DNA of 64,000 bases from Promethearchaeota archaeon. Its GTDB lineage: Archaea; Asgardarchaeota; Lokiarchaeia; Sigyniarchaeales; SOKP01. This document shows, piece by piece, positions 1 to 64,000 of the stretch (within the stretch, counting starts at the first letter, position 1; the number at the start of each line of letters is the position of its first letter). Made by a program: the position numbers and the translations under genes. The stretch lies in assembly GCA_016839765.1 (NCBI GenBank), contig JAEOTP010000016.1, positions 130,027-194,026 of the forward strand. Reading direction: 5' to 3'. The notes below the pieces were generated by a model. That model searched no databases, had not been told where the DNA came from, and saw nothing but the letters and a program-made list of their open reading frames with translations.

Positions 1-542
1 AGTATTAATTGTAGAAGAAATAATGATATTGGTAATAAAACAATGAGTAACTTTAAAATTTCTTTTTCTCTGCTCCAATCACTTTTCTTTAGCTCATCTC
101 TAATTCGGTTATAAGGGCTCTCCGTTAATTGATAAGTTAATGCTTCCAGAGATTCCTTTGTGGGTGATTTCTCTTTTCTTAAACGATTCCAAACCAGTAT
201 TATAGAAATAAAGGGAGCTACAAGAAATATAAAAGGCAATGTAACCAGAGGGTACGAGCCAAACAATGAGATCAATGATAAAAAGTGAGAAACTATATAC
301 CCTACTCCCAAAGCCGTGTTTCCTTCTTCTCCGGATTGGAGTTCAAGTTCTATTGGTGCCGTTTCTAGTTGAAAGACTATAGGTAAAACCCAGTAGACAA
401 TATAGAACACAATTATTCCAAGTAAAATTCGACCATACAATTTCCCTATTATCTTCTTTTTTATAAAGAAATAAGGGATAGATATTACAAGGATAGGGAT
501 GATATTCAATAAAATTGTAAATACAATTTCAATGGCACTCAT
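1..542 (-). CDS. Membrane protein, C-terminus cut by window edge
   Basis: An open frame runs leftward from ATG at 542 (reads MSAIEIVFTI) and leaves the window without a stop. About 180 residues are visible: a first hydrophobic segment at residues 5-25, a second at about 38-58, a third at about 85-118, then a charged cytoplasmic-looking stretch rich in Lys/Glu, and the start of another hydrophobic segment (ILKLLIVLLPISLFLL) at the edge. I do not recognise the family. It is divergent from the HDAC-like gene starting at 650, so the roughly 100 bases between them must hold both promoters. Confidence 0.6.
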   Translation of the reverse strand, partial: MSAIEIVFTILLNIIPILVISIPYFFIKKKIIGKLYGRILLGIIVFYIVYWVLPIVFQLETAPIELELQSGEEGNTALGVGYIVSHFLSLISLFGSYPLVTLPFIFLVAPFISIILVWNRLRKEKSPTKESLEALTYQLTESPYNRIRDELKKSDWSREKEILKLLIVLLPISLFLLQLI

Positions 543-649
543 CTTAAATACTCTAGTTTTTTTAATTAAAATTAAGTTATTTTTAAATTAATTTAAGCAA
601 TTTTTCATATATTATTTTAGGTATTTTTTAAAATCTAAGATTGAATATT

Positions 650-1750
650 ATGAAGATGAATAAAAAATTAGGGATTGTTGTTCATGAGGATTTCGCGTTA
701 AAGCATATATCACCTTATCCAAAACCTGCATTTATATCCTTTGAAAGTCCATTAAGAATTAAATCTGTAATTGAATATTTAAATAAAAAGAAATTTTTTG
801 ATGATAATCGTATCATTAAGATAGTACCAGAATCTATTGATGACAATGTCCTTCTTTTAGCTCACTCACAATACCATATTGATTCAATAAAAAAAATTTC
901 AAATATGGGTGGTGGTTTATTAGACGAGGATGTTTTTGTCTGTGATGATACCTTTGAATTAGCCAAAAAAGCGGTAGGTGGAGCTATCCAAGCACTTAAG
1001 AGTATTATTAATAAACAAGTCAATTATTCCTTTGCTTTCATAAGACCGCCAGGACATCACGCTTTCAGAGAAAAAGCATCTGGGCTATGCATTTTCAATA
1101 ACATTGCAGCTTCAATTCTATATTTAAGAAAAAGATTGAATTATGAAAGAAAAATAGCTATAATTGACATTGATAACCATTTTGGGGACGGATTGGCCCA
1201 ATATTTTTATGATGATCCAACAGTACTTTATTTTTCAGTCCATGAATTTGATTTTTCTCAAGCAGATTTAGGATTTTTAGATGAACTTGGTACTGGAAAA
1301 GGATTAGGTAAAAATATTAACTTTCCTATTCCTGAAAATTTGAGTGATGATCAATTTTTGGAGATTTTAGGCTTTCTTATTCCTATTTTGAAAGAATATG
1401 ATCCAGATTTAATTATAGTTGCTGCTGGATTTGATATGTATTTTGCTGACCCTATAGGTAATTGTTGCTTAACTACTACGGGATATTATAATTTCACAAA
1501 GGATCTTATGAATGTAGCAGAAGAAATTTGTGATGGAAAAATATCTTTCATATTGGAAGGAGGTTATAGTATAATAGGTTTACAATTTTGTGCCGATGCG
1601 ATATTATCAGCACTTCTGGATAAAGAATTTGAAGCACCTGAATTTGAACAAGATTTTTTTTCAATTGGAATAAACATTGAAGAATTTAATAAGATTAGGG
1701 AAACACTAAAATCACAATTGAGTCCATTTTGGAATTGCTTAAAAATATAA
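650..1750 (+). CDS. Histone deacetylase superfamily amidohydrolase
   Basis: Zinc-dependent deacetylase fold of the HDAC/AcuC/acetylpolyamine amidohydrolase superfamily, expected to remove acyl groups from lysines or polyamines. Seen in sequence: RPPGHHA (about residues 132-138) with the two catalytic histidines, GLCIFNN, the zinc-ligand stretch DIDNHFGDG, and AAGFD near residue 262 with the third zinc-ligand aspartate; LEGGY follows. The usual second His of the DxDxHH motif is Phe (DNHF), but the Asp and His ligands are kept. Length (about 366 aa) is normal. An upstream TTG at 641 is in frame, but ATG at 650 or 656 is preferred. Substrate cannot be read from sequence; an agmatinase and hypusine enzyme elsewhere in the window make a polyamine link possible but unproven. 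Confidence 0.88.
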   Translation: MKMNKKLGIVVHEDFALKHISPYPKPAFISFESPLRIKSVIEYLNKKKFFDDNRIIKIVPESIDDNVLLLAHSQYHIDSIKKISNMGGGLLDEDVFVCDDTFELAKKAVGGAIQALKSIINKQVNYSFAFIRPPGHHAFREKASGLCIFNNIAASILYLRKRLNYERKIAIIDIDNHFGDGLAQYFYDDPTVLYFSVHEFDFSQADLGFLDELGTGKGLGKNINFPIPENLSDDQFLEILGFLIPILKEYDPDLIIVAAGFDMYFADPIGNCCLTTTGYYNFTKDLMNVAEEICDGKISFILEGGYSIIGLQFCADAILSALLDKEFEAPEFEQDFFSIGINIEEFNKIRETLKSQLSPFWNCLKI

Positions 1751-1752
1751 AA

Positions 1753-1772
1753 TTTTTTCTTATTAGAAAAAA
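1753..1772. terminator. Bidirectional terminator between convergent genes
   Basis: A perfect 8-bp inverted repeat, TTTTTTCT then TATT then AGAAAAAA, lies exactly between the stop of the HDAC-like gene and the stop of the opposite-strand profilin-like gene. Either strand gives a weak hairpin flanked by oligo-T, which fits an archaeal T-rich terminator used from both sides. Confidence 0.5.
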
Positions 1773-1783
1773 GTTTAAAAAAA

Positions 1784-2188
1784 TTAAACTAAATCTTGAA
1801 GTTTTTGAGCAAAGCTCTGAATAGAGAATAGAGCATCTCTAGGTGTAATTTGGGGATTTATATAACAAATTAATGCTCCTGTGCCACCTATAGGAATAGG
1901 TGCTATAATTATATGCCCTTGACCTTTGATATTAGTACCTATTTTACGTTCTTCAGTATTTTCGACAATCATATATTTAATACCTTGTATTGAGATACTT
2001 GTCATACCCTTTTGACCCAATTCTAATTTAGTTTGAAGCAATTCATTTATTTTGCTAAGATCTTGAGTTATATCCCAATTTTGAGTCTGGGTGATTAAAT
2101 TTCCTGATTTACCAACAACAGCTGTCCCAAAAACGTTCTGTTCTTCATTTAATAAATCGTTTATAATCGATTCTATTTCAGATGACAT
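1784..2188 (-). CDS. Profilin-like protein (eukaryotic signature protein)
   Basis: A 134-residue protein of profilin size and layout: N-terminal helix (MSSEIESIINDLLNEE), a strand pair around GTAVVGKSGNLITQTQNWDI, a central helix, then the strand run SISIQGIKYMIVENTEE and GHIIIAPIPIGGTGALICYI, and a closing C-terminal helix (PRDALFSIQSFAQKLQDL). The GxKYxIV strand and the terminal helix resemble profilins more than the related roadblock/LC7 fold, which is the main alternative. Asgard profilins are known to bind actin. No actin gene is present in this window, so the actin role is inference. Alone on its strand, with a convergent terminator downstream. Confidence 0.68.
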   Translation of the reverse strand: MSSEIESIINDLLNEEQNVFGTAVVGKSGNLITQTQNWDITQDLSKINELLQTKLELGQKGMTSISIQGIKYMIVENTEERKIGTNIKGQGHIIIAPIPIGGTGALICYINPQITPRDALFSIQSFAQKLQDLV

Positions 2189-2276
2189 TTTTCACTAAAC
2201 TTTTAATTATAATTTTATTATATAACTATACAAACAATTCATATAAAAAATTAATTTTTATAAATCGGTGAATTAA

Positions 2277-2840
2277 TTGGCATTCAGATTGTTTAAAAAA
2301 GCAGTTGTAATGGTTTTACGTGAAAAAAAGCAATTTACCGTATTTTGTCTGATGTACACTGTTTTAATCTTTTGGACAAGTTTTTCAATTGAATTAATAA
2401 TTGAAAGTGGTGGCTTAGGGATGGCTTCAGCATCATTTTTTATAGCTTTAGGAGTTGGAATATTCTTATCCCTCCTTTATGGGTGGATAATAGTGAGAAG
2501 AAACTCAAAAATTATAGCTACCCTTAAATGCATAGGTTGGACGAATGGAGATATAAATTCTCTCGTTTCTGGATTTATTTTGTTTACCACAATTTTAGGT
2601 TTTATATTAGTTATTGAGGTTTTATTTCATTATGCAGCTATTGTTGGATATTTAGAAGCGGCAGCAGCAGCATTAAATGGAAGTACATATGATATTGCAG
2701 AATTACCGTTGGTCAGTTTATTACCAGTTGTAGTCACATTTATTATATTCTTATCATTCCAAATTATTGCGATATTATTAGCTAATAGGAAGATATTAAA
2801 AGTTAGACCTATAATCGCATTAAAAAGAGTAGGTGAATAA
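2277..2840 (+). CDS. Compact FtsX-type ABC transporter permease
   Basis: A 187-residue integral membrane protein with hydrophobic segments near residues 20-42, 48-68, 95-125 and 145-170 and the C-terminal RPIIALKRVGE typical of FtsX/MacB permeases (R-P-x-x-A-L-K). It is much shorter than LolC/MacB permeases and has no large extracytoplasmic domain, only a loop of about 25 residues. The start is TTG: an in-frame TAA lies directly before it and a GGTGA ribosome-binding site sits 5 bases upstream (2267-2271). The ATP-binding gene follows within 35 bases, so the two form an export or membrane-remodelling ABC system. Confidence 0.8.
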   Translation: MAFRLFKKAVVMVLREKKQFTVFCLMYTVLIFWTSFSIELIIESGGLGMASASFFIALGVGIFLSLLYGWIIVRRNSKIIATLKCIGWTNGDINSLVSGFILFTTILGFILVIEVLFHYAAIVGYLEAAAAALNGSTYDIAELPLVSLLPVVVTFIIFLSFQIIAILLANRKILKVRPIIALKRVGE

Positions 2841-2841
2841 T

Positions 2842-2857
2842 GAGGTGATAAAAAATT
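2842..2857 (+). promoter_or_regulatory. Shine-Dalgarno followed by in-frame ATT
   Basis: GAGGTGAT at 2842-2849 is a strong Shine-Dalgarno. Five bases later stands ATT (2855), in frame with the ABC ATPase whose first ATG is at 2876, 26 bases from the site. An in-frame TAA at 2849-2851 excludes any earlier start. Either translation begins at ATT (adding seven residues) or an ideal site is wasted. Confidence 0.5.
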
Positions 2858-2875
2858 CCAGTAGATAAAGATACC

Positions 2876-3547
2876 ATGATTGAAGCTATTGATCTAAATA
2901 AAGAATACCGTAGAGCTGGTGCAATTATTCGAGCCCTGGCAGATGTCAATTTGACAATTAAATCAGGAGAGTTTGTAATTGTGCAAGGTCCAACCGGATG
3001 TGGAAAATCTACGCTTTTAAACGTTCTTTCAGGTTTAGATCTCCCCGATAGTGGAAGAATTATTTTTGATGGAGAAAATATTGCTCGCGCAACCGAAGAC
3101 AGACTTAGTAAAATAAGAAGACAAAAGGTTGGTTTTGTTTTTCAAGACTTTAATCTTGTACCTACATTAACAGCTGTAGAAAATGTTATGGCGCTTTTAT
3201 GGCCTACTGTTTTACGTGAAAAAGAAATTGAAAACCGTGCCATAGCTGCTCTTAGAGATGTACATTTGCTCGAAAGGAAGGATCACTACCCCGTACAATT
3301 ATCAGGGGGTGAAAAGCAAAGATGTGGACTTGCTCGAGCTATTGTGCACCGCCCAAGAGTTATACTTGCAGATGAGCCAACAGGTAATTTAGATCCAGAA
3401 TCAGAAAAGCAAGTTATGGATTTATTGAAACAAATTAATAAAGACATGGAAACAACCATAATTGTCGTTACACATCGAGCATCATTAAACTCATACGCAG
3501 ACAAAGTCGTACAAATGGAGAAAGGTGCAATAATTAAGATTCAATAA
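2876..3547 (+). CDS. ABC transporter ATP-binding protein, LolD/MacB type
   Basis: A 223-residue ATPase with Walker A GPTGCGKST (about residues 38-46), Q-loop in VFQDFNLV, signature LSGGEKQR (about 142-149), Walker B VILADEPTGNLD and switch His in VVTHRA. The pattern ADEPTGNLD is that of the LolD/FtsE/MacB group, which drive FtsX-fold permeases, and the upstream gene is such a permease. The first ATG is used here. A Shine-Dalgarno with an in-frame ATT at 2855 suggests the real start may lie seven codons upstream. Confidence 0.93.
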   Translation: MIEAIDLNKEYRRAGAIIRALADVNLTIKSGEFVIVQGPTGCGKSTLLNVLSGLDLPDSGRIIFDGENIARATEDRLSKIRRQKVGFVFQDFNLVPTLTAVENVMALLWPTVLREKEIENRAIAALRDVHLLERKDHYPVQLSGGEKQRCGLARAIVHRPRVILADEPTGNLDPESEKQVMDLLKQINKDMETTIIVVTHRASLNSYADKVVQMEKGAIIKIQ

Positions 3548-3773
3548 CATTTAGTATATTCAAAATTTAGTTTATTTTCAAATTTTTCTATTTTTTAATA
3601 AGATACCTAAACTACAATTTTAACCCTTTATATTAACATATAAAGATTGGACTAAAACAAAATTATAAATATAAAAATCGTGTTTGAATTAGTAAGTAAA
3701 TATCAATTGTTTTCAATATAACTTTTTATTGAGGATATTCTCATGGGATTCAACGTAAAAATTCTTTATCTTA

Positions 3774-3791
3774 AGGAGTTGATTTAAAATC
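3774..3791 (+). promoter_or_regulatory. Shine-Dalgarno followed by in-frame ATC
   Basis: AGGAG at 3774-3778 is followed ten bases later by ATC at 3789, in frame with the membrane protein annotated from ATG 3828. An in-frame TGA at 3780-3782 lies just before. Between ATC and ATG the frame reads GIKRVIWSGIVG, a plausible basic N-terminus leading into the first membrane helix. Confidence 0.42.
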
Positions 3792-3827
3792 GGCATTAAA
3801 CGTGTTATATGGAGTGGGATCGTTGGA

Positions 3828-4523
3828 ATGGTTTTTTTAGTTCCTTTATCGTGGATATCTTTTTCACTTTTAGATTTAACTAATAGTATAACTGGGGGAT
3901 TGGTTGACGACTTAAATGAGGTAGTCGCTTTATTAGGAGGAGGGCCATTAGGGTTCCTCATAAGCGCTTTACTGGGAGTAGTAATGATTTTATTATTTCC
4001 GATTCACTGGTGCTTAACATATCGTCCAGATGATGTCCTTTTAATAATCTCAGTCATCTTACCATGGATTTTGACTTGTACGATTACCAGTGCGATTTCT
4101 GCGCATTCTCCTAGAGGAGGAATTCATACAAGTTTAGCAATCGGTATTGGTTATATCATATTGGGTTTTGCCTTCTATTTCATTTTACCTTTAATAATTA
4201 ATATGTTTGTTCCTGGATTTGGATCTTTTGCTCCTGCAATAATAGATGGTCTCTCTACAGGCTTAACAGATCTATCGTATCTCCTAGCGGTTTTTACGGC
4301 GGTTCTGGAGGGAAGTTTGGTTGGTGCTGTGTTTGGAGCGTTTATTGGAAGTTTAAAATATAAGCCTGCAGGAGGAAAAGCAAAAGTTAAGAAAAAAGAA
4401 GTAAAAGCAGAAGAAATAGGTGAACCTACGTTAGATGGAACTGATTTTTGCACTAATTGTGGAGCTAAAGTACCCCCAGGAGTCGATTTCTGTACGAACT
4501 GTGGTTCCAAGATGAATAGATGA
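3828..4523 (+). CDS. Membrane protein with C-terminal double zinc ribbon
   Basis: Five or six hydrophobic segments (about residues 1-15, 37-60, 68-90, 102-125, 150-175) are followed by a Lys-rich linker and a C-terminal FCTNCGAKVPPG...FCTNCGSKM, two CxxC knuckles that form one zinc ribbon. Zinc ribbons attached to multi-pass proteins are common in this genome type; three DUF4190-like genes in the window have the ribbon at the other end. Function unknown. The annotated ATG leaves almost no N-terminal leader; a Shine-Dalgarno at 3774 points to an ATC start at 3789, which would add 13 residues. Confidence 0.65.
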   Translation: MVFLVPLSWISFSLLDLTNSITGGLVDDLNEVVALLGGGPLGFLISALLGVVMILLFPIHWCLTYRPDDVLLIISVILPWILTCTITSAISAHSPRGGIHTSLAIGIGYIILGFAFYFILPLIINMFVPGFGSFAPAIIDGLSTGLTDLSYLLAVFTAVLEGSLVGAVFGAFIGSLKYKPAGGKAKVKKKEVKAEEIGEPTLDGTDFCTNCGAKVPPGVDFCTNCGSKMNR

Positions 4524-4649
4524 CATATAATTTTAAATAATAATTTTTTATTTTTTAAAAGGTAAACAGAACCATTTCTAAAAAGGACATTTTAAATTAG
4601 TATATTATTATATATATCATAATCTAAATTTTAAGGTTGGATTAAAACT

Positions 4650-5657
4650 ATGTCAAAACAAGTTAAAGGGGTTATAATTTCTCGTTTAATCGTAGTATTG
4701 GCTATAATTTTAGTCCCTATTAGTACTTTCTTAATTTATGTGTTTGTAGATTTTAATTTGTGGTATTCAACTGATCAAATCTTAACATTCTGGATAATAA
4801 AGATAGTCTGCCCATTAGTTTTTAGTATATCTTGGTTATTTATTTTAATATTATTTGCTAATCGTCTAGCAAATACCATGGATTCATTTGATGAAGTAAT
4901 TGGTGTTGTGCCGTCAAGATTAAAGTTCTTTTATGGTATTAATGCAGTTTATATTCTTTTTATATTTGTATTTCCAGTAATAACTCCTATTATTTCAGTT
5001 TTAAGTTTTGCTTCTTTTGCATGGCGTTTAACTACATTTAGAAAGGAAAATTGGGAGGATGATACAAAAGTTTCTTTTTTAACAAAGTTTACAATGGGGT
5101 TTTTTGCTTTAATTCCAATTTTTTGTACAATAAGTATTATACATAAATATTTAGATTTACCAATATTTTTATGGAATGAAATTTGGGTGCCTATTCTTCC
5201 TTATCTTTTTGACATTTCATATTCTCTATTCACAGCATTAGCCATTGGATCTTTAATTATTTTATTTTCAAATTCAGGAATAAGTGAATACGAACAGATC
5301 TTTGTTGATACTACTAAACAAAAGAAATATTGGAATGTCAGAATTTTAGAAGCATTTCTATTTGCATTTTTCTTATTTTTAGATTTATATGATTACGAAG
5401 TCATTGAGTTTTTTTACATTGCTGGATTTGTTATAATAATATTTATATCTATTGTAAATTTTATTAGAGGAAAATCTAAATATAAAGGATTCAAGAGCCA
5501 TTTATTTGGATACTTAATAGCAGCAGTTTTTATTGGATCAAATGTAGTATTTACCTCTGATTCTGTGCTCTCTTTTAATTTAAGAATTTATAGTTTGTTA
5601 ATTTCGGCAATCTTGTATATTGTTGTGCTAATTTATACTTTTTATCAAGTTGAGTAA
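4650..5657 (+). CDS. Multi-pass membrane protein, family not recognised
   Basis: A 335-residue, strongly hydrophobic protein with about eight or nine predicted helices, for example near residues 8-28, 45-70, 88-118, 145-165, 178-205, 225-245, 250-272, 280-300 and 310-330. There are no cysteine motifs, no ATPase and no catalytic signature. Start ATG follows AAGGTTGG, a weak ribosome-binding site. It lies between a zinc-ribbon membrane protein and a large surface protein, all on the same strand but with gaps over 100 bases, so each probably has its own promoter. Confidence 0.6.
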   Translation: MSKQVKGVIISRLIVVLAIILVPISTFLIYVFVDFNLWYSTDQILTFWIIKIVCPLVFSISWLFILILFANRLANTMDSFDEVIGVVPSRLKFFYGINAVYILFIFVFPVITPIISVLSFASFAWRLTTFRKENWEDDTKVSFLTKFTMGFFALIPIFCTISIIHKYLDLPIFLWNEIWVPILPYLFDISYSLFTALAIGSLIILFSNSGISEYEQIFVDTTKQKKYWNVRILEAFLFAFFLFLDLYDYEVIEFFYIAGFVIIIFISIVNFIRGKSKYKGFKSHLFGYLIAAVFIGSNVVFTSDSVLSFNLRIYSLLISAILYIVVLIYTFYQVE

Positions 5658-5960
5658 TTATAAAAAAGTAATTTATAGCGTTTCATATTCTATTTTCTTT
5701 TTACTTTAGAAAGGAAATAGTTATAGTAGTTTAAATTGAAAACAATGTGTGTTATATCTCTTCAGATTCTAAGTTGAATATTTTTTATATTAAAGAGAAT
5801 AATAGGAAATATAACCTAGTAAAATAGTACAGAGTTATAAACTGATACTTTCTGTTTTTTTAAATTTCTACTCAATTAGAATATAAACTATTAAAAACCA
5901 GTATTTTATTTATAATTTTAAGCTATAATTTATTTAATAAAATAATTAGTGTGTGAGAGA

Positions 5961-8090
5961 ATGAAAAAATTAAATGGAAAAACCTTAATGGTTATTACAT
6001 TGTTCTTCGCATCACTATTTGCAACACCTGCTATGGTGGTTGGATCAACTCACGATGATGGCTTCAAGCTTGATCAATTTGGAGATGGAACCGATATAAT
6101 TGGTGGCTTTCAACAAGGTTTTGGATCATTATTTGGGGGTTTAGGTTACGGGGGTCATTTAATAGGAAGAGTATTTGAAATCCTTTTTTTTGAAGGAATT
6201 AAAAACTTTAGTAAATCACAGATGTTACCAGGAGTCTATGTATTAAATGCTACTCTTGAAGATGCCCTTAAGAGTGAATCTAAAACTTTTTCTAACAAAG
6301 AAGAATATTATTTACTTCCTTTAGAATATGCTTTACCTTATAATACATTTTTTGCAGATGAGGGATATGCATATTGCGAAGTCGTGAAGGATGGAACCTA
6401 TGATTTTAATTTAAAGGCTGGAGCAGCAGTAACTTTAGTTATCTGGGATAACGATGGTTCTTTTATTGAGGCAGTTACGAAATTAATTAGATTTTTCCAA
6501 CGAATAATGCCCGTTTTAGAAGGCAAAGAAATTCCAACGCTACGAGAGTTAGAAGATTTAATAGAGGAGGGGATTTCATTAATTACATGGTTTTTAATCC
6601 ATATCAATGATATTTTTACGGGAGATGAATTAATCATGCTTAATCCTATTAGTTGGCAAGAATTAGCAATAACTCCTCAACCAACTTTCAGTATAACCAA
6701 ACGGTGGATGGTTTCTGGAGACGATGGTATTCTCGGTAGTGGGGATGATAAAGAATTAAATGAAGCTAACTTCCCAGGAGTGGCAAATCTAATATTAGCA
6801 GACTGGTCAGATAGGGCTAATAATTCGAATGATTATTCAATGCAATGGACGTTTTCAAGCGAATCTATAAATCCTGCAAATGAGACTAGGTGGACGACAT
6901 TTACCTTTGATCTAATCCAATTATGGGTTAAAAATTTTCATATAGAAATCAATGTTGGTGCTCTTCTTGAGGGATTTGCTGGCATGGGAGGTACAGGAAT
7001 TGGGGCCCCTATCAATGTTGCAGATGTGTTTGGTGGTTGCAACATTGAGTTCTTCTTATTTACGCACCATTTAGCTGGAGCATTCTTATATAATGACACA
7101 ATTGTTCCTGATGGGGTCATCACTGCAGAATATGCGAGATTAAATAATACTAATACTGCTGATGGTAGACCTATTGATGTGCCTTACAGTTCAGAATTAA
7201 CACATCGTATAGTATTAAACTCAGTTACAGATTTTGAATTTATTGATCCTTACGTTGACAATGGGGAAATTAAATGGGGATTAAATCTTTGGGATGCACT
7301 TATTACTCCTGTTCCTCTTGGGGTTGAATTGGATACCTATCTAAATCAACCTCAGGAACATTTAGATTATATATATTTCGGTTTTACGTTTGATCCTAAT
7401 CCAAAATCTACAGTTACTGCCAGAGATGGTACTCAAGTTAATGTTTTGTATGGTGCGGTTAAATTGGATCAGTTTTTTGCTCCTTGGAACGATAATGTAA
7501 ATCCTATTGCTATTAATAACATTGATAAGTTAGATTTATCGATCATTTATGTTTCTACTGTTTTACACTTCCAATTAAATGTCGAAACTTATGGAGAGGA
7601 TCCTGAGAAACCTGAGTTTAGATTAGACCCCGATGATGATTATATAGAAACAGAAGATAAGCTCATGATTGGAGATTATCTTGATGGTAAAGTGGGACAA
7701 CAATTAGAGTTCGTAGATATTGCTGGACCTTATTATGAAGTTGGCAATGATACAGCGAGAAATCAATATGATGCAAGCACTGCTATTATTCCGGTTGCAT
7801 TATGGTATCATGAAATGGAAAGACACGACACATTCGAAGATCCATCTGGAGAAATGTATACAACCTTTGCTACTGATATTTCAATTAATGTAACTTTCAA
7901 TGTTTTGGTATATGCTGTTTGTTATCCTAAGTTTAATGATGGTAGTGGTGTATGGCATGATCCTACTTTCAGTATATATATGATTTTTGAAGCTAAAGGA
8001 TTCTGGGCAATAATACTTTTAGTTGCAGGTGTTGGTTTAGTTGGTGTAGCAACAATTTTAATCAAAAGGCGAAAAGACGCCCGATTTTAA
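5961..8090 (+). CDS. Large cell-surface protein with signal peptide and C-terminal anchor
   Basis: About 709 residues. N-terminal signal peptide (MKKLNGKTLMVITLFFASLF then ATPAMVVGS), a long extracellular region with many N-x-S/T sequons and aspartate-rich loops (GDDGILGSGDD, LDPDDD), then one C-terminal helix (FWAIILLVAGVGLVGVATIL) ending in the positive stop KRRKDARF. This is a type I, outside-facing protein. An in-frame GTG at 5949 precedes ATG 5961; the ATG gives the cleaner signal peptide. No enzyme motif was seen. The roughly 300 bases before it hold only AT-rich sequence with no clear feature. Confidence 0.72.
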   Translation: MKKLNGKTLMVITLFFASLFATPAMVVGSTHDDGFKLDQFGDGTDIIGGFQQGFGSLFGGLGYGGHLIGRVFEILFFEGIKNFSKSQMLPGVYVLNATLEDALKSESKTFSNKEEYYLLPLEYALPYNTFFADEGYAYCEVVKDGTYDFNLKAGAAVTLVIWDNDGSFIEAVTKLIRFFQRIMPVLEGKEIPTLRELEDLIEEGISLITWFLIHINDIFTGDELIMLNPISWQELAITPQPTFSITKRWMVSGDDGILGSGDDKELNEANFPGVANLILADWSDRANNSNDYSMQWTFSSESINPANETRWTTFTFDLIQLWVKNFHIEINVGALLEGFAGMGGTGIGAPINVADVFGGCNIEFFLFTHHLAGAFLYNDTIVPDGVITAEYARLNNTNTADGRPIDVPYSSELTHRIVLNSVTDFEFIDPYVDNGEIKWGLNLWDALITPVPLGVELDTYLNQPQEHLDYIYFGFTFDPNPKSTVTARDGTQVNVLYGAVKLDQFFAPWNDNVNPIAINNIDKLDLSIIYVSTVLHFQLNVETYGEDPEKPEFRLDPDDDYIETEDKLMIGDYLDGKVGQQLEFVDIAGPYYEVGNDTARNQYDASTAIIPVALWYHEMERHDTFEDPSGEMYTTFATDISINVTFNVLVYAVCYPKFNDGSGVWHDPTFSIYMIFEAKGFWAIILLVAGVGLVGVATILIKRRKDARF

Positions 8091-8097
8091 ATCTAAA

Positions 8098-8150
8098 TTT
8101 AATCTATTTTTTTTATTTTTTTTTTAATTTTACTATTTTTTAGATTTTCC
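8098..8150 (+). terminator. Oligo-T terminator after surface-protein gene
   Basis: Immediately after the stop codon the coding strand carries runs of T (8, 10 and 6 in a row within 50 bases) without a strong hairpin, the usual archaeal intrinsic terminator form. Confidence 0.5.
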
Positions 8151-8321
8151 TTAATTGAATAGTGAATATGACTAATTCAAAATTATAATCTTTATAAATA
8201 TGATCTGTATAGAATCCAAATAGTTACAATTATGATTGATTCAAATGGAAAGAATACCGAAAGTAATAATAGTATGTTACATTAAAATAATCACATTTTT
8301 AATAATAAATAAGTGCAGAAA

Positions 8322-10154
8322 ATGCCAGTAAAAAAAGAAGATAAGTATCAAATAAACGAGAATAAACGATGGTTTCAAAAATGGTGGCCCGAAGGTGTTC
8401 CCAAAAATGTTGTTTTCGAAGAAAAAACTCTAAGTGATTTTTTAGATGAACAAGTTAAAAAATATGCTGATAACAACTTTATTTGGTTTTTAGAGACATG
8501 GGTGACTTATAAGGAATTTCATGATTATGTAGAGAGATTTGCTACAGCTTTACATAATCTAGGAGTAAAAAAGGGGGATGTCGTTGCATTACTTATGGGA
8601 AATTGTATTCAATATTTAGTTGGATACTTTGCAACTGTTAGATTAGGAGCGATTGCTACAGGTATTAATCCAACTTATAAACCATTAGAGATTCTCCATC
8701 AATTGAAATTAACTAAAGCTAGAGTATTAATTACATATGATGCTTCCTTTGATGAGAAGAGTAAATCTCGTATTAAGAAGAATTTGCCATATATAGGAGA
8801 CATAATAGAAAAATCAAATCTAGAGATTTTCATTTATACAAACCTCGCAGATTTAGCTCATGGTTTAGGCTTTAAACGTACATTAGGTAAAATGTTAGGT
8901 ATGATCCCTAAAGGAAAAGTGAACATCCCTGGTGCTCATAATTTTATGGATTTGCTAAATACAGAACCAGGCGCACCAAAAGTAGATATCGATGTTAAAA
9001 CAACTCCAGCAACCTATATAATGACAGGAGGAACTACAGGATTACCCAAAGCAGCAGTGTTAACTCATTTTAATTGTGTTTCAAATGCAAAACAATGTAT
9101 GTATTGGTTAGGTGGTGAAAAGCCTGGTATTGGAAATATGGGAGTTCTTCCATTTTTCCATAGTTTTGGACACACAGTTGTTATGAATACTACTATTGCG
9201 TTTGGAGGTTGGATAATGCTATTTCCTACACCACCCCCAACTGAAGAATTATTAGAACATATCGAAGAGCTCCCTGCCCCAGAAGGTTTAGTATATGCTG
9301 GAGCAGAGATATTATTTAAACGGATTGCTGATTTTCCTCATTTAGAAAAGTTTCCCCGTCTTATGGGAAAGTTAAAGTTAAGCGTATCGGGTGCAGGTCC
9401 TTTACATGCTCCTGTGAGGGATGCTTTTGAGAAAAGTACAGGCGGTAGGATTGTCGAAGGATATGGACTTTCAGAGGCAAGTCCAGTAGTGAGTGCGGGA
9501 AATTTATTTGGTGAAAGCCCAATTGGTACAATTGGTATGCCATTTCCAGGTACAGAATGGGGTATCTGGCCATCAGAAGATTTTAATGCAGGTCCTATTT
9601 GTTTAGGTAATCCAGATAATAGTAATTTTGGAGAAGACCATACTGGAGAAATTTGTTGTCATGGCCCTCAAGTAATGTTCGAATATCTAAACCAACCAGA
9701 AGAAACTGCTGAAACTATTAAAGATTATAATGGAAAATTGTGGCTACTAACCGGTGATATTGGTTTTATGAATGAGGACGGAACCATTGAAATCCGGGAT
9801 CGAAAAAAACAACTAATTAAAGTTGCGGGACATTCTGTATTTCCAAAAGAAGTTGAGTCAATGTTAATGAAGAATGAAGCTGTATCTGAAGCAGCTGTTG
9901 CAGGATTACCAGACCCAGCTGGAAAGGTTGGAGAGATAACTAAAGCATGGGTAGAACTTCGACCTGAATATGTAGGGAAAATAAGTGAGGATGAATTAAA
10001 GGAATGGGCTAAGGAAAACATTACCCACTGGAAAGCTCCAGCAATTATTGAATTCATAAATGAGGTTCCAAAAAGTGTCCTTGGAAAAGTTCAGCGTAGA
10101 ATATTACAAATAAACGATCCAATTTATAAGGAAAAATATGGAGAAGCTGAATAA
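8322..10154 (+). CDS. AMP-forming long-chain acyl-CoA synthetase
   Basis: ANL-superfamily adenylating enzyme of about 610 residues. Seen: the P-loop-like MTGGTTGLPKAAVLTH near residue 230, GYGLSEASPV near residue 380, the GDIGFMNEDGTIEIRDRKKQ hinge motif and a C-terminal GKVQRR with the late catalytic lysine. It would activate a carboxylic acid with ATP to acyl-AMP and then acyl-CoA. Substrate length cannot be read, but the closest general type is fatty-acid-CoA ligase. It stands alone. GTG at 8313 is in frame; ATG 8322 is preferred. Confidence 0.9.
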   Translation: MPVKKEDKYQINENKRWFQKWWPEGVPKNVVFEEKTLSDFLDEQVKKYADNNFIWFLETWVTYKEFHDYVERFATALHNLGVKKGDVVALLMGNCIQYLVGYFATVRLGAIATGINPTYKPLEILHQLKLTKARVLITYDASFDEKSKSRIKKNLPYIGDIIEKSNLEIFIYTNLADLAHGLGFKRTLGKMLGMIPKGKVNIPGAHNFMDLLNTEPGAPKVDIDVKTTPATYIMTGGTTGLPKAAVLTHFNCVSNAKQCMYWLGGEKPGIGNMGVLPFFHSFGHTVVMNTTIAFGGWIMLFPTPPPTEELLEHIEELPAPEGLVYAGAEILFKRIADFPHLEKFPRLMGKLKLSVSGAGPLHAPVRDAFEKSTGGRIVEGYGLSEASPVVSAGNLFGESPIGTIGMPFPGTEWGIWPSEDFNAGPICLGNPDNSNFGEDHTGEICCHGPQVMFEYLNQPEETAETIKDYNGKLWLLTGDIGFMNEDGTIEIRDRKKQLIKVAGHSVFPKEVESMLMKNEAVSEAAVAGLPDPAGKVGEITKAWVELRPEYVGKISEDELKEWAKENITHWKAPAIIEFINEVPKSVLGKVQRRILQINDPIYKEKYGEAE

Positions 10155-10350
10155 ATTATCCTATTTAAATTTTTTTCATTTTTAATTACTTTTTAATAGA
10201 ATCGAATACTAAATATTATGTCCGACATAAACCCAAATGATAATAGATTCGTTAAATAAATTAAAAGTTCTAGTATATTAGAAAGTCAATTATTAAAAGT
10301 TTCCATTTTTATTAATAATCTAACAAAAAATTCTTTAAAAGCCATAAAAT

Positions 10351-10369
10351 AGGAGGATCTCATAAAATT
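10351..10369 (+). promoter_or_regulatory. Perfect Shine-Dalgarno followed by in-frame ATT
   Basis: AGGAGG at 10351-10356 is followed ten bases later by ATT at 10367, in frame with the winged-helix protein. The only conventional start codon in that frame is TTG at 10391, 34 bases from the ribosome-binding site, and no ATG/GTG/TTG lies between the upstream in-frame TAA (10316) and 10391. Confidence 0.5.
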
Positions 10370-10390
10370 ACTGAACTAAACATATTTGTT

Positions 10391-11233
10391 TTGGATAAAT
10401 TAATTCGAGAATTTGCTCCCGAGCTTTCTGATATTTACAATATTAGAGAGGATGAATCTGAAGAACAACAAGTAAAAACTGGACGCCTTCATGAAAATCG
10501 CATTTTAGGAATAATGCTAAAATTTTATGTTGATGGTAAGAGAAAGGTTACAACTCGAGATGTGGAATTAGAGTATAAAAAGTATTTTAAGGAGATCGCA
10601 AGATCTACTATTTCAACTTATTTAAATATGCTAAAAAAAGAATCTACTTTATTCAAAGAAAGGGATGGGAGATTAGTTTACTATATCTTTTATGAGGATC
10701 CTCCAACTAATATCAATCCGTTTTGGTTTACTAGAATTTTTTGCGTTGATCCTGTTTATTTTTTCAGAGCTATTTATTTTTCAAGTATTTATTCAATAGC
10801 TGAAAAAATAGTACAAGAATATGTTATTAATGGAAATTACAAAGAGGTATTATGTAATTTCAAATTTTTAATTGGCTTGACAGTTTTATATACTCTTAGA
10901 AATAAGGTAAACAAATGTGTATTATGCCAATTCGGTAAATATGAAAAGTATGATAATCTTAAAGAAACATTAGGGATGGCCATAAAAGCGAAAACGGATG
11001 TATTACCTGATGAATTATTAGAATTTTTGAAGGATAAATATTCAGAAATACCTTTTTTCGGTGGGATTAATTTTAGCACTGATCAGCAAGAGGTTAATAT
11101 GATTAAACAGCTTTTAGAGTTTGCAAATAGATATAAGAAAGATATAGAATTTCAACTTATGGTATTAAATAGAAGAATCGAAACGAAAGCTATTGAAAAA
11201 ACCCCAATTGAGTCTAGTGAATTGGATTCGTAA
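10391..11233 (+). CDS. Winged-helix protein of unknown role
   Basis: The 280-residue protein has a helix-turn-helix-like region at about residues 30-95 (KVTTRDVELEYKKYFKEIARSTISTYLNMLKKE), read as a winged helix with its wing in KERDGRLVYYIFYE, followed by a mostly helical domain with an aromatic patch (NPFWFTRIFCVDPVYFFRAIYF) and a single CVLC pair. I do not recognise the C-terminal domain. The conventional start is TTG; an ATT at 10367 has a far better ribosome-binding site and would add eight residues. It converges on a small GTPase gene 46 bases downstream. Confidence 0.6.
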   Translation: MDKLIREFAPELSDIYNIREDESEEQQVKTGRLHENRILGIMLKFYVDGKRKVTTRDVELEYKKYFKEIARSTISTYLNMLKKESTLFKERDGRLVYYIFYEDPPTNINPFWFTRIFCVDPVYFFRAIYFSSIYSIAEKIVQEYVINGNYKEVLCNFKFLIGLTVLYTLRNKVNKCVLCQFGKYEKYDNLKETLGMAIKAKTDVLPDELLEFLKDKYSEIPFFGGINFSTDQQEVNMIKQLLEFANRYKKDIEFQLMVLNRRIETKAIEKTPIESSELDS

Positions 11234-11279
11234 GAGGAAAAAGCAATTTTACTAATAATTTTATTATAAAAAAGGAATC

Positions 11280-11807
11280 CTAAAAATTAGAATTATTTAT
11301 CATTAATCTTGTTAATGCCTCAAAAGTTTCCTCAACATTCTCTCCAGTCTTACTTGAGCATTCAATAAATCCATCGGTACCCCTTGATTGAGCAATTTTA
11401 ATTCCTTCTTTGGGAGTTATCTCACGATTGGAAGCAAGATCAGCTTTACCACCAACAACGATAATGGGAAATTCATCTTCTACTTTAATTTCTTTTCGTA
11501 TAACAGTTAACCAATCATCGATGTGAGCAATAGATGCGTAATTTGTAATATCATACATGAATAAGCCACCTTTCGCTCCTCTTACATAAGTAGGAAGTAA
11601 AAATCTAAATCGTTCTTCTCCACCAAAATCCCAGATTTGTAATTTTACCTTTTTACTTTCGACTTCTAAGCTTTTAACTTCAAAATCAACTCCAATTGTC
11701 ATTTTAGAGTCAGATACGAATAGATTAGTTAAAAATCTCTGAGTTAAAGTGGTTTTCCCACATCCTGCATCTCCAAAAATAACGATCTTAAAGGTGGCGT
11801 CATACAT
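11280..11807 (-). CDS. Ras-like small GTPase with altered G4 motif
   Basis: 175 residues. G1 is GDAGCGKT (12-19), the switch I Thr is at about residue 37, G3 is DFGGE (60-64) and G5 is CSSKTG (150-155). G4, normally NKxD, reads GKAD (120-123): Lys and Asp are kept but the Asn that contacts guanine is Gly. The catalytic-Gln position is Glu (GGEE). There is no C-terminal cysteine for prenylation. It is isolated on its strand, converging with the winged-helix gene. Asgard genomes hold many such GTPases; which process this one controls is unknown. Confidence 0.88.
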   Translation of the reverse strand: MYDATFKIVIFGDAGCGKTTLTQRFLTNLFVSDSKMTIGVDFEVKSLEVESKKVKLQIWDFGGEERFRFLLPTYVRGAKGGLFMYDITNYASIAHIDDWLTVIRKEIKVEDEFPIIVVGGKADLASNREITPKEGIKIAQSRGTDGFIECSSKTGENVEETFEALTRLMINNSNF

Positions 11808-12085
11808 TTTACTATTCTACCTTTATGCATTCCTGTAATGGATTTTTTTAGTTTTCTTGTCTAAAGTGTATTTTTAGTTCGTATTATTATTAATTTGATT
11901 TCTATAATAAATGATCTTCTTCATATATATAAATCTTCAAATGATACATTAGAAAAATATCTTATACTCTTAAAAATTTATTAAAAGTTCCTATTAAAAA
12001 AATTATCGAATTTGGAAGAGTCGACAAAATTATAACTTTATATTTTTTATTTATTTCATATCATTAATTTTTGAATCTGAGAATC

Positions 12086-13393
12086 ATGCAGAAGCAAATA
12101 GAATGGTCAAAATACTTTAATTTTGATCAAGAAAAAAAAATAAAATTATTGAAAAGTGTGGGAGCAAAAAAGATTTATGCCATGGCTTTAATGCCGATTA
12201 GAGGTCCACATGGTTTCAGGAAATTAGACTATGAATTTGCTGAGAAGAAATTAGAAGTAAATGAGATAATGAACAGATTAGAAGATTATCTTTTTAATGT
12301 ATTTGGTTTAGTAATAAAAGATACAGATGGAGCATGTGTATGGGATACAGAGGTAGGGTGGAATCCTACAAATCGTGATATTTTAGGAGAATTTTGTGAT
12401 GCTGGCAAAGAACGAAATATCCAAATAATGGTTGCTTTTACTAGTATGAATGATGCTTATCAAGGTTCTTTACACCCTGAAAGAGTAAGCATCCACGGAA
12501 GAAATGGTGAAAAATTGGGTAAAAAATACAAAAAAGGAGATATTTCAACTCATAACGCTTATGAAATGAGAGTCGACTTACCTGAGGGTATAGCATTTGA
12601 GGATTACCAGAAGAAAATCCCTTTTTTGACTAGTGAAATCGATCTAAAAATAGGAAAATCTAGAGATTCAAGGGGATCTGGATATATTCCAACAGAAAGT
12701 TTTATGTGCCCTAATAGCAATCATATTGATTATTTAATAGGATTAACTCGAGAAGTAGTTAAAAATTATCCTATTAAAGCTTTTACAGCAGACTATATAA
12801 GATATGACGGCCATTTCACTGATTTATGTGCATGTTCTCGATGTGTGACTAAATTTAAAGAAAACTATGGCCATAAATCCAAACTATTGAAAGGAAAAGA
12901 ATGGTATGAGTTTAAAACAGATACGATAGCAAGTTATGCCCAAAAATTACAAAAAACCGTAAAAAATATTGATAATACCTGCCTTACGGGTTGGTATAGT
13001 CAAGTGGGACCTAAAAATTTAGTAACAATTAAAAGACATGGACAAGACTGGAGCAAACTTTCTTCAATTTTGGATATCTCAATTCCTATGGAATACCCTT
13101 ATTTAGGGGGTACTAGAGATGACGGATTTTTTTGGGGAAAAGTTGGAGATTTCTTCTTTTGGTATTTTCTTAGAAATATGAAAAAAAGAGCACATGAATA
13201 TAAAGGTCCTGTTTTAGCAGTTACAAATTCAGTTGAATGTAGTGTGAAGGAAATGCTAAAACAGATGAGAAGTTTTGATTTTGGCTTAGGTATCGCATTA
13301 TTTAAATATTTTGGAACGACAGAGGATCAGTGGAGAGCCTTAAAGGAATATGCAGAAAATGAAATTGGTTTAGAAAATTTAATTTTTAGTTAA
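12086..13393 (+). CDS. Putative glycoside-hydrolase-like TIM-barrel protein
   Basis: About 435 residues. Strand-like segments alternate with helices: KKIYAMALMPIRGPHG, FGLVIKDTDGACVWDTEVGW, IQIMVAFTSM, IKAFTADYIRYDGHF, LTGWYSQVGP, LDISIPMEYP, GPVLAVTNSV. The DYIRYDGHF...CACSRCVTKFKENYG block matches what I know of uncharacterised glycosyl-hydrolase-like (GHL/DUF187-type) barrels, where an aspartate-rich strand is followed by a C-x-C-x2-C-x3-F motif. No signal peptide, so it acts in the cytoplasm. TTG at 12071 is in frame; ATG 12086 is chosen. It overlaps the convergent tag gene by four bases. Substrate unknown. Confidence 0.55.
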   Translation: MQKQIEWSKYFNFDQEKKIKLLKSVGAKKIYAMALMPIRGPHGFRKLDYEFAEKKLEVNEIMNRLEDYLFNVFGLVIKDTDGACVWDTEVGWNPTNRDILGEFCDAGKERNIQIMVAFTSMNDAYQGSLHPERVSIHGRNGEKLGKKYKKGDISTHNAYEMRVDLPEGIAFEDYQKKIPFLTSEIDLKIGKSRDSRGSGYIPTESFMCPNSNHIDYLIGLTREVVKNYPIKAFTADYIRYDGHFTDLCACSRCVTKFKENYGHKSKLLKGKEWYEFKTDTIASYAQKLQKTVKNIDNTCLTGWYSQVGPKNLVTIKRHGQDWSKLSSILDISIPMEYPYLGGTRDDGFFWGKVGDFFFWYFLRNMKKRAHEYKGPVLAVTNSVECSVKEMLKQMRSFDFGLGIALFKYFGTTEDQWRALKEYAENEIGLENLIFS

Positions 13394-13965
13394 TTGATAT
13401 TTCTTATCTCTTTAAATCGAAAACAATTTATGATATGATCATTAACTAAACCAACAGCTTGCATGAATGCATAAACTATCGTTGAACCTACGAACTTAAA
13501 ACCTCGTTTTTTTAAAGCTTTACTTATTTTTTCAGAAAGTGTTGTATGTGAAGGTAGTTCATCTAACGATTTCCATGCATTATGAATAGTCTTTTGATTA
13601 ACAAAGTTCCATATATATTTATCAAAAGATCCAAATTCTTTCTGAATTTTGATAAAACTTTTAGCATTCGTAATTATTGATTGAATTTTTAAGCGATTTC
13701 TTATAATTCCTTTATTCTGAAGAAGTTTTTCTATTTTTTCTTCATCATACAATAAAATTTTGTTATAATCAAAATTATCAAATGCTTTTCTGAAATTTTC
13801 TCGTTTTTGGAGTATGGTGTTCCAACTTAAACCAGCTTGCATACCTTCTAATATTAAAAACTCAAAGAGCATTTGATCATTATGCTCAGGAGATCCCCAT
13901 TCTTTATCATGATATTGTTTCATTAAGGCATTTGAATTAGCCCATTCACATCTTTTCATCATCAT
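13390..13965 (-). CDS. tag: DNA-3-methyladenine glycosylase I
   Basis: 191 residues with the Tag landmarks: N-terminal RCEWAN with the first zinc ligand Cys, the YHDKEWG loop with a zinc-ligand His, GMQAGLSWNTILQKRENFRKAF containing the catalytic-pocket residues, and the C-terminal GLVNDHIINCFR with the His and Cys that complete the zinc snap. It removes 3-methyladenine from DNA in base-excision repair. Tag is mainly a bacterial family, so this is probably an old transfer. Full length. Confidence 0.93.
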   Translation of the reverse strand: MMMKRCEWANSNALMKQYHDKEWGSPEHNDQMLFEFLILEGMQAGLSWNTILQKRENFRKAFDNFDYNKILLYDEEKIEKLLQNKGIIRNRLKIQSIITNAKSFIKIQKEFGSFDKYIWNFVNQKTIHNAWKSLDELPSHTTLSEKISKALKKRGFKFVGSTIVYAFMQAVGLVNDHIINCFRFKEIRNIN

Positions 13966-14063
13966 AAATACTAGATTCTTATATTATTTGAACTTATTAC
14001 CAAATCATTATTATTTTATTTTCTTATAAATTAATAAATTATAATTTTTAGGATGTCTCAAAA

Positions 14064-14423
14064 ATGGAAAAATTAGCAATTAAAAAGGCTATTCTAGATT
14101 ATTATCATGAAGGGCATGCAAAAAGCGATCCAGAACTGTATAAAGAAATTCTACATGATGAGTGGAAATTTTTTCTATTTCATGAGGATGGAAGGCTAAG
14201 AATTGTAGATAAACATGAATATATCTCGTGGTATAATCCTGATGAAGTTGATGAGAGATTAACTTGGAAAACGCAATTTCATTACATTGACGTTACAGAA
14301 AATATTGGAGCTGTAAAGCTCAGAATTGAATGCGAGGAAGTGGGCTACATTGACTACTTTAATCTTATGAAAATTAATGGAAAATGGTGGATCGTCCATA
14401 AAATCTCCCACAAAATTAAATAA
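14064..14423 (+). CDS. NTF2-like (SnoaL/lumazine-binding type) small protein
   Basis: 119 residues with the cone-shaped NTF2-like pattern: N-terminal helix (EKLAIKKAILDYYHEGHAKSDPELYKEIL), a short strand block (WKFFLFHEDGRL), a helix, then the four-strand sheet TWKTQFHYIDVTENIGAVKLRIECE...YIDYFNLMKINGKWWIVHKISH. The K-I-N-G-K-W-W-I-V-H-K ending is typical of the putative lumazine-binding subgroup. Such proteins are enzymes or ligand-binding modules; no function can be assigned. ATG follows AGGATG at 12 bases. Confidence 0.65.
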   Translation: MEKLAIKKAILDYYHEGHAKSDPELYKEILHDEWKFFLFHEDGRLRIVDKHEYISWYNPDEVDERLTWKTQFHYIDVTENIGAVKLRIECEEVGYIDYFNLMKINGKWWIVHKISHKIK

Positions 14424-14556
14424 GAGTCAAATTCTTTACTAAGTAATCTAAGCAGCTATTATCAATTTATATATGTTAATTATATTAATCTATTTATTAA
14501 AATAATTTTTAATTTAGTAGATTAAAAATATAAAGTATCTTTTTTTATAGATAGAT

Positions 14557-15045
14557 ATGAATTATTGTCCTTATTGTGGTAGTAATGTAGAATCTTCTTG
14601 GAAAGTCTGTGCAAATTGCGGGCATAAAATAGTTGATGAAGAAATTTCTACCATAACCCAAAAAGAACCAGAAATACAAACTGAAAAAGTTGAGGTTGAA
14701 ATTCCTAAATCAGATAAAGTTTATCACAGACCGCAAGCGTATCAAACCTCTCCAACAAGAGCAAATGGAATCACTGCTTTAGTAGTTGGAATTATTGGTT
14801 TTAGTTGGTCCTTCTCTCTTATAATACTTAGAATTCTTAATTTATATTCAGCGTCTGGTTTTATGGTTGGAAATCTATTCACTGTTATGTTGGGTATCAT
14901 AGCTATTATTTTTGGAATTGTTGGAATTAGTAAAGATGATTCAAAAGGAATGGGAGTTGCTGGTTTGATATTAGGAATTGCTAATATAATATGCTTAATA
15001 ATTCGGTTTGTTATATTTTTCATTCCCTGGCCTTCTTACCCGTAG
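14557..15045 (+). CDS. Zinc-ribbon/DUF4190-like membrane protein, tandem copy 1
   Basis: 162 residues: N-terminal zinc ribbon (CPYCG at 4-8, CANCG at 18-22), a charged linker to about residue 68, then two or three membrane helices with KDDSKGMGVAGLILGIANI, the pattern of DUF4190-type small membrane proteins. The next gene (15207) is a clear tandem duplicate: the first 70 coding bases are nearly identical, and a short piece of 3' flank is shared. A third paralogue lies at 37363 on the other strand. Role unknown. Confidence 0.75.
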   Translation: MNYCPYCGSNVESSWKVCANCGHKIVDEEISTITQKEPEIQTEKVEVEIPKSDKVYHRPQAYQTSPTRANGITALVVGIIGFSWSFSLIILRILNLYSASGFMVGNLFTVMLGIIAIIFGIVGISKDDSKGMGVAGLILGIANIICLIIRFVIFFIPWPSYP

Positions 15046-15206
15046 ATATAAATACAGAACTACATTGAATACATTTATAGCAAAATGATTGGTTTCTCAA
15101 TCCGTTTCTTATTTTAAAGTTAAAAAGATTTTATTATAACCACTTACAAAGAAATGTTTCTAATTACTAAAAAAGAAATATATATTTTGTTTTTCTAGAG
15201 ATAAAT

Positions 15207-15683
15207 ATGAATTATTGTCCTAATTGTGGTAGTAATGTAGAATCTTCTTGGAAAGTTTGTGCAAACTGTGGTCATAGATTAGTAGATGAAGAAACTTCTG
15301 TAAAAACTCAGGAAGAACCAGAAAGCCAAGCTAAAAAAGTTGAAGTTGTAACACCCAAACCCTCCTATGTTTATGTCAAACCACAAAGAAAATATGGAAT
15401 CACTGCTTTAATACTCGGAATAATTGGTTTTAGCTTGTCGTTTTTGATTATGGCACTCAGGACTATTGGTTTTAGTGCACTAGATTACATTAGCATCTTA
15501 ATAGCTGGCAATGCGATTAGTCTTATATTGAGTATTTTAGCTGTTATTTTTGGAATTCTTGGGATTGCTAAAGACGATTCAAGAGGAATGGGGATTGCTG
15601 GTTTGATTTTAGGAGTTCTTAATATTATGGGAGTTTTCGTCAGGTTTGGTGTATTTATGGGAGAAATTAGCCCATATTACTAA
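15207..15683 (+). CDS. Zinc-ribbon/DUF4190-like membrane protein, tandem copy 2
   Basis: 158 residues with the same order as the gene 160 bases upstream: zinc ribbon CPNCG and CANCG, acidic linker ending in VYVKPQRKYGITALILG, then helices and KDDSRGMGIAGLILGVLNI. The zinc-ribbon region is nearly identical to copy 1 at DNA level while the membrane part has diverged, which suggests a duplication with later conversion or constraint at the 5' end. Role unknown. Confidence 0.75.
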   Translation: MNYCPNCGSNVESSWKVCANCGHRLVDEETSVKTQEEPESQAKKVEVVTPKPSYVYVKPQRKYGITALILGIIGFSLSFLIMALRTIGFSALDYISILIAGNAISLILSILAVIFGILGIAKDDSRGMGIAGLILGVLNIMGVFVRFGVFMGEISPYY

Positions 15684-15771
15684 TAATACTGAATGCTTTT
15701 CAAGTAAGACAACAGTTCTCTCAATCCATATCATACTTTAAATGTTTTTCTCTATATTACCGTTAACAACA

Positions 15772-15870
15772 TTAGTATATTACTGAAACTGTTACAGTTG
15801 TATTATATGCAAGTATTTTATCTGAAGTATCTCCTAACTCTTTAATCATAATACCTTTAGCAATTAAATG
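15772..15870 (-). pseudogene. Remnant of a duplicated Lin0512-family gene (3' end)
   Basis: Reading the minus strand from about 15870 to a TAA at 15772 gives LIAKGIMIKELGDTSDKI continuing into LAYNTTVTVSVIY. The intact gene 170 bases away ends LIAKGILIEALGDSSDKI then LICNAAVTVSIDTY. The match covers about 32 residues. Upstream in this frame the homology stops and TGA lies about 10 codons further, so only the last quarter remains, without a start. A tandem duplication that has decayed. Confidence 0.78.
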
Positions 15871-15943
15871 GATTGGAAATGAATTAGTTGCTAACTCAAT
15901 TCATTTTTTATTTTAAAAGCTCTTTATTATATATTCAGCAACA

Positions 15944-16324
15944 TTAATAAGTATCAATTGAGACAGTAACAGCAGCATTACATATTAAAATCTTATCAGA
16001 ACTGTCTCCTAGAGCTTCAATCAATATTCCTTTAGCTATTAACCCTCCATTTACAACCTCAATAGAACTTTGTCCAAATGGAACTGCTTTAAGCACTGTA
16101 TCTTCATCAATGCTCTCAGGGTAGGGAGTCCCAATTTTAACATGAACTTTCATTCCTAAAAGCTCTTTTGGCGTTCTTAAACCACAAATTTCTATTAATC
16201 CTGTAAGGCAATTATTAGAGATTGCATTTTTAACTGCTTTAATTGCTGCATTAGTACAATTATCATTATGCCCATGCTGGTCTGCTCCCATGGCGAGCTG
16301 TACAATAAATCTTTTTTCATTCAT
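15944..16324 (-). CDS. Lin0512-family conserved protein
   Basis: 126 residues beginning NEKRFIVQLAMGADQHGHND, with DxTxAA-like CTNAAIKAVKNAI, then MKVHVKIGTPYPESID and the C-terminal GDSSDKILICNAAVTVSID. This is the pattern of the small Lin0512 family found in bacteria and archaea; no activity is established as far as I know. The conserved His/Asp-rich N-terminus suggests metal or nucleotide binding but this is inference. A broken second copy of its 3' end lies just downstream. Confidence 0.72.
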   Translation of the reverse strand: MNEKRFIVQLAMGADQHGHNDNCTNAAIKAVKNAISNNCLTGLIEICGLRTPKELLGMKVHVKIGTPYPESIDEDTVLKAVPFGQSSIEVVNGGLIAKGILIEALGDSSDKILICNAAVTVSIDTY

Positions 16325-16449
16325 AGTTTATCAAATTGTAGATTTTATACTTATATTTGTATTATCTAAAACTTTTATTTATTGGTTTTTACTTATTATT
16401 AAGGATTAAGTTAGAATTTAAGAATGAAAACAATTGAGATTGATTTTGA

Positions 16450-17565
16450 ATGAATAATAATGTAGAAAAAACTTATGAGATCGATGAAAATATTTACCAA
16501 CGTTTTGAAGCTAAATATCATATGATCTATCGGCGCACCTGGGATAAAAATTTGCTAACATATGGTAAAATGTTCGAAGAAAACATAGAAAATCATATTA
16601 ATTCGAAAAAAGAGGGTTATAGTCGGATTGATTTTGCTTTAGTCGCTGCAGGATGGACAGTTTACGAACAATTTCCATTTGCTTTTGCTTGGGAAAGGAA
16701 AGCTGATTATGACATAGGGTATGGTATAAATTGGATGAAATCGAAATATAAAATTGAAGATCGTAAAATATTTTCTCAATCAATAAAAAAAGCAGCTAAA
16801 TTTTATGGAGCTTCTTTAGTTGGGGTTGCAAACGTCAATGAAAATTGGGTTTACAAATCGGGTTTTGTACGGCCCAATCTAACTAGTGAAGCAGAATCAA
16901 AAAAAGATGTCAGAGAAGGTCTCAATTCAGGATCTATATTAGAAACACCTATAAATCTACCAGGAGGTATAGATAAAGTTGTTGTCATTGCTATTGAAAT
17001 GGATCAAAATGCTATTTCCAGCGCTCCTGCTCAACCTGCTGCCGCTGCTGCTGCCGTGGCGTATTCAAAAATGGCATTTGTGATCTCCTGTTTAGGAGAA
17101 TTTATAAGAAACTTAGGTTATCGAGCTATTCAATGTGGGAATGATACAGCTATTAGTATACCCTTAGCAATCGATGCTGGACTTGGGGCTCTTGGAAGAA
17201 ATGGATTGCTTATAACTCCAGAGTATGGACCTAGAGTAAGAATTTGTAAGGTTTTTACTGATTTACCACTAGTTTCTGATAAACCAAATTTTAAGTTTAT
17301 TCAAAATGTAAAAAAAAAGTGTAAGAATTGTTATAAATGTGCTGAAGCTTGTGAAACAAATGCTATAAGTAGGGAAAGAGAACCTAATTTTATACCGACT
17401 TCAATCTCTAATAATCCAGGCGTTAAGAAGTACTATGTGGATGTAGAAAAGTGTTTTGAGTTCTGGATAGAAAACTCAAGTGACTGTGGCAACTGCATCG
17501 CAGTTTGTCCTTATTCTAAAATTAAAAATTACTTGACGGCTCCGGAATTTTGGGATTCCAAATAA
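16450..17565 (+). CDS. Reductive-dehalogenase/QueG-like Fe-S corrinoid protein
   Basis: 371 residues. The C-terminal part has two [4Fe-4S] motifs: CKNCYKCAEAC (C-x2-C-x2-C-x3-C) and, with a distal first Cys, CGNCIAVCP. Before it lies IDAGLGALGRNGLLITPEYG followed by VRICKVFTDLP, the cobalamin-binding-type block shared by reductive dehalogenases and epoxyqueuosine reductase. No twin-arginine signal, so the protein is cytoplasmic, unlike respiratory RdhA. The N-terminal 110 residues do not match QueG. It may reduce a halogenated or epoxide substrate; I cannot choose. It stands alone with no RdhB anchor gene. Confidence 0.72.
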   Translation: MNNNVEKTYEIDENIYQRFEAKYHMIYRRTWDKNLLTYGKMFEENIENHINSKKEGYSRIDFALVAAGWTVYEQFPFAFAWERKADYDIGYGINWMKSKYKIEDRKIFSQSIKKAAKFYGASLVGVANVNENWVYKSGFVRPNLTSEAESKKDVREGLNSGSILETPINLPGGIDKVVVIAIEMDQNAISSAPAQPAAAAAAVAYSKMAFVISCLGEFIRNLGYRAIQCGNDTAISIPLAIDAGLGALGRNGLLITPEYGPRVRICKVFTDLPLVSDKPNFKFIQNVKKKCKNCYKCAEACETNAISREREPNFIPTSISNNPGVKKYYVDVEKCFEFWIENSSDCGNCIAVCPYSKIKNYLTAPEFWDSK

Positions 17566-17702
17566 GTTAAAATTTAAATTAGATTCCAAAAATTAGAACC
17601 CACAAATTGATGACATAAATTTTATGAGTTATTTTAAATATATTTATCAAAACAGATAAAATTTGTAACCAATTAATTAATGAAAATCATACAGTTCTGA
17701 AA

Positions 17703-19418
17703 ATGAAAATTTTCGATAAAACAGCAGTAGCTCAGTTTTTAGATGAATACATTCCGCAACTTAAAGTCCAGGATATTGAAGTGCTAATCGAGATACCCCC
17801 CACAGAAATTGATTATACATATGCATTTCCATGTTTTAGTCTAGCTAAGGTTGAGAAAAAATCACCAAAAGTTATAGCAAAGGAACTAAAAAAACAAATC
17901 AAATTACCTGATTTCTTGGAAGATATTGAAGCAAATGGACCATATTTAAATATTAAAGTAAAATCACAGTATATTCTAAAGGAAATTTTTGAATTAAACG
18001 AAGATTATGGCAGATTAAGGTTAAAATTAGGGATTGCAGATGAAAAAAAGAAAAGAGTTGTAATTGAGTATCCTTCTCCTAATACAAACAAACCTTTACA
18101 TTTTGGACACGTCAGAAATATGCTATTAGGTAAATCTCTCTCAAATTTACTAGAATACAAGGGACATACTATATTTCAGGTTAATTTATATAATAATCGT
18201 GGAATACATATTTGCAAAAGCATGCTAGCTTATAAAAAATGGGGTAATAACAAAAAACCAGATAAGAAAAGCGATCATTTTGTTGGAGATTACTACGTAA
18301 AGTATGGTGAAAAGTTAAAGCAAGATAAGGAATTAGAAAAAGAAGCTTATGAACTATTAAGATTGTGGGAAGCAGGTGATAAAGCAACAGTAGCTTTATG
18401 GAATAAAATGAATAAATGGGCAATAGATGGTTTCAATAAAACTTATGATAAATTAGGAATTTCATTTGAAAAGGAATATTTTGAGTCAGATCTGTATTTA
18501 AAAGGTAAGGAGATAATTTTTGACGCCTTAAACAAGGGAACATTCGAAAAAGTTGAAAATGGAGCTATAATCGCAAGATTAAAAGAAAAATATAACCTTG
18601 AAGATAAAATTTTAGTAAGAAGTGATGGAACTTCAATTTATATAACTCAAGATATTTATTTAGCTTATAGGAAGAAAGCAGATTTTAATTATGATAAATC
18701 AATATATGTCGTTGGAGATGAACAAATTCAACATTTTAAATGGTTGTTTGCCATTTTGGATATGTTAGGGTTTAAGGAGGATAATTATCATTTGTCTTAT
18801 GGAATGATAAGTTTACCAAGCGGTAAAATGAAGAGCAGAGAAGGCACAATTGTTGATGCAGACGATATCATTGAAGAAGTAGAGAACCTAGCTTTTCAAG
18901 AAGTGGAAAATAGGTATCCAAACATTCCTAGTGCTGAAAAGAAAAAGAGATCTGAAATTATTGGCCAAGCAGCTCTGAAGTTTTACATTTTAAAATATAA
19001 TCCCATTAAGGGTTTTGTATTTAATCCTAAGGAAAGTATTTCGTTTGAGGGTGAAACAGGGCCATACATTCAATATTGCTATGCGAGAATAGCTTCCATT
19101 ATCAAAAAATCGGAACTTGAAGTAAGCACCAACTTAAACTGGGATTTACTAAGGCATGAAAAGGAGAAATTTTTAATAAAGCAATTAGTATATTTTCCTG
19201 AAACTATTGATTTATCAGAAAAAACATATAATATTCATTTAATTGCTCAATATCTATTGACTTTATGTCAATTGTTTAATTCATTTTATTCTTCATGTCA
19301 AGTAATTTCTGAAGAAAAAGAGCTGGAACGCGCAAGATTGTTATTAATTAAATGTGTACAAATAGTTATTAAAATTGGATTGAATATGTTAGGGATTGAA
19401 ACTTTAGAACAAATGTAA
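17703..19418 (+). CDS. argS: Arginyl-tRNA synthetase
   Basis: 571 residues, class I synthetase. The HIGH motif appears as HFGH (about 133) in SPNTNKPLHFGHVRNM, the KMSKS loop is KMKSREGT (about 375-382), and GETGPYIQYCYARIASI marks the start of the anticodon-binding DALR domain. The N-terminal additional domain (residues 1-110) is present. Charges tRNA-Arg in the cytoplasm. Agmatinase follows after 8-28 bases and deoxyhypusine synthase after that, so the three probably form one transcript. Confidence 0.96.
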   Translation: MKIFDKTAVAQFLDEYIPQLKVQDIEVLIEIPPTEIDYTYAFPCFSLAKVEKKSPKVIAKELKKQIKLPDFLEDIEANGPYLNIKVKSQYILKEIFELNEDYGRLRLKLGIADEKKKRVVIEYPSPNTNKPLHFGHVRNMLLGKSLSNLLEYKGHTIFQVNLYNNRGIHICKSMLAYKKWGNNKKPDKKSDHFVGDYYVKYGEKLKQDKELEKEAYELLRLWEAGDKATVALWNKMNKWAIDGFNKTYDKLGISFEKEYFESDLYLKGKEIIFDALNKGTFEKVENGAIIARLKEKYNLEDKILVRSDGTSIYITQDIYLAYRKKADFNYDKSIYVVGDEQIQHFKWLFAILDMLGFKEDNYHLSYGMISLPSGKMKSREGTIVDADDIIEEVENLAFQEVENRYPNIPSAEKKKRSEIIGQAALKFYILKYNPIKGFVFNPKESISFEGETGPYIQYCYARIASIIKKSELEVSTNLNWDLLRHEKEKFLIKQLVYFPETIDLSEKTYNIHLIAQYLLTLCQLFNSFYSSCQVISEEKELERARLLLIKCVQIVIKIGLNMLGIETLEQM

Positions 19419-19446
19419 TTTTAACTTGAAAACTAAGGGTTATTCA

Positions 19447-20358
19447 ATGAAATTTTATGATTTTGGAGAAGTAATTGATTCTAAAAGTAAATTTGTACTA
19501 TTTGGAGTACCATGGGATTATTTAACTTCAATAAAAGCGCCTAATTCAGCAATAGCTCCTCAAAAAATACGTGAAGTAACCAAAGATTTAGCCTTGACTA
19601 CTGAAATGGGTATAGAAATACCCAATTTAGAAGTGGTAGATTTAGGAGATGTTCAGATAGAAGCCTTAGAAGTAGATAAAAATCTTAAAGAAATTAAGAA
19701 TTTTATTTACCACATTTATAATCAGAAGAGGGATGTTATTCCAATAATGATTGGTGGGGATCATTTCTGTTCCTTTCCCGTTATACAAACCGTTGGAGAT
19801 TTATTCGCAGATAAAGATCAATTTGGTATTTTGATATTTGATGCTCATCTTGATCTTTATGAGGAATGGGATAAGGGAATATATTCACATGCTACTATCT
19901 CTCATCGAGTCTTTGATTTAGATTATGTAAATAATAATAATATTTTAATTGTAGGTACAAGAGATATTGATATCCCAGAATTAAAGATTGCTAAGGAAGA
20001 AAAAATTGAACATCTGGATGCATATCAACTTCAAGACTATGGATTAAATAGATACATACAAGAAATTATTAATTTTTTTACGAACTCAAAAATAAAATTT
20101 TTATATGTCTCAATTGACATTGATGTTTTAGAACCCTCGATAGCTCCTGGAACCGGATTTGCAATTCCAGGTGGTTTATCTTATCGAGAATTATGGACAA
20201 TTTTAAGACAAGTAGCTAATGAACTTAAAATAGTTGGATTTGATTTAGTTGAAGTTGCACCAAATTTAGATCTTTCAAACAACTTGACTAGTAATTTAGC
20301 TGCTAAATTAATTATAGAGTTCATTTCTTTTATCTCAAATAATTTATATTTTAAGTAA
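19447..20358 (+). CDS. speB: Agmatinase/arginase-family ureohydrolase
   Basis: About 303 residues, binuclear manganese fold. Metal ligands are seen in GGDHF (His about 105), FDAHLDLYEEW (Asp, His, Asp about 131-135) and SIDIDVLEPSIAPGTG (Asp, Asp about 223-225). The A-P-G-T-G and PGGLSYRE blocks are typical of agmatinase. It would split agmatine to putrescine and urea. An in-frame TTG at 19426 exists; ATG 19447 with AAGGGT before it is preferred. Position between argS and deoxyhypusine synthase supports the polyamine role over arginase. Confidence 0.85.
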   Translation: MKFYDFGEVIDSKSKFVLFGVPWDYLTSIKAPNSAIAPQKIREVTKDLALTTEMGIEIPNLEVVDLGDVQIEALEVDKNLKEIKNFIYHIYNQKRDVIPIMIGGDHFCSFPVIQTVGDLFADKDQFGILIFDAHLDLYEEWDKGIYSHATISHRVFDLDYVNNNNILIVGTRDIDIPELKIAKEEKIEHLDAYQLQDYGLNRYIQEIINFFTNSKIKFLYVSIDIDVLEPSIAPGTGFAIPGGLSYRELWTILRQVANELKIVGFDLVEVAPNLDLSNNLTSNLAAKLIIEFISFISNNLYFK

Positions 20359-20359
20359 A

Positions 20360-21316
20360 ATGCCAGTTGAAGATTTTAAAGAGAAATTGAAGAAAGTAAA
20401 TCAATTTAAAATAGATAAAAGTGATAATCTTGTTGAATTAATAAAAGCATTAGCGGACACAGGATTTAATGCTAAGAGATTAGCTAAAGCTTGTGAAATT
20501 TATAAAGAAATGGTTGAAGATAAAGATTGTACTAAGTTTTTTGGATTAGCTGGAGCCTTAATACCAGCTGGTATGCAGGGAGTAATCTATGATTTTATAA
20601 AGCATGATTTTATTGATATTTTAGTTACTACTGGTGCCAGTTTAACTCATGATCTCGCAGAAACACTCGGATTCCACCATTTACAAGGTGAGTTTAAGAT
20701 CCATGAATTAAATGATACTAACCTTCATGAAAATCAGTTAAACCGTATTTATGATGTTTTTTTACCTAATGAGGTATATGAAGGCATAGAAGATTTTGTT
20801 TCTGATTTAGTCATACCTGATAATAATATACCGGTTAGCTCTTTTCTAAAAACTCTAGGAGAACAATTACCAGATAACAAAAACTCAATATTAAAAATAT
20901 GTGCAGAAAAGGAGATTCCGATATTTTGTCCAGCATTCACAGATTCGGGTTTAGCATTGCAATTAGGATTCCATCATCGAGATTTAAACTTAAACCATTT
21001 TAAAGATATGTTAAAAATGGTTGATTTAGCCTGGGATGCTAAAAATGCGGGCGTATGTATCGTGGGGGGAGGCGTTCCAAAGAATTTTATTTTTCAATCG
21101 CTTCAATTTTGTCCCACTTCAGCGATTTATGCAATACAGATTACAATGGATCGTCCAGAACCAGGAGGTTTAAGCGGAGCAACATTAGAAGAAGCAATTT
21201 CATGGGGGAAGGTTAATGAGAAAGCTAAATATTCTACAGTAATTTCTGATGCAACGATAGCTTTACCAATAATATTATTATATTTAAAAAAATCAAGAAA
21301 GCCAAAACAACCTTAA
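20360..21316 (+). CDS. dys: Deoxyhypusine synthase
   Basis: 318 residues. It transfers the aminobutyl group of spermidine to one lysine of aIF5A. Seen: DILVTTGASLTHDLAE (NAD-binding), IFCPAFTDSGLALQLG, and CIVGGGVPKNF with the catalytic lysine at residue 241, followed by DRPEPGGLSGATLEEAISWGK. Length is normal for the family. The start ATG is one base after the stop of the agmatinase gene, so translation is coupled. The upstream enzyme supplies putrescine toward spermidine. Confidence 0.96.
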   Translation: MPVEDFKEKLKKVNQFKIDKSDNLVELIKALADTGFNAKRLAKACEIYKEMVEDKDCTKFFGLAGALIPAGMQGVIYDFIKHDFIDILVTTGASLTHDLAETLGFHHLQGEFKIHELNDTNLHENQLNRIYDVFLPNEVYEGIEDFVSDLVIPDNNIPVSSFLKTLGEQLPDNKNSILKICAEKEIPIFCPAFTDSGLALQLGFHHRDLNLNHFKDMLKMVDLAWDAKNAGVCIVGGGVPKNFIFQSLQFCPTSAIYAIQITMDRPEPGGLSGATLEEAISWGKVNEKAKYSTVISDATIALPIILLYLKKSRKPKQP

Positions 21317-21333
21317 ATGAAACCCTTAAAACT

Positions 21334-21798
21334 TTAATAAAATAGCCCTTTTAATTTTTGATCAACATTTTGTGTATCTGAACCAAAAATTTGATCAAGT
21401 ATTTCCTTAAAATCTTTAAATTGAGAAACTTCGGACAAATTTTTCCTTTCATTTTTCTTTTTAAATTCACTCGCTACATTAGTCAATAATGGTTTGAGGA
21501 TTTTCTGTATATATTTATCAATTTTCTTTTCTCCATCAAAAATAGCATAGGATACTAAGGGTTCAGGATTTACACTATCTTCTGCTGTAATTTCATCATT
21601 AATAAAAGCTATAACAAACTTTTTTCCTTCAAAATATTCAATAGTATTCTGTGTAAAAGCAGTATCTGCAAAATTTAAGAGAGCTGTTAATAAACCGCTT
21701 CTTAAGTCTGTGTCAATTTTTCCTAATGTTGTCTTATGATAACTTTTTTTAACTAAAGTAAAACCTCTGAATAATAAACCAGCTTCTCGGATAACCAT
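21334..21798 (-). CDS. Longin/roadblock-like domain protein
   Basis: 154 residues. The N-terminus VIREAGLLFRGFTLVKKSYH, then LRSGLLTALLNFADTAF, a strand pair (IEYFEGKKFVIAFIND, PLVSYAIFDGEKKI) and a helix IQKILKPLLTNVASEF give the beta-alpha-beta-alpha order of longin/roadblock domains that partner small GTPases in Asgard archaea and eukaryotes. The C-terminal 40 residues are a charged helix. The gene at 41546 has the same plan. It converges on deoxyhypusine synthase. Assigned by pattern only, moderately sure. Confidence 0.58.
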   Translation of the reverse strand: MVIREAGLLFRGFTLVKKSYHKTTLGKIDTDLRSGLLTALLNFADTAFTQNTIEYFEGKKFVIAFINDEITAEDSVNPEPLVSYAIFDGEKKIDKYIQKILKPLLTNVASEFKKKNERKNLSEVSQFKDFKEILDQIFGSDTQNVDQKLKGLFY

Positions 21799-21965
21799 TT
21801 TTAAGAATTTGAATTAGTTTAGTTTAATGCTTAATATTTACTTCGATATATTTCATTTATTTTAATTATACAAGTTTTTTATAATAAATGCTTTGAATAT
21901 TTTACCATTTAATTGGAATTTAGTTTTTAATAAGAAATAATATTTATCGAATATTTCTTAGAGTT

Positions 21966-23150
21966 ATGATTACTAAGCAAAAAATCAAATCATGTGCTGA
22001 AAATATCACGAAAAGTGTTAACATTAAAAATGACGGTGAATTTGTAGTAATAAGGGGTGGATTTCACTGCTATGAGCTTTTGGAGGAAATTGCATTAAGT
22101 GTCCTTAGAAAAGGAGGAATTCCACATATTGTTTCCACAAGTGATTATTTTGAGGAAAATATTTGGCAAGACGATAAAATAAAAGCGAAAACATTAGAAA
22201 AACCACCATTTCCTTATATTGAAATGATTAAAAATATAGATGCTTACATAGTCATTGAATACCCTGAAGATCCGTCTATACGAAACGAAGCACCAGAAAA
22301 TAAGCTTGGCGCATATCAAAAATCAGTAGCCCCATTAAGAGAAGTCTTATATGGATTCAAAGAGGAATATGCACCAGGTAAAAAGTGGTGTTATGCTGCT
22401 TGGCCTTCAAAAAAAGCAGCAGAATTTTATAATGTTGATTATGAAATATATGAAAAATTCATTGTTGATGGTATGAGTATTCCATCAGAAGAATTAACTA
22501 AAATCACAACGAATCTGGGAAAGTTTTTTGTTGATGCTAAGAAAGTATATGTTAGTGATGATTTCGGTACAGATTTTTGGGTTTCCATAGAAAATCGAGC
22601 AAGAATTCTTGATGACGGATTACTTTCTGACGAACAAATTGCCTTAGGAAACTTAGGAGGCAATTTACCTGCAGGTGAAGTATTTTTTCCTCCAAATGAA
22701 AAACAAGGAGAAGGAAAGATATTTTGTCCATTAACAAAAGAACGTTATACTCATAAAATTTTGAAAAATATTGAGCTTAATTTTAAGAATGGTAAGCTGT
22801 TGATGAACAAAGTTACAGCTGATACAAATTTAGATATCTTAATCGATGCTTTTAAACAACGTGAAAAGATAGATAAAGTGAATAAAGTTCCAGAAATTAG
22901 GACATATAATGTTGCAGAGTTAGGAATTGGATGTAATCCTGTAATTACTAAAGCTATCGGATATATTCTTACAGATGAGAAAATAAATGGAAGTGTTCAC
23001 GTTGCTTTTGGATTTAATAAATCATTCGGAGGAACATCAGTCTCTCAAATGCATTGGGATTTTGTTACAACCCCAAAGGCAAATATTACTATTGAATATT
23101 TGGATGGAACTAAAAAGCAAATAATGGAAAATGGTAGATTAGTGGAATAA
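21966..23150 (+). CDS. M29-family aminopeptidase
   Basis: 394 residues of the AmpS/AmpT/PepS thermophilic metallopeptidase family. Seen: NLPAGEVFFPP with a metal-ligand Glu (residue about 238), RTYNVAELGIGCNP with another Glu, GSVHVAFGFNKSFGG with the ligand His, and SQMHWDF with the following His and Asp. Two metal ions are expected. It releases N-terminal amino acids from peptides in the cytoplasm. Stands alone between divergent and convergent neighbours. Confidence 0.9.
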   Translation: MITKQKIKSCAENITKSVNIKNDGEFVVIRGGFHCYELLEEIALSVLRKGGIPHIVSTSDYFEENIWQDDKIKAKTLEKPPFPYIEMIKNIDAYIVIEYPEDPSIRNEAPENKLGAYQKSVAPLREVLYGFKEEYAPGKKWCYAAWPSKKAAEFYNVDYEIYEKFIVDGMSIPSEELTKITTNLGKFFVDAKKVYVSDDFGTDFWVSIENRARILDDGLLSDEQIALGNLGGNLPAGEVFFPPNEKQGEGKIFCPLTKERYTHKILKNIELNFKNGKLLMNKVTADTNLDILIDAFKQREKIDKVNKVPEIRTYNVAELGIGCNPVITKAIGYILTDEKINGSVHVAFGFNKSFGGTSVSQMHWDFVTTPKANITIEYLDGTKKQIMENGRLVE

Positions 23151-23172
23151 CAATTAAAAAGGAAATTTTACA

Positions 23173-23646
23173 TCAGGGAACTTCTTCTAAGAATTCTATA
23201 ATTTTTTCTAAAACTAATTCTTTAAAATTAATTCTATCAGCATTAAAATTATATTTCTTGATAAATGTCTCTTCCTCTGTTGAAAATCCTATGTATACTA
23301 ATCCAACAGGCTTATCTATGGTTCCTCCTGTCGGTCCAGCAATTCCAGTAATTCCTATTCCAATATCAACATTAGAAAGAATTCTTACGTTATTAGCTAA
23401 TTGCCTTGCCACGGTCTCAGAAACAGCACCAAATGCTTCTATACTTTTTGGATCTACATTTAGTAACTCTATTTTTGATTTATTACTATAACAGACAATA
23501 GCTCTCTCAAAAACATTTGAAGCCCCAGAAATATTAGTAATCATATGTGAAATATACCCACCTGTACACGATTCTGCGATGGCTAATAAAAACTTCTTTC
23601 TCTTGAACTCCTTGATGATGTTTTCAATTCTTTTCAACATTTTCAT
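23173..23646 (-). CDS. pncC: CinA C-terminal domain, NMN amidohydrolase
   Basis: 157 residues, the stand-alone CinA C-terminal domain. Seen: LAIAESCTGGYISHMIT (with the catalytic Ser/Cys region), IVCYSNKSKIELLNV, and GIGITGIAGPTGG followed by KPVGLVYIGF. It deamidates nicotinamide mononucleotide for NAD recycling. The N-terminal competence-damage (MoCF-like) domain is absent, as in PncC. Convergent with the M29 peptidase. Confidence 0.92.
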   Translation of the reverse strand: MKMLKRIENIIKEFKRKKFLLAIAESCTGGYISHMITNISGASNVFERAIVCYSNKSKIELLNVDPKSIEAFGAVSETVARQLANNVRILSNVDIGIGITGIAGPTGGTIDKPVGLVYIGFSTEEETFIKKYNFNADRINFKELVLEKIIEFLEEVP

Positions 23647-23830
23647 AATTATAAAGAAATCTTTTTATCTTTAGTTTCTCTTTAATTTAATTTAATAAAC
23701 TGTAAAGATTAAAAGAACTTATTATTATTATAAAATCAATATAAATATAATCATAAATAATAATAATTAAGATTTTGAATAGTTAAATTTAAATTTAGTA
23801 TAATACGCGGAAAAGCTAAGGAGTGATTAA

Positions 23831-24376
23831 ATGACCGGTAATAAAGAAAAGAAGGATTTTGTATTCAAAATTACTGTGATCGGCGATGGAGGTGTCGGTA
23901 AAACATCTTTAATTAAAAAATATACTCAAGGCTCATTTCAAAAACAATACATTAAAACCCTTGGAGCTCAATTTTCAAAATATGATGAAAAAGTAGAAGG
24001 AAATATGGTAAAACTTTTCTTTTGGGATATAGCTGGCCAAGCAGAGTTCAGTTTTATGAGACCTACTTTTTATAAAGGAAGTAAAGCAGCTATTATTGTT
24101 TTTTCACATGCTCTTGGGGAAGAAAAGAGTTTTAGTAATATTACTGAATGGCATGAAGATATTAAGAAATATTGTGGAAATATTCCTATAATTCTATTTG
24201 GTAATAAAATTGATTTAATTGATATAGAAAAATTAGATAACGGTAAAGCAGAAGAGATTGTAGATCAACGAAAATTTTTAGGATATTATAAAACGAGTGC
24301 AAAGACGGGAACTGGAGTATACGAAGCATTTCAAGCAATAATACAAGAATTACATAATAAATTTAAAGATCAATAG
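23831..24376 (+). CDS. Rab/Ras-like small GTPase
   Basis: 181 residues. G1 is GDGGVGKT (18-25), switch I Thr 43, G3 DIAGQ (66-70) with the catalytic Gln kept, G4 NKID (125-128), G5 TSAKTG near 157. No prenylatable C-terminal Cys; the tail ends KFKDQ. Ribosome-binding site AAGGAG lies 7 bases before ATG. A thioredoxin-like gene (31 bases on) and a V4R-domain gene follow on the same strand, so it probably heads a three-gene unit. The V4R fold is that of the TRAPP/Bet3 Rab activators, which makes this neighbourhood notable. Confidence 0.92.
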   Translation: MTGNKEKKDFVFKITVIGDGGVGKTSLIKKYTQGSFQKQYIKTLGAQFSKYDEKVEGNMVKLFFWDIAGQAEFSFMRPTFYKGSKAAIIVFSHALGEEKSFSNITEWHEDIKKYCGNIPIILFGNKIDLIDIEKLDNGKAEEIVDQRKFLGYYKTSAKTGTGVYEAFQAIIQELHNKFKDQ

Positions 24377-24407
24377 GTATTTTCACCTTAAATCCCAATG
24401 ATTACTT

Positions 24408-24701
24408 ATGTTAGAAGAATTCCGAGAGGGTTATCCAAAAATTTTGTTTTTTTCATCAGCACACTGTGCACCTTGCAAACCAATAGAAGAAATTTTAAAA
24501 AGGATTAATATTTCTATGTTTGGAAAGAAATTATTTATTGAAAAAATTGATGTGGAAAAAAATTATAAATTAACCAGCAGTTATAAAATTACTTCACTAC
24601 CTACAATCATTGTAGCAGACAGACGACTTACAGTAAATATACAAGAGGAAGATATAATTGATGCAATTTTGTATGGATTTATTTCGTCAGTAAAAATATA
24701 A
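24408..24701 (+). CDS. Thioredoxin-like protein
   Basis: 97 residues with a thioredoxin fold: strand YPKILFFSS, active site AHCAPCKPIEEIL (CAPC redox pair at about residues 21-24), strand LFIEKIDVEK, then KITSLPTIIVA with the cis-proline typical of thioredoxins. Both cysteines are present, so a disulphide reductase is likely. It sits between the GTPase and the V4R gene and may act on the cysteine-rich V4R protein, which is inference. Confidence 0.82.
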   Translation: MLEEFREGYPKILFFSSAHCAPCKPIEEILKRINISMFGKKLFIEKIDVEKNYKLTSSYKITSLPTIIVADRRLTVNIQEEDIIDAILYGFISSVKI

Positions 24702-24761
24702 AATTTAATAAAAAGTAAATTAAAATTTAAATATAATAAAAATAAAGTAGGATAGATTGAT

Positions 24762-25241
24762 ATGGATCGCCAATTACTCTCAAAAATTTTAACCCAAATG
24801 AAGGATCATTTGAAAGAAGGAAAAGAAATTGGTGATATGAAAGTTGGAGCTTTACTTGCTCTAGGTCATCAATTGGAAGCTATCTTTTATTATTTAGGCC
24901 ATGAACTAGGGACTATTTTAAAAATCAAACAAGGTCAAGATGCTTCGAAAATCCCTATTCTTTTAAAAGAGATTATATCAGAATATAATATAGGGAAAGT
25001 AGAAATTTCTGAAAGTTCTGATGAAATAGTACAGTTGAAATTAAAAAACCATTCATCTATTAAAGATTTAATTGGAAAGGGTATTAAAACAGAGGGAAGT
25101 TTTTGCTCCTTTGAAGCAGGGTTATTAGCAGGTATAGTAGAAAAAATGAGTAATATTCATTGTTTTGCCCAAGAAATAAATTGTTGCTTACAAACTGGTA
25201 AAGATTACTGTGAATTCATGATAGTTTTCCAAAAGGATTAA
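24762..25241 (+). CDS. V4R-domain (Bet3/TRAPP-fold) protein
   Basis: 159 residues. N-terminal helices lead to a V4R domain: LLALGHQLEAIFYYLGHELG, a strand pair ISESSDEIVQLKLKN, CSFEAGLLAGIVEKM, then QEINCCLQTGKDYCEFMIVF. The C-x-F-E-x-G-x-L-A-G and the C-terminal Cys-x6-C pattern are V4R hallmarks. The fold is shared by small-molecule sensors and by Bet3-type TRAPP subunits that activate Rab GTPases. A GTPase gene lies two genes upstream. Ligand unknown. Confidence 0.8.
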   Translation: MDRQLLSKILTQMKDHLKEGKEIGDMKVGALLALGHQLEAIFYYLGHELGTILKIKQGQDASKIPILLKEIISEYNIGKVEISESSDEIVQLKLKNHSSIKDLIGKGIKTEGSFCSFEAGLLAGIVEKMSNIHCFAQEINCCLQTGKDYCEFMIVFQKD

Positions 25242-25339
25242 ATATGAATTTTCTATATTAATTCTTTTATTTAGATTAAAGCTTTGAGGGTATTTTTAGT
25301 TAAATTTAACAATTTTAAAAAAATAATAAGATAAAGAGT

Positions 25340-26011
25340 TTATATAAAAGTTATATCTTGATAATCTGTATCAGTCAATTCTTTTTTAGCTACCCCTAAA
25401 TCCCGAACTTGTTGATTTAGTTTCATAACAGCATCTCTAACAATCTCCTTCTTTTTTGCACCAGTACAAACAATTCTACCCGTAGAAAAAATCAAAAATA
25501 CCGTTTTAGGTTCTTGCATACGATAAATTAGACCAGGAAAAACTTCTGGTTCATACATAGCATATTCCATAACGATAGCAGCCATGTTTAAATCTATATT
25601 TGTATGTAAGTCACCACTTGCTACAATATTTTGAATTGTTATTTCTGGGTTTGCCACTTTAATTCCTGCTTTTCTTATATTTTTAACTACTTTATCTACC
25701 ACGCGTTCTGCTTCTGATGCTCTACGTAATCCGGTTACCACCATTTTCCCAGTTGAAAATATTAAAATTGTCGCTCGAGGTTTTTCTATTCTCATCACTA
25801 ATCCAGGAAATCGCTCAGGATTGTATTCAACTTCGGCATGTTTCCGTGCAATTTGATTAAGGTCTATTTTTTCTGTAATTTCTACAACAACAGTAGCTAC
25901 AACATTTTCAATTTTGTAGTCTAAATCGCTCTCATAATCAAATTCTTCTTCTTCCTCCGCCTTATCCTCTTCTTCCTCCTCTTCCTCAAAATCGTTTTCT
26001 TCTTCTGACAT
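25340..26011 (-). CDS. tbp: TATA-box-binding protein with acidic N-terminal tail
   Basis: 223 residues. Two direct TBP repeats are seen: from about residue 33 (IENVVATVVVEITEKIDLN) to 120, and from about 122 (ITIQNIVASGDLHTNIDLN) to 210, each with a FPGL block followed by FSTGKMVVTG or FSTGRIVCTG. Residues 1-31 are extremely acidic: 21 of 31 are Asp or Glu. Many archaeal TBPs carry a short acidic tail at the C-terminus; here it is long and at the N-terminus. The saddle itself is complete, so the protein should bind TATA boxes normally. Confidence 0.96.
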   Translation of the reverse strand: MSEEENDFEEEEEEEDKAEEEEEFDYESDLDYKIENVVATVVVEITEKIDLNQIARKHAEVEYNPERFPGLVMRIEKPRATILIFSTGKMVVTGLRRASEAERVVDKVVKNIRKAGIKVANPEITIQNIVASGDLHTNIDLNMAAIVMEYAMYEPEVFPGLIYRMQEPKTVFLIFSTGRIVCTGAKKKEIVRDAVMKLNQQVRDLGVAKKELTDTDYQDITFI

Positions 26012-26205
26012 TATTCATCATAAAGTTAAATCTGATTGAAATAAAATGAAAAAATTAAATTAGGTAAAAATGGTATTTTTTTTTATATTTTTATTTAAAT
26101 AAATTATCATTTATAAAGGCATTTATAAATAACTATTTATACAAAATTATTTTACGAAATTCAGTATGAAGATTTAAAAATAATTTAAAAACATGTTATG
26201 AGATA

Positions 26206-26736
26206 TTATATATTTAGATTTTTATCTAATATCTTCTTTGTGATTCTTATAAACGCTTGTTCTACATTTGAACCCGTTTTAGCAGAGGTAGATATAAATT
26301 CCATGTTATACTTTTTAGCAAAATCAATTCCTTCTTTATCTTGAACTTTAATTTTATCATTTAAATCATTTTTATTTCCTATTAAAACCAAAGGCTCATT
26401 TCCTCTGGCTTGTTTAAAATCTTGGATCCAATCATCAAGTTTGTCTAAAGTTTTTTTCTTTGTACAATCATAGACTAACATACCAGCATTTGCACCCTCC
26501 AAATAGAGCTTTCTAAGAGATTTAAACGATTCTTGTCCTCCTAAATCCCAAATTTGAGCGGATACTTCCCCATATTCTTTAATATTCATCTCTTTTTTTA
26601 ATAAATTTACTCCCAAAGTGCTTTTATAATTTTCTCTAAATTTATCTTCTATAAATCTATACACCAAAGAAGTTTTTCCAACATTTGCTTCACCAAGCAA
26701 AACGATTTTAATGATATAGTGACCATTTGAATCCAA
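26206..26736 (-). CDS. Rab/Ras-like small GTPase
   Basis: 176 residues. G1 GEANVGKT (15-22), switch I Thr 40, G3 DLGGQ (64-68), G4 NKND (121-124), G5 TSAKTG near 152. No C-terminal lipidation cysteine. The start is TTG at 26736: GGAGG lies ten bases before it, an in-frame TAA two codons before it rules out a longer form, and no ATG exists before G1. Follows the TBP gene on the same strand but with a gap of almost 200 bases, so it is probably separately transcribed. Confidence 0.91.
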   Translation of the reverse strand: MDSNGHYIIKIVLLGEANVGKTSLVYRFIEDKFRENYKSTLGVNLLKKEMNIKEYGEVSAQIWDLGGQESFKSLRKLYLEGANAGMLVYDCTKKKTLDKLDDWIQDFKQARGNEPLVLIGNKNDLNDKIKVQDKEGIDFAKKYNMEFISTSAKTGSNVEQAFIRITKKILDKNLNI

Positions 26737-26908
26737 TTCTGATTAACCTCCTTAAATTCATTTAATTATAACTCTCTATTATTTTTATAAAAATCATTAA
26801 CTTACAATATTTCTTGATATTTTCATAATAAAATTTATCCTTATTAATAATTTTCTTCTTGGCTTCAATAAAATAAATCCAAGAAAACTTTAACCTGAAA
26901 AAAGCTGA

Positions 26909-27262
26909 TTAAAATAAGAGATTTTTTGTATCTACTTTATTATAGATTGCGGTAATAGAATTAATATACTCCTCATAAAGATTTTTTATCATCTGAAAAC
27001 TTTTAGCTTTATTATAAGCAAAAAGAAATAATTGATTCAAACTATAATTATGATTGGATTGATAAATATCTTTGGTTAAACCAAATAAAGCACTATTTTG
27101 ATCAATAAAATTACATAAAATATATCTGTTCTCAGTTGTTAAGTTTAGTTCATTTAAAAGGCCATACATTTTTAAAACTAATGGTCCTTGAAATTTAATT
27201 CTCGTGGTTTTAAGTAATTGAAAAAGTTCAAAAAATTTGTTTCTCTTCAATACCGACGACAT
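26909..27262 (-). CDS. Small helical protein, family not recognised
   Basis: 117 residues, predicted almost entirely helical and rich in Asn, Leu and Tyr, with no cysteine pairs, nucleotide-binding loop or signal peptide. Segments such as KFFELFQLLKTTRIKF and LNQLFLFAYNKAKSFQMI look amphipathic. It lies between a GTPase and acylphosphatase on the same strand with gaps of 140-170 bases. Codon use and composition match neighbours, so it is probably a real gene, but no function is offered. Confidence 0.5.
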   Translation of the reverse strand: MSSVLKRNKFFELFQLLKTTRIKFQGPLVLKMYGLLNELNLTTENRYILCNFIDQNSALFGLTKDIYQSNHNYSLNQLFLFAYNKAKSFQMIKNLYEEYINSITAIYNKVDTKNLLF

Positions 27263-27402
27263 AAATAATTAGTTAGAATTATAATATATTTTCCACAGTA
27301 ATATCTACGTAATACGTAGAAAGTAATTCATTATTTTGGGTATGTGAAAATTAAAATTACTAAAATAGTATTATTCAAATTTTCAGGAAATTGAAAAGGC
27401 AT

Positions 27403-27675
27403 TTAAAAGGCATAGTCAAAACCTTTAAATTTATTTTTGGGTTGGCTAAACTCATACTCAACTTTTTCTACATCTGCATATTTTGGGCCCTTCTTTGAGA
27501 ACTCTAACAATTCATACAATTTATCCTGAGGGCCTTCTGCTTCTATATAAACAGTTCCATCAGGCATATTTTTAACAAAACCAGTTAGTCCTAATTTTCT
27601 CGCAAATTTTCGTGTAGTATAGCGAAAAAAAACTCCTTGTACTAACCCGTATACTTTTATAGTAAGATTTTTCAT
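27403..27675 (-). CDS. acyP: Acylphosphatase
   Basis: 90 residues, the whole family length. YGLVQGVFFRYTTRKFA holds the catalytic Arg (about residue 18) and GFVKNMPDGTVYIEAEG the catalytic Asn (about 36). It hydrolyses acyl-phosphates such as acetyl phosphate or carbamoyl phosphate in the cytoplasm. It is 22 bases downstream of the DegT aminotransferase gene on the same strand and is probably co-transcribed. Confidence 0.94.
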   Translation of the reverse strand: MKNLTIKVYGLVQGVFFRYTTRKFARKLGLTGFVKNMPDGTVYIEAEGPQDKLYELLEFSKKGPKYADVEKVEYEFSQPKNKFKGFDYAF

Positions 27676-27697
27676 AAAAAATAAGCTTCAAGAATAT

Positions 27698-28831
27698 TTA
27701 TTTTTTAACCAGATTTTTCATTACTTGAATATTTTCATCTAAATCTTGCCTTGTAATGTTTGGATGAATATCTAAAGCAAAAATTTCCCTAGTCACCTTC
27801 TCTACATTCGGTAAAGAAATTTTGTTATAATCAATCTCCTTTCCGTAAAATGGACAAGACCAAGGACATCCTTTTGGATAAGCTATTTTTTTTCGAAAGA
27901 GCTTAGTCTTGTACAATGGTTTAGGATATAGAACTTTGCTCTTAGGAAATTGTTCAATAAATTGTGATTTATTTAAACCCATAATTTCAGGGTCAATTCG
28001 CCCTATCCAATAATTGAAGGCAGGTTCACAATATTCAGGTATATAAGGAGGAATAATTCCATTGATTTCACTGACAGCATCAGATAGATATTGCGCATTT
28101 TTATTTCTTACTTCAATAAATTTATCAATTCTTTTTAGCTGCACTTTCCCAATTGCACCTTGGATTTCAGTCATTCTATAATTATAACCCAACCGATTGT
28201 ATACATACCATGAGGGTTCTCCATGGTGTCGTAATAATCGACACTGTTCGGCTAATTCATCATCATTAGTAGTAATCATCCCTCCTTCTCCAGTCGTTAT
28301 ATTTTTAGATGGATAAAAACTAAAGCATCCAATATCCCCTAATGAACCAACCTTTTTACCTCTAAATTTTGAACCAATTGATTGGCAAGCATCTTCAATA
28401 ATGTATAAATTATAATCATTGGCTAGATCTTTTAATTCACTCATATCAGCTACCATTCCAGCAAGATGAACAGGTATTAAGGCTTTTGTTTTATCAGAAA
28501 TTTTTTGTTTAACTGATTTAGGATCTAAAGTGTAAGTCTTATTATCTATATCTGCAAAAACTGGTATAGCATTATTATGTAAGATTGAGCTAGCGGTTGC
28601 TATAAAGGTAAATGGAGGAACTATTACTTCATCCCCAGGTCCAATATTTAGAGCAGCTATAGCAATATGTAAGGCTGCTGTACCAGTATTAATTCCAATA
28701 GCATGTTTAACACCTATATATTTAGCATAATCTTTTTCAAAGGATTTTACAGCTTCACCATGAAGTAAGGTCAACATTTGGGATTCCATTACTTTAATTA
28801 CTGCTTTTTGTTCTTCCTCTGCTAAGTTCAT
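27698..28831 (-). CDS. DegT/DnrJ/EryC1-family sugar aminotransferase
   Basis: 377 residues, PLP-dependent fold type I. Seen: GINTGTAALHIAI, IIEDACQSIGSKFRGKK with the PLP-ring Asp, and FYPSKNITTGEGGMI with the PLP lysine at residue 176. These enzymes aminate keto-sugars used in surface polysaccharides or antibiotics. No other nucleotide-sugar genes are nearby. The annotated ATG gives a slightly short N-terminus: the usual pre-helix strand appears just upstream as IQIKFDEI, in an open frame that contains no ATG, GTG or TTG. Confidence 0.9.
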   Translation of the reverse strand: MNLAEEEQKAVIKVMESQMLTLLHGEAVKSFEKDYAKYIGVKHAIGINTGTAALHIAIAALNIGPGDEVIVPPFTFIATASSILHNNAIPVFADIDNKTYTLDPKSVKQKISDKTKALIPVHLAGMVADMSELKDLANDYNLYIIEDACQSIGSKFRGKKVGSLGDIGCFSFYPSKNITTGEGGMITTNDDELAEQCRLLRHHGEPSWYVYNRLGYNYRMTEIQGAIGKVQLKRIDKFIEVRNKNAQYLSDAVSEINGIIPPYIPEYCEPAFNYWIGRIDPEIMGLNKSQFIEQFPKSKVLYPKPLYKTKLFRKKIAYPKGCPWSCPFYGKEIDYNKISLPNVEKVTREIFALDIHPNITRQDLDENIQVMKNLVKK

Positions 28832-28933
28832 AATTTCATCAAATTTGATCTGAATTAAATTTTCTAATTTTAATAAAAAAAATTGTAGCCCTCTTAAGAA
28901 TCTGATTATTTAAGAAAAGGAGATTTGAAATAT

Positions 28934-29554
28934 TTAGAAAATTAAATAATATGTATCATTTATAGTATTATAACCAATGATTTCATTCTTAACTAAAGTT
29001 TCGATAACACTAGTTAACCATCTTTTACTAGTTTTTATTGATTTTTTAAGCTCTTGAAAACTTAACTCGTCATTAATAGCTAATAAAAATTGAATCTTGC
29101 TTTTTACTTTTAGATGATTAGAGGTTGCTATTTTTTCAAACTTTTTTTGTAAATCATACTCTTTTGTTTTTAAATTCGCAACTTCATTACTTAATTTTCC
29201 TATAACCTCATCTCTGGTCCTAAAAACATTTAATACTTTTTCTAAAAACATCCGCTCTATATGTTCTTTTAATTCTTCCTCACTTAATTCAAATTCTAAG
29301 GTTTTTTTAAAATCATCCAAAATGCCAATATAATCTTGGCTTTCATCGTATTTGTCTAAGACTAATACGAATATTATATCTTTTTCTTCATTATAATAAG
29401 AAATAGAATTCCAATTTTTTTCTTCAATTGTTATATGAGATTCTACGAAGTTGTGGGAAATTTGAATCTGTTGTACAATATTATCTGGGATATCTACATC
29501 ATCAGGGTATTTCATATAAATAACTCCTCCAGTAATTTCATCCCATTTAATCAA
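28934..29554 (-). CDS. Longin-like domain fused to coiled coil and winged helix
   Basis: About 206 residues in three parts. Residues 1-85 look longin-like: IKWDEITGGVIYMKYPDD, then ESHITIEEKNWNSISYYNEEKDIIFVLVLDKYDE. Residues about 105-145 form a coiled coil (VIGKLSNEVANLKTKEYDLQ). Residues 150-206 form a winged helix (LSFQELKKSIKTSKRWLTSVIETLVKNEIIGYN). The conventional start is TTG 29554, but that cuts the first strand; ATT at 29572 with GGTGAGG five aligned bases before it would restore it as PLGICLIKWDE. A trafficking-type domain linked to a DNA-binding-type domain is unusual. Function unknown. Confidence 0.6.
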   Translation of the reverse strand: MIKWDEITGGVIYMKYPDDVDIPDNIVQQIQISHNFVESHITIEEKNWNSISYYNEEKDIIFVLVLDKYDESQDYIGILDDFKKTLEFELSEEELKEHIERMFLEKVLNVFRTRDEVIGKLSNEVANLKTKEYDLQKKFEKIATSNHLKVKSKIQFLLAINDELSFQELKKSIKTSKRWLTSVIETLVKNEIIGYNTINDTYYLIF

Positions 29555-29569
29555 ACAAATACCTAAAGG

Positions 29570-29583
29570 AATAGAACCTCACC
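29570..29583 (-). promoter_or_regulatory. Shine-Dalgarno followed by in-frame ATT
   Basis: On the minus strand GGTGAGG (29583-29577) stands four bases before ATT (29572-29570). ATT is in frame with the longin-wHTH gene, six codons above its first TTG; an in-frame TGA overlaps the site. The extra residues complete a hydrophobic first beta strand, which supports ATT as the true start. Confidence 0.55.
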
Positions 29584-29775
29584 AAATAAAACCTAATTCC
29601 TACTTTTAAATTATAAAAGTTTTTATTAATAAATTTAATTTGAAAATACTAATTTTTCAGTATGCATAACAATGAATATATCTTAGAAGTATGCTAAATT
29701 TGTGTGAGTGACAAGTATTAAATTGACTTAAAAAATAAATAATACAAAAATTATTCTATAAATAGTGAATCTGAC

Positions 29776-30051
29776 ATGGCTGTTTTTTATGTTTATATAT
29801 TAGAAACAATTTCTAAAAATAATAGGAAAAGATTTTATACGGGCTACACCAATAACTTAGAAAGAAGACTTAAAGAACATAAGAAAGGAACTGGCGCTAA
29901 ATTTTGTCGGGGAAAAAAAGTAATTAGCCTTAAATATGTTGAATCATTCACAGAAAGAAGAAATGCTATGAGAAGGGAATTAGAAATTAAATCTCTTCCG
30001 AGAAGAGAAAAAATTGAACTTATAAAAAACTTTTATCAAATTGAAAGTTGA
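29776..30051 (+). CDS. GIY-YIG nuclease-domain protein (UPF0213 type)
   Basis: 91 residues, the minimal GIY-YIG fold. FYVYILET and FYTGYTNNLERRLKEHKKG form the Y-Y-T pair and the catalytic Arg helix, GAKFCRG follows, then VESFTERRNAMRRELEIKSL with the metal-binding Glu. This is the small YhbQ/UPF0213 group, whose biological substrate is not settled. Its last codon overlaps the TTG start of the PSTK gene, so the two are translated together. Confidence 0.88.
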   Translation: MAVFYVYILETISKNNRKRFYTGYTNNLERRLKEHKKGTGAKFCRGKKVISLKYVESFTERRNAMRRELEIKSLPRREKIELIKNFYQIES

Positions 30052-30845
30052 TTAAGAATAATTTTTTACTAATATTAGTAGGTTTACCTTCATCTGGTAA
30101 AACCACAATTGCTAAAATTTTAAAAAATTTAATTAAAAAAAAATATAAAAATTTTCAGGTAAAAATTGTGGATCCAGATAATATAAGGAATTCTATTTCT
30201 CCAAACAAATTTAACCACCAAAAAGAACAATTGGTTAGAGAAAAAAGCTTAAATGACATCAGAACTGGATTAGTTCAAGGTTTTATAGTAATTAGCGATG
30301 ATTTAAACTATTACACTAGTATGCGTCATGACTTAAAGCAAATTGCTGAAGAAAAGAATTTAAAGTATTTTATTATACATATTGCTACACCTCTACAAAT
30401 ATGTATTGAATGGAATAAAGAGAGAGGTGAACCTATTCCACAAGAAGTGATTTATAAAATTAATGAAAAGTTTGATTCGTTCAATAATTATAATTGGGAT
30501 AATCCCATTCAGACAATTGATCCTTCCAAGTTTGATGATTTAGAAGATACTATAGGTAAAGTAATAAACGTTATTGAAAGGAATTTGAGAATAATCCCCC
30601 TAGATTCGTATCACAGGAGAGAAAAAACAGATAAAGAGCAATACCATGAAATATTAGATAGAATTACGAGAAATGTTATAAGAAACATCATTAAAAATGA
30701 TAATTACCATCCTTTTATAAAAAAAATTTCGAATATGCGAAAAGAATTTATCAAAAAAAATCTAAAGAAAGTAATGACAGAAACCCAGATCTCAGAAAAT
30801 TTCCTAAAATTCATAAAAAGATATTTAAATACTGAATTTTCTTAA
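30048..30845 (+). CDS. pstK: L-seryl-tRNA(Sec) kinase
   Basis: 265 residues. P-loop GLPSSGKTT (12-20), then VKIVDPDNIRNS, VISDDLNYYTSMRHDLKQIA, ERGEPIPQEVIYKINEKFD, and a C-terminal helical tRNA-binding domain (TRNVIRNIIKN, MRKEFIKKNLKK). The DDxNYYxSMRxDL and RGExIPxEVI blocks are those of archaeal PSTK. It phosphorylates Ser-tRNA(Sec), the archaeal and eukaryotic route to selenocysteine. TTG start overlaps the preceding stop (TTGA). The close family member Kti12/DUF-type kinase is the main alternative, less likely given the C-terminal domain. Confidence 0.87.
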   Translation: MIKNNFLLILVGLPSSGKTTIAKILKNLIKKKYKNFQVKIVDPDNIRNSISPNKFNHQKEQLVREKSLNDIRTGLVQGFIVISDDLNYYTSMRHDLKQIAEEKNLKYFIIHIATPLQICIEWNKERGEPIPQEVIYKINEKFDSFNNYNWDNPIQTIDPSKFDDLEDTIGKVINVIERNLRIIPLDSYHRREKTDKEQYHEILDRITRNVIRNIIKNDNYHPFIKKISNMRKEFIKKNLKKVMTETQISENFLKFIKRYLNTEFS

Positions 30846-30937
30846 TTTCTTTGTAATATAACAATTATAAATAATAAAGATAAAGAAAATAAATTTTCAT
30901 TTCTTATATAAATATAAAAAAGTTTTAAGTTTTTAAA

Positions 30938-33217
30938 ATGTCGACAAACAAAACCGAAATAAAAGAAGCTAAATTAAGAATTGAAGAATTAGATAAAAGT
31001 AGAAGTGGTCGTTCATTATGTTATATAGATCAAAATATTCTTGAACAATTAGGTTTAACCACTGGGAATATAATTGAAATAAGAGGGAAGAAAAAAACCA
31101 CAGGAATAGTTGTATCCAGCATCAATGATAAAGGAAAGGGAATAATAAGATTAGATGGGCTCCAGAGATTAAATGCTGGAGCAACCATTGGTGAATATGT
31201 TACCATTAGGTTAGCACGAGTATTTCCTGCTCGGGAAATTGTTTTAACTCCTACAAAAGAAAATATTGACCTTAAAAGACAAGCTGATGCTATTAAAGCA
31301 AAATTGATTGATAAACCGGTAGTTATTGGTGATATCGTTGATGTTTTGGGAGCTGTATATCAAAAAAGTGATCCAGGCAATCCTATGAATGAGATTATGA
31401 GTATGTTCATGAAAAGTCAGAAAAAAAGACCAACGTTGGGAATATTAAGATTAATTGTTGAAAACACGGCCCCATCTGATAAAATAGTGAAAATAACCCG
31501 TGATACGTTAATTAAAGTTAATAAAAGAGTTGCTGTTCTAAATGTTTCGGGTGGAGTAGTTACTTATGATGATGTTGGAGGATTAATAGATGAAATTCAA
31601 CGAATAAGGGAAATGGTCGAATTGCCTTTAAAACATCCTGAATTATTTCATAGGTTAAATATAGATCCTCCTAAAGGAGTCCTATTTTATGGACCTTCTG
31701 GTACTGGTAAGACTTTAATGGCTAAAGCTGTTTCTCAAGAATCAAATGCGCATTTTATCACAATAAATGGTCCTGAAATAATGAGTAAGTTTTATGGAGC
31801 AAGTGAAGGACGACTTCGAGAAATATTTCGAGACGCAGAAGAAAATGCTCCTTCCATAATCTTTATAGACGAAATTGATTCTATTGCTCCAAAAAGAGTA
31901 GAAACTTCTGGAGAGGTTGAAAGAAGAGTTGTTTCCCAACTACTTTCCTTGTTGGATGGTCTCAGAGGAAGAGGGAAAATTATTTGTATAGGTGCCACAA
32001 ATCGAATAAATGCAATTGATGAAGCTTTAAGACGACCAGGACGGTTTGATCGAGAAATTGAGTTTGGTGTTCCAAATATGAAAGGCCGTAAAGAAATCTT
32101 TCAAATTCATACGAGAGGGATGCCAATTGAAGATGATGTTGATTTAAATGATTATGCTGATATTACTTATGGTTTTGTAGGCGCAGATATTATGGCAGTA
32201 TGTCGAGAAGCTGCAATGTTTGCCTTAAGAAAAATTTTACCACAAATAAATTTGGACGAGCCTATACCAAGCAGAATTATACAAGAGTTGAAAATAAATA
32301 ATGAAGATTTTATGCAAGCAATAAATATGATTGAACCTTCTGCTATGAGAGAAGTAATGGTTGAAATTCCAAATGTAAATTGGGATGATGTTGGTGGATT
32401 AGATGGTGTAAAACAAGAGTTAAAAGAGGCTGTTGAATGGCCATTAAAATACCCTAAGCTATTCGAAAGAGCAGGAATTCGCCCATTAAATGGTATCCTT
32501 ATATTTGGACCACCGGGATGTGGCAAAACACTCCTAGCAAAAGCAATAGCAACTGAAAGTAGATCGAATTTCATATCTATTAAAGGACCTGAAATTTTCT
32601 CAAAATGGGTTGGAGAAAGTGAAAAAACTGTTAGAGAGATATTTCGAAAAGCTCGTCAATCAGCACCATCAATTATTTATTTCGATGAAATAGATGCTGT
32701 ATCTTCCGGTAGGGGAGAATATGCGGGTACTCAAGTATACGCATCAATTGTTAATCAAATTCTAGTTGAAATGGATGGAATTGAGAACCGTCAAGGAATT
32801 GTAACAATTGCTAGTACAAACCGTCCAGATATTGTTGATCCTGCATTTTTAAGACCTGGAAGATTTGATAGATTAATTTACGTAGAAGCTCCAGATTTTG
32901 AGTCTAGGATAAAGATTTTAGAAGTACATAGCAAAAATATGCCATTAGCAGAAGATATATCTTTAAAGCATATTGCTCAAATCACGGAAGGTTATAGTGG
33001 TGCAGATTTAGAAAATGTATGCCGTGAGGCGGGAATGCAGGCTATTAGAGAAAAGATGGAAGATATTGATACAATAGAAAATAAGCACTTTGAATTCGCT
33101 TTAAATAAAATCAAGTCCACCTTGCCTGGTGAAATCATACAGCGTTATGAATCTATGGCAAAGGAAATTACAGAATCCCGTAATATAAAAGAATCACAGG
33201 CAGATTTCTATAAGTAA
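30938..33217 (+). CDS. cdc48: CDC48/VCP-type double AAA+ ATPase
   Basis: 759 residues. N-domain with double-psi barrel (residues about 8-190: [19 protein letters not shown]), D1 Walker A GPSGTGKT (252-259) and Walker B IIFIDEID (307-314), D2 Walker A GPPGCGKT (525-532) and Walker B IIYFDEID (579-586). Arginine fingers are in RRPGRFDRE and [10 protein letters not shown]1 has Ser in place of the usual Pro in the P-loop. It unfolds and extracts proteins, often feeding a proteasome. The C-terminal tail is short and lacks the HbYX proteasome motif. Single-gene unit. Confidence 0.96.
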
Positions 33218-33343
33218 TTTTTTAGTTGCAATTTATCCCCTTTTAACTTTTTTTAATCATTAATTTTTGAAGTTTTAAAATTTAAAAAGTATATATACTG
33301 CCGTGAGAAATATTTAAATTAAATTTTAAAAATAGAGATAAAA

Positions 33344-34546
33344 ATGAATGAGATACAAATAAATTGGAACGGGCATGTAAAAAAATATCAAGCAGCAATG
33401 GAAGAGCTTAATTTAGATTTCTGTTTTCTTACTCGAGTTAAATCAATAACTTATCTTGCTGGATGTTTTGTTCCTTGGAAAAGTTTTATTTTCCTCCCAA
33501 AAGAAGGAATGGGGGAACCAGAATTACTTACTGTACTCTTAGACGTGGAAAGAATAAGGGCAGAGAGTCATTTAAAAAATATTAGCGGGTGGGGTCCTAT
33601 GAAAGGGTTTTATTGGGAGAAAAAAATTCAATCCGCTGCAAAAAAAGCTGGAGTTTATAAAGCTAAGGAAAATCCTCCAAAAATCGGTGTTGAGTTAGGG
33701 GTGGATATTTGCGTCACAGGACAAATGTTATCTTATACAGAAGCAGAACTATTAAAAAAAATGTTTCCAGGATGTAAATTAATAGATTTTAATGATAAGA
33801 CAGAGAGAATTCAATTTATCAAAGAGCCTGAAGAAATAGAAATGCTTCGAAAAGCAAGCGAAATAACAGATATTGGACAGGTAGCTGTTAAGGAAGCTTT
33901 ACAAGATAGAGCTCAAGGGAAGAAATTTACTGAGAATGAAATTGCGGGAATAGGTACTTTAGCTATGAGAAAAGCAGGGAGTAATTATGAATGGACTTTT
34001 ACGGGAAATGAGGAGATTGGTTCAGGTTATCGAGCAAGCTGGACTTTTAATGGGTGTACACCTGCTACCAACAAGATTGTAGAAGAAGGTGAATCTCTGC
34101 TTGTTGATCTCCACAGTGAGTATGGTTGTTATCTTGGCGATTTGAGTCATAATTATGTTCTTGGAAACTGTCCACCAGAGTTAAAGAAATTCAATGATGT
34201 CTACGAGCAATTATGCTATACTTTAATTGATAATATGTATGTGGGTAACACTTTTGACAATTGCTACCAAGAAGTTCGAAAAGTGGCTGATAAAGAAGGA
34301 TATGGAAATGATTTATTTTTTGGACTAGGTCACGGAATAGGGTGTATAGGTAATGAATCATGGCCAGTTATAGTCCCTGGTAAAGAATGGGGCCCTTTAA
34401 TATTTGAAGAAAATATGGTAGAAATTGCTGCTGTAGTATTTAATCACCCTGGTCTAGGGGGATTGCGTTTAGAATCTCCAACATTAGTAACCAAAAAAGG
34501 AGCTGAGATACTTCCTAAAACTCCATTTGAAGTAGATTATGTTTAA
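33344..34546 (+). CDS. M24 metallopeptidase (Xaa-Pro peptidase type)
   Basis: 400 residues: creatinase-like N-domain (1-150) and pita-bread catalytic domain. Metal ligands are DLHSEYGCYLGD (Asp-x10-Asp), GLGHGIG (His), MVEIAAVVFNHPG (Glu) and GLRLESPTLVT (Glu). All five are in place. It would cleave Xaa-Pro peptides, though M24 includes proteins with other substrates. The insertion TFTGNEEIGSGYRASWTFNGC before the first ligand differs from typical prolidases. Isolated gene. Confidence 0.87.
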   Translation: MNEIQINWNGHVKKYQAAMEELNLDFCFLTRVKSITYLAGCFVPWKSFIFLPKEGMGEPELLTVLLDVERIRAESHLKNISGWGPMKGFYWEKKIQSAAKKAGVYKAKENPPKIGVELGVDICVTGQMLSYTEAELLKKMFPGCKLIDFNDKTERIQFIKEPEEIEMLRKASEITDIGQVAVKEALQDRAQGKKFTENEIAGIGTLAMRKAGSNYEWTFTGNEEIGSGYRASWTFNGCTPATNKIVEEGESLLVDLHSEYGCYLGDLSHNYVLGNCPPELKKFNDVYEQLCYTLIDNMYVGNTFDNCYQEVRKVADKEGYGNDLFFGLGHGIGCIGNESWPVIVPGKEWGPLIFEENMVEIAAVVFNHPGLGGLRLESPTLVTKKGAEILPKTPFEVDYV

Positions 34547-34557
34547 TTCTTTTTTTA

Positions 34558-35703
34558 TTATTTAACAAACTTTTCTATCCTATCCATTGCATTTTCTAAT
34601 TTACTCATCTCTGTCGCGTATGAGATTCTTATTCTGTCATTTGAAAAAGAACCAAATGTATCTCCAGGAACTATTGCTACACCTTGCTGTTGCATAATCT
34701 TTCTAGAGAATTCTGACCCGTTTACGTCGAAATTTTTAACTGAGGGCATAATATAGAAAGCACCCTTTGGTCTAACTACCTCAAATCCCAGTTCCTTTAA
34801 TCTATTATATACAAATAATCGCCTTTCATCAAAACTCTTGAGTATATCATTAAAAAAGCTAAGATCCATTTTCAATGCTTCAATAAATCCATATTGTGCT
34901 GGATGATTAGTCCCTGCTACGGTGTATTGATGAAATTTCTCAATTAAATCAATAATTTCTTTTTTTGCAACAACATAGCCGAGTCGAAAACCCGTGGCTG
35001 AGAATAATTTTGACATGGCATTAGTGGTAATAGTTCTTTCAAAAAGTCCATCCAAGGATGCAGGGCTAATATGTTTATATCCATCATAAATATAATTCTC
35101 GTAAACCTCATCAGTGATGAGATATAAATCATTATTATTTACTATCTCAACAATTTGATTTAATTCTTCGGGAGATAACGCATATCCAGTAGGATTATTG
35201 GGAGAATTAATTAAAATTGCTTTAGTTTTTGGAGTGATTGATGATATTATTTTTTCAATATTGGGACTAAAATCATTATTTCTTTCGATTTCTATTACTT
35301 TAACGCTAAAGAAAACTCCTAAATAGAAATAAGAGATAAAATTTGGTGATGATAATATTAGCTCATCTCCAGGATTAAAAATTGAGGAAAAGGCAAGGGT
35401 AAGAGCTTGTGAACCGCCATTAGTAACCATAATATTTTCCTTCCAATTACAATTAATATTGTTTACCCTTCCCATTTTATTCTCAATTAATTGCAATAGT
35501 TCAGGAACGCCCCTTGTTGGAGCATAATAGGTAATTTTATTTTTTAATGCTTCTATGTTTCCGTGAATTGCAGGATCAGGAGTCTTAAAATCTGGTTGAC
35601 CTATCCCTAAACTTATTACATCCGATCTTCCTGCGGCAAGATCAAATAATTCTCGAATCTTTGATTTTGGTGCTTTAGCAACATTACGGGATAATTCTTT
35701 CAT
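34558..35703 (-). CDS. Class I/II PLP aminotransferase
   Basis: 381 residues. Seen: SLGIGQPDFKTP, ITYYAPTRGVPELLQ, NSPNNPTGYALS, LITDEVYENYIYDG and the PLP lysine in SKLFSATGFRLGY (K232), with RISYATE containing the substrate-carboxylate Arg. The group contains aspartate and aromatic aminotransferases, and the N-terminal RELFDLAAGRSDVISLGIGQPDF is typical of archaeal aspartate-type enzymes. Exact substrate uncertain. Convergent with the M24 peptidase gene. Confidence 0.92.
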   Translation of the reverse strand: MKELSRNVAKAPKSKIRELFDLAAGRSDVISLGIGQPDFKTPDPAIHGNIEALKNKITYYAPTRGVPELLQLIENKMGRVNNINCNWKENIMVTNGGSQALTLAFSSIFNPGDELILSSPNFISYFYLGVFFSVKVIEIERNNDFSPNIEKIISSITPKTKAILINSPNNPTGYALSPEELNQIVEIVNNNDLYLITDEVYENYIYDGYKHISPASLDGLFERTITTNAMSKLFSATGFRLGYVVAKKEIIDLIEKFHQYTVAGTNHPAQYGFIEALKMDLSFFNDILKSFDERRLFVYNRLKELGFEVVRPKGAFYIMPSVKNFDVNGSEFSRKIMQQQGVAIVPGDTFGSFSNDRIRISYATEMSKLENAMDRIEKFVK

Positions 35704-35791
35704 AATTTACTAACTATTCAGTTCTATTTAAAACATTTGATTTTTAAGCCTCCAAAAAATACGAGAGAAAAATTAGAGTATAAACAAGGTA

Positions 35792-36340
35792 TTAAATTTT
35801 TTCTCCATAATTTCTTAAAATTTGAAATACTAAATTTTTGAATGCTTTTTCTACATTATCCCCAAATTTCGCACTCGTTTCAATAAAATCACTTGCTTGT
35901 ATTTTTTCAGCTAACTCCTTCCCCTTTTCTTCAGGAACAGTTCTGCGATCACTTAAATCAATTTTATTACCTATTAGTATATATGCACCTTCCCTTTTTA
36001 CATATTTTTTAAAATCTTTAAGCCATTTTGATTCTATGTTCTCAAATGTTTGAAAGCGTGTAACATCATAGACAACCAATGCTCCAACACACCCTTGAAA
36101 ATACATAGAACGAATAACATTATATTTTTCTTGACCCGCAAGATCCCACATGATTAATCTTACTTGAGCATTGACTTCCTCTAAATTTACATCTTTACGG
36201 ACAATATTTGCACCTAAGGTTGGTTTATAATCTTCTTGAAAGGCTCCTTCAACGAATTGGTTTATTAAAGACGTTTTGCCTACTGCGGCGTCTCCTAATA
36301 TTGTAATTTTAAAGACAAATTCTCGTTCTTCAGCGGTCAT
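35792..36340 (-). CDS. Rab/Ras-like small GTPase
   Basis: 182 residues. G1 GDAAVGKT (16-23), switch I Thr 41 in KPTLGAN, G3 DLAGQ (66-70), G4 NKID (125-128), G5 TSAKFG near 158. All guanine-contact residues and the catalytic Gln are kept. No C-terminal cysteine. It is preceded on the same strand, 88 bases away, by a V4R-like gene, the second GTPase/V4R neighbourhood in this window. Confidence 0.93.
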   Translation of the reverse strand: MTAEEREFVFKITILGDAAVGKTSLINQFVEGAFQEDYKPTLGANIVRKDVNLEEVNAQVRLIMWDLAGQEKYNVIRSMYFQGCVGALVVYDVTRFQTFENIESKWLKDFKKYVKREGAYILIGNKIDLSDRRTVPEEKGKELAEKIQASDFIETSAKFGDNVEKAFKNLVFQILRNYGEKI

Positions 36341-36428
36341 CTCTTCTATAACAATCCTTATAATTACTAATAGGTGATTCTAATATTGGATAATTAAATA
36401 TGTAACAATATTTTGATTTTTGATCTAT

Positions 36429-37040
36429 TTAATTATTTTCCTTTTTTGTTTTAAATCTTTTTTTTATTTTCAACTTTAGAACAAATGAATTGTGATGAGG
36501 ATCATTTATATTCTCTTTTTCTCCAAAAAAAAATATGTGATGATTTGATGGTAATGCTTTTTCAAGTGAATGAACAAGAAATCCCCTGAATAAATCACAT
36601 GACACTCCGATTTCAGAACAAAAAATACATTTATTCACTTTAATAACTATTAATTCATCAGATTTTTCTATAATTTCTACATTCCAATCTGTTTGAATAA
36701 ACTCATTGATTTCTCTTATAATATCCTCGAAATTTTTTCCATAAGGAAACAAATAAAAAGAGAATTTACGTCCAATTTCATACAGCAACTTTGACGAATC
36801 ATATAATAAACAATTCTGAGCTGCAATTATTTTTTTAAAATAAAAAAAATCTATCGTTCCATCTGGATCTACTTCTCGAATATCTTTTAATTCCAATAAT
36901 TCTGCTTCTCTTAAAATGGATTTCATCCCATCATAATCAAGATTATCAAGATAGGATTGTAAAAGAGCCGTAACTACTCTATTTCTAACTGTACCTCTAT
37001 AATCTCCTATTATTGTGGAATTATTTGGCATATATCTCAT
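36429..37040 (-). CDS. V4R-like/Bet3-fold candidate protein
   Basis: 203 residues. An N-terminal helical part (GTVRNRVVTALLQSYLDNLD) is followed by LLYDSSKLLYEIGRKFSFYLF, a strand pair (VEIIEKSDELIVIKVNKCIFC), then CDLFRGFLVHSLEKAL, and a last strand HNSFVLKLKIKK. The helix-strand-strand-Cys-helix-strand order and the C-x2-C...C-x4-G-x2 block resemble V4R domains, but the match is weaker than for the gene at 24762. It lies directly upstream of a small GTPase on the same strand. Confidence 0.52.
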   Translation of the reverse strand: MRYMPNNSTIIGDYRGTVRNRVVTALLQSYLDNLDYDGMKSILREAELLELKDIREVDPDGTIDFFYFKKIIAAQNCLLYDSSKLLYEIGRKFSFYLFPYGKNFEDIIREINEFIQTDWNVEIIEKSDELIVIKVNKCIFCSEIGVSCDLFRGFLVHSLEKALPSNHHIFFFGEKENINDPHHNSFVLKLKIKKRFKTKKENN

Positions 37041-37362
37041 TGAAATGCATAATTTCTGTGAGTCTTTTGGTAATCATCTGATTACTTCTCTAACTCATGA
37101 TTCAATTTTCTTATTCCTAATTCAATCGTGCTTATAAATTTAGAAAATTCAAAACATTTAAGCTTTTTTTTTGTGAAAATCCAAACGAAATTCATTATTA
37201 AAAAGTATTACTTTTAATGTACCTTTAATTTTAAAAAGCTAATACTAATAAAGTAATAAAAGAATTAATACAGATTTTAAATATAACGCAATATTGTTCA
37301 AAAAAAATATGAATTGAGAAACCTGTTTTTATATTTAAAAAGCATTCAAGAATTTTCCAAAT
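37041..37362. other. 322-base intergenic stretch, no gene seen
   Basis: AT-rich spacer between the V4R-like gene and a zinc-ribbon gene. It holds a small hairpin GTAATCA-TC-TGATTAC near 37069-37084, which could belong to the promoter of the V4R-like gene, and T/A runs. No open frame with a ribosome-binding site, tRNA or clear repeat was found. Confidence 0.5.
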
Positions 37363-37830
37363 TTAATCAATTATTGGGATAAGGGATGACCAGAGATATA
37401 TGAAGTACCTTATTAGCACTAATATAAAGCTAGCAATTCCAAAAATCAAACCAGTAATCGCCATTCCTTTTGAATCGTCTTTAACAATTCCAATAATTCC
37501 AAAAATAACAGCTATAATACCTGATAGAATGACTACTACATTAAAAGGTATTATAATATTAGAATAACCAAATGATCTGAGTATCATAATCAAAAACGAT
37601 AAGCTAATTCCCATAATTCCAAATGATAAGGCAAGGATTCCATTGGTTTTTTGTGGTTTAAAATAACCAGGGGATGGCTTAGGTTTTACAGGTTCAACTG
37701 TTTTAACTAGAATCTCTGGTTCTTTCTGATATATAGTTGAAATTTGCTCACGTGATAGTATATGGCCACAATTTGCACAAACTTTCCAACCAGGCTCTAC
37801 TGGGTTTCCACAATTTGGACAATAATTCAT
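37363..37830 (-). CDS. Zinc-ribbon/DUF4190-like membrane protein, third paralogue
   Basis: 155 residues from ATG 37830 (MNYCPNCGNPVEPGWKVCAN): an N-terminal zinc ribbon, Pro-rich linker PKPSPGYFKPQKTNGILAL, then helices and KDDSKGMAITGLIFGIASF. Same plan and length as the tandem pair at 14557 and 15207, from which it is about 22 kb away and on the other strand. An earlier in-frame start (37845) adds MLILG, which breaks the common N-terminus and is rejected. Role unknown. Confidence 0.75.
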   Translation of the reverse strand: MNYCPNCGNPVEPGWKVCANCGHILSREQISTIYQKEPEILVKTVEPVKPKPSPGYFKPQKTNGILALSFGIMGISLSFLIMILRSFGYSNIIIPFNVVVILSGIIAVIFGIIGIVKDDSKGMAITGLIFGIASFILVLIRYFIYLWSSLIPIID

Positions 37831-37965
37831 ACCTAATATTAACAAAAGTGTATATTTATTTCTTTTCTTCCAATGGTAAATGTTTCATTAAAAGCGGATA
37901 AAGTTGGAATACAGCTAAACAAAATTAACAAAAAACGAATAATAAAATATATTTATAAAAATGGT

Positions 37966-39675
37966 TTATTCCTTTACCGTCTCTAAAAGTTCCTCAATTT
38001 CAGACTGAATTTCGTCTGGTTTCTTCGCTTCTTCTCCTTGAATGGCTAAGGCGCGCTCTAAGCGCTCCCTATGAAGTGTATTCATGGCGCAGAATGGAAC
38101 CTCTAAGACTTTTGATGAGTCCTCTGGATCAATCACGCCGTAATGGACAAGACAGCGGCAAACTCTATCTAAGTCAAAATTGTAAGAATCTTGAAAATGC
38201 ATCGAGCTAATTAAAAGATTTTTCTCGTGAAAGAATTTCCCAGCAGATTGAAGATTGGGAAAAGCAATCAGGCGAGAGAATGCTATTAGCGTTTTACTTG
38301 TTAACAATTTCGTAGGATTACGTACGTATCTCATAGCCCCGGCAAAATAGTAAGCTTTCATCATCTGACGATATCCTAAGCTCGTTATATCATCGACAAA
38401 CTTTCCTATCGTACTTGCGATACTCCCAAACTCCTCTAAATTGATACCCTTGAGGAGTCCAGTAGGTTTAGGAACTTCTTGTTTCTGGGCCATATCATAT
38501 ACTTTATTTGACCACCGGATGAGCCCTTCCGCGTCAAAGTAGTTTTCAATTGGTTCCCACTCATCCTTGGCATTGATAACGCAAATTGTCGCAAATCCGC
38601 AATCTGAGTGGCTGGTTGGGCTCCACTCAGGCACATCGTCGAACCATGCTAATAATCGTGTCATTTTAGCGGTGGTTGCTAACGGATAGAATTTGGTAAT
38701 TGCATTATTTGTGTGTTTATTTATTGCTATTTTCAAATCTGAGGTTGTATATCGTATATCCATCAACTCTTCAAAGCTTATGCGACCACATAGAGATACA
38801 GGTTGATAAATAATTCCAGAAATAACATCATTATTGTCTTTAGCATAGTCCATAATCTTTCCAACTTCTTGATCATTTACTCCTTTAGCTATTACTGGGA
38901 CTAACATTACACCATAAAATCCTATTTTTCTGGCATTCTCAATCACTCTTTGTTTTAAAGGCCAAAGATTTACGCCTCTTATCTTTTTCCATACTTCAGG
39001 GTTATCAGTTGCATCGAATTGCAAATATATAGCATCCATTCCAGCATCTTTGCATTGTTTCATAAATTCAATTGACTTGGCAAATCTAACTCCATTGGTG
39101 GTAACCATAACTTCAATAAAGCCTAATTCTTTACCTTTTCGAATGATCTCAGGGAGATCATCTCTAATTGTAGGTTCTCCACCAGAAATTTGTAATAAAA
39201 CGGCTGCTGTGGGTTTCATTGATCTAAAATGCTCCATGATCTGGACAATTTGATCATACGTTGGTTGGACAACGTATCCCTTTGCACTAGCATTAGCAAA
39301 ACAAATCGGGCACGCTAGATTACACCTATTAGTGATATCAATTAAACAAATATTAGGGGCGCTTTTATGGTTTTCACAAATTCCACAATCATAAGGGCAA
39401 CCTTCATTACATTCCTTTATTCCCGAAGAGACATACTCAGGTTTTGTAGTATGATCTACTGTAGAACCAATCTCATCCGTAAATGTTTGCTGCCATTTAT
39501 ATTCTTCTGGATCTATACTAAGTTTATCTTTAAAATCTCCGTGTTCTTCACAATTTTTCCTCATCATTACCCAATTTGTATTATCATCGACGTAGATTTC
39601 GGCTGCTATTGGCTGTAAGCATTCTGGACATATACTTGTTGTGCGTCTTATAATTTCTTCAGTCATAAGTATCAT
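37966..39675 (-). CDS. tes: Tetraether lipid synthase (radical SAM)
   Basis: 569 residues. N-terminal zinc-knuckle-like CPEC (16-19) and C42/H45, then CPYDCGICENHKS (93-104), TNRCNLACPICFANAS with the radical SAM cluster C118-x3-C122-x2-C125, QISGGEPTIRDDLPEI, and further cysteines in VPFCAMNTLHRERLERAL. This arrangement is that of Tes, which joins two archaeol-type lipids tail to tail to make GDGT or macrocyclic membrane lipids. Start may be ATG 39675 or 39666. The last third is visibly less AT-rich than its neighbours. Two inverted repeats lie upstream of its promoter. Confidence 0.87.
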   Translation of the reverse strand: MILMTEEIIRRTTSICPECLQPIAAEIYVDDNTNWVMMRKNCEEHGDFKDKLSIDPEEYKWQQTFTDEIGSTVDHTTKPEYVSSGIKECNEGCPYDCGICENHKSAPNICLIDITNRCNLACPICFANASAKGYVVQPTYDQIVQIMEHFRSMKPTAAVLLQISGGEPTIRDDLPEIIRKGKELGFIEVMVTTNGVRFAKSIEFMKQCKDAGMDAIYLQFDATDNPEVWKKIRGVNLWPLKQRVIENARKIGFYGVMLVPVIAKGVNDQEVGKIMDYAKDNNDVISGIIYQPVSLCGRISFEELMDIRYTTSDLKIAINKHTNNAITKFYPLATTAKMTRLLAWFDDVPEWSPTSHSDCGFATICVINAKDEWEPIENYFDAEGLIRWSNKVYDMAQKQEVPKPTGLLKGINLEEFGSIASTIGKFVDDITSLGYRQMMKAYYFAGAMRYVRNPTKLLTSKTLIAFSRLIAFPNLQSAGKFFHEKNLLISSMHFQDSYNFDLDRVCRCLVHYGVIDPEDSSKVLEVPFCAMNTLHRERLERALAIQGEEAKKPDEIQSEIEELLETVKE

Positions 39676-39752
39676 TTTTTATTTTTTTTTTTAATAAAAA
39701 CATTATTTAATTAAAAGGTTAGTTAACTTTTCTATAAAAATTTTTTATATAA

Positions 39753-39776
39753 AATAATACTTGGATTAGTATTATT
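39753..39776. promoter_or_regulatory. Inverted repeat beside the tes promoter
   Basis: AATAATACT-TGGATT-AGTATTATT is a perfect 9-bp inverted repeat with a 6-base spacer. On the minus strand it ends just upstream of a TATA-like TTTTATATAAAA (about 39740-39752), which would start transcription of tes. That position fits an operator or activator site for tes. Confidence 0.45.
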
Positions 39777-39831
39777 ATTTTCTTTTATGTTTTTTAATAA
39801 GAAATATCAAAAATCATGATTATCAGGTGAA

Positions 39832-39860
39832 TTTTATCATGATTATTAATCATGATAAAA
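39832..39860. repeat. 29-bp near-perfect palindrome with an extra half copy
   Basis: Two 14-base arms (TTTTATCATGATTA and its complement) flank one T. An additional copy of the inner sequence AATCATGATTAT lies 20 bases to the left (39812-39823) in direct orientation. It may be a protein-binding site shared by tes and the structured RNA promoter, or a bidirectional terminator hairpin; no gene ends nearby, which favours the first. Confidence 0.55.
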
Positions 39861-39962
39861 AAAATAGAAAAAATAGAAACCTAAACTTTCTCTTTTTTAC
39901 TTTTTAGCATAACAAATTATTTGTTAAAGGCTCAATATTAATAATTTTTTGCATTAGGTACA

Positions 39963-39977
39963 AAATTAAATAAAAAA
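39963..39977 (+). promoter_or_regulatory. TATA box for the candidate RNA
   Basis: AAATTAAATAAAAAA at 39963-39977 is centred about 28-30 bases before the G-rich start of the structured RNA at 40000, the standard archaeal TATA-to-start distance. Confidence 0.45.
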
Positions 39978-39999
39978 GTTTTATTTCTTGATTTTTTAA

Positions 40000-40125
40000 G
40001 GGGAGACTCCTGCCACCAAGACCTAATAATAAGGTCAGAAACAAAATAGGGGGAGGAGGGCGAAATCAGAGTGTGTTTTTACACACTACCAAAAGACAAA
40101 AATCCAGGGTAGTGACAGGAGTCAT
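40000..40125 (+). ncRNA. Candidate structured non-coding RNA, class unknown
   Basis: In the middle of a 722-base gene-free, T-rich stretch lies a block of clearly higher GC. Its ends pair: GACTCCTG (40005-40012) with CAGGAGTC (40116-40123), extended by CAC/GTG past one mismatch. Inside are GACCT/AGGTC (40020-40036, 7-base loop), AGTGTGT-TTTT-ACACACT (40070-40087) and a G-rich purine tract (40049-40060). CACTACC (40084-40090) can instead pair with GGTAGTG (40108-40114), excluding the second hairpin and part of the outer stem. A TATA box precedes and T-rich sequence follows (40131-40170). It does not match RNase P, SRP, tRNA or box C/D motifs that I know. No open frame fits. Confidence 0.6.
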
Positions 40126-40397
40126 GTTATTAAATCTTTATTTCTCTCCCTATTTTGATTTTAATTTTATTAATAATACTTTTTAAATTTTTATCTTATA
40201 ATGGAAATAAATAATGATTCAAAATGGAAATTAAAAATCTTTATTATGAAATAAATAGATTTGGAGATATTTAAAATAATTGTCGAATTTTGAAAATTTT
40301 TATTGACAGAATAGTGAAAATTTGCTGGTATTAATTTATGAAAATACTTAAGTCTTAGTAAACTAATAAAATGATTTAATATTTTAAAGATATAACT

Positions 40398-40775
40398 ATG
40401 AGAGAAACTGTAGGACAAGAAGAGCCGCCATTAAAATATGATGTATTTACAATAATATTCTTTGCGATTGGCTTTATAGCTTCATGGTTTAATATGATAT
40501 TAATTTTAGAAGCACCCAGATATATTGAGGTTATAGCATATTTATCAATAATTTTTACTACAATTATTCCAGGTGTTATTATTGCTTTAAAAAAGAGATA
40601 TTGGGGTTATGGTTATTTATTTGGGTTTTCTGTTGCGGGGATCCCTTTTATGATTATAATTGACTTGTTCATTGGGGGTTATACATGTATTACTACTTTA
40701 TTTATCTTTATAATATTATGGTTAATATTTTGGAAAACATGGCGTTCTCTTAGCTCTATAAAGGTGGATGCGTAA
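40398..40775 (+). CDS. Small four-helix membrane protein
   Basis: 125 residues with hydrophobic segments near 17-36, 42-62, 70-90 and 92-112, a short acidic N-terminus (RETVGQEEPPLKYD) and a basic C-terminus. No motif recognised. It is preceded by about 270 bases of AT-rich sequence after the candidate RNA and ends 52 bases before a convergent gene. Confidence 0.55.
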   Translation: MRETVGQEEPPLKYDVFTIIFFAIGFIASWFNMILILEAPRYIEVIAYLSIIFTTIIPGVIIALKKRYWGYGYLFGFSVAGIPFMIIIDLFIGGYTCITTLFIFIILWLIFWKTWRSLSSIKVDA

Positions 40776-40827
40776 ATAGAAGATAAAATTTTTGACTTTT
40801 ATATTTAAAAAAATAGTAAAAGAAACA

Positions 40828-41301
40828 TTATTTAGAATGTAAGGGAATATCTTCTATAGTAATATTGTTGACTCTTTTTATCGATAAAAACTTTTCTTTT
40901 ATCAATTCTGTATTTAAATGACTGGATTCAAGAGTGTCTCCAATTAGATATGTTTCATAAAAGCATTTTTCTAATTCATAACAAATACCAGTTGTGTGTA
41001 GTATATCTTTACTTAAATTTAGTTCACTTAGTACTTCTGAAATACCTTTAACAATTTCTGGTGAAAATTCTTCTAATTTTATTAGAATTTTCTTAATTAG
41101 TTTAGTATTTGTAGGAAAACAACTTACTTTTATAACATCTTCTCGGGATATAAAAATTAATAGATAATAAGGCGAATCAATAATTTCTTCTTTTACTTCG
41201 TCAGGAAAAATAGTAAATTTCAAATCTTCTTTTGTTATAATTAGACCCAAGGAGATTTTGTTTTTTTCTTTTCTCTCAGTGTTTTTTGTAACCATATCCA
41301 T
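40828..41301 (-). CDS. Two-repeat alpha/beta protein, family not recognised
   Basis: About 157 residues from ATG 41301 (an earlier in-frame TTG at 41313 adds four). Segments ISLGLIITKEDLKFTIFPDEV, SPYYLLIFISREDVIKVSCFP and LIKKILIKLEEFSPEIVKGISEVL, then HTTGICYELEKCFYETYLIG, suggest two alternating strand-helix units as in ACT or longin-like folds. No catalytic motif. It is beside a longin-like gene (41546, divergent) and may belong with it, but this is weak. Confidence 0.45.
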   Translation of the reverse strand: MDMVTKNTERKEKNKISLGLIITKEDLKFTIFPDEVKEEIIDSPYYLLIFISREDVIKVSCFPTNTKLIKKILIKLEEFSPEIVKGISEVLSELNLSKDILHTTGICYELEKCFYETYLIGDTLESSHLNTELIKEKFLSIKRVNNITIEDIPLHSK

Positions 41302-41545
41302 CAAAAAATCCAAAGTAATTAAAAATATATGTCTATTAATAAAATTTGTTTGTTTTTAATATTTATTTTTTTTTAATTTAATCTATACAATTTAAAATTC
41401 GTAATTTGGTATGTAATTAAAAAGACATTGAGTAAAGATAAAAAGTTATAATCTGGATATTACAAAGATAACATACATATTTTAAAAAACAATTTAAAGT
41501 TTGTTAATTAGGTGATTTTGATTATTATAGAGAAAATTTTGAATT

Positions 41546-42040
41546 ATGTCTTATAAATTTAATGATATTGACCAAAATATGGAATTTGGCTTTGATGTTA
41601 AAAGGATCAGCCGAAATGAGTGCTATTTTCATGCAATATATTTTTTAGATAATTTAACAGGTTCTCTCCTGGTTAGTAAAAAATATTCTGAATATTTAAA
41701 TTCTCCTTCAAATGGAGATTTGATCAGTGGGTTTTTAACTGCTCTAAATTTATTTATAAAAGAAATAAAGCCTGGTGATACGGATGAAGAGATTCAGGAA
41801 ATCAATTTTAAAGAAACACGAATTTTATATGAAAGAAGAGGAAGACTTACTGTAATTGCGATAACTAAAAAATCAACTATTCAATTTGAAAGACATATCT
41901 TAAATCTAATTGTAGATGATTTTTATAATCGGTTTGGAAGATCAATAAATCATTTTAATGGTCTTATTGAACCTACAATTTTAGATTATAAAAAGAAGTT
42001 AAAGGTGCTTGGTTTATATAATTCTGATTTTGAAAAATAA
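41546..42040 (+). CDS. Longin-like domain protein
   Basis: 164 residues. Strand YFHAIYFLDNLTGSLLVSKK, helix GDLISGFLTALNLFIKEIK, strands EINFKETRILYERRGRLTVIAITKKS, then helix ERHILNLIVDDFYNRFG. The I/SGFLTAL...F helix followed by a two-strand hairpin and a long helix is the longin-type order seen in Asgard GTPase partners. The same plan is visible in the 21334 gene. ATG 41546 has no ribosome-binding site of its own; a GGTGAT at 41511 leads into an 11-codon frame that overlaps this start. Convergent with the repeat protein. Confidence 0.58.
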   Translation: MSYKFNDIDQNMEFGFDVKRISRNECYFHAIYFLDNLTGSLLVSKKYSEYLNSPSNGDLISGFLTALNLFIKEIKPGDTDEEIQEINFKETRILYERRGRLTVIAITKKSTIQFERHILNLIVDDFYNRFGRSINHFNGLIEPTILDYKKKLKVLGLYNSDFEK

Positions 42041-42064
42041 AGCTTTTAGAAATTATTTAGAAGG

Positions 42065-43222
42065 TTATTCTTCTTTCTTTTTCTCCTCGATTTTTTTGAT
42101 TTCCCCTTCGATCTTTTCACTTATTCCCTTTATATCAGGCTTAATTTCCATTCGCTTTAAATCTTCTTCTCGTTGTTTGTCTCTTCTAAAAGCTTTTTCA
42201 CTAATTATCTTTTCAATTGCTTCTCCTGCTTTTTCTAAATCTGGCTTTAATTCCAATCTTTTCATATCTTCCTCACGTTGTTTATCAATTCTAAAAGCTT
42301 TCTCACTTATCGTTTTTTCAATGGCTTGACCAACTTTTTCCAAATCTGGTTTAATTTTTTTACGTTCTTCTGCCGCCTCACGTTGCTTTTCTAATCTAAA
42401 TGCTTTTTCACTCACTGATTGGCTTATTACCTCACTTGCTTTTTCTACATCTGGTTTCAATTCCATTCTTTTTTGATCTATCTCTCTTTGTTTATCTATT
42501 CTAAATGCTTTTTCTGCTACGGTTTTACTTATTGCCTCTCCTGTTTTTCTAAAGTCTGGTTTCAGTTCCAATCTTTTCATATCTTCCTCACGTTGTTTAT
42601 CAATTCTAAAAGCTTTCTCACTTATCGTTTTTTCGATGGCTTGTCCAGCTTTCTCTAGATCAGGTTTTATTTTAAATCGTTGGGAGTCGCTTTCCTTCTT
42701 TTTCTCAATTAAAAAAGCTTTTTCATCGATGGATTTACTAATTGCTTCGCTTGTTTTTTCTAAATCTGGTTTAATCTTAAGCCTTTGAGCATCACTTTCT
42801 CTCTTTTTTTCTATCATGAATACTTTTTGGTCAACAGATTTACTTATAACCTCTCCAGTACCTTTTATATCCGGTTTTAGTTCTATTCTTTGTAAATCTT
42901 CTTCACGCTGCTTCTCTCGTAAAAACGCTTTTTCACCAATTGTTTTTTCAATAGCACTTCCTTTTTGTTCTATATCAGGTTTTATTTTCATTCTTTCTAG
43001 ATCTTTTTCTCGTTGTTTCTCTCGCAGGAAGCTTTTTTCTGAAATCAAATTGGAAATTAGATCTTTGCTTTCTTCAAATGCCTTTTTTCTTTGTTCTTCA
43101 GTTAGTTTAAGATATTGTTCTCTTTCTTCTTTTTCTTTTTTATAAAGTTCATTAACAATTTTTTTTTGTTTTTCAATTTCTTCTGGAGTTAAATGATTTT
43201 CATTTTCTTCCAATTTCCTCAC
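42065..43222 (-). CDS. Coiled-coil protein of nine 35-residue repeats
   Basis: 385 residues, extremely charged, no signal peptide or membrane segment. After a 60-residue helical leader come nine tandem repeats of exactly 35 residues (61-375) with the core SEKAFRIDKQREEDMKRLEL, then KPD, and a tail of about 12 including AIEKTI. 35 is five heptads, so a long continuous coiled coil with a break at each KPD is likely. Start is GTG 43222 or TTG 43213; the latter has AGTGAGG four bases before it. No homologue known to me; a scaffold or filament role is a guess. Longin-like gene is convergent next door. Confidence 0.7.
   Translation of the reverse strand: MRKLEENENHLTPEEIEKQKKIVNELYKKEKEEREQYLKLTEEQRKKAFEESKDLISNLISEKSFLREKQREKDLERMKIKPDIEQKGSAIEKTIGEKAFLREKQREEDLQRIELKPDIKGTGEVISKSVDQKVFMIEKKRESDAQRLKIKPDLEKTSEAISKSIDEKAFLIEKKKESDSQRFKIKPDLEKAGQAIEKTISEKAFRIDKQREEDMKRLELKPDFRKTGEAISKTVAEKAFRIDKQREIDQKRMELKPDVEKASEVISQSVSEKAFRLEKQREAAEERKKIKPDLEKVGQAIEKTISEKAFRIDKQREEDMKRLELKPDLEKAGEAIEKIISEKAFRRDKQREEDLKRMEIKPDIKGISEKIEGEIKKIEEKKKEE
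42098..43042 (-). repeat. Nine 105-bp coding tandem repeats
   Basis: The 945 bases encode nine units of 35 codons with no insertion or deletion. Most units differ at many positions, but units 5 and 8 (exactly 315 bases apart, around 42556 and 42241) are almost identical over about 85 bases, which suggests recent conversion or duplication within the array. Confidence 0.85.
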
Positions 43223-43381
43223 TTCAAAAAAAATAAAATACGTGTTGTTAAATATAATATCAAAATTTGTATTTATTAATTTACTTATCCAAGAATTAAT
43301 AGTTTTGAATTTAAAGTAAGAAAATCAATTATTATATGGTAAAGGTTTACAAACTCTGAAGATTTTATAATTGTTATATTT

Positions 43382-44128
43382 CTATTTTATTGGTATAGGT
43401 TCAAATGACTCTTCAGAAACCGAATCCATCAAACTAATCATGGTAAGCTTCATCGTGAGCATTTCCATAACTTCTGTTAATAATTTTTGATAATAGTTTG
43501 ATGTTCTATCAACATTATATTTAGAAATAATTTCGTCATATTTTCTTTTCAGCAATAATTTTAAATTTTCTTGGAAATCTAAATCCAGTTTTTGTGTTTT
43601 TAACCAATTATCAATCTGATCTTTAATTTGAATTCCTAATTCATCATCTTTGACATATCTAATTTCTACTTCTTCGATATATTGTAGATTATCAAGATAT
43701 TCCTGATCTTGATACATTGGCTTTAAAAGAAGACCTAAATTGATTATTAGTGGTTGAATTTGCAATTTATCTAAAGAATCAGATAAAAGTTTTAAAATTT
43801 GCCGTTTTTGGGTTAATTTTGCATAATTTATATAATCTTGAATGAAGTTTAATAGTGCATTTTTTATTAATAATTCTTGAAAATCGTTTATTGATTCGAT
43901 TTCTAAGTCAAGAGTTTTTTCAATACAATTATATACAGCATTCATAAATGGTTTTATGTTCTTAAACATGGAAAAATAGTAAATAAATTGAACAACTTTC
44001 CCTAAAATCTCTTCTTTTATGTTATCTGATTCAAAAGAAGAGTCAACTTTCTGTTTAAGATTAAAAGAATTATCAGAAATTGATAAGAAGATCTTTATAT
44101 CTGAATATTTAGATTCAAATACCATCAA
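43382..44128 (-). CDS. Helical protein, family not recognised
   Basis: About 247 residues (ATG 44125; TTG 44128 also in frame), predicted almost wholly helical with many Leu, Ile, Lys and Asp and only one Cys. Blocks such as EILGKVVQFIYYFSMFKNIKPF and YAKLTQKRQILKLLSDSLDKL suggest a helical bundle. It lies 160 bases upstream of the coiled-coil repeat gene on the same strand, so the two may be functionally linked. No function assigned. Confidence 0.52.
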   Translation of the reverse strand: MMVFESKYSDIKIFLSISDNSFNLKQKVDSSFESDNIKEEILGKVVQFIYYFSMFKNIKPFMNAVYNCIEKTLDLEIESINDFQELLIKNALLNFIQDYINYAKLTQKRQILKLLSDSLDKLQIQPLIINLGLLLKPMYQDQEYLDNLQYIEEVEIRYVKDDELGIQIKDQIDNWLKTQKLDLDFQENLKLLLKRKYDEIISKYNVDRTSNYYQKLLTEVMEMLTMKLTMISLMDSVSEESFEPIPIK

Positions 44129-44250
44129 TGATCTTATTCAACCATACTATTAAAAAATTTATTTTAATTGATGAGAAAAACAAGAATAAAGGTAAAAATA
44201 TTAGAGTCGTTGATGTTTCTTGAATAAATTTAATGAATTTTAAAACTTGA

Positions 44251-45579
44251 TCATAAAGGAATCAAGGCGGTACTACCCGCTTTTTGAGCTTCATCAATAA
44301 GAGACATAAGTTCTTCAGTTGAAATCGGGACTAAGTCAAATACTGTCATACCTGCTAATTTAAGTTCTGCTTTAACAGTTTCTGCTAGATTATTACAATC
44401 CCCTGAATAGAATACTTTCCTTTTACCAAACGCCTCTCTTAATTTATCGCCAACTTCATCAATCGCACAATATCCTGCCACAAGACCTTTGATATATCCT
44501 TCAGCTTTTAATTTGTCCACAAGATTCTCGTCAAGTCCTTTACCCATTATTATGAACCAACCTCCTTTGAATTTTTCTGAATGATCATAAGCAAATGTTT
44601 GTAAAGCAGCGAGCGGATTGTTCTGACAACCTTCTATGCATAAAAGATTTTTTCCTTTGACGATCTTAACATTATCAGGAAACTCTTGCAATAAATCCCA
44701 TTCATATTTCTCTTTATAATCGTCTAAATCTTTTCCAATTACCTCAATATTGCTTAAGTCTCCCTCACCTAATCCTCGCTCGTAAGCTATTTTTAGATGA
44801 GGAACTTCATTGAGAGTTAAACCAAAAATTCTTGCGCCTACAACATCAACGGATAATGTATCTCTCCCCGCGATCAAGATCTTAAACGGAATCACTAATT
44901 TATCCTCCCATGCTGTAGGTGGGTAATGTCCGTGAATAGTTCCTTCGGTTCCATCTATAAGAGTAAAATCAGGTTTAATTAACTCATATACATCTACTAA
45001 CTTCGAATGCAAATTATAATTATGATCTTTACCTCGGTCTGCATGCTGGGGAAATCCCCATTGATTCTTTATCCCCAGTGTAACTCTAGCTTGGCAATGC
45101 ATTTTTAATTTTGGTAAATTTATATAAGTTAAAGAATCTCTGTTCTTCATTATCTTGACAACTGTAGCAGGCAATCTAAAGGTATTCAAGTTATAGCCTG
45201 TACAATCATTTTCCGCTGGAGGTTTTCCTTTAAACTTAAAAGTATTTGTTACTTCCTCATCTAAATATATTATATCTGCACCTGAGTCTTCGCAAACTTT
45301 CTTATAACCATTAATTGCAAAAACAACCCGGGTCATATTTGCCTGAGTTGAATTTTCCATGACGTAAATCTTTACATCTTTTTCTTTAAGATATTGTATA
45401 ACTGCTTCAAGTACTTCTGGAGATGTATATGAATGTTTTTTAAAATCAAGACCGTTAACTTTTATGTAGACCTCTTTTGAGCTTTTTATTATAGGACCAG
45501 TTAGCTCAATTTTATCTAGAATTTTATTAATCGCAGATTTAATTCCTTGATTTGTATCTTCAATAAATACTTCTGTCAT
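44251..45579 (-). CDS. DUF362-family protein
   Basis: 442 residues. Seen: VYIKVNGLDFKKHSYTSPEVLEAVI, VYVMENS-type strand (IYVMENSTQANMTRVVF), YINLPKLKMHCQARVTLGIKNQWG and PDFTLIDGTEGTIHGHYP, the usual DUF362 blocks. A cysteine-bearing CIEGCQNNP lies at about residue 315, but no full ferredoxin motif is present. Some DUF362 proteins bind Fe-S clusters; the activity of this one is unknown. It is divergent from the PadR operon, and the shared 160-base promoter region carries the operator-like palindromes. Confidence 0.8.
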   Translation of the reverse strand: MTEVFIEDTNQGIKSAINKILDKIELTGPIIKSSKEVYIKVNGLDFKKHSYTSPEVLEAVIQYLKEKDVKIYVMENSTQANMTRVVFAINGYKKVCEDSGADIIYLDEEVTNTFKFKGKPPAENDCTGYNLNTFRLPATVVKIMKNRDSLTYINLPKLKMHCQARVTLGIKNQWGFPQHADRGKDHNYNLHSKLVDVYELIKPDFTLIDGTEGTIHGHYPPTAWEDKLVIPFKILIAGRDTLSVDVVGARIFGLTLNEVPHLKIAYERGLGEGDLSNIEVIGKDLDDYKEKYEWDLLQEFPDNVKIVKGKNLLCIEGCQNNPLAALQTFAYDHSEKFKGGWFIIMGKGLDENLVDKLKAEGYIKGLVAGYCAIDEVGDKLREAFGKRKVFYSGDCNNLAETVKAELKLAGMTVFDLVPISTEELMSLIDEAQKAGSTALIPL

Positions 45580-45643
45580 AATTTTTAATAATAGTATCTT
45601 AAAGATAATAGTTTATAATAATTTCTAAGATTAAATTACATAT

Positions 45644-45664
45644 ATGTGACCAAAATGATCACAT
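45644..45664. promoter_or_regulatory. Operator-like palindrome 1 of the PadR operon
   Basis: TGTGACCAAAATGATCACA (45645-45663) is an inverted repeat with one mismatch, flanked by one more pair. Its core TGACC-AAAAT-GATCA matches the second site 45 bases further on read in the opposite sense. It lies between the divergent DUF362 and PadR genes, where an autoregulatory PadR protein would bind. Confidence 0.65.
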
Positions 45665-45688
45665 TTAAATTGGATAATTTACTTTATT

Positions 45689-45714
45689 ATATGATCAAAT
45701 TGGTCATATGATCA
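45689..45714. promoter_or_regulatory. Operator-like palindrome 2 of the PadR operon
   Basis: TGATC-AAATT-GGTCA (45692-45706) repeats the core of site 1 in inverse sense. The half-site continues into TGGTCATATGATCA (45701-45714), so three half-sites are stacked within 26 bases. It ends 29 bases before the PadR start codon, where binding would block transcription start. Confidence 0.65.
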
Positions 45715-45743
45715 AAATAAAATAACATAAAATAGGGGATCTT

Positions 45744-46493
45744 TTGTTTAGAAGATTTGAAGATATAAATAATTTTCAGCCGAAGAGAAATGCAGGACCA
45801 CCACTTTACCAAGGAAATCCAGGCCCAAATGAAACTCCACCCCCACATGAACCCCGGTCACCTTTTGGACCACCACCATTTTTTGGATCTCCACCTCATT
45901 TCAAACCCCCATTCCCTATGACCCTTGAAGGTTTTAAGGAAATGAAATATATAATGATATTGATGATACTTTCTGATAATCCAGAAGGTATTACTGGATA
46001 TCAACTTCAAGAGCGGTTTAACATGCCAAGAGGAAATTTATTACGAACATTGGATGATTTAGTTGAGTTGGAATACGTTAAAACTTCTGAGTCGGTGATT
46101 AAAGGTAGAGCTCAAAAGTTTTTCATTATTACAGAAGAAGGGAAGACATATCTAGATGATTTAAAAAAAAAATGGATTGAAAGAGTCTCACAAATGCCAG
46201 AATTTGCTACACCAGTTATGCAAGGAAACTTTTTTATTAAAAAAGGGTTAGAAATGATCCTATCACATCAATTAGATCTTCTGGAAACAAAAGAAGATGG
46301 ATTAGAACTCTTTCGAGGATTGAGATCCAAACTAAATATGTTCATAGCTAAAATGACCGAGATATTAAAATACTTAAAAATCACTAAATCTGAATTAGAT
46401 TCAATAATACAAAAAATCGAAGAAAAGGATGCTCTAGATATTGAAGAAATTAAAGAGATGATTAAAGAATTCAAAAAGAAATTAGGGGAATAA
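45744..46493 (+). CDS. PadR-family transcriptional regulator
   Basis: 249 residues. The first 60 are Pro/Gly-rich and probably disordered. Residues about 70-140 form a PadR winged helix: MKYIMILMILSDNPEGITGYQLQERFNMPRG (N-terminal helices), NLLRTLDDLVELEYVKTSE and a wing GRAQKFFIITEEGKTYLDDL. The last 90 residues are a long helical pair likely used for dimerisation. TTG start with AGGGG 5 bases upstream. It heads the ABC operon and has two palindromes before it, so repression of its own operon is likely. Confidence 0.84.
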   Translation: MFRRFEDINNFQPKRNAGPPLYQGNPGPNETPPPHEPRSPFGPPPFFGSPPHFKPPFPMTLEGFKEMKYIMILMILSDNPEGITGYQLQERFNMPRGNLLRTLDDLVELEYVKTSESVIKGRAQKFFIITEEGKTYLDDLKKKWIERVSQMPEFATPVMQGNFFIKKGLEMILSHQLDLLETKEDGLELFRGLRSKLNMFIAKMTEILKYLKITKSELDSIIQKIEEKDALDIEEIKEMIKEFKKKLGE

Positions 46494-46582
46494 AGAATTT
46501 ATTTCAAAAAGTTAAATCAAGTCTGATATCAGATTTGAGACTATTGATAATGAAATAATAATTTAACTAAAAAAATGGTATC

Positions 46583-47635
46583 ATGTCGGAAATAGTTATT
46601 AAACTTGAAAATTTGACAAAAAGATTCGGGAATTTTACGGCTGTAGATAATATTGATCTTGAGGTATGCCGAGGAGAAACAATTGGGCTAGTTGGTCCAA
46701 ATGGAGCTGGAAAAACAACAACAATTAAAATGATTGCTAAAATCTTAAGACCAAATTCGGGAAGAATCTTAATTAGAACAAATCACAGTGAATTACTAGA
46801 CTTACAGAACGTATCAAGTACAATTAGTCAAATGGGATTTTTAATAGATATCCCTAATTTCTACAATATGACTGCTTTTCAATTACTCAAATATTTTGCT
46901 AAAATTCAAAAATATCCAAAAGATCAAACTGAAGCGAGAATTAACGAGCTTTTAATACGTTTTAAACTTACTGAATGGAAACATGAAAAAGTCAAAAATT
47001 TTTCTAAAGGTATGACCCAGAAGCTAGGAATTATTCAGGCCATTATCCATGATCCTGATATAATAATCCTAGATGAACCTCAAACTGGGTTAGATCCATT
47101 AGCGCGAATCGAAATCCGGAAATACATCCGAGATCTTCAATCGCAAGGAAAAACCATATTCGTAGCGTCTCACATGTTATATGAGATTTCTGAAGTATGT
47201 GACAAAATTGCATTAATCAATTATGGAAAAATTATTGGATTTGATACAGTAGAAAATTTAGCAAAAAGCTTAAAAATTAATGTTTTAAACTGTATATTAC
47301 TTAAACCTCTTAATACCAGTGATATAGATTCATTACTAAATCGTTTATCCAAAACACTTAGTCCTTATTTAGACCAGAACTTAGAAACTAGGATATCAAA
47401 AATTCCAGTAAGATATAAACCAGAAAAGCAAGAATTGAAATTTTATTTTGATGGTAAAAGTGAATCAAGAGGAGAAATACTCAAAATTTTAATTAAGGAT
47501 TTCGAATCAGATTTTACTGTAATAGCATTTACTCAGCCGAAAACATCGCAACTGGAAATGGTTTATTCACAAATGGTAAAAAATAATGAGCCAGAAGGTA
47601 AAAGAAAACTAAATGGGGATGTATTCAAAAATTGA
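46583..47635 (+). CDS. ABC exporter ATP-binding protein (ABC-2 type)
   Basis: 350 residues. Walker A GPNGAGKTT (about 38-46), signature NFSKGMTQK, where the canonical LSGGQ is FSKGM, Walker B IIILDEPQTGLD and switch His in VASHML. The last 120 residues are an extra C-terminal domain as in bacitracin/antibiotic-resistance ATPases (CcmA/BcrA type). The permease gene starts inside its stop codon (TTGA overlap), so the pair is translationally coupled. Confidence 0.92.
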   Translation: MSEIVIKLENLTKRFGNFTAVDNIDLEVCRGETIGLVGPNGAGKTTTIKMIAKILRPNSGRILIRTNHSELLDLQNVSSTISQMGFLIDIPNFYNMTAFQLLKYFAKIQKYPKDQTEARINELLIRFKLTEWKHEKVKNFSKGMTQKLGIIQAIIHDPDIIILDEPQTGLDPLARIEIRKYIRDLQSQGKTIFVASHMLYEISEVCDKIALINYGKIIGFDTVENLAKSLKINVLNCILLKPLNTSDIDSLLNRLSKTLSPYLDQNLETRISKIPVRYKPEKQELKFYFDGKSESRGEILKILIKDFESDFTVIAFTQPKTSQLEMVYSQMVKNNEPEGKRKLNGDVFKN

Positions 47636-48477
47636 GAAATAATAATGAATATGGTATCGGATTAAAACCTATATTTGATACTGTAATATTTGAAATAAAA
47701 AAACAACGAAAGAAATTTTACTTCTTTTTAGGGGTTGCAATCTTGATCGTATTTTTGGTGGGTTATCTACTACAGCTATTTCCCGGTTATCTTCTACCGG
47801 ATACACAAGCAGGTTATTTTAGCGGTGGTTTAACGTTCATTGAATTTCTAACTTTATTCTCAGCGTGTTTATTTTTCTCAGGGATTATTTGCTCTGAATT
47901 TGATAAAAAAACGGGGTTTATTGTCTTTCCAAAAATAAACAAATACAAATTGATACTAGGGAAATATCTTGGAAATTTAATTCTCGTTGTTTTTATTATG
48001 GCGATTTACTACTTTCTATTAGGGCTTCTAGGGTTTTTCTACTATGGTGGACCAATTAACATTAGAATTTTTTATTCATTTGGTTTTGCAGTGCTATATG
48101 TGATTGCCTTAAGTAGTTTTGTCACACTATTTAGCTCATTTATGAAAAGTGTAAACGTAACAATTATTAGTACTTTATTAATTCTTCTTATCGGATTTAC
48201 CATCGCGGATCAAATTGTTACCTTAATTTTTGCTGATAGTTTTGAACCTTTATACTCTATAGTGTATTTAGGTGGCCTTATAACTTCGGTGCTCCAAAAT
48301 CCATTTCCAGATCCTAGATATGCTGAAGTTACAATGGGTCCTCCTGGTATGGGTGGCGGTTTTACATTTGGCCAGTGGATAACGCCTAGTATTGAAATGG
48401 GGATTATTTTGCTTTTAGTATATATTGTCGTCTTTTTTGTATTAGCAGCAGTTCTATTCAAACGGAGGCAATTATAG
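47632..48477 (+). CDS. ABC-2 family permease
   Basis: 281 residues, six hydrophobic segments near 22-42, 66-88, 108-135, 142-165, 172-195 and 245-275. ITLFSACLFFSGIICSEFDKKTGFIVFP contains the ABC-2 motif in which a structure-disrupting segment with Glu and Lys follows helix 2. TTG start overlaps the preceding stop. An extracellular Pro/Gly-rich loop (PDPRYAEVTMGPPGMGGGF) lies before the last helix. Partner of the ATPase upstream. Confidence 0.83.
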   Translation: MRNNNEYGIGLKPIFDTVIFEIKKQRKKFYFFLGVAILIVFLVGYLLQLFPGYLLPDTQAGYFSGGLTFIEFLTLFSACLFFSGIICSEFDKKTGFIVFPKINKYKLILGKYLGNLILVVFIMAIYYFLLGLLGFFYYGGPINIRIFYSFGFAVLYVIALSSFVTLFSSFMKSVNVTIISTLLILLIGFTIADQIVTLIFADSFEPLYSIVYLGGLITSVLQNPFPDPRYAEVTMGPPGMGGGFTFGQWITPSIEMGIILLLVYIVVFFVLAAVLFKRRQL

Positions 48478-48491
48478 AGGAGGAGATTATA

Positions 48492-49460
48492 ATGTTAGAA
48501 AATAGAAAAAATTGGAAAAATATACTGATAACTTTATTGTTATTGTCATTATTAGGAATTTCTTTCTTAAATGTAATGTCATTAGGGTTAGCACAGAGTA
48601 ATAATTATGATTTAAAGTTAACGAAAGGAACTACTATTTTTTCAGTCGAAACTTATGATGAAGATGCTTGGTTTAACACTGTTAGTAATTCTCTAAATCC
48701 TAGTCATTGGTTTGGTGGAGATGCAAATATTACTGGTGCCCAGAGTAAGATTACTATAAAAGGATGGTCTTATACAGAGTGGGGCACATTTAACGTTATA
48801 TCTTCTATAGTTTTACCACAGGAACAACTACTGATCTTATATGCTCTCGCTGATTATGGATACAATAATACTGAGATAAATGAATATTATCCGAATACTT
48901 ATTGGTTATGGAATAGTTTACAAGCAATATGGCCATTTACCAGCAATAATTTTGATGAAAAGCCAAATACTACAGAACAAAATATAATTTTAAAAGATCC
49001 CGAAGATTACAGGAAAATCTTAGATGATTATAACAAATTAGTAGCTCAGATTAAAAATGATTCAGCAGTACCACTACCTATTAAAAATCAAATTTCTAAT
49101 ATAACAGCAGATGATTTATTATGGAAGTTGGCGCTTAATACTTTTGCTGCAGCTGAGCCTGTTGGAAATTATCTGTTAACAGTCACTGATGCGCTTGAAA
49201 CTGAAAATATTACTGCTAGTAGTTGTAGCCTGATATTCAACCGGACTGGTTTAAATAATTATACTGTTGAATTTGCGTATGGGGATCGCGGAACGCTTAC
49301 TAGTGTAATAGTTAAAGATCAAATAGATAATACAATATATTACATAACAAGCATAAATTCAGAATGGATATTCTATATGATATTAGCTATTGCTGTGGCT
49401 GCGAGCATTGGAATAATCGTAGTTTTAACTCTAAGAAGCAGGAAAATAAAGAGAGCATAA
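48492..49460 (+). CDS. Membrane-anchored extracellular protein of the ABC operon
   Basis: 322 residues. One helix near the N-terminus (ILITLLLLSLLGISFLNVMS), an extracellular domain of about 250 residues with NxS/T sequons and no cysteine pairs apart from one, and a C-terminal helix (IFYMILAIAVAASIGIIVVLTL) followed by RSRKIKRA. The ribosome-binding site GAGGAGGAG lies 7 bases from ATG, the strongest in the operon. A dedicated surface component between two ABC pairs is unusual; it may bind substrate or sense stress. Confidence 0.72.
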   Translation: MLENRKNWKNILITLLLLSLLGISFLNVMSLGLAQSNNYDLKLTKGTTIFSVETYDEDAWFNTVSNSLNPSHWFGGDANITGAQSKITIKGWSYTEWGTFNVISSIVLPQEQLLILYALADYGYNNTEINEYYPNTYWLWNSLQAIWPFTSNNFDEKPNTTEQNIILKDPEDYRKILDDYNKLVAQIKNDSAVPLPIKNQISNITADDLLWKLALNTFAAAEPVGNYLLTVTDALETENITASSCSLIFNRTGLNNYTVEFAYGDRGTLTSVIVKDQIDNTIYYITSINSEWIFYMILAIAVAASIGIIVVLTLRSRKIKRA

Positions 49461-49540
49461 TTAAATCAAATTTTTTTTAATATTTTTATTTTATAATGAA
49501 AACATTATTTTTTTAATTAATATTTAACAAGAATAAGAAA

Positions 49541-50866
49541 ATGACTGAAAGTATAATAGAAGTAAGGAATTTAACAAAAATTTACGAGGATGGTAAAGTT
49601 TTAGCTGTTGACAACATTAGCTTTGATATAAAAAAAGGAGAAATCTTTGCTATGCTAGGTCCAAATGGAGCAGGAAAAACGACTACCATTAATATGCTTG
49701 CCACATTATTAGATCTTACGGAAGGTCAAGCACTTGTAAATAGTTATGATGTGGAGAAGCATCCAGATAAGGTTAGAAAGAGTATAGGTATTGTTTTCCA
49801 AGAACCTTCCCTGGATATTGATATGAAAGGATGGGAAAATTTGGAACTGCATGCCATCTTATACGGGATGTCGAAAAAGGATAGGCACCCTAAGATAAAA
49901 GAAGTCTTAAAACTTGTGGATCTTGAAGATAGAGCAGACACTTATGTGAAAAATTATTCCGGCGGGATGAAAAGAAGGTTAGAAATAGCTCGTGGATTAA
50001 TTCATGAACCCAAAGTTTTATTTTTAGATGAACCTACTTTGGGATTAGATCCACAGACAAGGAGAAAAATTTGGGATAAGATAAAAGAATTAAATCAAAT
50101 TTCAGAAATAACAATCTTAATTACTACTCATTATATGGATGAAGCTGATGAGCTTGCTGATAGAATCTGTATAATGGATCATGGTAAAATTATTGCCTTA
50201 GACACATCCGAAAATCTTAAAAAACAATTATCTGGAGATGTTATAGACATACAATTTGAAAAAATTGAAGATAGGGTTAAATTACCCCAGATTATAACTC
50301 AAATAAGAGAAATCCCTGGAATAAAAAATATTTCATTTGGAGATGCTAAGGGACAACAAGATGAAATACCAATGAATTTAAATCTCCCTGCGAATATGCC
50401 TAATATTGATCCAGCAATAATACAAGCAAGAATGCGTGAAATAATGTCAAATCCTAAAAAGATGCTGGAGGCTTGGAACCGTTTTCCAATGGCAACCCAG
50501 ATGTTCCTAAACGCTCCTTTAGAAGCAAAAAAGAGAATTGCGAATATGTTTGATGATGAACTTTTAGAAGAAGTACCAGACAACATAAAACAAGAGATTA
50601 TAAAAATAAAAAAGGGTGAATATGAGGAGGAGGAACAGGATTTTGAACCGAAATTATCAATCTCTTGTGAAAGTGGAGGAAAGCAACTTCCTTTAATTGT
50701 ACAAAGCATAAATGATAATAATTTAAAGATAAAAACCGTAAATATGCATGAACCTACCTTAGAAGATGTATTTTTACATTATGTTGGAAGCGCAATACGA
50801 GAAGAGTCTTCAAATAATACAAAAAATATTAAAAAATTTATTCAAATGAGGCAATTAAGGAAGTGA
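49541..50866 (+). CDS. ABC-2 exporter ATPase with a 100-residue insertion
   Basis: 441 residues. Walker A GPNGAGKTT (about 39-47), signature NYSGGMKRR, Walker B LFLDEPTLGLD, switch His in ITTHYM; DrrA-type. After the nucleotide domain, residues about 268-366 form an insertion predicted as paired helices (IIQARMREIMSNPKKM, LEAWNRFPMATQMFLN, KKRIANMFDDELLEEV), and then the usual C-terminal strand-rich end (MHEPTLEDVFLHYVG) resumes. The insertion is not part of DrrA proteins that I know. Its stop codon overlaps the GTG/ATG start region of the permease. Confidence 0.9.
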   Translation: MTESIIEVRNLTKIYEDGKVLAVDNISFDIKKGEIFAMLGPNGAGKTTTINMLATLLDLTEGQALVNSYDVEKHPDKVRKSIGIVFQEPSLDIDMKGWENLELHAILYGMSKKDRHPKIKEVLKLVDLEDRADTYVKNYSGGMKRRLEIARGLIHEPKVLFLDEPTLGLDPQTRRKIWDKIKELNQISEITILITTHYMDEADELADRICIMDHGKIIALDTSENLKKQLSGDVIDIQFEKIEDRVKLPQIITQIREIPGIKNISFGDAKGQQDEIPMNLNLPANMPNIDPAIIQARMREIMSNPKKMLEAWNRFPMATQMFLNAPLEAKKRIANMFDDELLEEVPDNIKQEIIKIKKGEYEEEEQDFEPKLSISCESGGKQLPLIVQSINDNNLKIKTVNMHEPTLEDVFLHYVGSAIREESSNNTKNIKKFIQMRQLRK

Positions 50867-50871
50867 TACAT

Positions 50872-51660
50872 ATGTCTGATTTAAGCATATTAGAATCAAG
50901 GATGAATTATGGTGCAGTATGGATATTAGCAAAAAGAGAGTTAATGAGTTTTTGGAGAAGTAAATCGAGAATAATATCATCATTGGTACAAAGTTTACTA
51001 TTCTTGTTCGTATTTGGTGCAGGAATTACAGGATCTGTAACTATTGATGGAGTGATAATTGATCCTAGAGCATTCGCAGGTTCAGGTGTCGCTGCAATAG
51101 TTATATTATTTACTGGGATATTCGGTGGTATGTCAGTTTTTCGGGATAAGATGTTTGGTTTCATGAAAGAATTATTAGTGGCACCAGTTAGTCGTAAAAC
51201 ACTTATGTTCGGAAGAACTTTGGGCATAGCTTTACAAACTCTAATGCAAGTAGCAATCGTGATTGGTTTAGGAATAGCAATTGGATATTTTGGGTATGAT
51301 CTTAGTTTAATTTGGCGTTTTATGTTGATTTTACCTATAGCATTATTAGCAAGTATTGGGATTGTTGGGCTAGGATTAATTATAAGTTCCCGACTAAGAG
51401 ACATGCAATCATTTGGGTTAATCCAAACCTTTATAGTCATGCCAATGTTTTGGTTGTCAGGCGCTTTAATTCCATTTCCACCAGAGTTTCAGATTGTAAC
51501 GATGCTAAACCCATTTTCTTATAGTGTGGACTTATTTAGATTTGTTTTACTTGGTGTATCCGTCTTTGAAATTTGGCTTGATATTATTGTTGTAGTTGGT
51601 TTTAGCACAATTCTGATATTGATCGGCGCCCGTTCATTCAATAAAATGGAAGTAAGTTAA
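50872..51660 (+). CDS. ABC-2 family permease (DrrB type)
   Basis: About 262 residues with six hydrophobic segments. Seen: LIKREL-type entry helix (LAKRELMSFWRSKSRII), GMSVFRDKMFGFMKELLVAPVSR, the ABC-2 signature block, and PMFWLSGALIPF then MLNPFSYSVDLFRFVLLG, both typical of DrrB/YadH permeases. ATG 50872 is preferred over GTG 50863. Partner of the preceding ATPase and last gene of the operon. Confidence 0.9.
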   Translation: MSDLSILESRMNYGAVWILAKRELMSFWRSKSRIISSLVQSLLFLFVFGAGITGSVTIDGVIIDPRAFAGSGVAAIVILFTGIFGGMSVFRDKMFGFMKELLVAPVSRKTLMFGRTLGIALQTLMQVAIVIGLGIAIGYFGYDLSLIWRFMLILPIALLASIGIVGLGLIISSRLRDMQSFGLIQTFIVMPMFWLSGALIPFPPEFQIVTMLNPFSYSVDLFRFVLLGVSVFEIWLDIIVVVGFSTILILIGARSFNKMEVS

Positions 51661-51720
51661 TTTTTTTTTCTAATACTTTTTATTTTTAATATATAAACTT
51701 AAGGGGCAAGTTTTTTTTAT
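51661..51720 (+). terminator. Oligo-T terminator at the end of the ABC operon
   Basis: The stop codon of the last permease runs directly into nine T residues, followed by further T runs of 5 and 8 within 60 bases. No strong hairpin. Typical archaeal termination. Confidence 0.5.
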
Positions 51721-51765
51721 ATTTTTAATATCTTAAAATAAGGTTAACAAATTGTATAGAATACT

Positions 51766-52530
51766 ATGCCATTCTTTAATTATAATAACAAAAAAATCTT
51801 TTATCAAATAAAAAAAAAGGATAGTCAAAATGCTTTACTGTTTATTCATGGTTCTGGTAGCACATCAAATATATGGAAAAACCAATTTAATTTAGAAATA
51901 CATTATGATATATTAGCTATTGACTTGCCTTCTCATAATAATTCTGATGTATTTTCTAGGCTTTCTCTCGATTTATATATAGATGTTCTTAAAGAATTCA
52001 TCCAATCGATTAAATACGAGAACTTGATTTTATGTGGACATTCATTAGGTGGTGCAATAACCCAAGCATATTACTTTAAACATCCAAATAAAGTTAAAGC
52101 GTTAATACTTTTTGGAACTGGTGGAAAATTACGAGTAAGCCAATTAATATTAGATTCGCTTAAAAATAATTATGATGAATATTTGAATTCATTGATTTTA
52201 AAGGCTTTTTATAAAAACACTCCAAAGAAAATCATTAAAAATTATAAAAAAGAAACTTCTAAAATAGGTTCGGAGATAACTTATCAAGATTTTAAAATTT
52301 GTGATAATTTTGATACTTTAGATAAGACAAGTACTATTAGCATCCCTTGTTTAATATTATGTGGTGATTCGGATTATTTGACTCCTGTAAAATACTCACA
52401 ATTTTTTCATGAGAAAATAAAAAAATCTAAGTTAGTTATAATTAAAAAAGCAGGTCACATGATTATGCTTGAACAACCAGAGATAGTTAATCAAGCAATT
52501 AAAGTTTTTTTAGATTTTGAATTAAACTGA
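51766..52530 (+). CDS. Alpha/beta-hydrolase
   Basis: 254 residues. Oxyanion-hole motif FIHGSGST (residues about 27-34), nucleophile elbow GHSLGG (serine about residue 96), acid ILCGDSDYLTP (Asp about 201) and catalytic His in AGHMIMLEQPE (about 232). The fold is complete and has no signal peptide. Substrate cannot be predicted: esterase, lactonase or C-C hydrolase. The next gene starts nine bases after its stop. Confidence 0.88.
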   Translation: MPFFNYNNKKIFYQIKKKDSQNALLFIHGSGSTSNIWKNQFNLEIHYDILAIDLPSHNNSDVFSRLSLDLYIDVLKEFIQSIKYENLILCGHSLGGAITQAYYFKHPNKVKALILFGTGGKLRVSQLILDSLKNNYDEYLNSLILKAFYKNTPKKIIKNYKKETSKIGSEITYQDFKICDNFDTLDKTSTISIPCLILCGDSDYLTPVKYSQFFHEKIKKSKLVIIKKAGHMIMLEQPEIVNQAIKVFLDFELN

Positions 52531-52539
52531 ATTTATGTT

Positions 52540-53331
52540 ATGCCAAGAAAATATACTTATGGTCCATATCCATCTAGAAGATTAGGATTATCCCTAGGAG
52601 TAGATATTTTACCTAAACAAAAATTATGTACATTTAATTGCGTATATTGTGAGATTGGGCCAACAATAAGGTTAGTATCACCAGAATACAGAATCAGCTT
52701 ACCTCCTTCTTCTGAATTTAGAAAAGAATTGATAGATATATTAAAATATTTTCCCCATTTAGATTCTATTACTTTTGGATATAATGGAGAACCTACGTTA
52801 AATGAAAATCTATTAGATTTTTATGCCATCACTACTGATGTCAGAGAAACGATGAGGTGGACGGGTGAGAAGCCAAAAATAACGATCTTTACAAATTCTA
52901 GTACTATATATTCTCAAGAGATACGAAATAAATTAATGAAATTTGATGTAGTAGTAGCAAAATTAGATGCTGCCTTAAGCTCAGACTTTCAAAGAACAAA
53001 TCACCCTCATAATGAGATACTGGATATCGACGTGATAATAGATTCACTTGTAAAATTAAAGAATATTATGAAAGAAAATAAATTAGCTATTCAAGTTTTG
53101 ATTTATAATTCTTATAGAAAAGATTTCATATCAAATAACAATGAAAGGAATATAGAAAAGCTAGCTTTAGCTATAAAAAAGATAAATCCCGATATTGTAC
53201 AGATATATTCTATAGCTAGAATTCCAGCACAGTATTTTGTTTATTCTATTGATGATAATAGAAAAAAGGAGATTGTTAAATGTTTTAAAGAAATCATAAA
53301 TAACGATCAAATAAAAATAGAATATTATTAA
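52540..53331 (+). CDS. Radical SAM protein, COG0731-like
   Basis: 263 residues. YGPYPSRRLGLSLGVDIL followed by CTFNCVYCEIG gives the [4Fe-4S] cluster C-x3-C-x2-C, then FGYNGEPTLN, the GGE-like SAM-binding strand. The Y-G-P-x-P-S-R-R-L-G-x-S-L-G-V-x block marks the COG0731 group, which includes tRNA wybutosine (Taw1/TYW1) relatives. This one is short and lacks extra Cys clusters, so a tRNA role is uncertain. Co-directional with the hydrolase upstream. Confidence 0.78.
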   Translation: MPRKYTYGPYPSRRLGLSLGVDILPKQKLCTFNCVYCEIGPTIRLVSPEYRISLPPSSEFRKELIDILKYFPHLDSITFGYNGEPTLNENLLDFYAITTDVRETMRWTGEKPKITIFTNSSTIYSQEIRNKLMKFDVVVAKLDAALSSDFQRTNHPHNEILDIDVIIDSLVKLKNIMKENKLAIQVLIYNSYRKDFISNNNERNIEKLALAIKKINPDIVQIYSIARIPAQYFVYSIDDNRKKEIVKCFKEIINNDQIKIEYY

Positions 53332-53376
53332 ATTAAGTAATATATTATATTTTGTTACCTCATTTTGGTGATTAAA

Positions 53377-54378
53377 GTGGAGAAATATATCGTAGGAGTC
53401 GATATTGGAGGTACGTGGATTAGAGCAGCTATTTCTTCAATGGATTTAAGAGAAGAAAATATTAAAATAAAAACTACAAGAACTCTAAAGGAACATGAAT
53501 ATTCAATTAGTAATTCAGTTATCCTCTTGATTTCGGAGCTATTAGCGGAATATGATATAAGCAATGAAGAAGTAATTGGAATTGGCCTTGCCTCAGCAGG
53601 ACCTGTAGATATGGAAAAGGGGGAGGTCTTTAATAATGCTAATTTAGGATTTAGAGTTATTCCCTTAGTTGAACCACTCCAAGATCGATTTCCTGAAATT
53701 CCAATTTATTTAATTAATGACGGCATTGCTTCAGTTCTAGGAATTCATTACTTTGAAGCCGAAGAGTACGAAAAAGATAATTTAGTATATATTACAATGT
53801 CTACAGGATTTGGTGGCGGGGTAATTTGTAATGGTCATTTATTACTGGGTAAAGAAGGTAATGCTGCCGAAATAGGGCACGCGATTGTGGAGCCACATAG
53901 CGACCATCAATGCAATTGTGGTGCTTATGGATGTTGGGAGGTATTTAGCTCGGGCACAGGTATAAAAAATAGAGCTTTGGAAGCATTAGAAACTAGTACT
54001 CTGAATTCGAAAATATTAATGTTTATGGTTGATAATGACCCTTCTCGAATTACAGCTAAAGAAATTTTCCAAGCTGCCAAGGGAGCAGATAAATTTTCTA
54101 AAAGTATTATTGAAATGAGTTTATATTATAATAAAATTGGAGTGGGGTTAGTTAATAACTTTTATGATTGTAGGTCAATTTATTTTGGGGGAGCCTTAAT
54201 GAAGGATCACGGCTTGATTATACCTTCTCTTGTCGAGCAATTTGAAAAAGATCCGTTACAGTTTACCGTAAATCACCCACCTAATATTAAAGTTACTCGG
54301 TATCTAGATGATATTGGCGTAAGAGGTGCGTTGGTCTTAGTCAAGTACAAATTAGAAGGAAATCCAGTTATTGAGTAG
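53377..54378 (+). CDS. ROK-family sugar kinase
   Basis: About 333 residues. Phosphate-loop GVDIGGTWIRAAI, substrate loop NAAEIGHAIVEPHSDHQCNCGAYGCWEVFSSG with the zinc-binding ROK signature CxCGxxGCxE (here CNCGAYGCWE) and DNGIASVL-type ND motif (NDGIASVLG). It likely phosphorylates glucose or a related hexose with ATP. Start chosen as GTG 53377 because GGTGAT (53367-53372) is four bases ahead; TTG 53365 and GTG 53368 lie inside that site. A phosphohexomutase gene follows after 20 bases. Confidence 0.9.
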   Translation: MEKYIVGVDIGGTWIRAAISSMDLREENIKIKTTRTLKEHEYSISNSVILLISELLAEYDISNEEVIGIGLASAGPVDMEKGEVFNNANLGFRVIPLVEPLQDRFPEIPIYLINDGIASVLGIHYFEAEEYEKDNLVYITMSTGFGGGVICNGHLLLGKEGNAAEIGHAIVEPHSDHQCNCGAYGCWEVFSSGTGIKNRALEALETSTLNSKILMFMVDNDPSRITAKEIFQAAKGADKFSKSIIEMSLYYNKIGVGLVNNFYDCRSIYFGGALMKDHGLIIPSLVEQFEKDPLQFTVNHPPNIKVTRYLDDIGVRGALVLVKYKLEGNPVIE

Positions 54379-54398
54379 AGATATAAAATTTAAAAAAA

Positions 54399-55838
54399 AT
54401 GGAAAATTATAATCTGATTTTCACGTTTAGTGGTATTCGAGGGATTGCTAAAAAAGATTTCAATTTTAATATCGTAAAAAAACTAGGAATAGCATTTGGT
54501 TTATATCTAGAAGCAAAAGATAAAAGATTAATAATAGGTAGAGATACTCGGCCAAGTGGAGAAAATATCGAGAAAGGAGTTATCGAGGGATTGGTTTCAG
54601 TTGGATATGATATTATTAGAGTAGGTATCTGTCCTTCCCCGGTAATTATTCATGCTAAAAATAAATTAAACATTCCAGCGGGAATAATCATTACTGGATC
54701 TCATAATCCTCAAGAATGGAATGGTTTAAAATTACTTTCAGATACAACTTTTTTAGGGAATATAGAACTGGAAGAAATTCATCAAATTATAAATAAAATA
54801 AATTTAGAAAATTATATATCTAAAGCAGATGATCCTTCAGAGAAAATCACCAATATAGACCCAATTCCCCAATACATCAAGCAATTATATAATAACATTG
54901 ATTGCGAGAATATTAGAAATCAAAATAAGTTAAGAGTAGTAATCGATACAGGCGCGGGTGCGGGTAAGTATGTTACTCCCCTAATCCTTAAAGGTCTAGG
55001 TTGTAAAGTGAAAGTAATCAATAATGATTTGCTTATTAATGAAGTATTCCCCAGAGAGATTGAACCAATTGCAAAAAATTTAAGAGATTTAATAATGGAA
55101 GTTTGGCAAGGAAAATATGATGTCGGGTTTGCTCATGACTCAGATGCTGATAGACTTGCTTTAATTGGAGAAAATGGGATTTGTTATCCTGAGGATGTAG
55201 GATTAGCACTTATTACAGATTATTATTTAAAAAATTTCAATCCTGATTATGGAGAGATAATATTTATAACTAATTTAGCTTCTTCTTTAATGTTTGAAGT
55301 TCTAGCAGAAAGGTATAACGCTAAAGTAATAAGAACACCAATAGGAGAAAAGTTCTTAGCCGAAAAGATAGAAAACTTGAGAAATAAATATGAAAAAACT
55401 TCTAAAAACTGCTTGATTTTAGGCGGTGAAGGATCATGTGGAGGTGTAATGCTCCCTCATTTTAATAATACAAGAGATGGAATATTTGCTGCAGCTAAAA
55501 TTATTGAAATATTAGTTCATACCGGAGAAAAAATTTCTAGCTTAATAGCCCAACTTCCAAAGTATTTCTCTCATAGAGCGGTAATTGGGGTTAAAAATAG
55601 GAATATATCTGTGATTATCGATTATGTGAGAAAGGAATTGATAGATGAAGGTGAAAACGTTATGCAAATTAATAATGACTTGAGATTTGGTCAAGATAAG
55701 GATTGGTTTGTATTAATTCATCCATCCAATACCGAACCTATAATTAGAGTTATAAGTGAAGCAAAAACAGATTCTATGGCCAGAATTAATTGTGAAGTCA
55801 CAGCAGAATTAGTTAAATTAGTTTTATTACAATTATAA
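54399..55838 (+). CDS. Phosphohexomutase (PGM/PMM/GlmM family)
   Basis: 479 residues. Active-site serine in TGSHNPQEWNG (serine about residue 99), metal loop DSDADR (about 247-252), sugar-binding GGEGSCGG and phosphate-binding HPSNTEPIIRVISE. It interconverts hexose-6-phosphates and hexose-1-phosphates; substrate (glucose, mannose or glucosamine) is uncertain. With the adjacent ROK kinase it would make sugar-1-phosphate for surface glycans. Confidence 0.93.
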   Translation: MENYNLIFTFSGIRGIAKKDFNFNIVKKLGIAFGLYLEAKDKRLIIGRDTRPSGENIEKGVIEGLVSVGYDIIRVGICPSPVIIHAKNKLNIPAGIIITGSHNPQEWNGLKLLSDTTFLGNIELEEIHQIINKINLENYISKADDPSEKITNIDPIPQYIKQLYNNIDCENIRNQNKLRVVIDTGAGAGKYVTPLILKGLGCKVKVINNDLLINEVFPREIEPIAKNLRDLIMEVWQGKYDVGFAHDSDADRLALIGENGICYPEDVGLALITDYYLKNFNPDYGEIIFITNLASSLMFEVLAERYNAKVIRTPIGEKFLAEKIENLRNKYEKTSKNCLILGGEGSCGGVMLPHFNNTRDGIFAAAKIIEILVHTGEKISSLIAQLPKYFSHRAVIGVKNRNISVIIDYVRKELIDEGENVMQINNDLRFGQDKDWFVLIHPSNTEPIIRVISEAKTDSMARINCEVTAELVKLVLLQL

Positions 55839-55849
55839 TAGATTTTACC

Positions 55850-55920
55850 ATTCTAAATTCGACGAGATCTAGGCTTTTCCCATCTTTTTCCCATTATTCT
55901 TTTACACTAGCATTTAGAAT
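55850..55920. terminator. Inverted repeat between convergent genes
   Basis: ATTCTAAAT (55850-55858) and ATTTAGAAT (55912-55920) form a 9-bp inverted repeat with a 53-base, pyrimidine-rich interior containing two TTTTCCCAT-like copies. It occupies the whole gap between the phosphomutase and uvrC stops, so a shared terminator is plausible. Confidence 0.35.
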
Positions 55921-55925
55921 CTAAT

Positions 55926-57758
55926 TTACCTATTTAATTCTTTTAAAATTATTTCGGCTAACTTTTTTCCTATAATAGGCGATAATTCTTCAAATTTAGC
56001 AGTTTTAATATTATTCACGCTTCCAAAGTGTTTTAGTAGCTTATTTCTAGTTGCAGGTCCCACACCTTTAATATCATCTAGTATTGAACCTGTTATTCTC
56101 TTTTCTCTTTGTTTTTTATGTAATCTTACAGCAAAACGATGGGCTTCATCTCTAATTTGTTGAAATAATTTTAAAATTAGAGAATTATTTGGGAGTACTA
56201 TTGGATGTTTTTTGTTGGGAATATAGATTTCTTCGAGTTTTTTTGCTAAACCAATAATGGGTATTCCCTCAAGTCCTAAACTTTTTAATACAGACACACC
56301 AGCATTTAGTTGACCTTTTCCACCGTCTACTAGGATAAGATCTGGTAATTCAAGATTTTTTTGTAAGAGCATATTATATCTTCTTCTAATAACTTCCTTC
56401 ATCATTGCAACGTCATCAGGAGTTTTTTTGCTCTTAATCTTATAATGACGATAAAATTTTTTATATGATTTTCCATCTAAAAAATAAACCATTGAACCAG
56501 TTGCGTCACTCCCCTCAATATTTGAAATGTCAAAGCCTTCGATGATTTTTGGTGGTTTAGTTAAATTTAATAAAGATTTTACTTCATCCAGAATCGTTTT
56601 AATTAAATCTTCTTCTTTATTTTTAATTGTTTCCATTTGTATCTCTTGTTCAACAATTACTTTAGCGTTTTTTTTAACAATTCTAATTAAACCACATTCT
56701 TTTTCAAAAGGGGTTCTAATTTGAATGTTTTTTTTGAAATCCCTTAATACTGCTAAAAACACGTCAATATTTTTATATCTTTCAGGAATCACTATCGTCT
56801 CTGGTAAATTTTGTTTCATGTCTTGATAAAATTGCTCCATTATTAAAGGAAATATATCTTCTTTTTCAAATATCTTTTCTTTAAGATTAAAACTAAATGA
56901 ACTTTTATTCACAATTTTGCCATCACGAATATAGATAATAACCATGGCAAAATAATTATGATTTTCATCGTTATAATACCCAATTAAGTCTTTATTATCC
57001 TGCGTATTTAATAAAACACTTTGATCAGTTGTAGAGCTATTTATTGCCTGTAATTTATCTCTCCAGAAGGCAGCGATTTCAAAATTTAATTCTTCCGAAG
57101 CTTTGTTCATTTCCTTTTCAATCTTATTTTTAAGCTCAGTGTTTTCTCCTTTAAGAAAAAGTTCAATATTTTTTATTTTTTCTAGATATAATTCTTTATC
57201 GATAGCTCCAATACAAGGACCCGGGCATAATTTCAATTGATAATATAAACATGGGCTTACCCTTTTTCTTACTTTCTTTTTACAGGAACAATACGGAAAA
57301 ATTTTTCTTAAATCTCTTAATATCCGAGTTATTTCTTTTTTATCTGTGTAAGGGCCTAAAAATAAGTTATTTCCCGAATATTTTTCAGGGCCTCTTATAA
57401 TTCTTATTCTCGGAAATTCTTCCGAATAAAAAATCGCAACCCAGGGGTAAGATTTAGAATCTCGCATAATAACATTATATCTGGGTTGATGCTTTTTAAT
57501 CTGAATATTTTCAAGAATATATGCCTCTTTCTCATTTTCAGTAACTATGTATTCAATAGATTTAATTTTTTGAACTAAATCTTTAATTTTTTCTTCATAA
57601 TAAGGGTCGTTGAAGGTTGATTTTGAAAAATATTGATTAACCCTTTTTCGAATATTAGAAGCTTTTCCTATATAAATTATAGAATTATTCTTATCAGTAA
57701 AAAAATATATCCCAGGTTCATTAGGTAAGCTTTTTCTTTGGAGATCTAAATCCTTCAT
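55926..57758 (-). CDS. uvrC: UvrC excinuclease subunit
   Basis: About 610 residues. N-terminal GIY-YIG nuclease (GIYFFTDKNNSIIYIGKA, residues about 15-35), Cys-rich CSCKKKVRKRVSPCLYYQLKLCPGPC, UVR segment (IEKEMNKASEELNFEIAAFWRDKLQAI), the RNase-H-like 5' nuclease (GFDISNIEGSDATGSMVYF, DLILVDGGKGQLNAG with catalytic Asp) and C-terminal helix-hairpin-helix (DIKGVGPATRNKLLKHFG). All domains are intact. ATG 57758 is preferred to TTG 57773. UvrA and UvrB are not in this window. The family is bacterial and found in some mesophilic archaea. Confidence 0.96.
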   Translation of the reverse strand: MKDLDLQRKSLPNEPGIYFFTDKNNSIIYIGKASNIRKRVNQYFSKSTFNDPYYEEKIKDLVQKIKSIEYIVTENEKEAYILENIQIKKHQPRYNVIMRDSKSYPWVAIFYSEEFPRIRIIRGPEKYSGNNLFLGPYTDKKEITRILRDLRKIFPYCSCKKKVRKRVSPCLYYQLKLCPGPCIGAIDKELYLEKIKNIELFLKGENTELKNKIEKEMNKASEELNFEIAAFWRDKLQAINSSTTDQSVLLNTQDNKDLIGYYNDENHNYFAMVIIYIRDGKIVNKSSFSFNLKEKIFEKEDIFPLIMEQFYQDMKQNLPETIVIPERYKNIDVFLAVLRDFKKNIQIRTPFEKECGLIRIVKKNAKVIVEQEIQMETIKNKEEDLIKTILDEVKSLLNLTKPPKIIEGFDISNIEGSDATGSMVYFLDGKSYKKFYRHYKIKSKKTPDDVAMMKEVIRRRYNMLLQKNLELPDLILVDGGKGQLNAGVSVLKSLGLEGIPIIGLAKKLEEIYIPNKKHPIVLPNNSLILKLFQQIRDEAHRFAVRLHKKQREKRITGSILDDIKGVGPATRNKLLKHFGSVNNIKTAKFEELSPIIGKKLAEIILKELNR

Positions 57759-57959
57759 GAAATAATTATACAAATTTAATTCAATAATGTACTTCTGTAT
57801 AGATATTCTATTATACTAAAAAATTTCTATATCAATATAAATATTGATGGAGACTAAATGTTATTTACTATTATTAATTATAGACAGTTATTAAGATAAT
57901 GAAATAAAAATTAGAATTTCTTCGGTAATAGAAGGTATATTTATTAGTTTTTGGGAAAA

Positions 57960-58142
57960 ATGACAACAATTAGAATCTGCCCAAAATGTAAAAAACCGGG
58001 ACTTAAAAATGCTACTAATGTTTCTGGTTGGCTTGCACCAGACATGTATGAATGTACCAAATGTGATTATATTGGATACTTATATTTAGAAGTGGATTCT
58101 GAGGATCTAAAATCACAAAGCGATAATGAAATTGAATTGTGA
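57960..58142 (+). CDS. Small zinc-ribbon protein
   Basis: 60 residues from ATG 57960 (TTG 57951 also in frame). CPKCKKPG and CTKCDYIG give a four-cysteine zinc ribbon, with W-L-A-P-D-M-Y-E before the second pair and an acidic tail EVDSEDLKSQSDNEIEL. Small stand-alone ribbons of this type are common in archaea and poorly understood. 36 bases ahead of the ribose-bisphosphate isomerase gene on the same strand. Confidence 0.72.
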   Translation: MTTIRICPKCKKPGLKNATNVSGWLAPDMYECTKCDYIGYLYLEVDSEDLKSQSDNEIEL

Positions 58143-58178
58143 TTTTATAAAGCTATATTTTTATAAAATTGTTTTTTT

Positions 58179-59153
58179 ATGTTAATTGAAAACCCAAGGT
58201 GTTATGATTTGGAACAATTATTGAAAGATGCTAAAAAAATAAAATCTTTAGAGATTCAAGGAGCAACAAATGTTGCTGTAAATGCTATTAATTTCTTACA
58301 TGATTATGCTCATAGAACTGGTAAAAATTTAAGCATAGATAATTTGATTAACAAGCTTTATGAAGCTAGAGAGATTCTATTTCAAACCAGGGCAACCGAA
58401 CCAGCGATGAGAAATGGACTAAATTATATAATGAATAAATTAGAAAAAGAACGGAAATCACTATCTATGAATAAATTATTAGAAATAATATCGAACTGTA
58501 AAAATGAATATAAAAAAATGCTTGAAAATTCAAAAAGAAAAATCGCAGAAATAGGAGCAAGAAGATTTCCAGAAGTAGAAACTGATGAAGATTTTGTTGT
58601 AATGACTCACTGTCATTCCTCCATAGTAAATGCTATTTTCCTTGAAGCTAAAAAGCAGAATAAAACTAATTTCAAAGTAGTTGCTACTGAAACTCAACCT
58701 CGATTGCAAGGGAGGAAGACTGTGAATAATTTAATTAATGCTGGAATCGAAGTTATTCATGTAGTTGATAGTGCTATGAGATGGGTAGTCCATAATTTGG
58801 ATGTAGATTTAATCATTATAGGAGCAGACTCTATTACGTCTGAAGGAACTATAATAAATAAAATAGGTTCAAGACTATTAGCTTTGGTAGCACATGAGGA
58901 GCATGTACCTTTTTATGTAGCCACACCTTTATTGAAATACAATCCCCAAACATCATTTGGATTATTAGAAAAAATAGAAATGAGAGACCCTAAAGAAGTA
59001 TGGGACGATGCTCCGGATAATTTAAGAATTTTAAATCCTGCTTTTGAGACAGTAAGTAGAAGATATATAGATGGACTTATAAGTGAAGCAGGAATTTTCG
59101 CCCCAAGTCATATTCATAATCATTTTACGAAATTATATCCCGATTTAATTTAA
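58179..59153 (+). CDS. Ribose-1,5-bisphosphate isomerase
   Basis: 324 residues of the eIF2B/MtnA family. RATEPAMRNG (about 69-78), MTHCHSSIV with the catalytic Cys (about 148), ATETQPRLQGRKT, DSAMRWVV and IIGADSITSEGTIINKIGS with the catalytic Asp are the R15P-isomerase blocks. It converts ribose-1,5-bisphosphate to ribulose-1,5-bisphosphate, the RuBisCO substrate, in AMP salvage. The RuBisCO gene lies tail to tail with a gap of one base. eIF2B-like regulatory subunit is the alternative and less likely in this context. Confidence 0.9.
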   Translation: MLIENPRCYDLEQLLKDAKKIKSLEIQGATNVAVNAINFLHDYAHRTGKNLSIDNLINKLYEAREILFQTRATEPAMRNGLNYIMNKLEKERKSLSMNKLLEIISNCKNEYKKMLENSKRKIAEIGARRFPEVETDEDFVVMTHCHSSIVNAIFLEAKKQNKTNFKVVATETQPRLQGRKTVNNLINAGIEVIHVVDSAMRWVVHNLDVDLIIIGADSITSEGTIINKIGSRLLALVAHEEHVPFYVATPLLKYNPQTSFGLLEKIEMRDPKEVWDDAPDNLRILNPAFETVSRRYIDGLISEAGIFAPSHIHNHFTKLYPDLI

Positions 59154-59154
59154 A

Positions 59155-60432
59155 TTACATTACCCATTTTTCAATAGCTTTTTTAAGTTCTATGTGTTTA
59201 TTCGCAAATTCATTTAATCCTATTCCATCTAATGAGGCATCAACAGCTTGACGAATAGCTTTAGCTCCTGAAAATGTACCATTAGGATGACCATGGCACC
59301 CCCCACCAAATTGGAATACCATGTCTTTACCTAAAATTTCAATTAATTCGGGAACATGTAAAGGACTTAATCCTCCTGAAGCAACAGGTAGAGTAGGTTT
59401 AATATTCAGCCATTCTTGGTCCAATAGAGTTTTATTATTACCCAGAACCTTAGACTGTGTTATCACCTTATTCGTTTCAAGTACTTCTTGTTTATCACCT
59501 TCCATTTTTCCAATGATAGTCCCTGTATGTAATTGATCCATCCCAATTAACCTCATTATCTTTGCTAATGCCAACATTGTGATTCCGTGTGTTTTATTGC
59601 GTGTGAATGCTGCGTGCATTGCTCGATGAGCATGGATAACAAGATCTATTTCTTCAATATAATCTCGAATTTCTTGTAATGCAGAAAATCCTACTGTAAA
59701 AACGTCAATCATAACATATTCACCCCCATTATTTTTTACAATAGCTGCTCTCTCTTTCATGACACTTAATTTTGCTGTAATATTTGGCATATAAATTTTC
59801 TTATCTCCAGTCTCCTCTTCAGCCCTACCCTTAAGTTTTAGAGTTTCTTCGATTCTTTTATCAAACTTATTAAACGTCATATTTGTTAAATTTTCATCAT
59901 CTTTTACTATATCTAAACCTCCTAACCAGGCTTCTTGGCAAACTTTTGCATGTTCTTTTTCATTTAATCCAACCTTTGGTTTAACTATAGTCCCTAATAA
60001 TGGTCTTTTCTCGATATTTAGTAATTTTCTAATACCATTAATACCATATTTAGGACCCTTGTACTTATTTACAATATTTTTAGGAAAGGAAATATCTAGT
60101 AATCTTAAATTATTTAAAGTTTTCATACCAAAGATATTTCCAGCAATAGCACTCAAGATTTGAGGTATATTATCTGCTTCAAAAAGATCCTCTATATATG
60201 CAATCTTTATAATTTGGTTATTATTATCAATGGAAAAAGTGGATGGCTTCAAACGATTGGCTATATCAGCAGACATCGTACTGATGTCAGTCCAAGTCCC
60301 AATAGAACTTTCTTTTGCAATTTCTTCACATGTTTTTTCTAGACTATTGCAATCTAAGGCCTTCTCAACAAAATACATTACTATAAGATCTTTATCAGTC
60401 GGTTTATAGTCCAAATTAACATATTCTATCAC
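59155..60432 (-). CDS. rbcL: Form III ribulose-1,5-bisphosphate carboxylase
   Basis: 425 residues. All main catalytic positions are seen: KPKVGL (Lys 151), the carbamylated lysine in GGLDIVKDDE (Lys 177, with Asp 179 and Glu 180), HAHRAMHAA (His 267/269), LHTGTIIGKMEGD (His 302, Lys 309), SGG (352-354) and GGG (376-378). The N-terminus keeps ESSIGTWT. So it is an active carboxylase, not a form IV relative. It turns RuBP from AMP salvage into two 3-phosphoglycerate. Start GTG 60432, with AAGTGAT five bases upstream. Confidence 0.95.
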   Translation of the reverse strand: MIEYVNLDYKPTDKDLIVMYFVEKALDCNSLEKTCEEIAKESSIGTWTDISTMSADIANRLKPSTFSIDNNNQIIKIAYIEDLFEADNIPQILSAIAGNIFGMKTLNNLRLLDISFPKNIVNKYKGPKYGINGIRKLLNIEKRPLLGTIVKPKVGLNEKEHAKVCQEAWLGGLDIVKDDENLTNMTFNKFDKRIEETLKLKGRAEEETGDKKIYMPNITAKLSVMKERAAIVKNNGGEYVMIDVFTVGFSALQEIRDYIEEIDLVIHAHRAMHAAFTRNKTHGITMLALAKIMRLIGMDQLHTGTIIGKMEGDKQEVLETNKVITQSKVLGNNKTLLDQEWLNIKPTLPVASGGLSPLHVPELIEILGKDMVFQFGGGCHGHPNGTFSGAKAIRQAVDASLDGIGLNEFANKHIELKKAIEKWVM

Positions 60433-60507
60433 AAAAAATCACTTCATTTTGTTTAAATCGCGTTTATTATTAAAGTAATTATTTTTTAATAACGGGTCTA
60501 TTTCCAT

Positions 60508-60687
60508 TTATAACCAGGTATATTCACTTTCATCAATTTTTTTTCGTAATTTTTTTTCATCTTTTTTTAATTGACTTACTTTACTGTTTGTCGAATATGG
60601 TTTTATTTCTTCTTGGTGTGGTTTCCCTTCTTTATCATGTTTATGATCTTTAAGATGATCTACTCTATGTTCGTATTTTTTACTCAT
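60508..60687 (-). CDS. Small charged His/Lys-rich protein
   Basis: 59 residues from ATG 60687 (MSKKYEHRVDHLKDHKHDKE): very hydrophilic, His-, Lys- and Glu-rich, without hydrophobic core, probably disordered, ending in a charged helix and YTWL. A longer frame to 60759 exists, but AGGAG eight bases before ATG 60687 fixes the shorter start. Could bind metal or nucleic acid. Unknown. Confidence 0.55.
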   Translation of the reverse strand: MSKKYEHRVDHLKDHKHDKEGKPHQEEIKPYSTNSKVSQLKKDEKKLRKKIDESEYTWL

Positions 60688-60914
60688 ATTAATTACTCCT
60701 TTAAAATTAAGTAACATATTCATAACTCTTATAATTAGTTTTCGTAAATATTTTGACAATTAAGCCGTTAGAATTACTCGGAAATTCTCTCAAATATCCG
60801 TGAAAGTAAAAAAGAATGAAACAAACAATTTTTTATAATTTTTTATGATGTCTTGTAAGATTATAGGGAAAAAATTTTAAACTTTCTTTAATTATTCTAA
60901 AGAGTGATTAAAAC

Positions 60915-61238
60915 ATGAGTAAAGCAGAAATTAAACACATTATCATAAATGTTAAAGAATTAATTTTAGCTCCCAAGGTTGGTAAGGAACAAAATGCTGA
61001 TGATTTATCAAGATTTCTTGTTGAACAATTACCTCAAATTGAGGTGGATCGTAACGGAGATCAACTTGAGATTACAATGCCAGAAAAGTTATCTAAAAAG
61101 GCTGTAAAATTAAGAATCAAGAAGTTTTTACACCAAAAAAATCTTTTTAATGAATTTCGACCTATTTTATATCGAACTCATGAACTTGAAGGTTATATGA
61201 TTAAGAAGAGAAAAGTTTTAGAATTATCCTATTATTAA
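60915..61238 (+). CDS. rpl22e: Ribosomal protein eL22-like (eukaryotic signature protein)
   Basis: 107 residues. The pattern matches eukaryotic L22e: an N-terminal strand (HIIINVKELIL), DDLSRFLVEQLPQIEV (FxxFL helix), LEITMPEKLSKKAVKLRIKKFLHQKNLFNEFRPIL, close to the SKRYLKYLTKKYLKKNxLRDWLRV block, and a last strand YMIKKRKVLELSYY. A eukaryote-type large-subunit protein absent from most archaea and known from Asgard genomes. Ribosome-binding site GAGTGAT is six bases from ATG. Confidence 0.8.
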   Translation: MSKAEIKHIIINVKELILAPKVGKEQNADDLSRFLVEQLPQIEVDRNGDQLEITMPEKLSKKAVKLRIKKFLHQKNLFNEFRPILYRTHELEGYMIKKRKVLELSYY

Positions 61239-61273
61239 TTCCTTTCTTTAAAAATAATTATTCTATTTTAAAT

Positions 61274-62236
61274 GTGGATTTGAAACAAATAAAAATCAAG
61301 TCGATTAATGATTTAATGACTTGTATCAATTTAGCAAGTTCATTAGAATTAGCAGGATGGCCAAAACCAGGCAATGTTCATAGAACAAGAGATTATGATA
61401 ATTCTCGATATGAACACTTTTTATCTGGAATTGCTGCAATCCAACCTATTTTTAGAAGATTCTGTGTTAGAGTTTTTAATAAAGTAAATGATGATAATCA
61501 AGATTATTCATTTGTGGAATTGGGGAAATTTTTTAAAAGAGCGGCTAACGCAATGATGAAGTGGCAATACGGAGGAAATGTACTACTAGGACATATTTTA
61601 ATCTTAGCACCATTAAGTGTAGCAGCCTGTATTTGTATAAAAATAAAAAGGGTTACTCTAAAAGATTTTACAAAGATTTTAAAGAAAGTTGTAAGTGATT
61701 CCACTGTTCAAGATACAATCGATCTGTATAAAACCATAAAAATTTGTAATCCTGGTGGATTAGGTAAAATTGAAAAATATGATCTTAATGATGATAACTC
61801 AATTAATGAACTAGAGCGAGATAAAGTAAATTTAAAAGAAATTTTTGAATTCTCTAAAAGTTATGATTTAATTAGTTTTGAATATGCAACTGGATTTGAA
61901 ATAACTTTAAAAGAAGGATTAATCTATTTTTTTAAAACATTTAAAAAATATCAGGATATAAATGTTGCTACTGTTAACACATTTCTAAAATTACTTAGTG
62001 AACATCCGGATACATTAATAGTTAGAAAGTCTGGAAAGGCTGCTGCTTTATTAGTATCTAAAAAAGCCTATAAAGCATTAGAAAAAGGAGGGGTGGCTAC
62101 AAGGAAGGGACTAAAATTAGTTCTTAAACTTGACAAAAAACTTCAAAAAAAAGAAGGAAAGATGAATCCTGGAACAATAGCTGACCTAATTTCTGGTATA
62201 ATATTCTGTAGTCTTATATTTGGTTTAAAATTTTAG
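61274..62236 (+). CDS. CitG-like triphosphoribosyl-dephospho-CoA synthase family protein
   Basis: 320 residues. LASSLELAGWPKPGNVHRTRDYDN is the CitG/MdcB-type KPGNVxxxxDF motif (nucleotide binding); GNVLLGHILILAPLSVAA is the second family block (NTxxGxxxxxxPL). Bacterial members make the CoA-derived prosthetic group of citrate lyase; archaeal homologues have unknown substrates, possibly in cofactor synthesis. No citrate-lyase genes are near. GTG start at 61274 with no clear ribosome-binding site. Downstream of eL22. Confidence 0.7.
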   Translation: MDLKQIKIKSINDLMTCINLASSLELAGWPKPGNVHRTRDYDNSRYEHFLSGIAAIQPIFRRFCVRVFNKVNDDNQDYSFVELGKFFKRAANAMMKWQYGGNVLLGHILILAPLSVAACICIKIKRVTLKDFTKILKKVVSDSTVQDTIDLYKTIKICNPGGLGKIEKYDLNDDNSINELERDKVNLKEIFEFSKSYDLISFEYATGFEITLKEGLIYFFKTFKKYQDINVATVNTFLKLLSEHPDTLIVRKSGKAAALLVSKKAYKALEKGGVATRKGLKLVLKLDKKLQKKEGKMNPGTIADLISGIIFCSLIFGLKF

Positions 62237-62320
62237 AAAAAAGAAAAACTTTTGATTGAAGAACAATTAATTAGAAGTGAATTAGTTGTTATATAATTAG
62301 TGCTTAAGGTAATTATTCAA

Positions 62321-62671
62321 ATGGAATTTTGCGATGAATGCGGTGGTATGATGTTTCCCTCGTCCGATAACGGAAGAAAGGTGTTTAAATGCAAATGTGG
62401 TGCCATAAAACCATTCTCTGAGGAAAAATCTGAATTTTACAAATTTAAAACGAAAATTGAACAGCCTGTTCGAAGCGAAGTCACAAATTTAACAGAAGTA
62501 ATGGATTGGAAAGATAAAAATTTAAAGAGCTCAATAAAAAATTTTAAATGCCCTCGTTGTGGTTATACAAAAGCACACTTAGAGACTAGACAAACAAGAC
62601 GGGCAGATGAGGGTATGACGCATTTTATTACATGTCTTAAATGTGGAAAAATGAAAAAAATTGGTAGTTAA
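62321..62671 (+). CDS. tfs: Transcription factor S (TFIIS/Rpb9-like)
   Basis: 117 residues from ATG 62321. N-terminal zinc ribbon CDECGG...CKCG and C-terminal TFIIS ribbon CPRCGYTKAHLETRQTRRAD followed by CLKCGK. The acidic tip, normally DE, is in RRADEGMT and is conserved, so cleavage-stimulating activity on stalled RNA polymerase is expected. An upstream in-frame GTG (62300) is not used because the family starts at MEFC. Confidence 0.93.
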   Translation: MEFCDECGGMMFPSSDNGRKVFKCKCGAIKPFSEEKSEFYKFKTKIEQPVRSEVTNLTEVMDWKDKNLKSSIKNFKCPRCGYTKAHLETRQTRRADEGMTHFITCLKCGKMKKIGS

Positions 62672-62688
62672 TTAAAAAGAGCAAAACT

Positions 62689-62991
62689 CTAACCTATTAA
62701 TTTTTCTAAAATATTTTTCTCATCTATTTTCTTATAATAACTAATTTGAATTAATTTATTTCTACTCTTTAATCCAGAGATGAATTTGATTTGATTAAGG
62801 TTTATATCAAGTTTCTTTTTTAATAATTTTAATAATTCTTTATTAGCCTTGTTTAGAAGTGGTTTACTAGTTAATTTAATTAGAAAATAATCATAATTAT
62901 TCTCTATTAGAATCTCTTGAGTTTTAGCATTAGGTTTAACTACTATTTTTAGATAAAATATTGTATCCGATTTTTTTTCAATTAAGTTCAT
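62689..62991 (-). CDS. DUF167/YggU-family protein
   Basis: 100 residues. LKIVVKPNAKTQEILIEN, IKLTSKPLLNKANKELLKLLKKKL and IKFISGLKSRNKLIQI are the DUF167 blocks (VxPxA, P-xx-GKAN, GxxSRxK); here GKAN is NKAN. Function of the family unknown. The DHH phosphoesterase gene ends 20 bases upstream on the same strand, so the two are probably co-transcribed. Confidence 0.85.
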   Translation of the reverse strand: MNLIEKKSDTIFYLKIVVKPNAKTQEILIENNYDYFLIKLTSKPLLNKANKELLKLLKKKLDINLNQIKFISGLKSRNKLIQISYYKKIDEKNILEKLIG

Positions 62992-63011
62992 ATTGGTAAT
63001 TAATAGAAGAT

Positions 63012-64000
63012 TTAATCGAATTGAATATATTGATCTATATTATTCTTTAATCTATTAAATGAAGATATGGATAATCGGATACCTCCAGCGAGTTTATGGC
63101 CCCCTCCATTTCCTCCTAACTCAGTCTTAATTTGTGTAATTACTTTATTTACTCCTATTCCTCTGTTGATTTCAATAAATTTTCTTGAACATCTAATACT
63201 GAGTTTTATCATTTGAGTTTTTCTTTCCAAGCCTCCAAGAAATAACATTTTTTCGGGATTAGTAAGTTCATTAACCATGCTAAAACTAGCTGTATCTGAC
63301 CAATTACTTGGTTGTATAGTCCCATTACCCGCATCAATAAAAGTAGCTTTTTCAGTTTCGAATCGACTGAGCTCGGTATATACTTTTTTCAAATTTTTTG
63401 TTAAGTTATTGACATAATCAATATATATTGCTTTTGCATACCGTGTAATAGTTTTTTGTTGTATCATTGATACTGCAGCACTTATGTTTTTGAAAGATAA
63501 AATATTTAGTAATAATGCATGTTCAAACACAAATTTTAATAATCCCTCTTTTTGAGGTATTAATGCATAATGACCTGTTTTTAAATTTGTATTCTTTTGG
63601 ATTGCTTCAATTTCAGATTTTTCAAGTTCAGAGGTTTTTTTATTTGGATTTATTTGTAGTTGATTGAGAAATGATTTAATTTTTTCATCCCCCTCTCCAC
63701 CCAACTGTTTAACAAAAGGTAAGATGCTGTACTTTAATCCATTTTTAATGGAATTATGCATCCCTCCAAATAGTATTAAGCCTTCTCTATCTTCTATTAG
63801 TTCCTCATCGATTAACTCTTGATACACCTCTTTATTAAAGGATTTTAATCGATCCATTGATCTTAAAGAGTCTCCTGCTATTCCAATTGCAGTTAACCAT
63901 GCATGATTAATAATAGAGGGACTGATTTGTTTTGCAAACATATAAGCTAAGGTCGCCCCTGCAATATGATCGAGCCCATCAAATCCATAGACGGTTGGGT
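63012..64000 (-). CDS. DHH/DHHA1-family phosphoesterase (RecJ-like), N-terminus outside window
   Basis: The frame stays open to the right edge: before the ATG at 63941 it reads YGFDGLDHIAGATLAYMFAK, the conserved end of the DHH domain, so the true start lies beyond 64000. The C-terminus holds DHHA1: FIDAGNGTIQPSNWSD, SIRCSRKFIEINRGIGVN and GGNGGGHKLAGGIRLS (GGGHxxAGG signature). Likely a single-strand-specific nuclease or oligonucleotide phosphodiesterase related to archaeal RecJ/GAN. Catalytic DHH residues are off the window. Confidence 0.85.
   Translation of the reverse strand, partial: PTVYGFDGLDHIAGATLAYMFAKQISPSIINHAWLTAIGIAGDSLRSMDRLKSFNKEVYQELIDEELIEDREGLILFGGMHNSIKNGLKYSILPFVKQLGGEGDEKIKSFLNQLQINPNKKTSELEKSEIEAIQKNTNLKTGHYALIPQKEGLLKFVFEHALLLNILSFKNISAAVSMIQQKTITRYAKAIYIDYVNNLTKNLKKVYTELSRFETEKATFIDAGNGTIQPSNWSDTASFSMVNELTNPEKMLFLGGLERKTQMIKLSIRCSRKFIEINRGIGVNKVITQIKTELGGNGGGHKLAGGIRLSISSFNRLKNNIDQYIQFD

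Follow-up and report, generated by a model that had tools for sequence, protein, structure and literature searches.

A candidate multicopy RNA family with a nearly invariant U-rich motif in Lokiarchaeota-type Asgard archaea

The window analysed here is a stretch of 64,000 nucleotides from a Promethearchaeota archaeon (GenBank assembly GCA_016839765.1, contig JAEOTP010000016.1). In a gene-free part of it lies a GC-richer block (40000-40126), flanked on the left by the minus-strand radical-SAM gene 37966-39675 (PF04055 and PF23545) and on the right by the plus-strand gene 40398-40775, which encodes a small predicted membrane protein. An earlier note on this DNA had described the block as structured, closed by a terminal helix and containing two hairpins and a purine tract. 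This description is borne out by the conservation of the block and by its plus-strand fold, which has an MFE of -34.3 kcal/mol, matched by 1 of 200 shuffles (z -2.84). The minus-strand fold reaches -40.8 kcal/mol (z -5.63), and none of 200 shuffles is as good. With its leader and promoter the whole feature extends to about 40275, beyond the block as first described, and the candidate RNA gene would run from about 40250 down to about 39975 on what is very probably its coding strand, the minus strand. Read in that direction, the parts follow each other as promoter, leader, P1, the invariant CCUGGAUUUUUGUCUUUUGG, P3, pyrimidine tract, P2, P1' and a U-rich tail (Table 1). Further along the window, the minus-strand frame 42065-43222 encodes a 385-aa protein with imperfect repeats (EKAFRxxKQREedlkRmelKPD) that is kept beside the RNA element across the genus; its sole Pfam match is a dubious Entericidin.

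Table 1. Predicted parts of the minus-strand RNA and its promoter, in window coordinates
Feature	Position	Strand	Remark
TATA-type promoter box TTTAAATA (predicted)	40268..40275	-	aligned in ortholog set
Leader segment L1 AAGAUAAAAAUUU	40185..40197	-	13-bp complementarity, with G.U, to the invariant motif; tentative
Leader segment L2 CAAAAUAGGG	40148..40157	-	10 bp complementary to the pyrimidine tract
P1, 5' strand	40110..40123	-	14 bp with 40005-40018; all P1 pairs covary
Invariant single-stranded motif CCUGGAUUUUUGUCUUUUGG (includes GAUUUUUG)	40089..40108	-	at or near 100% column identity (101 copies)
P3 hairpin	40070..40087	-	7 pairs, all changed on both sides
Pyrimidine tract ..UUUCGCCCUCCUCCCCCUAUUUUG	40042..40069	-	semi-conserved; purine tract on plus
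P2 hairpin GACCU/AGGUC	40020..40036	-	pair types CG/GC/UA/AU vary among copies
P1, 3' strand (P1')	40005..40018	-	pairs with 40110-40123
3' tail with U-run, candidate transcript end	39972..40004	-	U6 at 39972-39977

Evidence for an RNA comes from covariation. Compensating base changes in homologous stems had been named in the earlier note as the test of its proposal, and in a plus-oriented alignment of 103 model matches (A4) they occur at all 26 modelled pairs; the covariation score is 0.414 against 0.140 ± 0.005 after shuffling and at most 0.077 when the partners are slid. In the minus-strand alignment (A6) 25 of 25 pairs covary, with a score of 0.450 against 0.171 for shuffled and at most 0.101 for slid controls. 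As both alignments were fitted to a model, the absolute pair counts lean towards the model structure; the slid and shuffled controls are free of this bias, as are unaligned copies from other genera. In one such genus the P1 helix is retained with unrelated letters (GTGGTCCTTATCC/GGATAAGGACCAT and GATAAGAGTTCT/AGAACTCTTATT, plus-strand letters). The P3 cells are paired in 92.8% (plus model) and 95.0% (minus model) of cases, while for P2 a register shift by one between two sub-types brings the counted pairing down to about 75%. The block thus almost certainly encodes a conserved structured RNA, with a predicted three-way-junction core (P1, P3, P2) that presents the invariant U-rich single strand. 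A further hairpin is present in some of the copies (L055/L056, L112, L163, L218). The pyrimidine tract is shorter or replaced in some copies, such as L025 and L062; L062, the second copy in the window's own genome, and L063 have AU-rich sequence in its place and retain P1, P2, P3 and the motif.

The earlier note had read the RNA from the plus strand, and here the comparison of copies leads to the opposite strand. Where bases pair in the plus-oriented alignment, A.C mismatches outnumber G.U pairs in P1 (52 vs 21), P3 (17 vs 6) and P2 (28 vs 11). After clustering at 85% identity the counts are 50 vs 22 (67 clusters, one-sided p 6e-4), and at 75% identity 27 vs 14 (41 clusters, p 0.03). Since A.C reads as G.U on the opposite strand, this excess favours the minus strand. 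Of 41 clusters, 33 have the lower fold energy on minus (Wilcoxon p 5e-5). The terminal helix was described as 8 plus 3 bp; the helix itself is real, and the length is what changes, because on minus it has 14 continuous pairs including two G.U, where the plus strand reads 8+3 with C.A mismatches. A TATA box had been placed at the right distance on the plus strand, but 103 upstream flanks show no positional signal there and the boxes lie on the other side: in 96 copies, related ones among them, minus-orientation TTTAAATA/TTTATATA boxes number 79 in the 3' flanks and 26 in the 5' flanks (plus-strand sense), against 29 and 29 for the plus orientation. Many of the minus-orientation boxes are accompanied by a BRE-like AAAAG; the window has a weak form of the BRE-like purine run of other lineages (AAAAGATTTAAATA). 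Runs of U and A have the polarity of a minus-strand transcript, with 17 U5+ vs 123 A5+ runs in the leaders and 82 U5+ vs 51 A5+ runs in the roughly 60 nt 3' of P1'. In the ortholog set of the window's site (A) conservation is limited to the flank on the promoter side (0.61/0.60/0.54, against 0.33/0.37 on the other side and 0.32-0.39 for the shuffled baseline). This contrast between the flanks is clear in set A; sets C and D show it less strongly, and set B does not show it. Covariance models of plus and minus orientation score the copies about equally and carry no strand information. Taken together, we regard it as highly likely that the RNA is read from the minus strand.

The RNA is present in many copies and its distribution is narrow. 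A 331-base query finds copies in nearly all genomes of the same genus, usually several per genome, and these relatives align at about 70-90% identity. The 16-mer AAAAGACAAAAATCCA tags the element almost perfectly and is found in 24 of 39 genomes, while its reversed control has no match. A longer pattern matches 56 of 227 genomes of the phylum (genomes throughout being mostly metagenome bins), all of them in one family. With a covariance model based on many copies, the RNA is found in 62 of 65 genomes of this family, at 1-11 copies each, including the genus g10, which the pattern had missed. The highest copy numbers are in G137 (11 model matches) and G010 (7, plus more motif copies). Across 162 other Asgard genomes there was no credible model match; three borderline ones (E 0.002-0.006) are treated as noise, since this is about the number expected at E<=0.01. 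In a GTDB-wide pattern scan the matches listed belong mostly to Lokiarchaeota or Lokiarchaeia, and those of the bacterial ones that were scored with the model reach at most about 23 bits or give no match, except in one Patescibacteria bin. This bin (AMOR_Bin_1762) has two good RNA copies on contig L116 (661-796 and 3641-3766), and on contig L136 (around 4460) the 21-base motif is present without change and the structure scores a weak 20 bits; among the genes of L136 are those for an N6/N4 DNA methylase and for a DnaQ-like exonuclease. Both contigs are probably misbinned Lokiarchaeal or mobile-element contigs. A viral origin was considered and rejected: there were 10 IMG/VR pattern matches, and three representatives scored at most 17 bits or gave no match.

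That the RNA lies outside the known classes, as had been proposed, agrees with our searches. Rfam 15 at gathering threshold, with its families of tRNA, SRP, RNase P, riboswitches, snoRNA, sRNA and others, gave no match in the window and none in six divergent loci, and a relaxed Rfam search of 501 bases returned only 11-bit noise. The consensus has no RUGAUGA/CUGA pair of C/D guides and no ACA tail of H/ACA guides, and we found no description of this RNA family in the open-licence literature. Judged by these comparisons, the RNA family is previously unlisted and confined to one family of Lokiarchaeota-type Asgard archaea. The novelty is that of the RNA family; its mechanism may be of a known type. 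Orphan structured RNAs from comparative genomics (PMC2864571) were likewise recognised by covariation in intergenic regions, as stand-alone genes whose function was left open. The Lokiarchaeal RNA differs from them in being multicopy, limited to one Asgard family and without an Rfam match.

The most conserved part of the RNA is the single strand between P1 and P3. The motif CCUGGAUUUUUGUCUUUUGG is at or near 100% identity in each column among 101 copies, although selection contributes to this figure, many loci having been collected via the motif itself. It is, however, invariant or nearly so also in 54 genus copies that were collected by BLAST, and the genus g10, found by the covariance model, gives independent support. 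Column identity of 97% or more is confined essentially to the U-rich motif. Since this single strand is invariant while the stems on either side covary, we argue for a fixed partner. Within it, the U-rich site GAUUUUUGU is invariant and predicted to be single-stranded, and GAUUUUUG between the hairpins has the form of a U-rich Sm-type site. In archaeal SmAPs the pocket that binds uridine is conserved (PMC4500138). Sm-like genes (PF01423) are present in all 87 genomes scanned, with 1-5 per genome, and they are no more numerous in the family that harbors the RNA (f1) than in other families. Binding of an Sm ring at GAUUUUUG is a hypothesis that builds on a short resemblance. The final base of GAUUUUUGU differs from the purine that ends the canonical eukaryotic Sm consensus, so that the Lokiarchaeal site, with U in place of the last purine, is not the full PuAU4-6GPu of snRNAs. 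An Sm ring needs about 9 nt, and the invariant stretch of about 20 nt is longer than that.

Fold, strand, multiple copies, promoter-side flank and independence from neighbours come out of the comparison of copies; scaffold and targeting are what we infer beyond it. Our preferred reading, to which we give a probability of roughly 0.4, is that of a stand-alone minus-strand RNA that would combine a scaffold for a SmAP/Lsm ring with a locus-specific leader. The RNA gene would be transcribed from its own archaeal promoter on the minus strand, and the core would be a protein-binding scaffold, most likely for a SmAP/Lsm ring that sits on GAUUUUUG, flanked by P1 and P3. Leaders are alike among orthologs and different between paralogs, and the leader of each copy would direct it to locus-specific targets in trans, in the manner of Hfq-dependent small RNAs. 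Both the U-rich and the pyrimidine segment would be masked by pairing with the leader until the partner binds. With Hfq- or SmAP-bound small RNAs the Lokiarchaeal RNA shares a U-rich single strand by stable hairpins, a variable 5' region on a constant scaffold, an own (here predicted) promoter and several loci per genome. It differs from them by its core, a conserved three-way junction in which all paralogs share an invariant motif of about 20 nt, and its protein binding is putative. In eukaryotic Sm-class snRNAs a single-stranded (U)GGAUUUUUG likewise lies between stem-loops; unlike these, the Lokiarchaeal RNA has neither an Rfam match nor a splicing context, and its likeness to them is one of form. 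An Asgard family of Sm-ring-bound RNAs, in which paralogs would join a constant scaffold with an Sm-type site to locus-specific 5' ends, is in our estimate unlikely. If true, the relatives of the archaeal ancestor of eukaryotes would have a prokaryotic counterpart of the snRNP layout, and a Sm-like ring as partner would bear on the pre-eukaryotic origin of Sm RNPs.

Alternatively, the stand-alone minus-strand RNA might have a partner other than an Sm protein, which we hold to be almost as probable. It would then belong to a lineage-specific RNP or be a regulatory RNA, with a protein or another RNA contacting the invariant segment. The length of this segment beyond the need of an Sm site fits such a partner, as does the limitation of the RNA to one family although SmAPs are universal. 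Nothing speaks directly against it, and it is the reading that would be left should Sm binding fail. For pairing with rRNA, the motif was compared with the 16S/23S rRNA of the relative G010 (the window's own assembly being without rRNA genes), and its complementarity is no better than that of shuffled motifs. The nearly invariant U-rich stretch presumably contacts something, and it offers a clear bait with which RNPs could be purified from Lokiarchaeota-type archaea, in which RNA-based regulation is little explored.

An action in cis seems quite unlikely to us. The element could be a riboswitch or attenuator in the leader of the radical-SAM gene, with the leader/core pairing as the switch: this gene begins 325 nt downstream on the same strand in the window and stays beside the element in several genera, and the leader pairs compete with P1. 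A cis leader would be expected always upstream of and co-directional with one class of gene; instead, the neighbouring genes, as called from simple open reading frames, are of unrelated families and on either strand, and the next gene in the direction of the RNA is co-directional in 60 of 97 copies and faces it in 37. Even in orthologs of the window's site (L018, L026) an opposite-strand gene separates the RNA from the radical-SAM gene. As the neighbours vary, a stand-alone trans-acting RNA is likeliest. We consider it very unlikely that the element is a mobile selfish repeat of the MITE or transposon-end type, its hairpins being terminal inverted repeats. The 1-11 dispersed copies per genome and their differing flanks would suit such an element, but orthologous sites in different species and genera have kept their copies, covariation with several pair types is seen in the internal hairpins as well as in the terminal stems, the promoter-like flank is on one side only, and no recurrent transposase is found among the recurrent neighbours. 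The plus-strand RNA with a two-state CACTACC/GGTAGTG switch, as first proposed, is hardly credible, for although its fold also beats the shuffles, the A.C excess over G.U, the fold energies and the polarity of promoter and U-runs speak for the other strand, and the switch helix attains 7 bp in only 4 of 116 copies.

The idea of two competing folds nevertheless survives in another form: the switch that had been noted is not conserved, while pairings between the leader and the core of the minus-strand RNA are in part, although the tests for them are modest in strength. For L1 and the invariant motif the combined p is 2.4e-4 over 36 leaders, against 0.9996 for the other flank; we keep this pairing as tentative because p is 0.06 when the test is made stricter by anchoring it on the TATA box. 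Variants of L1 across lineages include AAGAUAAAAAUUU, AAGGCAAAAAUU and AAGGUAGAAAUUU. L2 pairs with the pyrimidine tract of the window over 10 bp (p 0.015), and this pairing, with compensating variants of the AAAAUAGGG-like segment, is found in a subset of lineages, reaching p<0.05 in 8 of 37 (combined p 3e-4; other flank p 0.24). In a 186-nt fold of the window's RNA the L2 pairing displaces P1. A regulated or masked state via leader pairing is plausible. There is also a divergent sub-family (L110, L114, L118, L133, L137, L141, L161, L184) with a longer P1 and the tract AGGGAGAAGUAAAGAAGAUUUC (plus). In several of its copies a TATA-type box lies about 45-52 nt from the core, which makes the leader much shorter.
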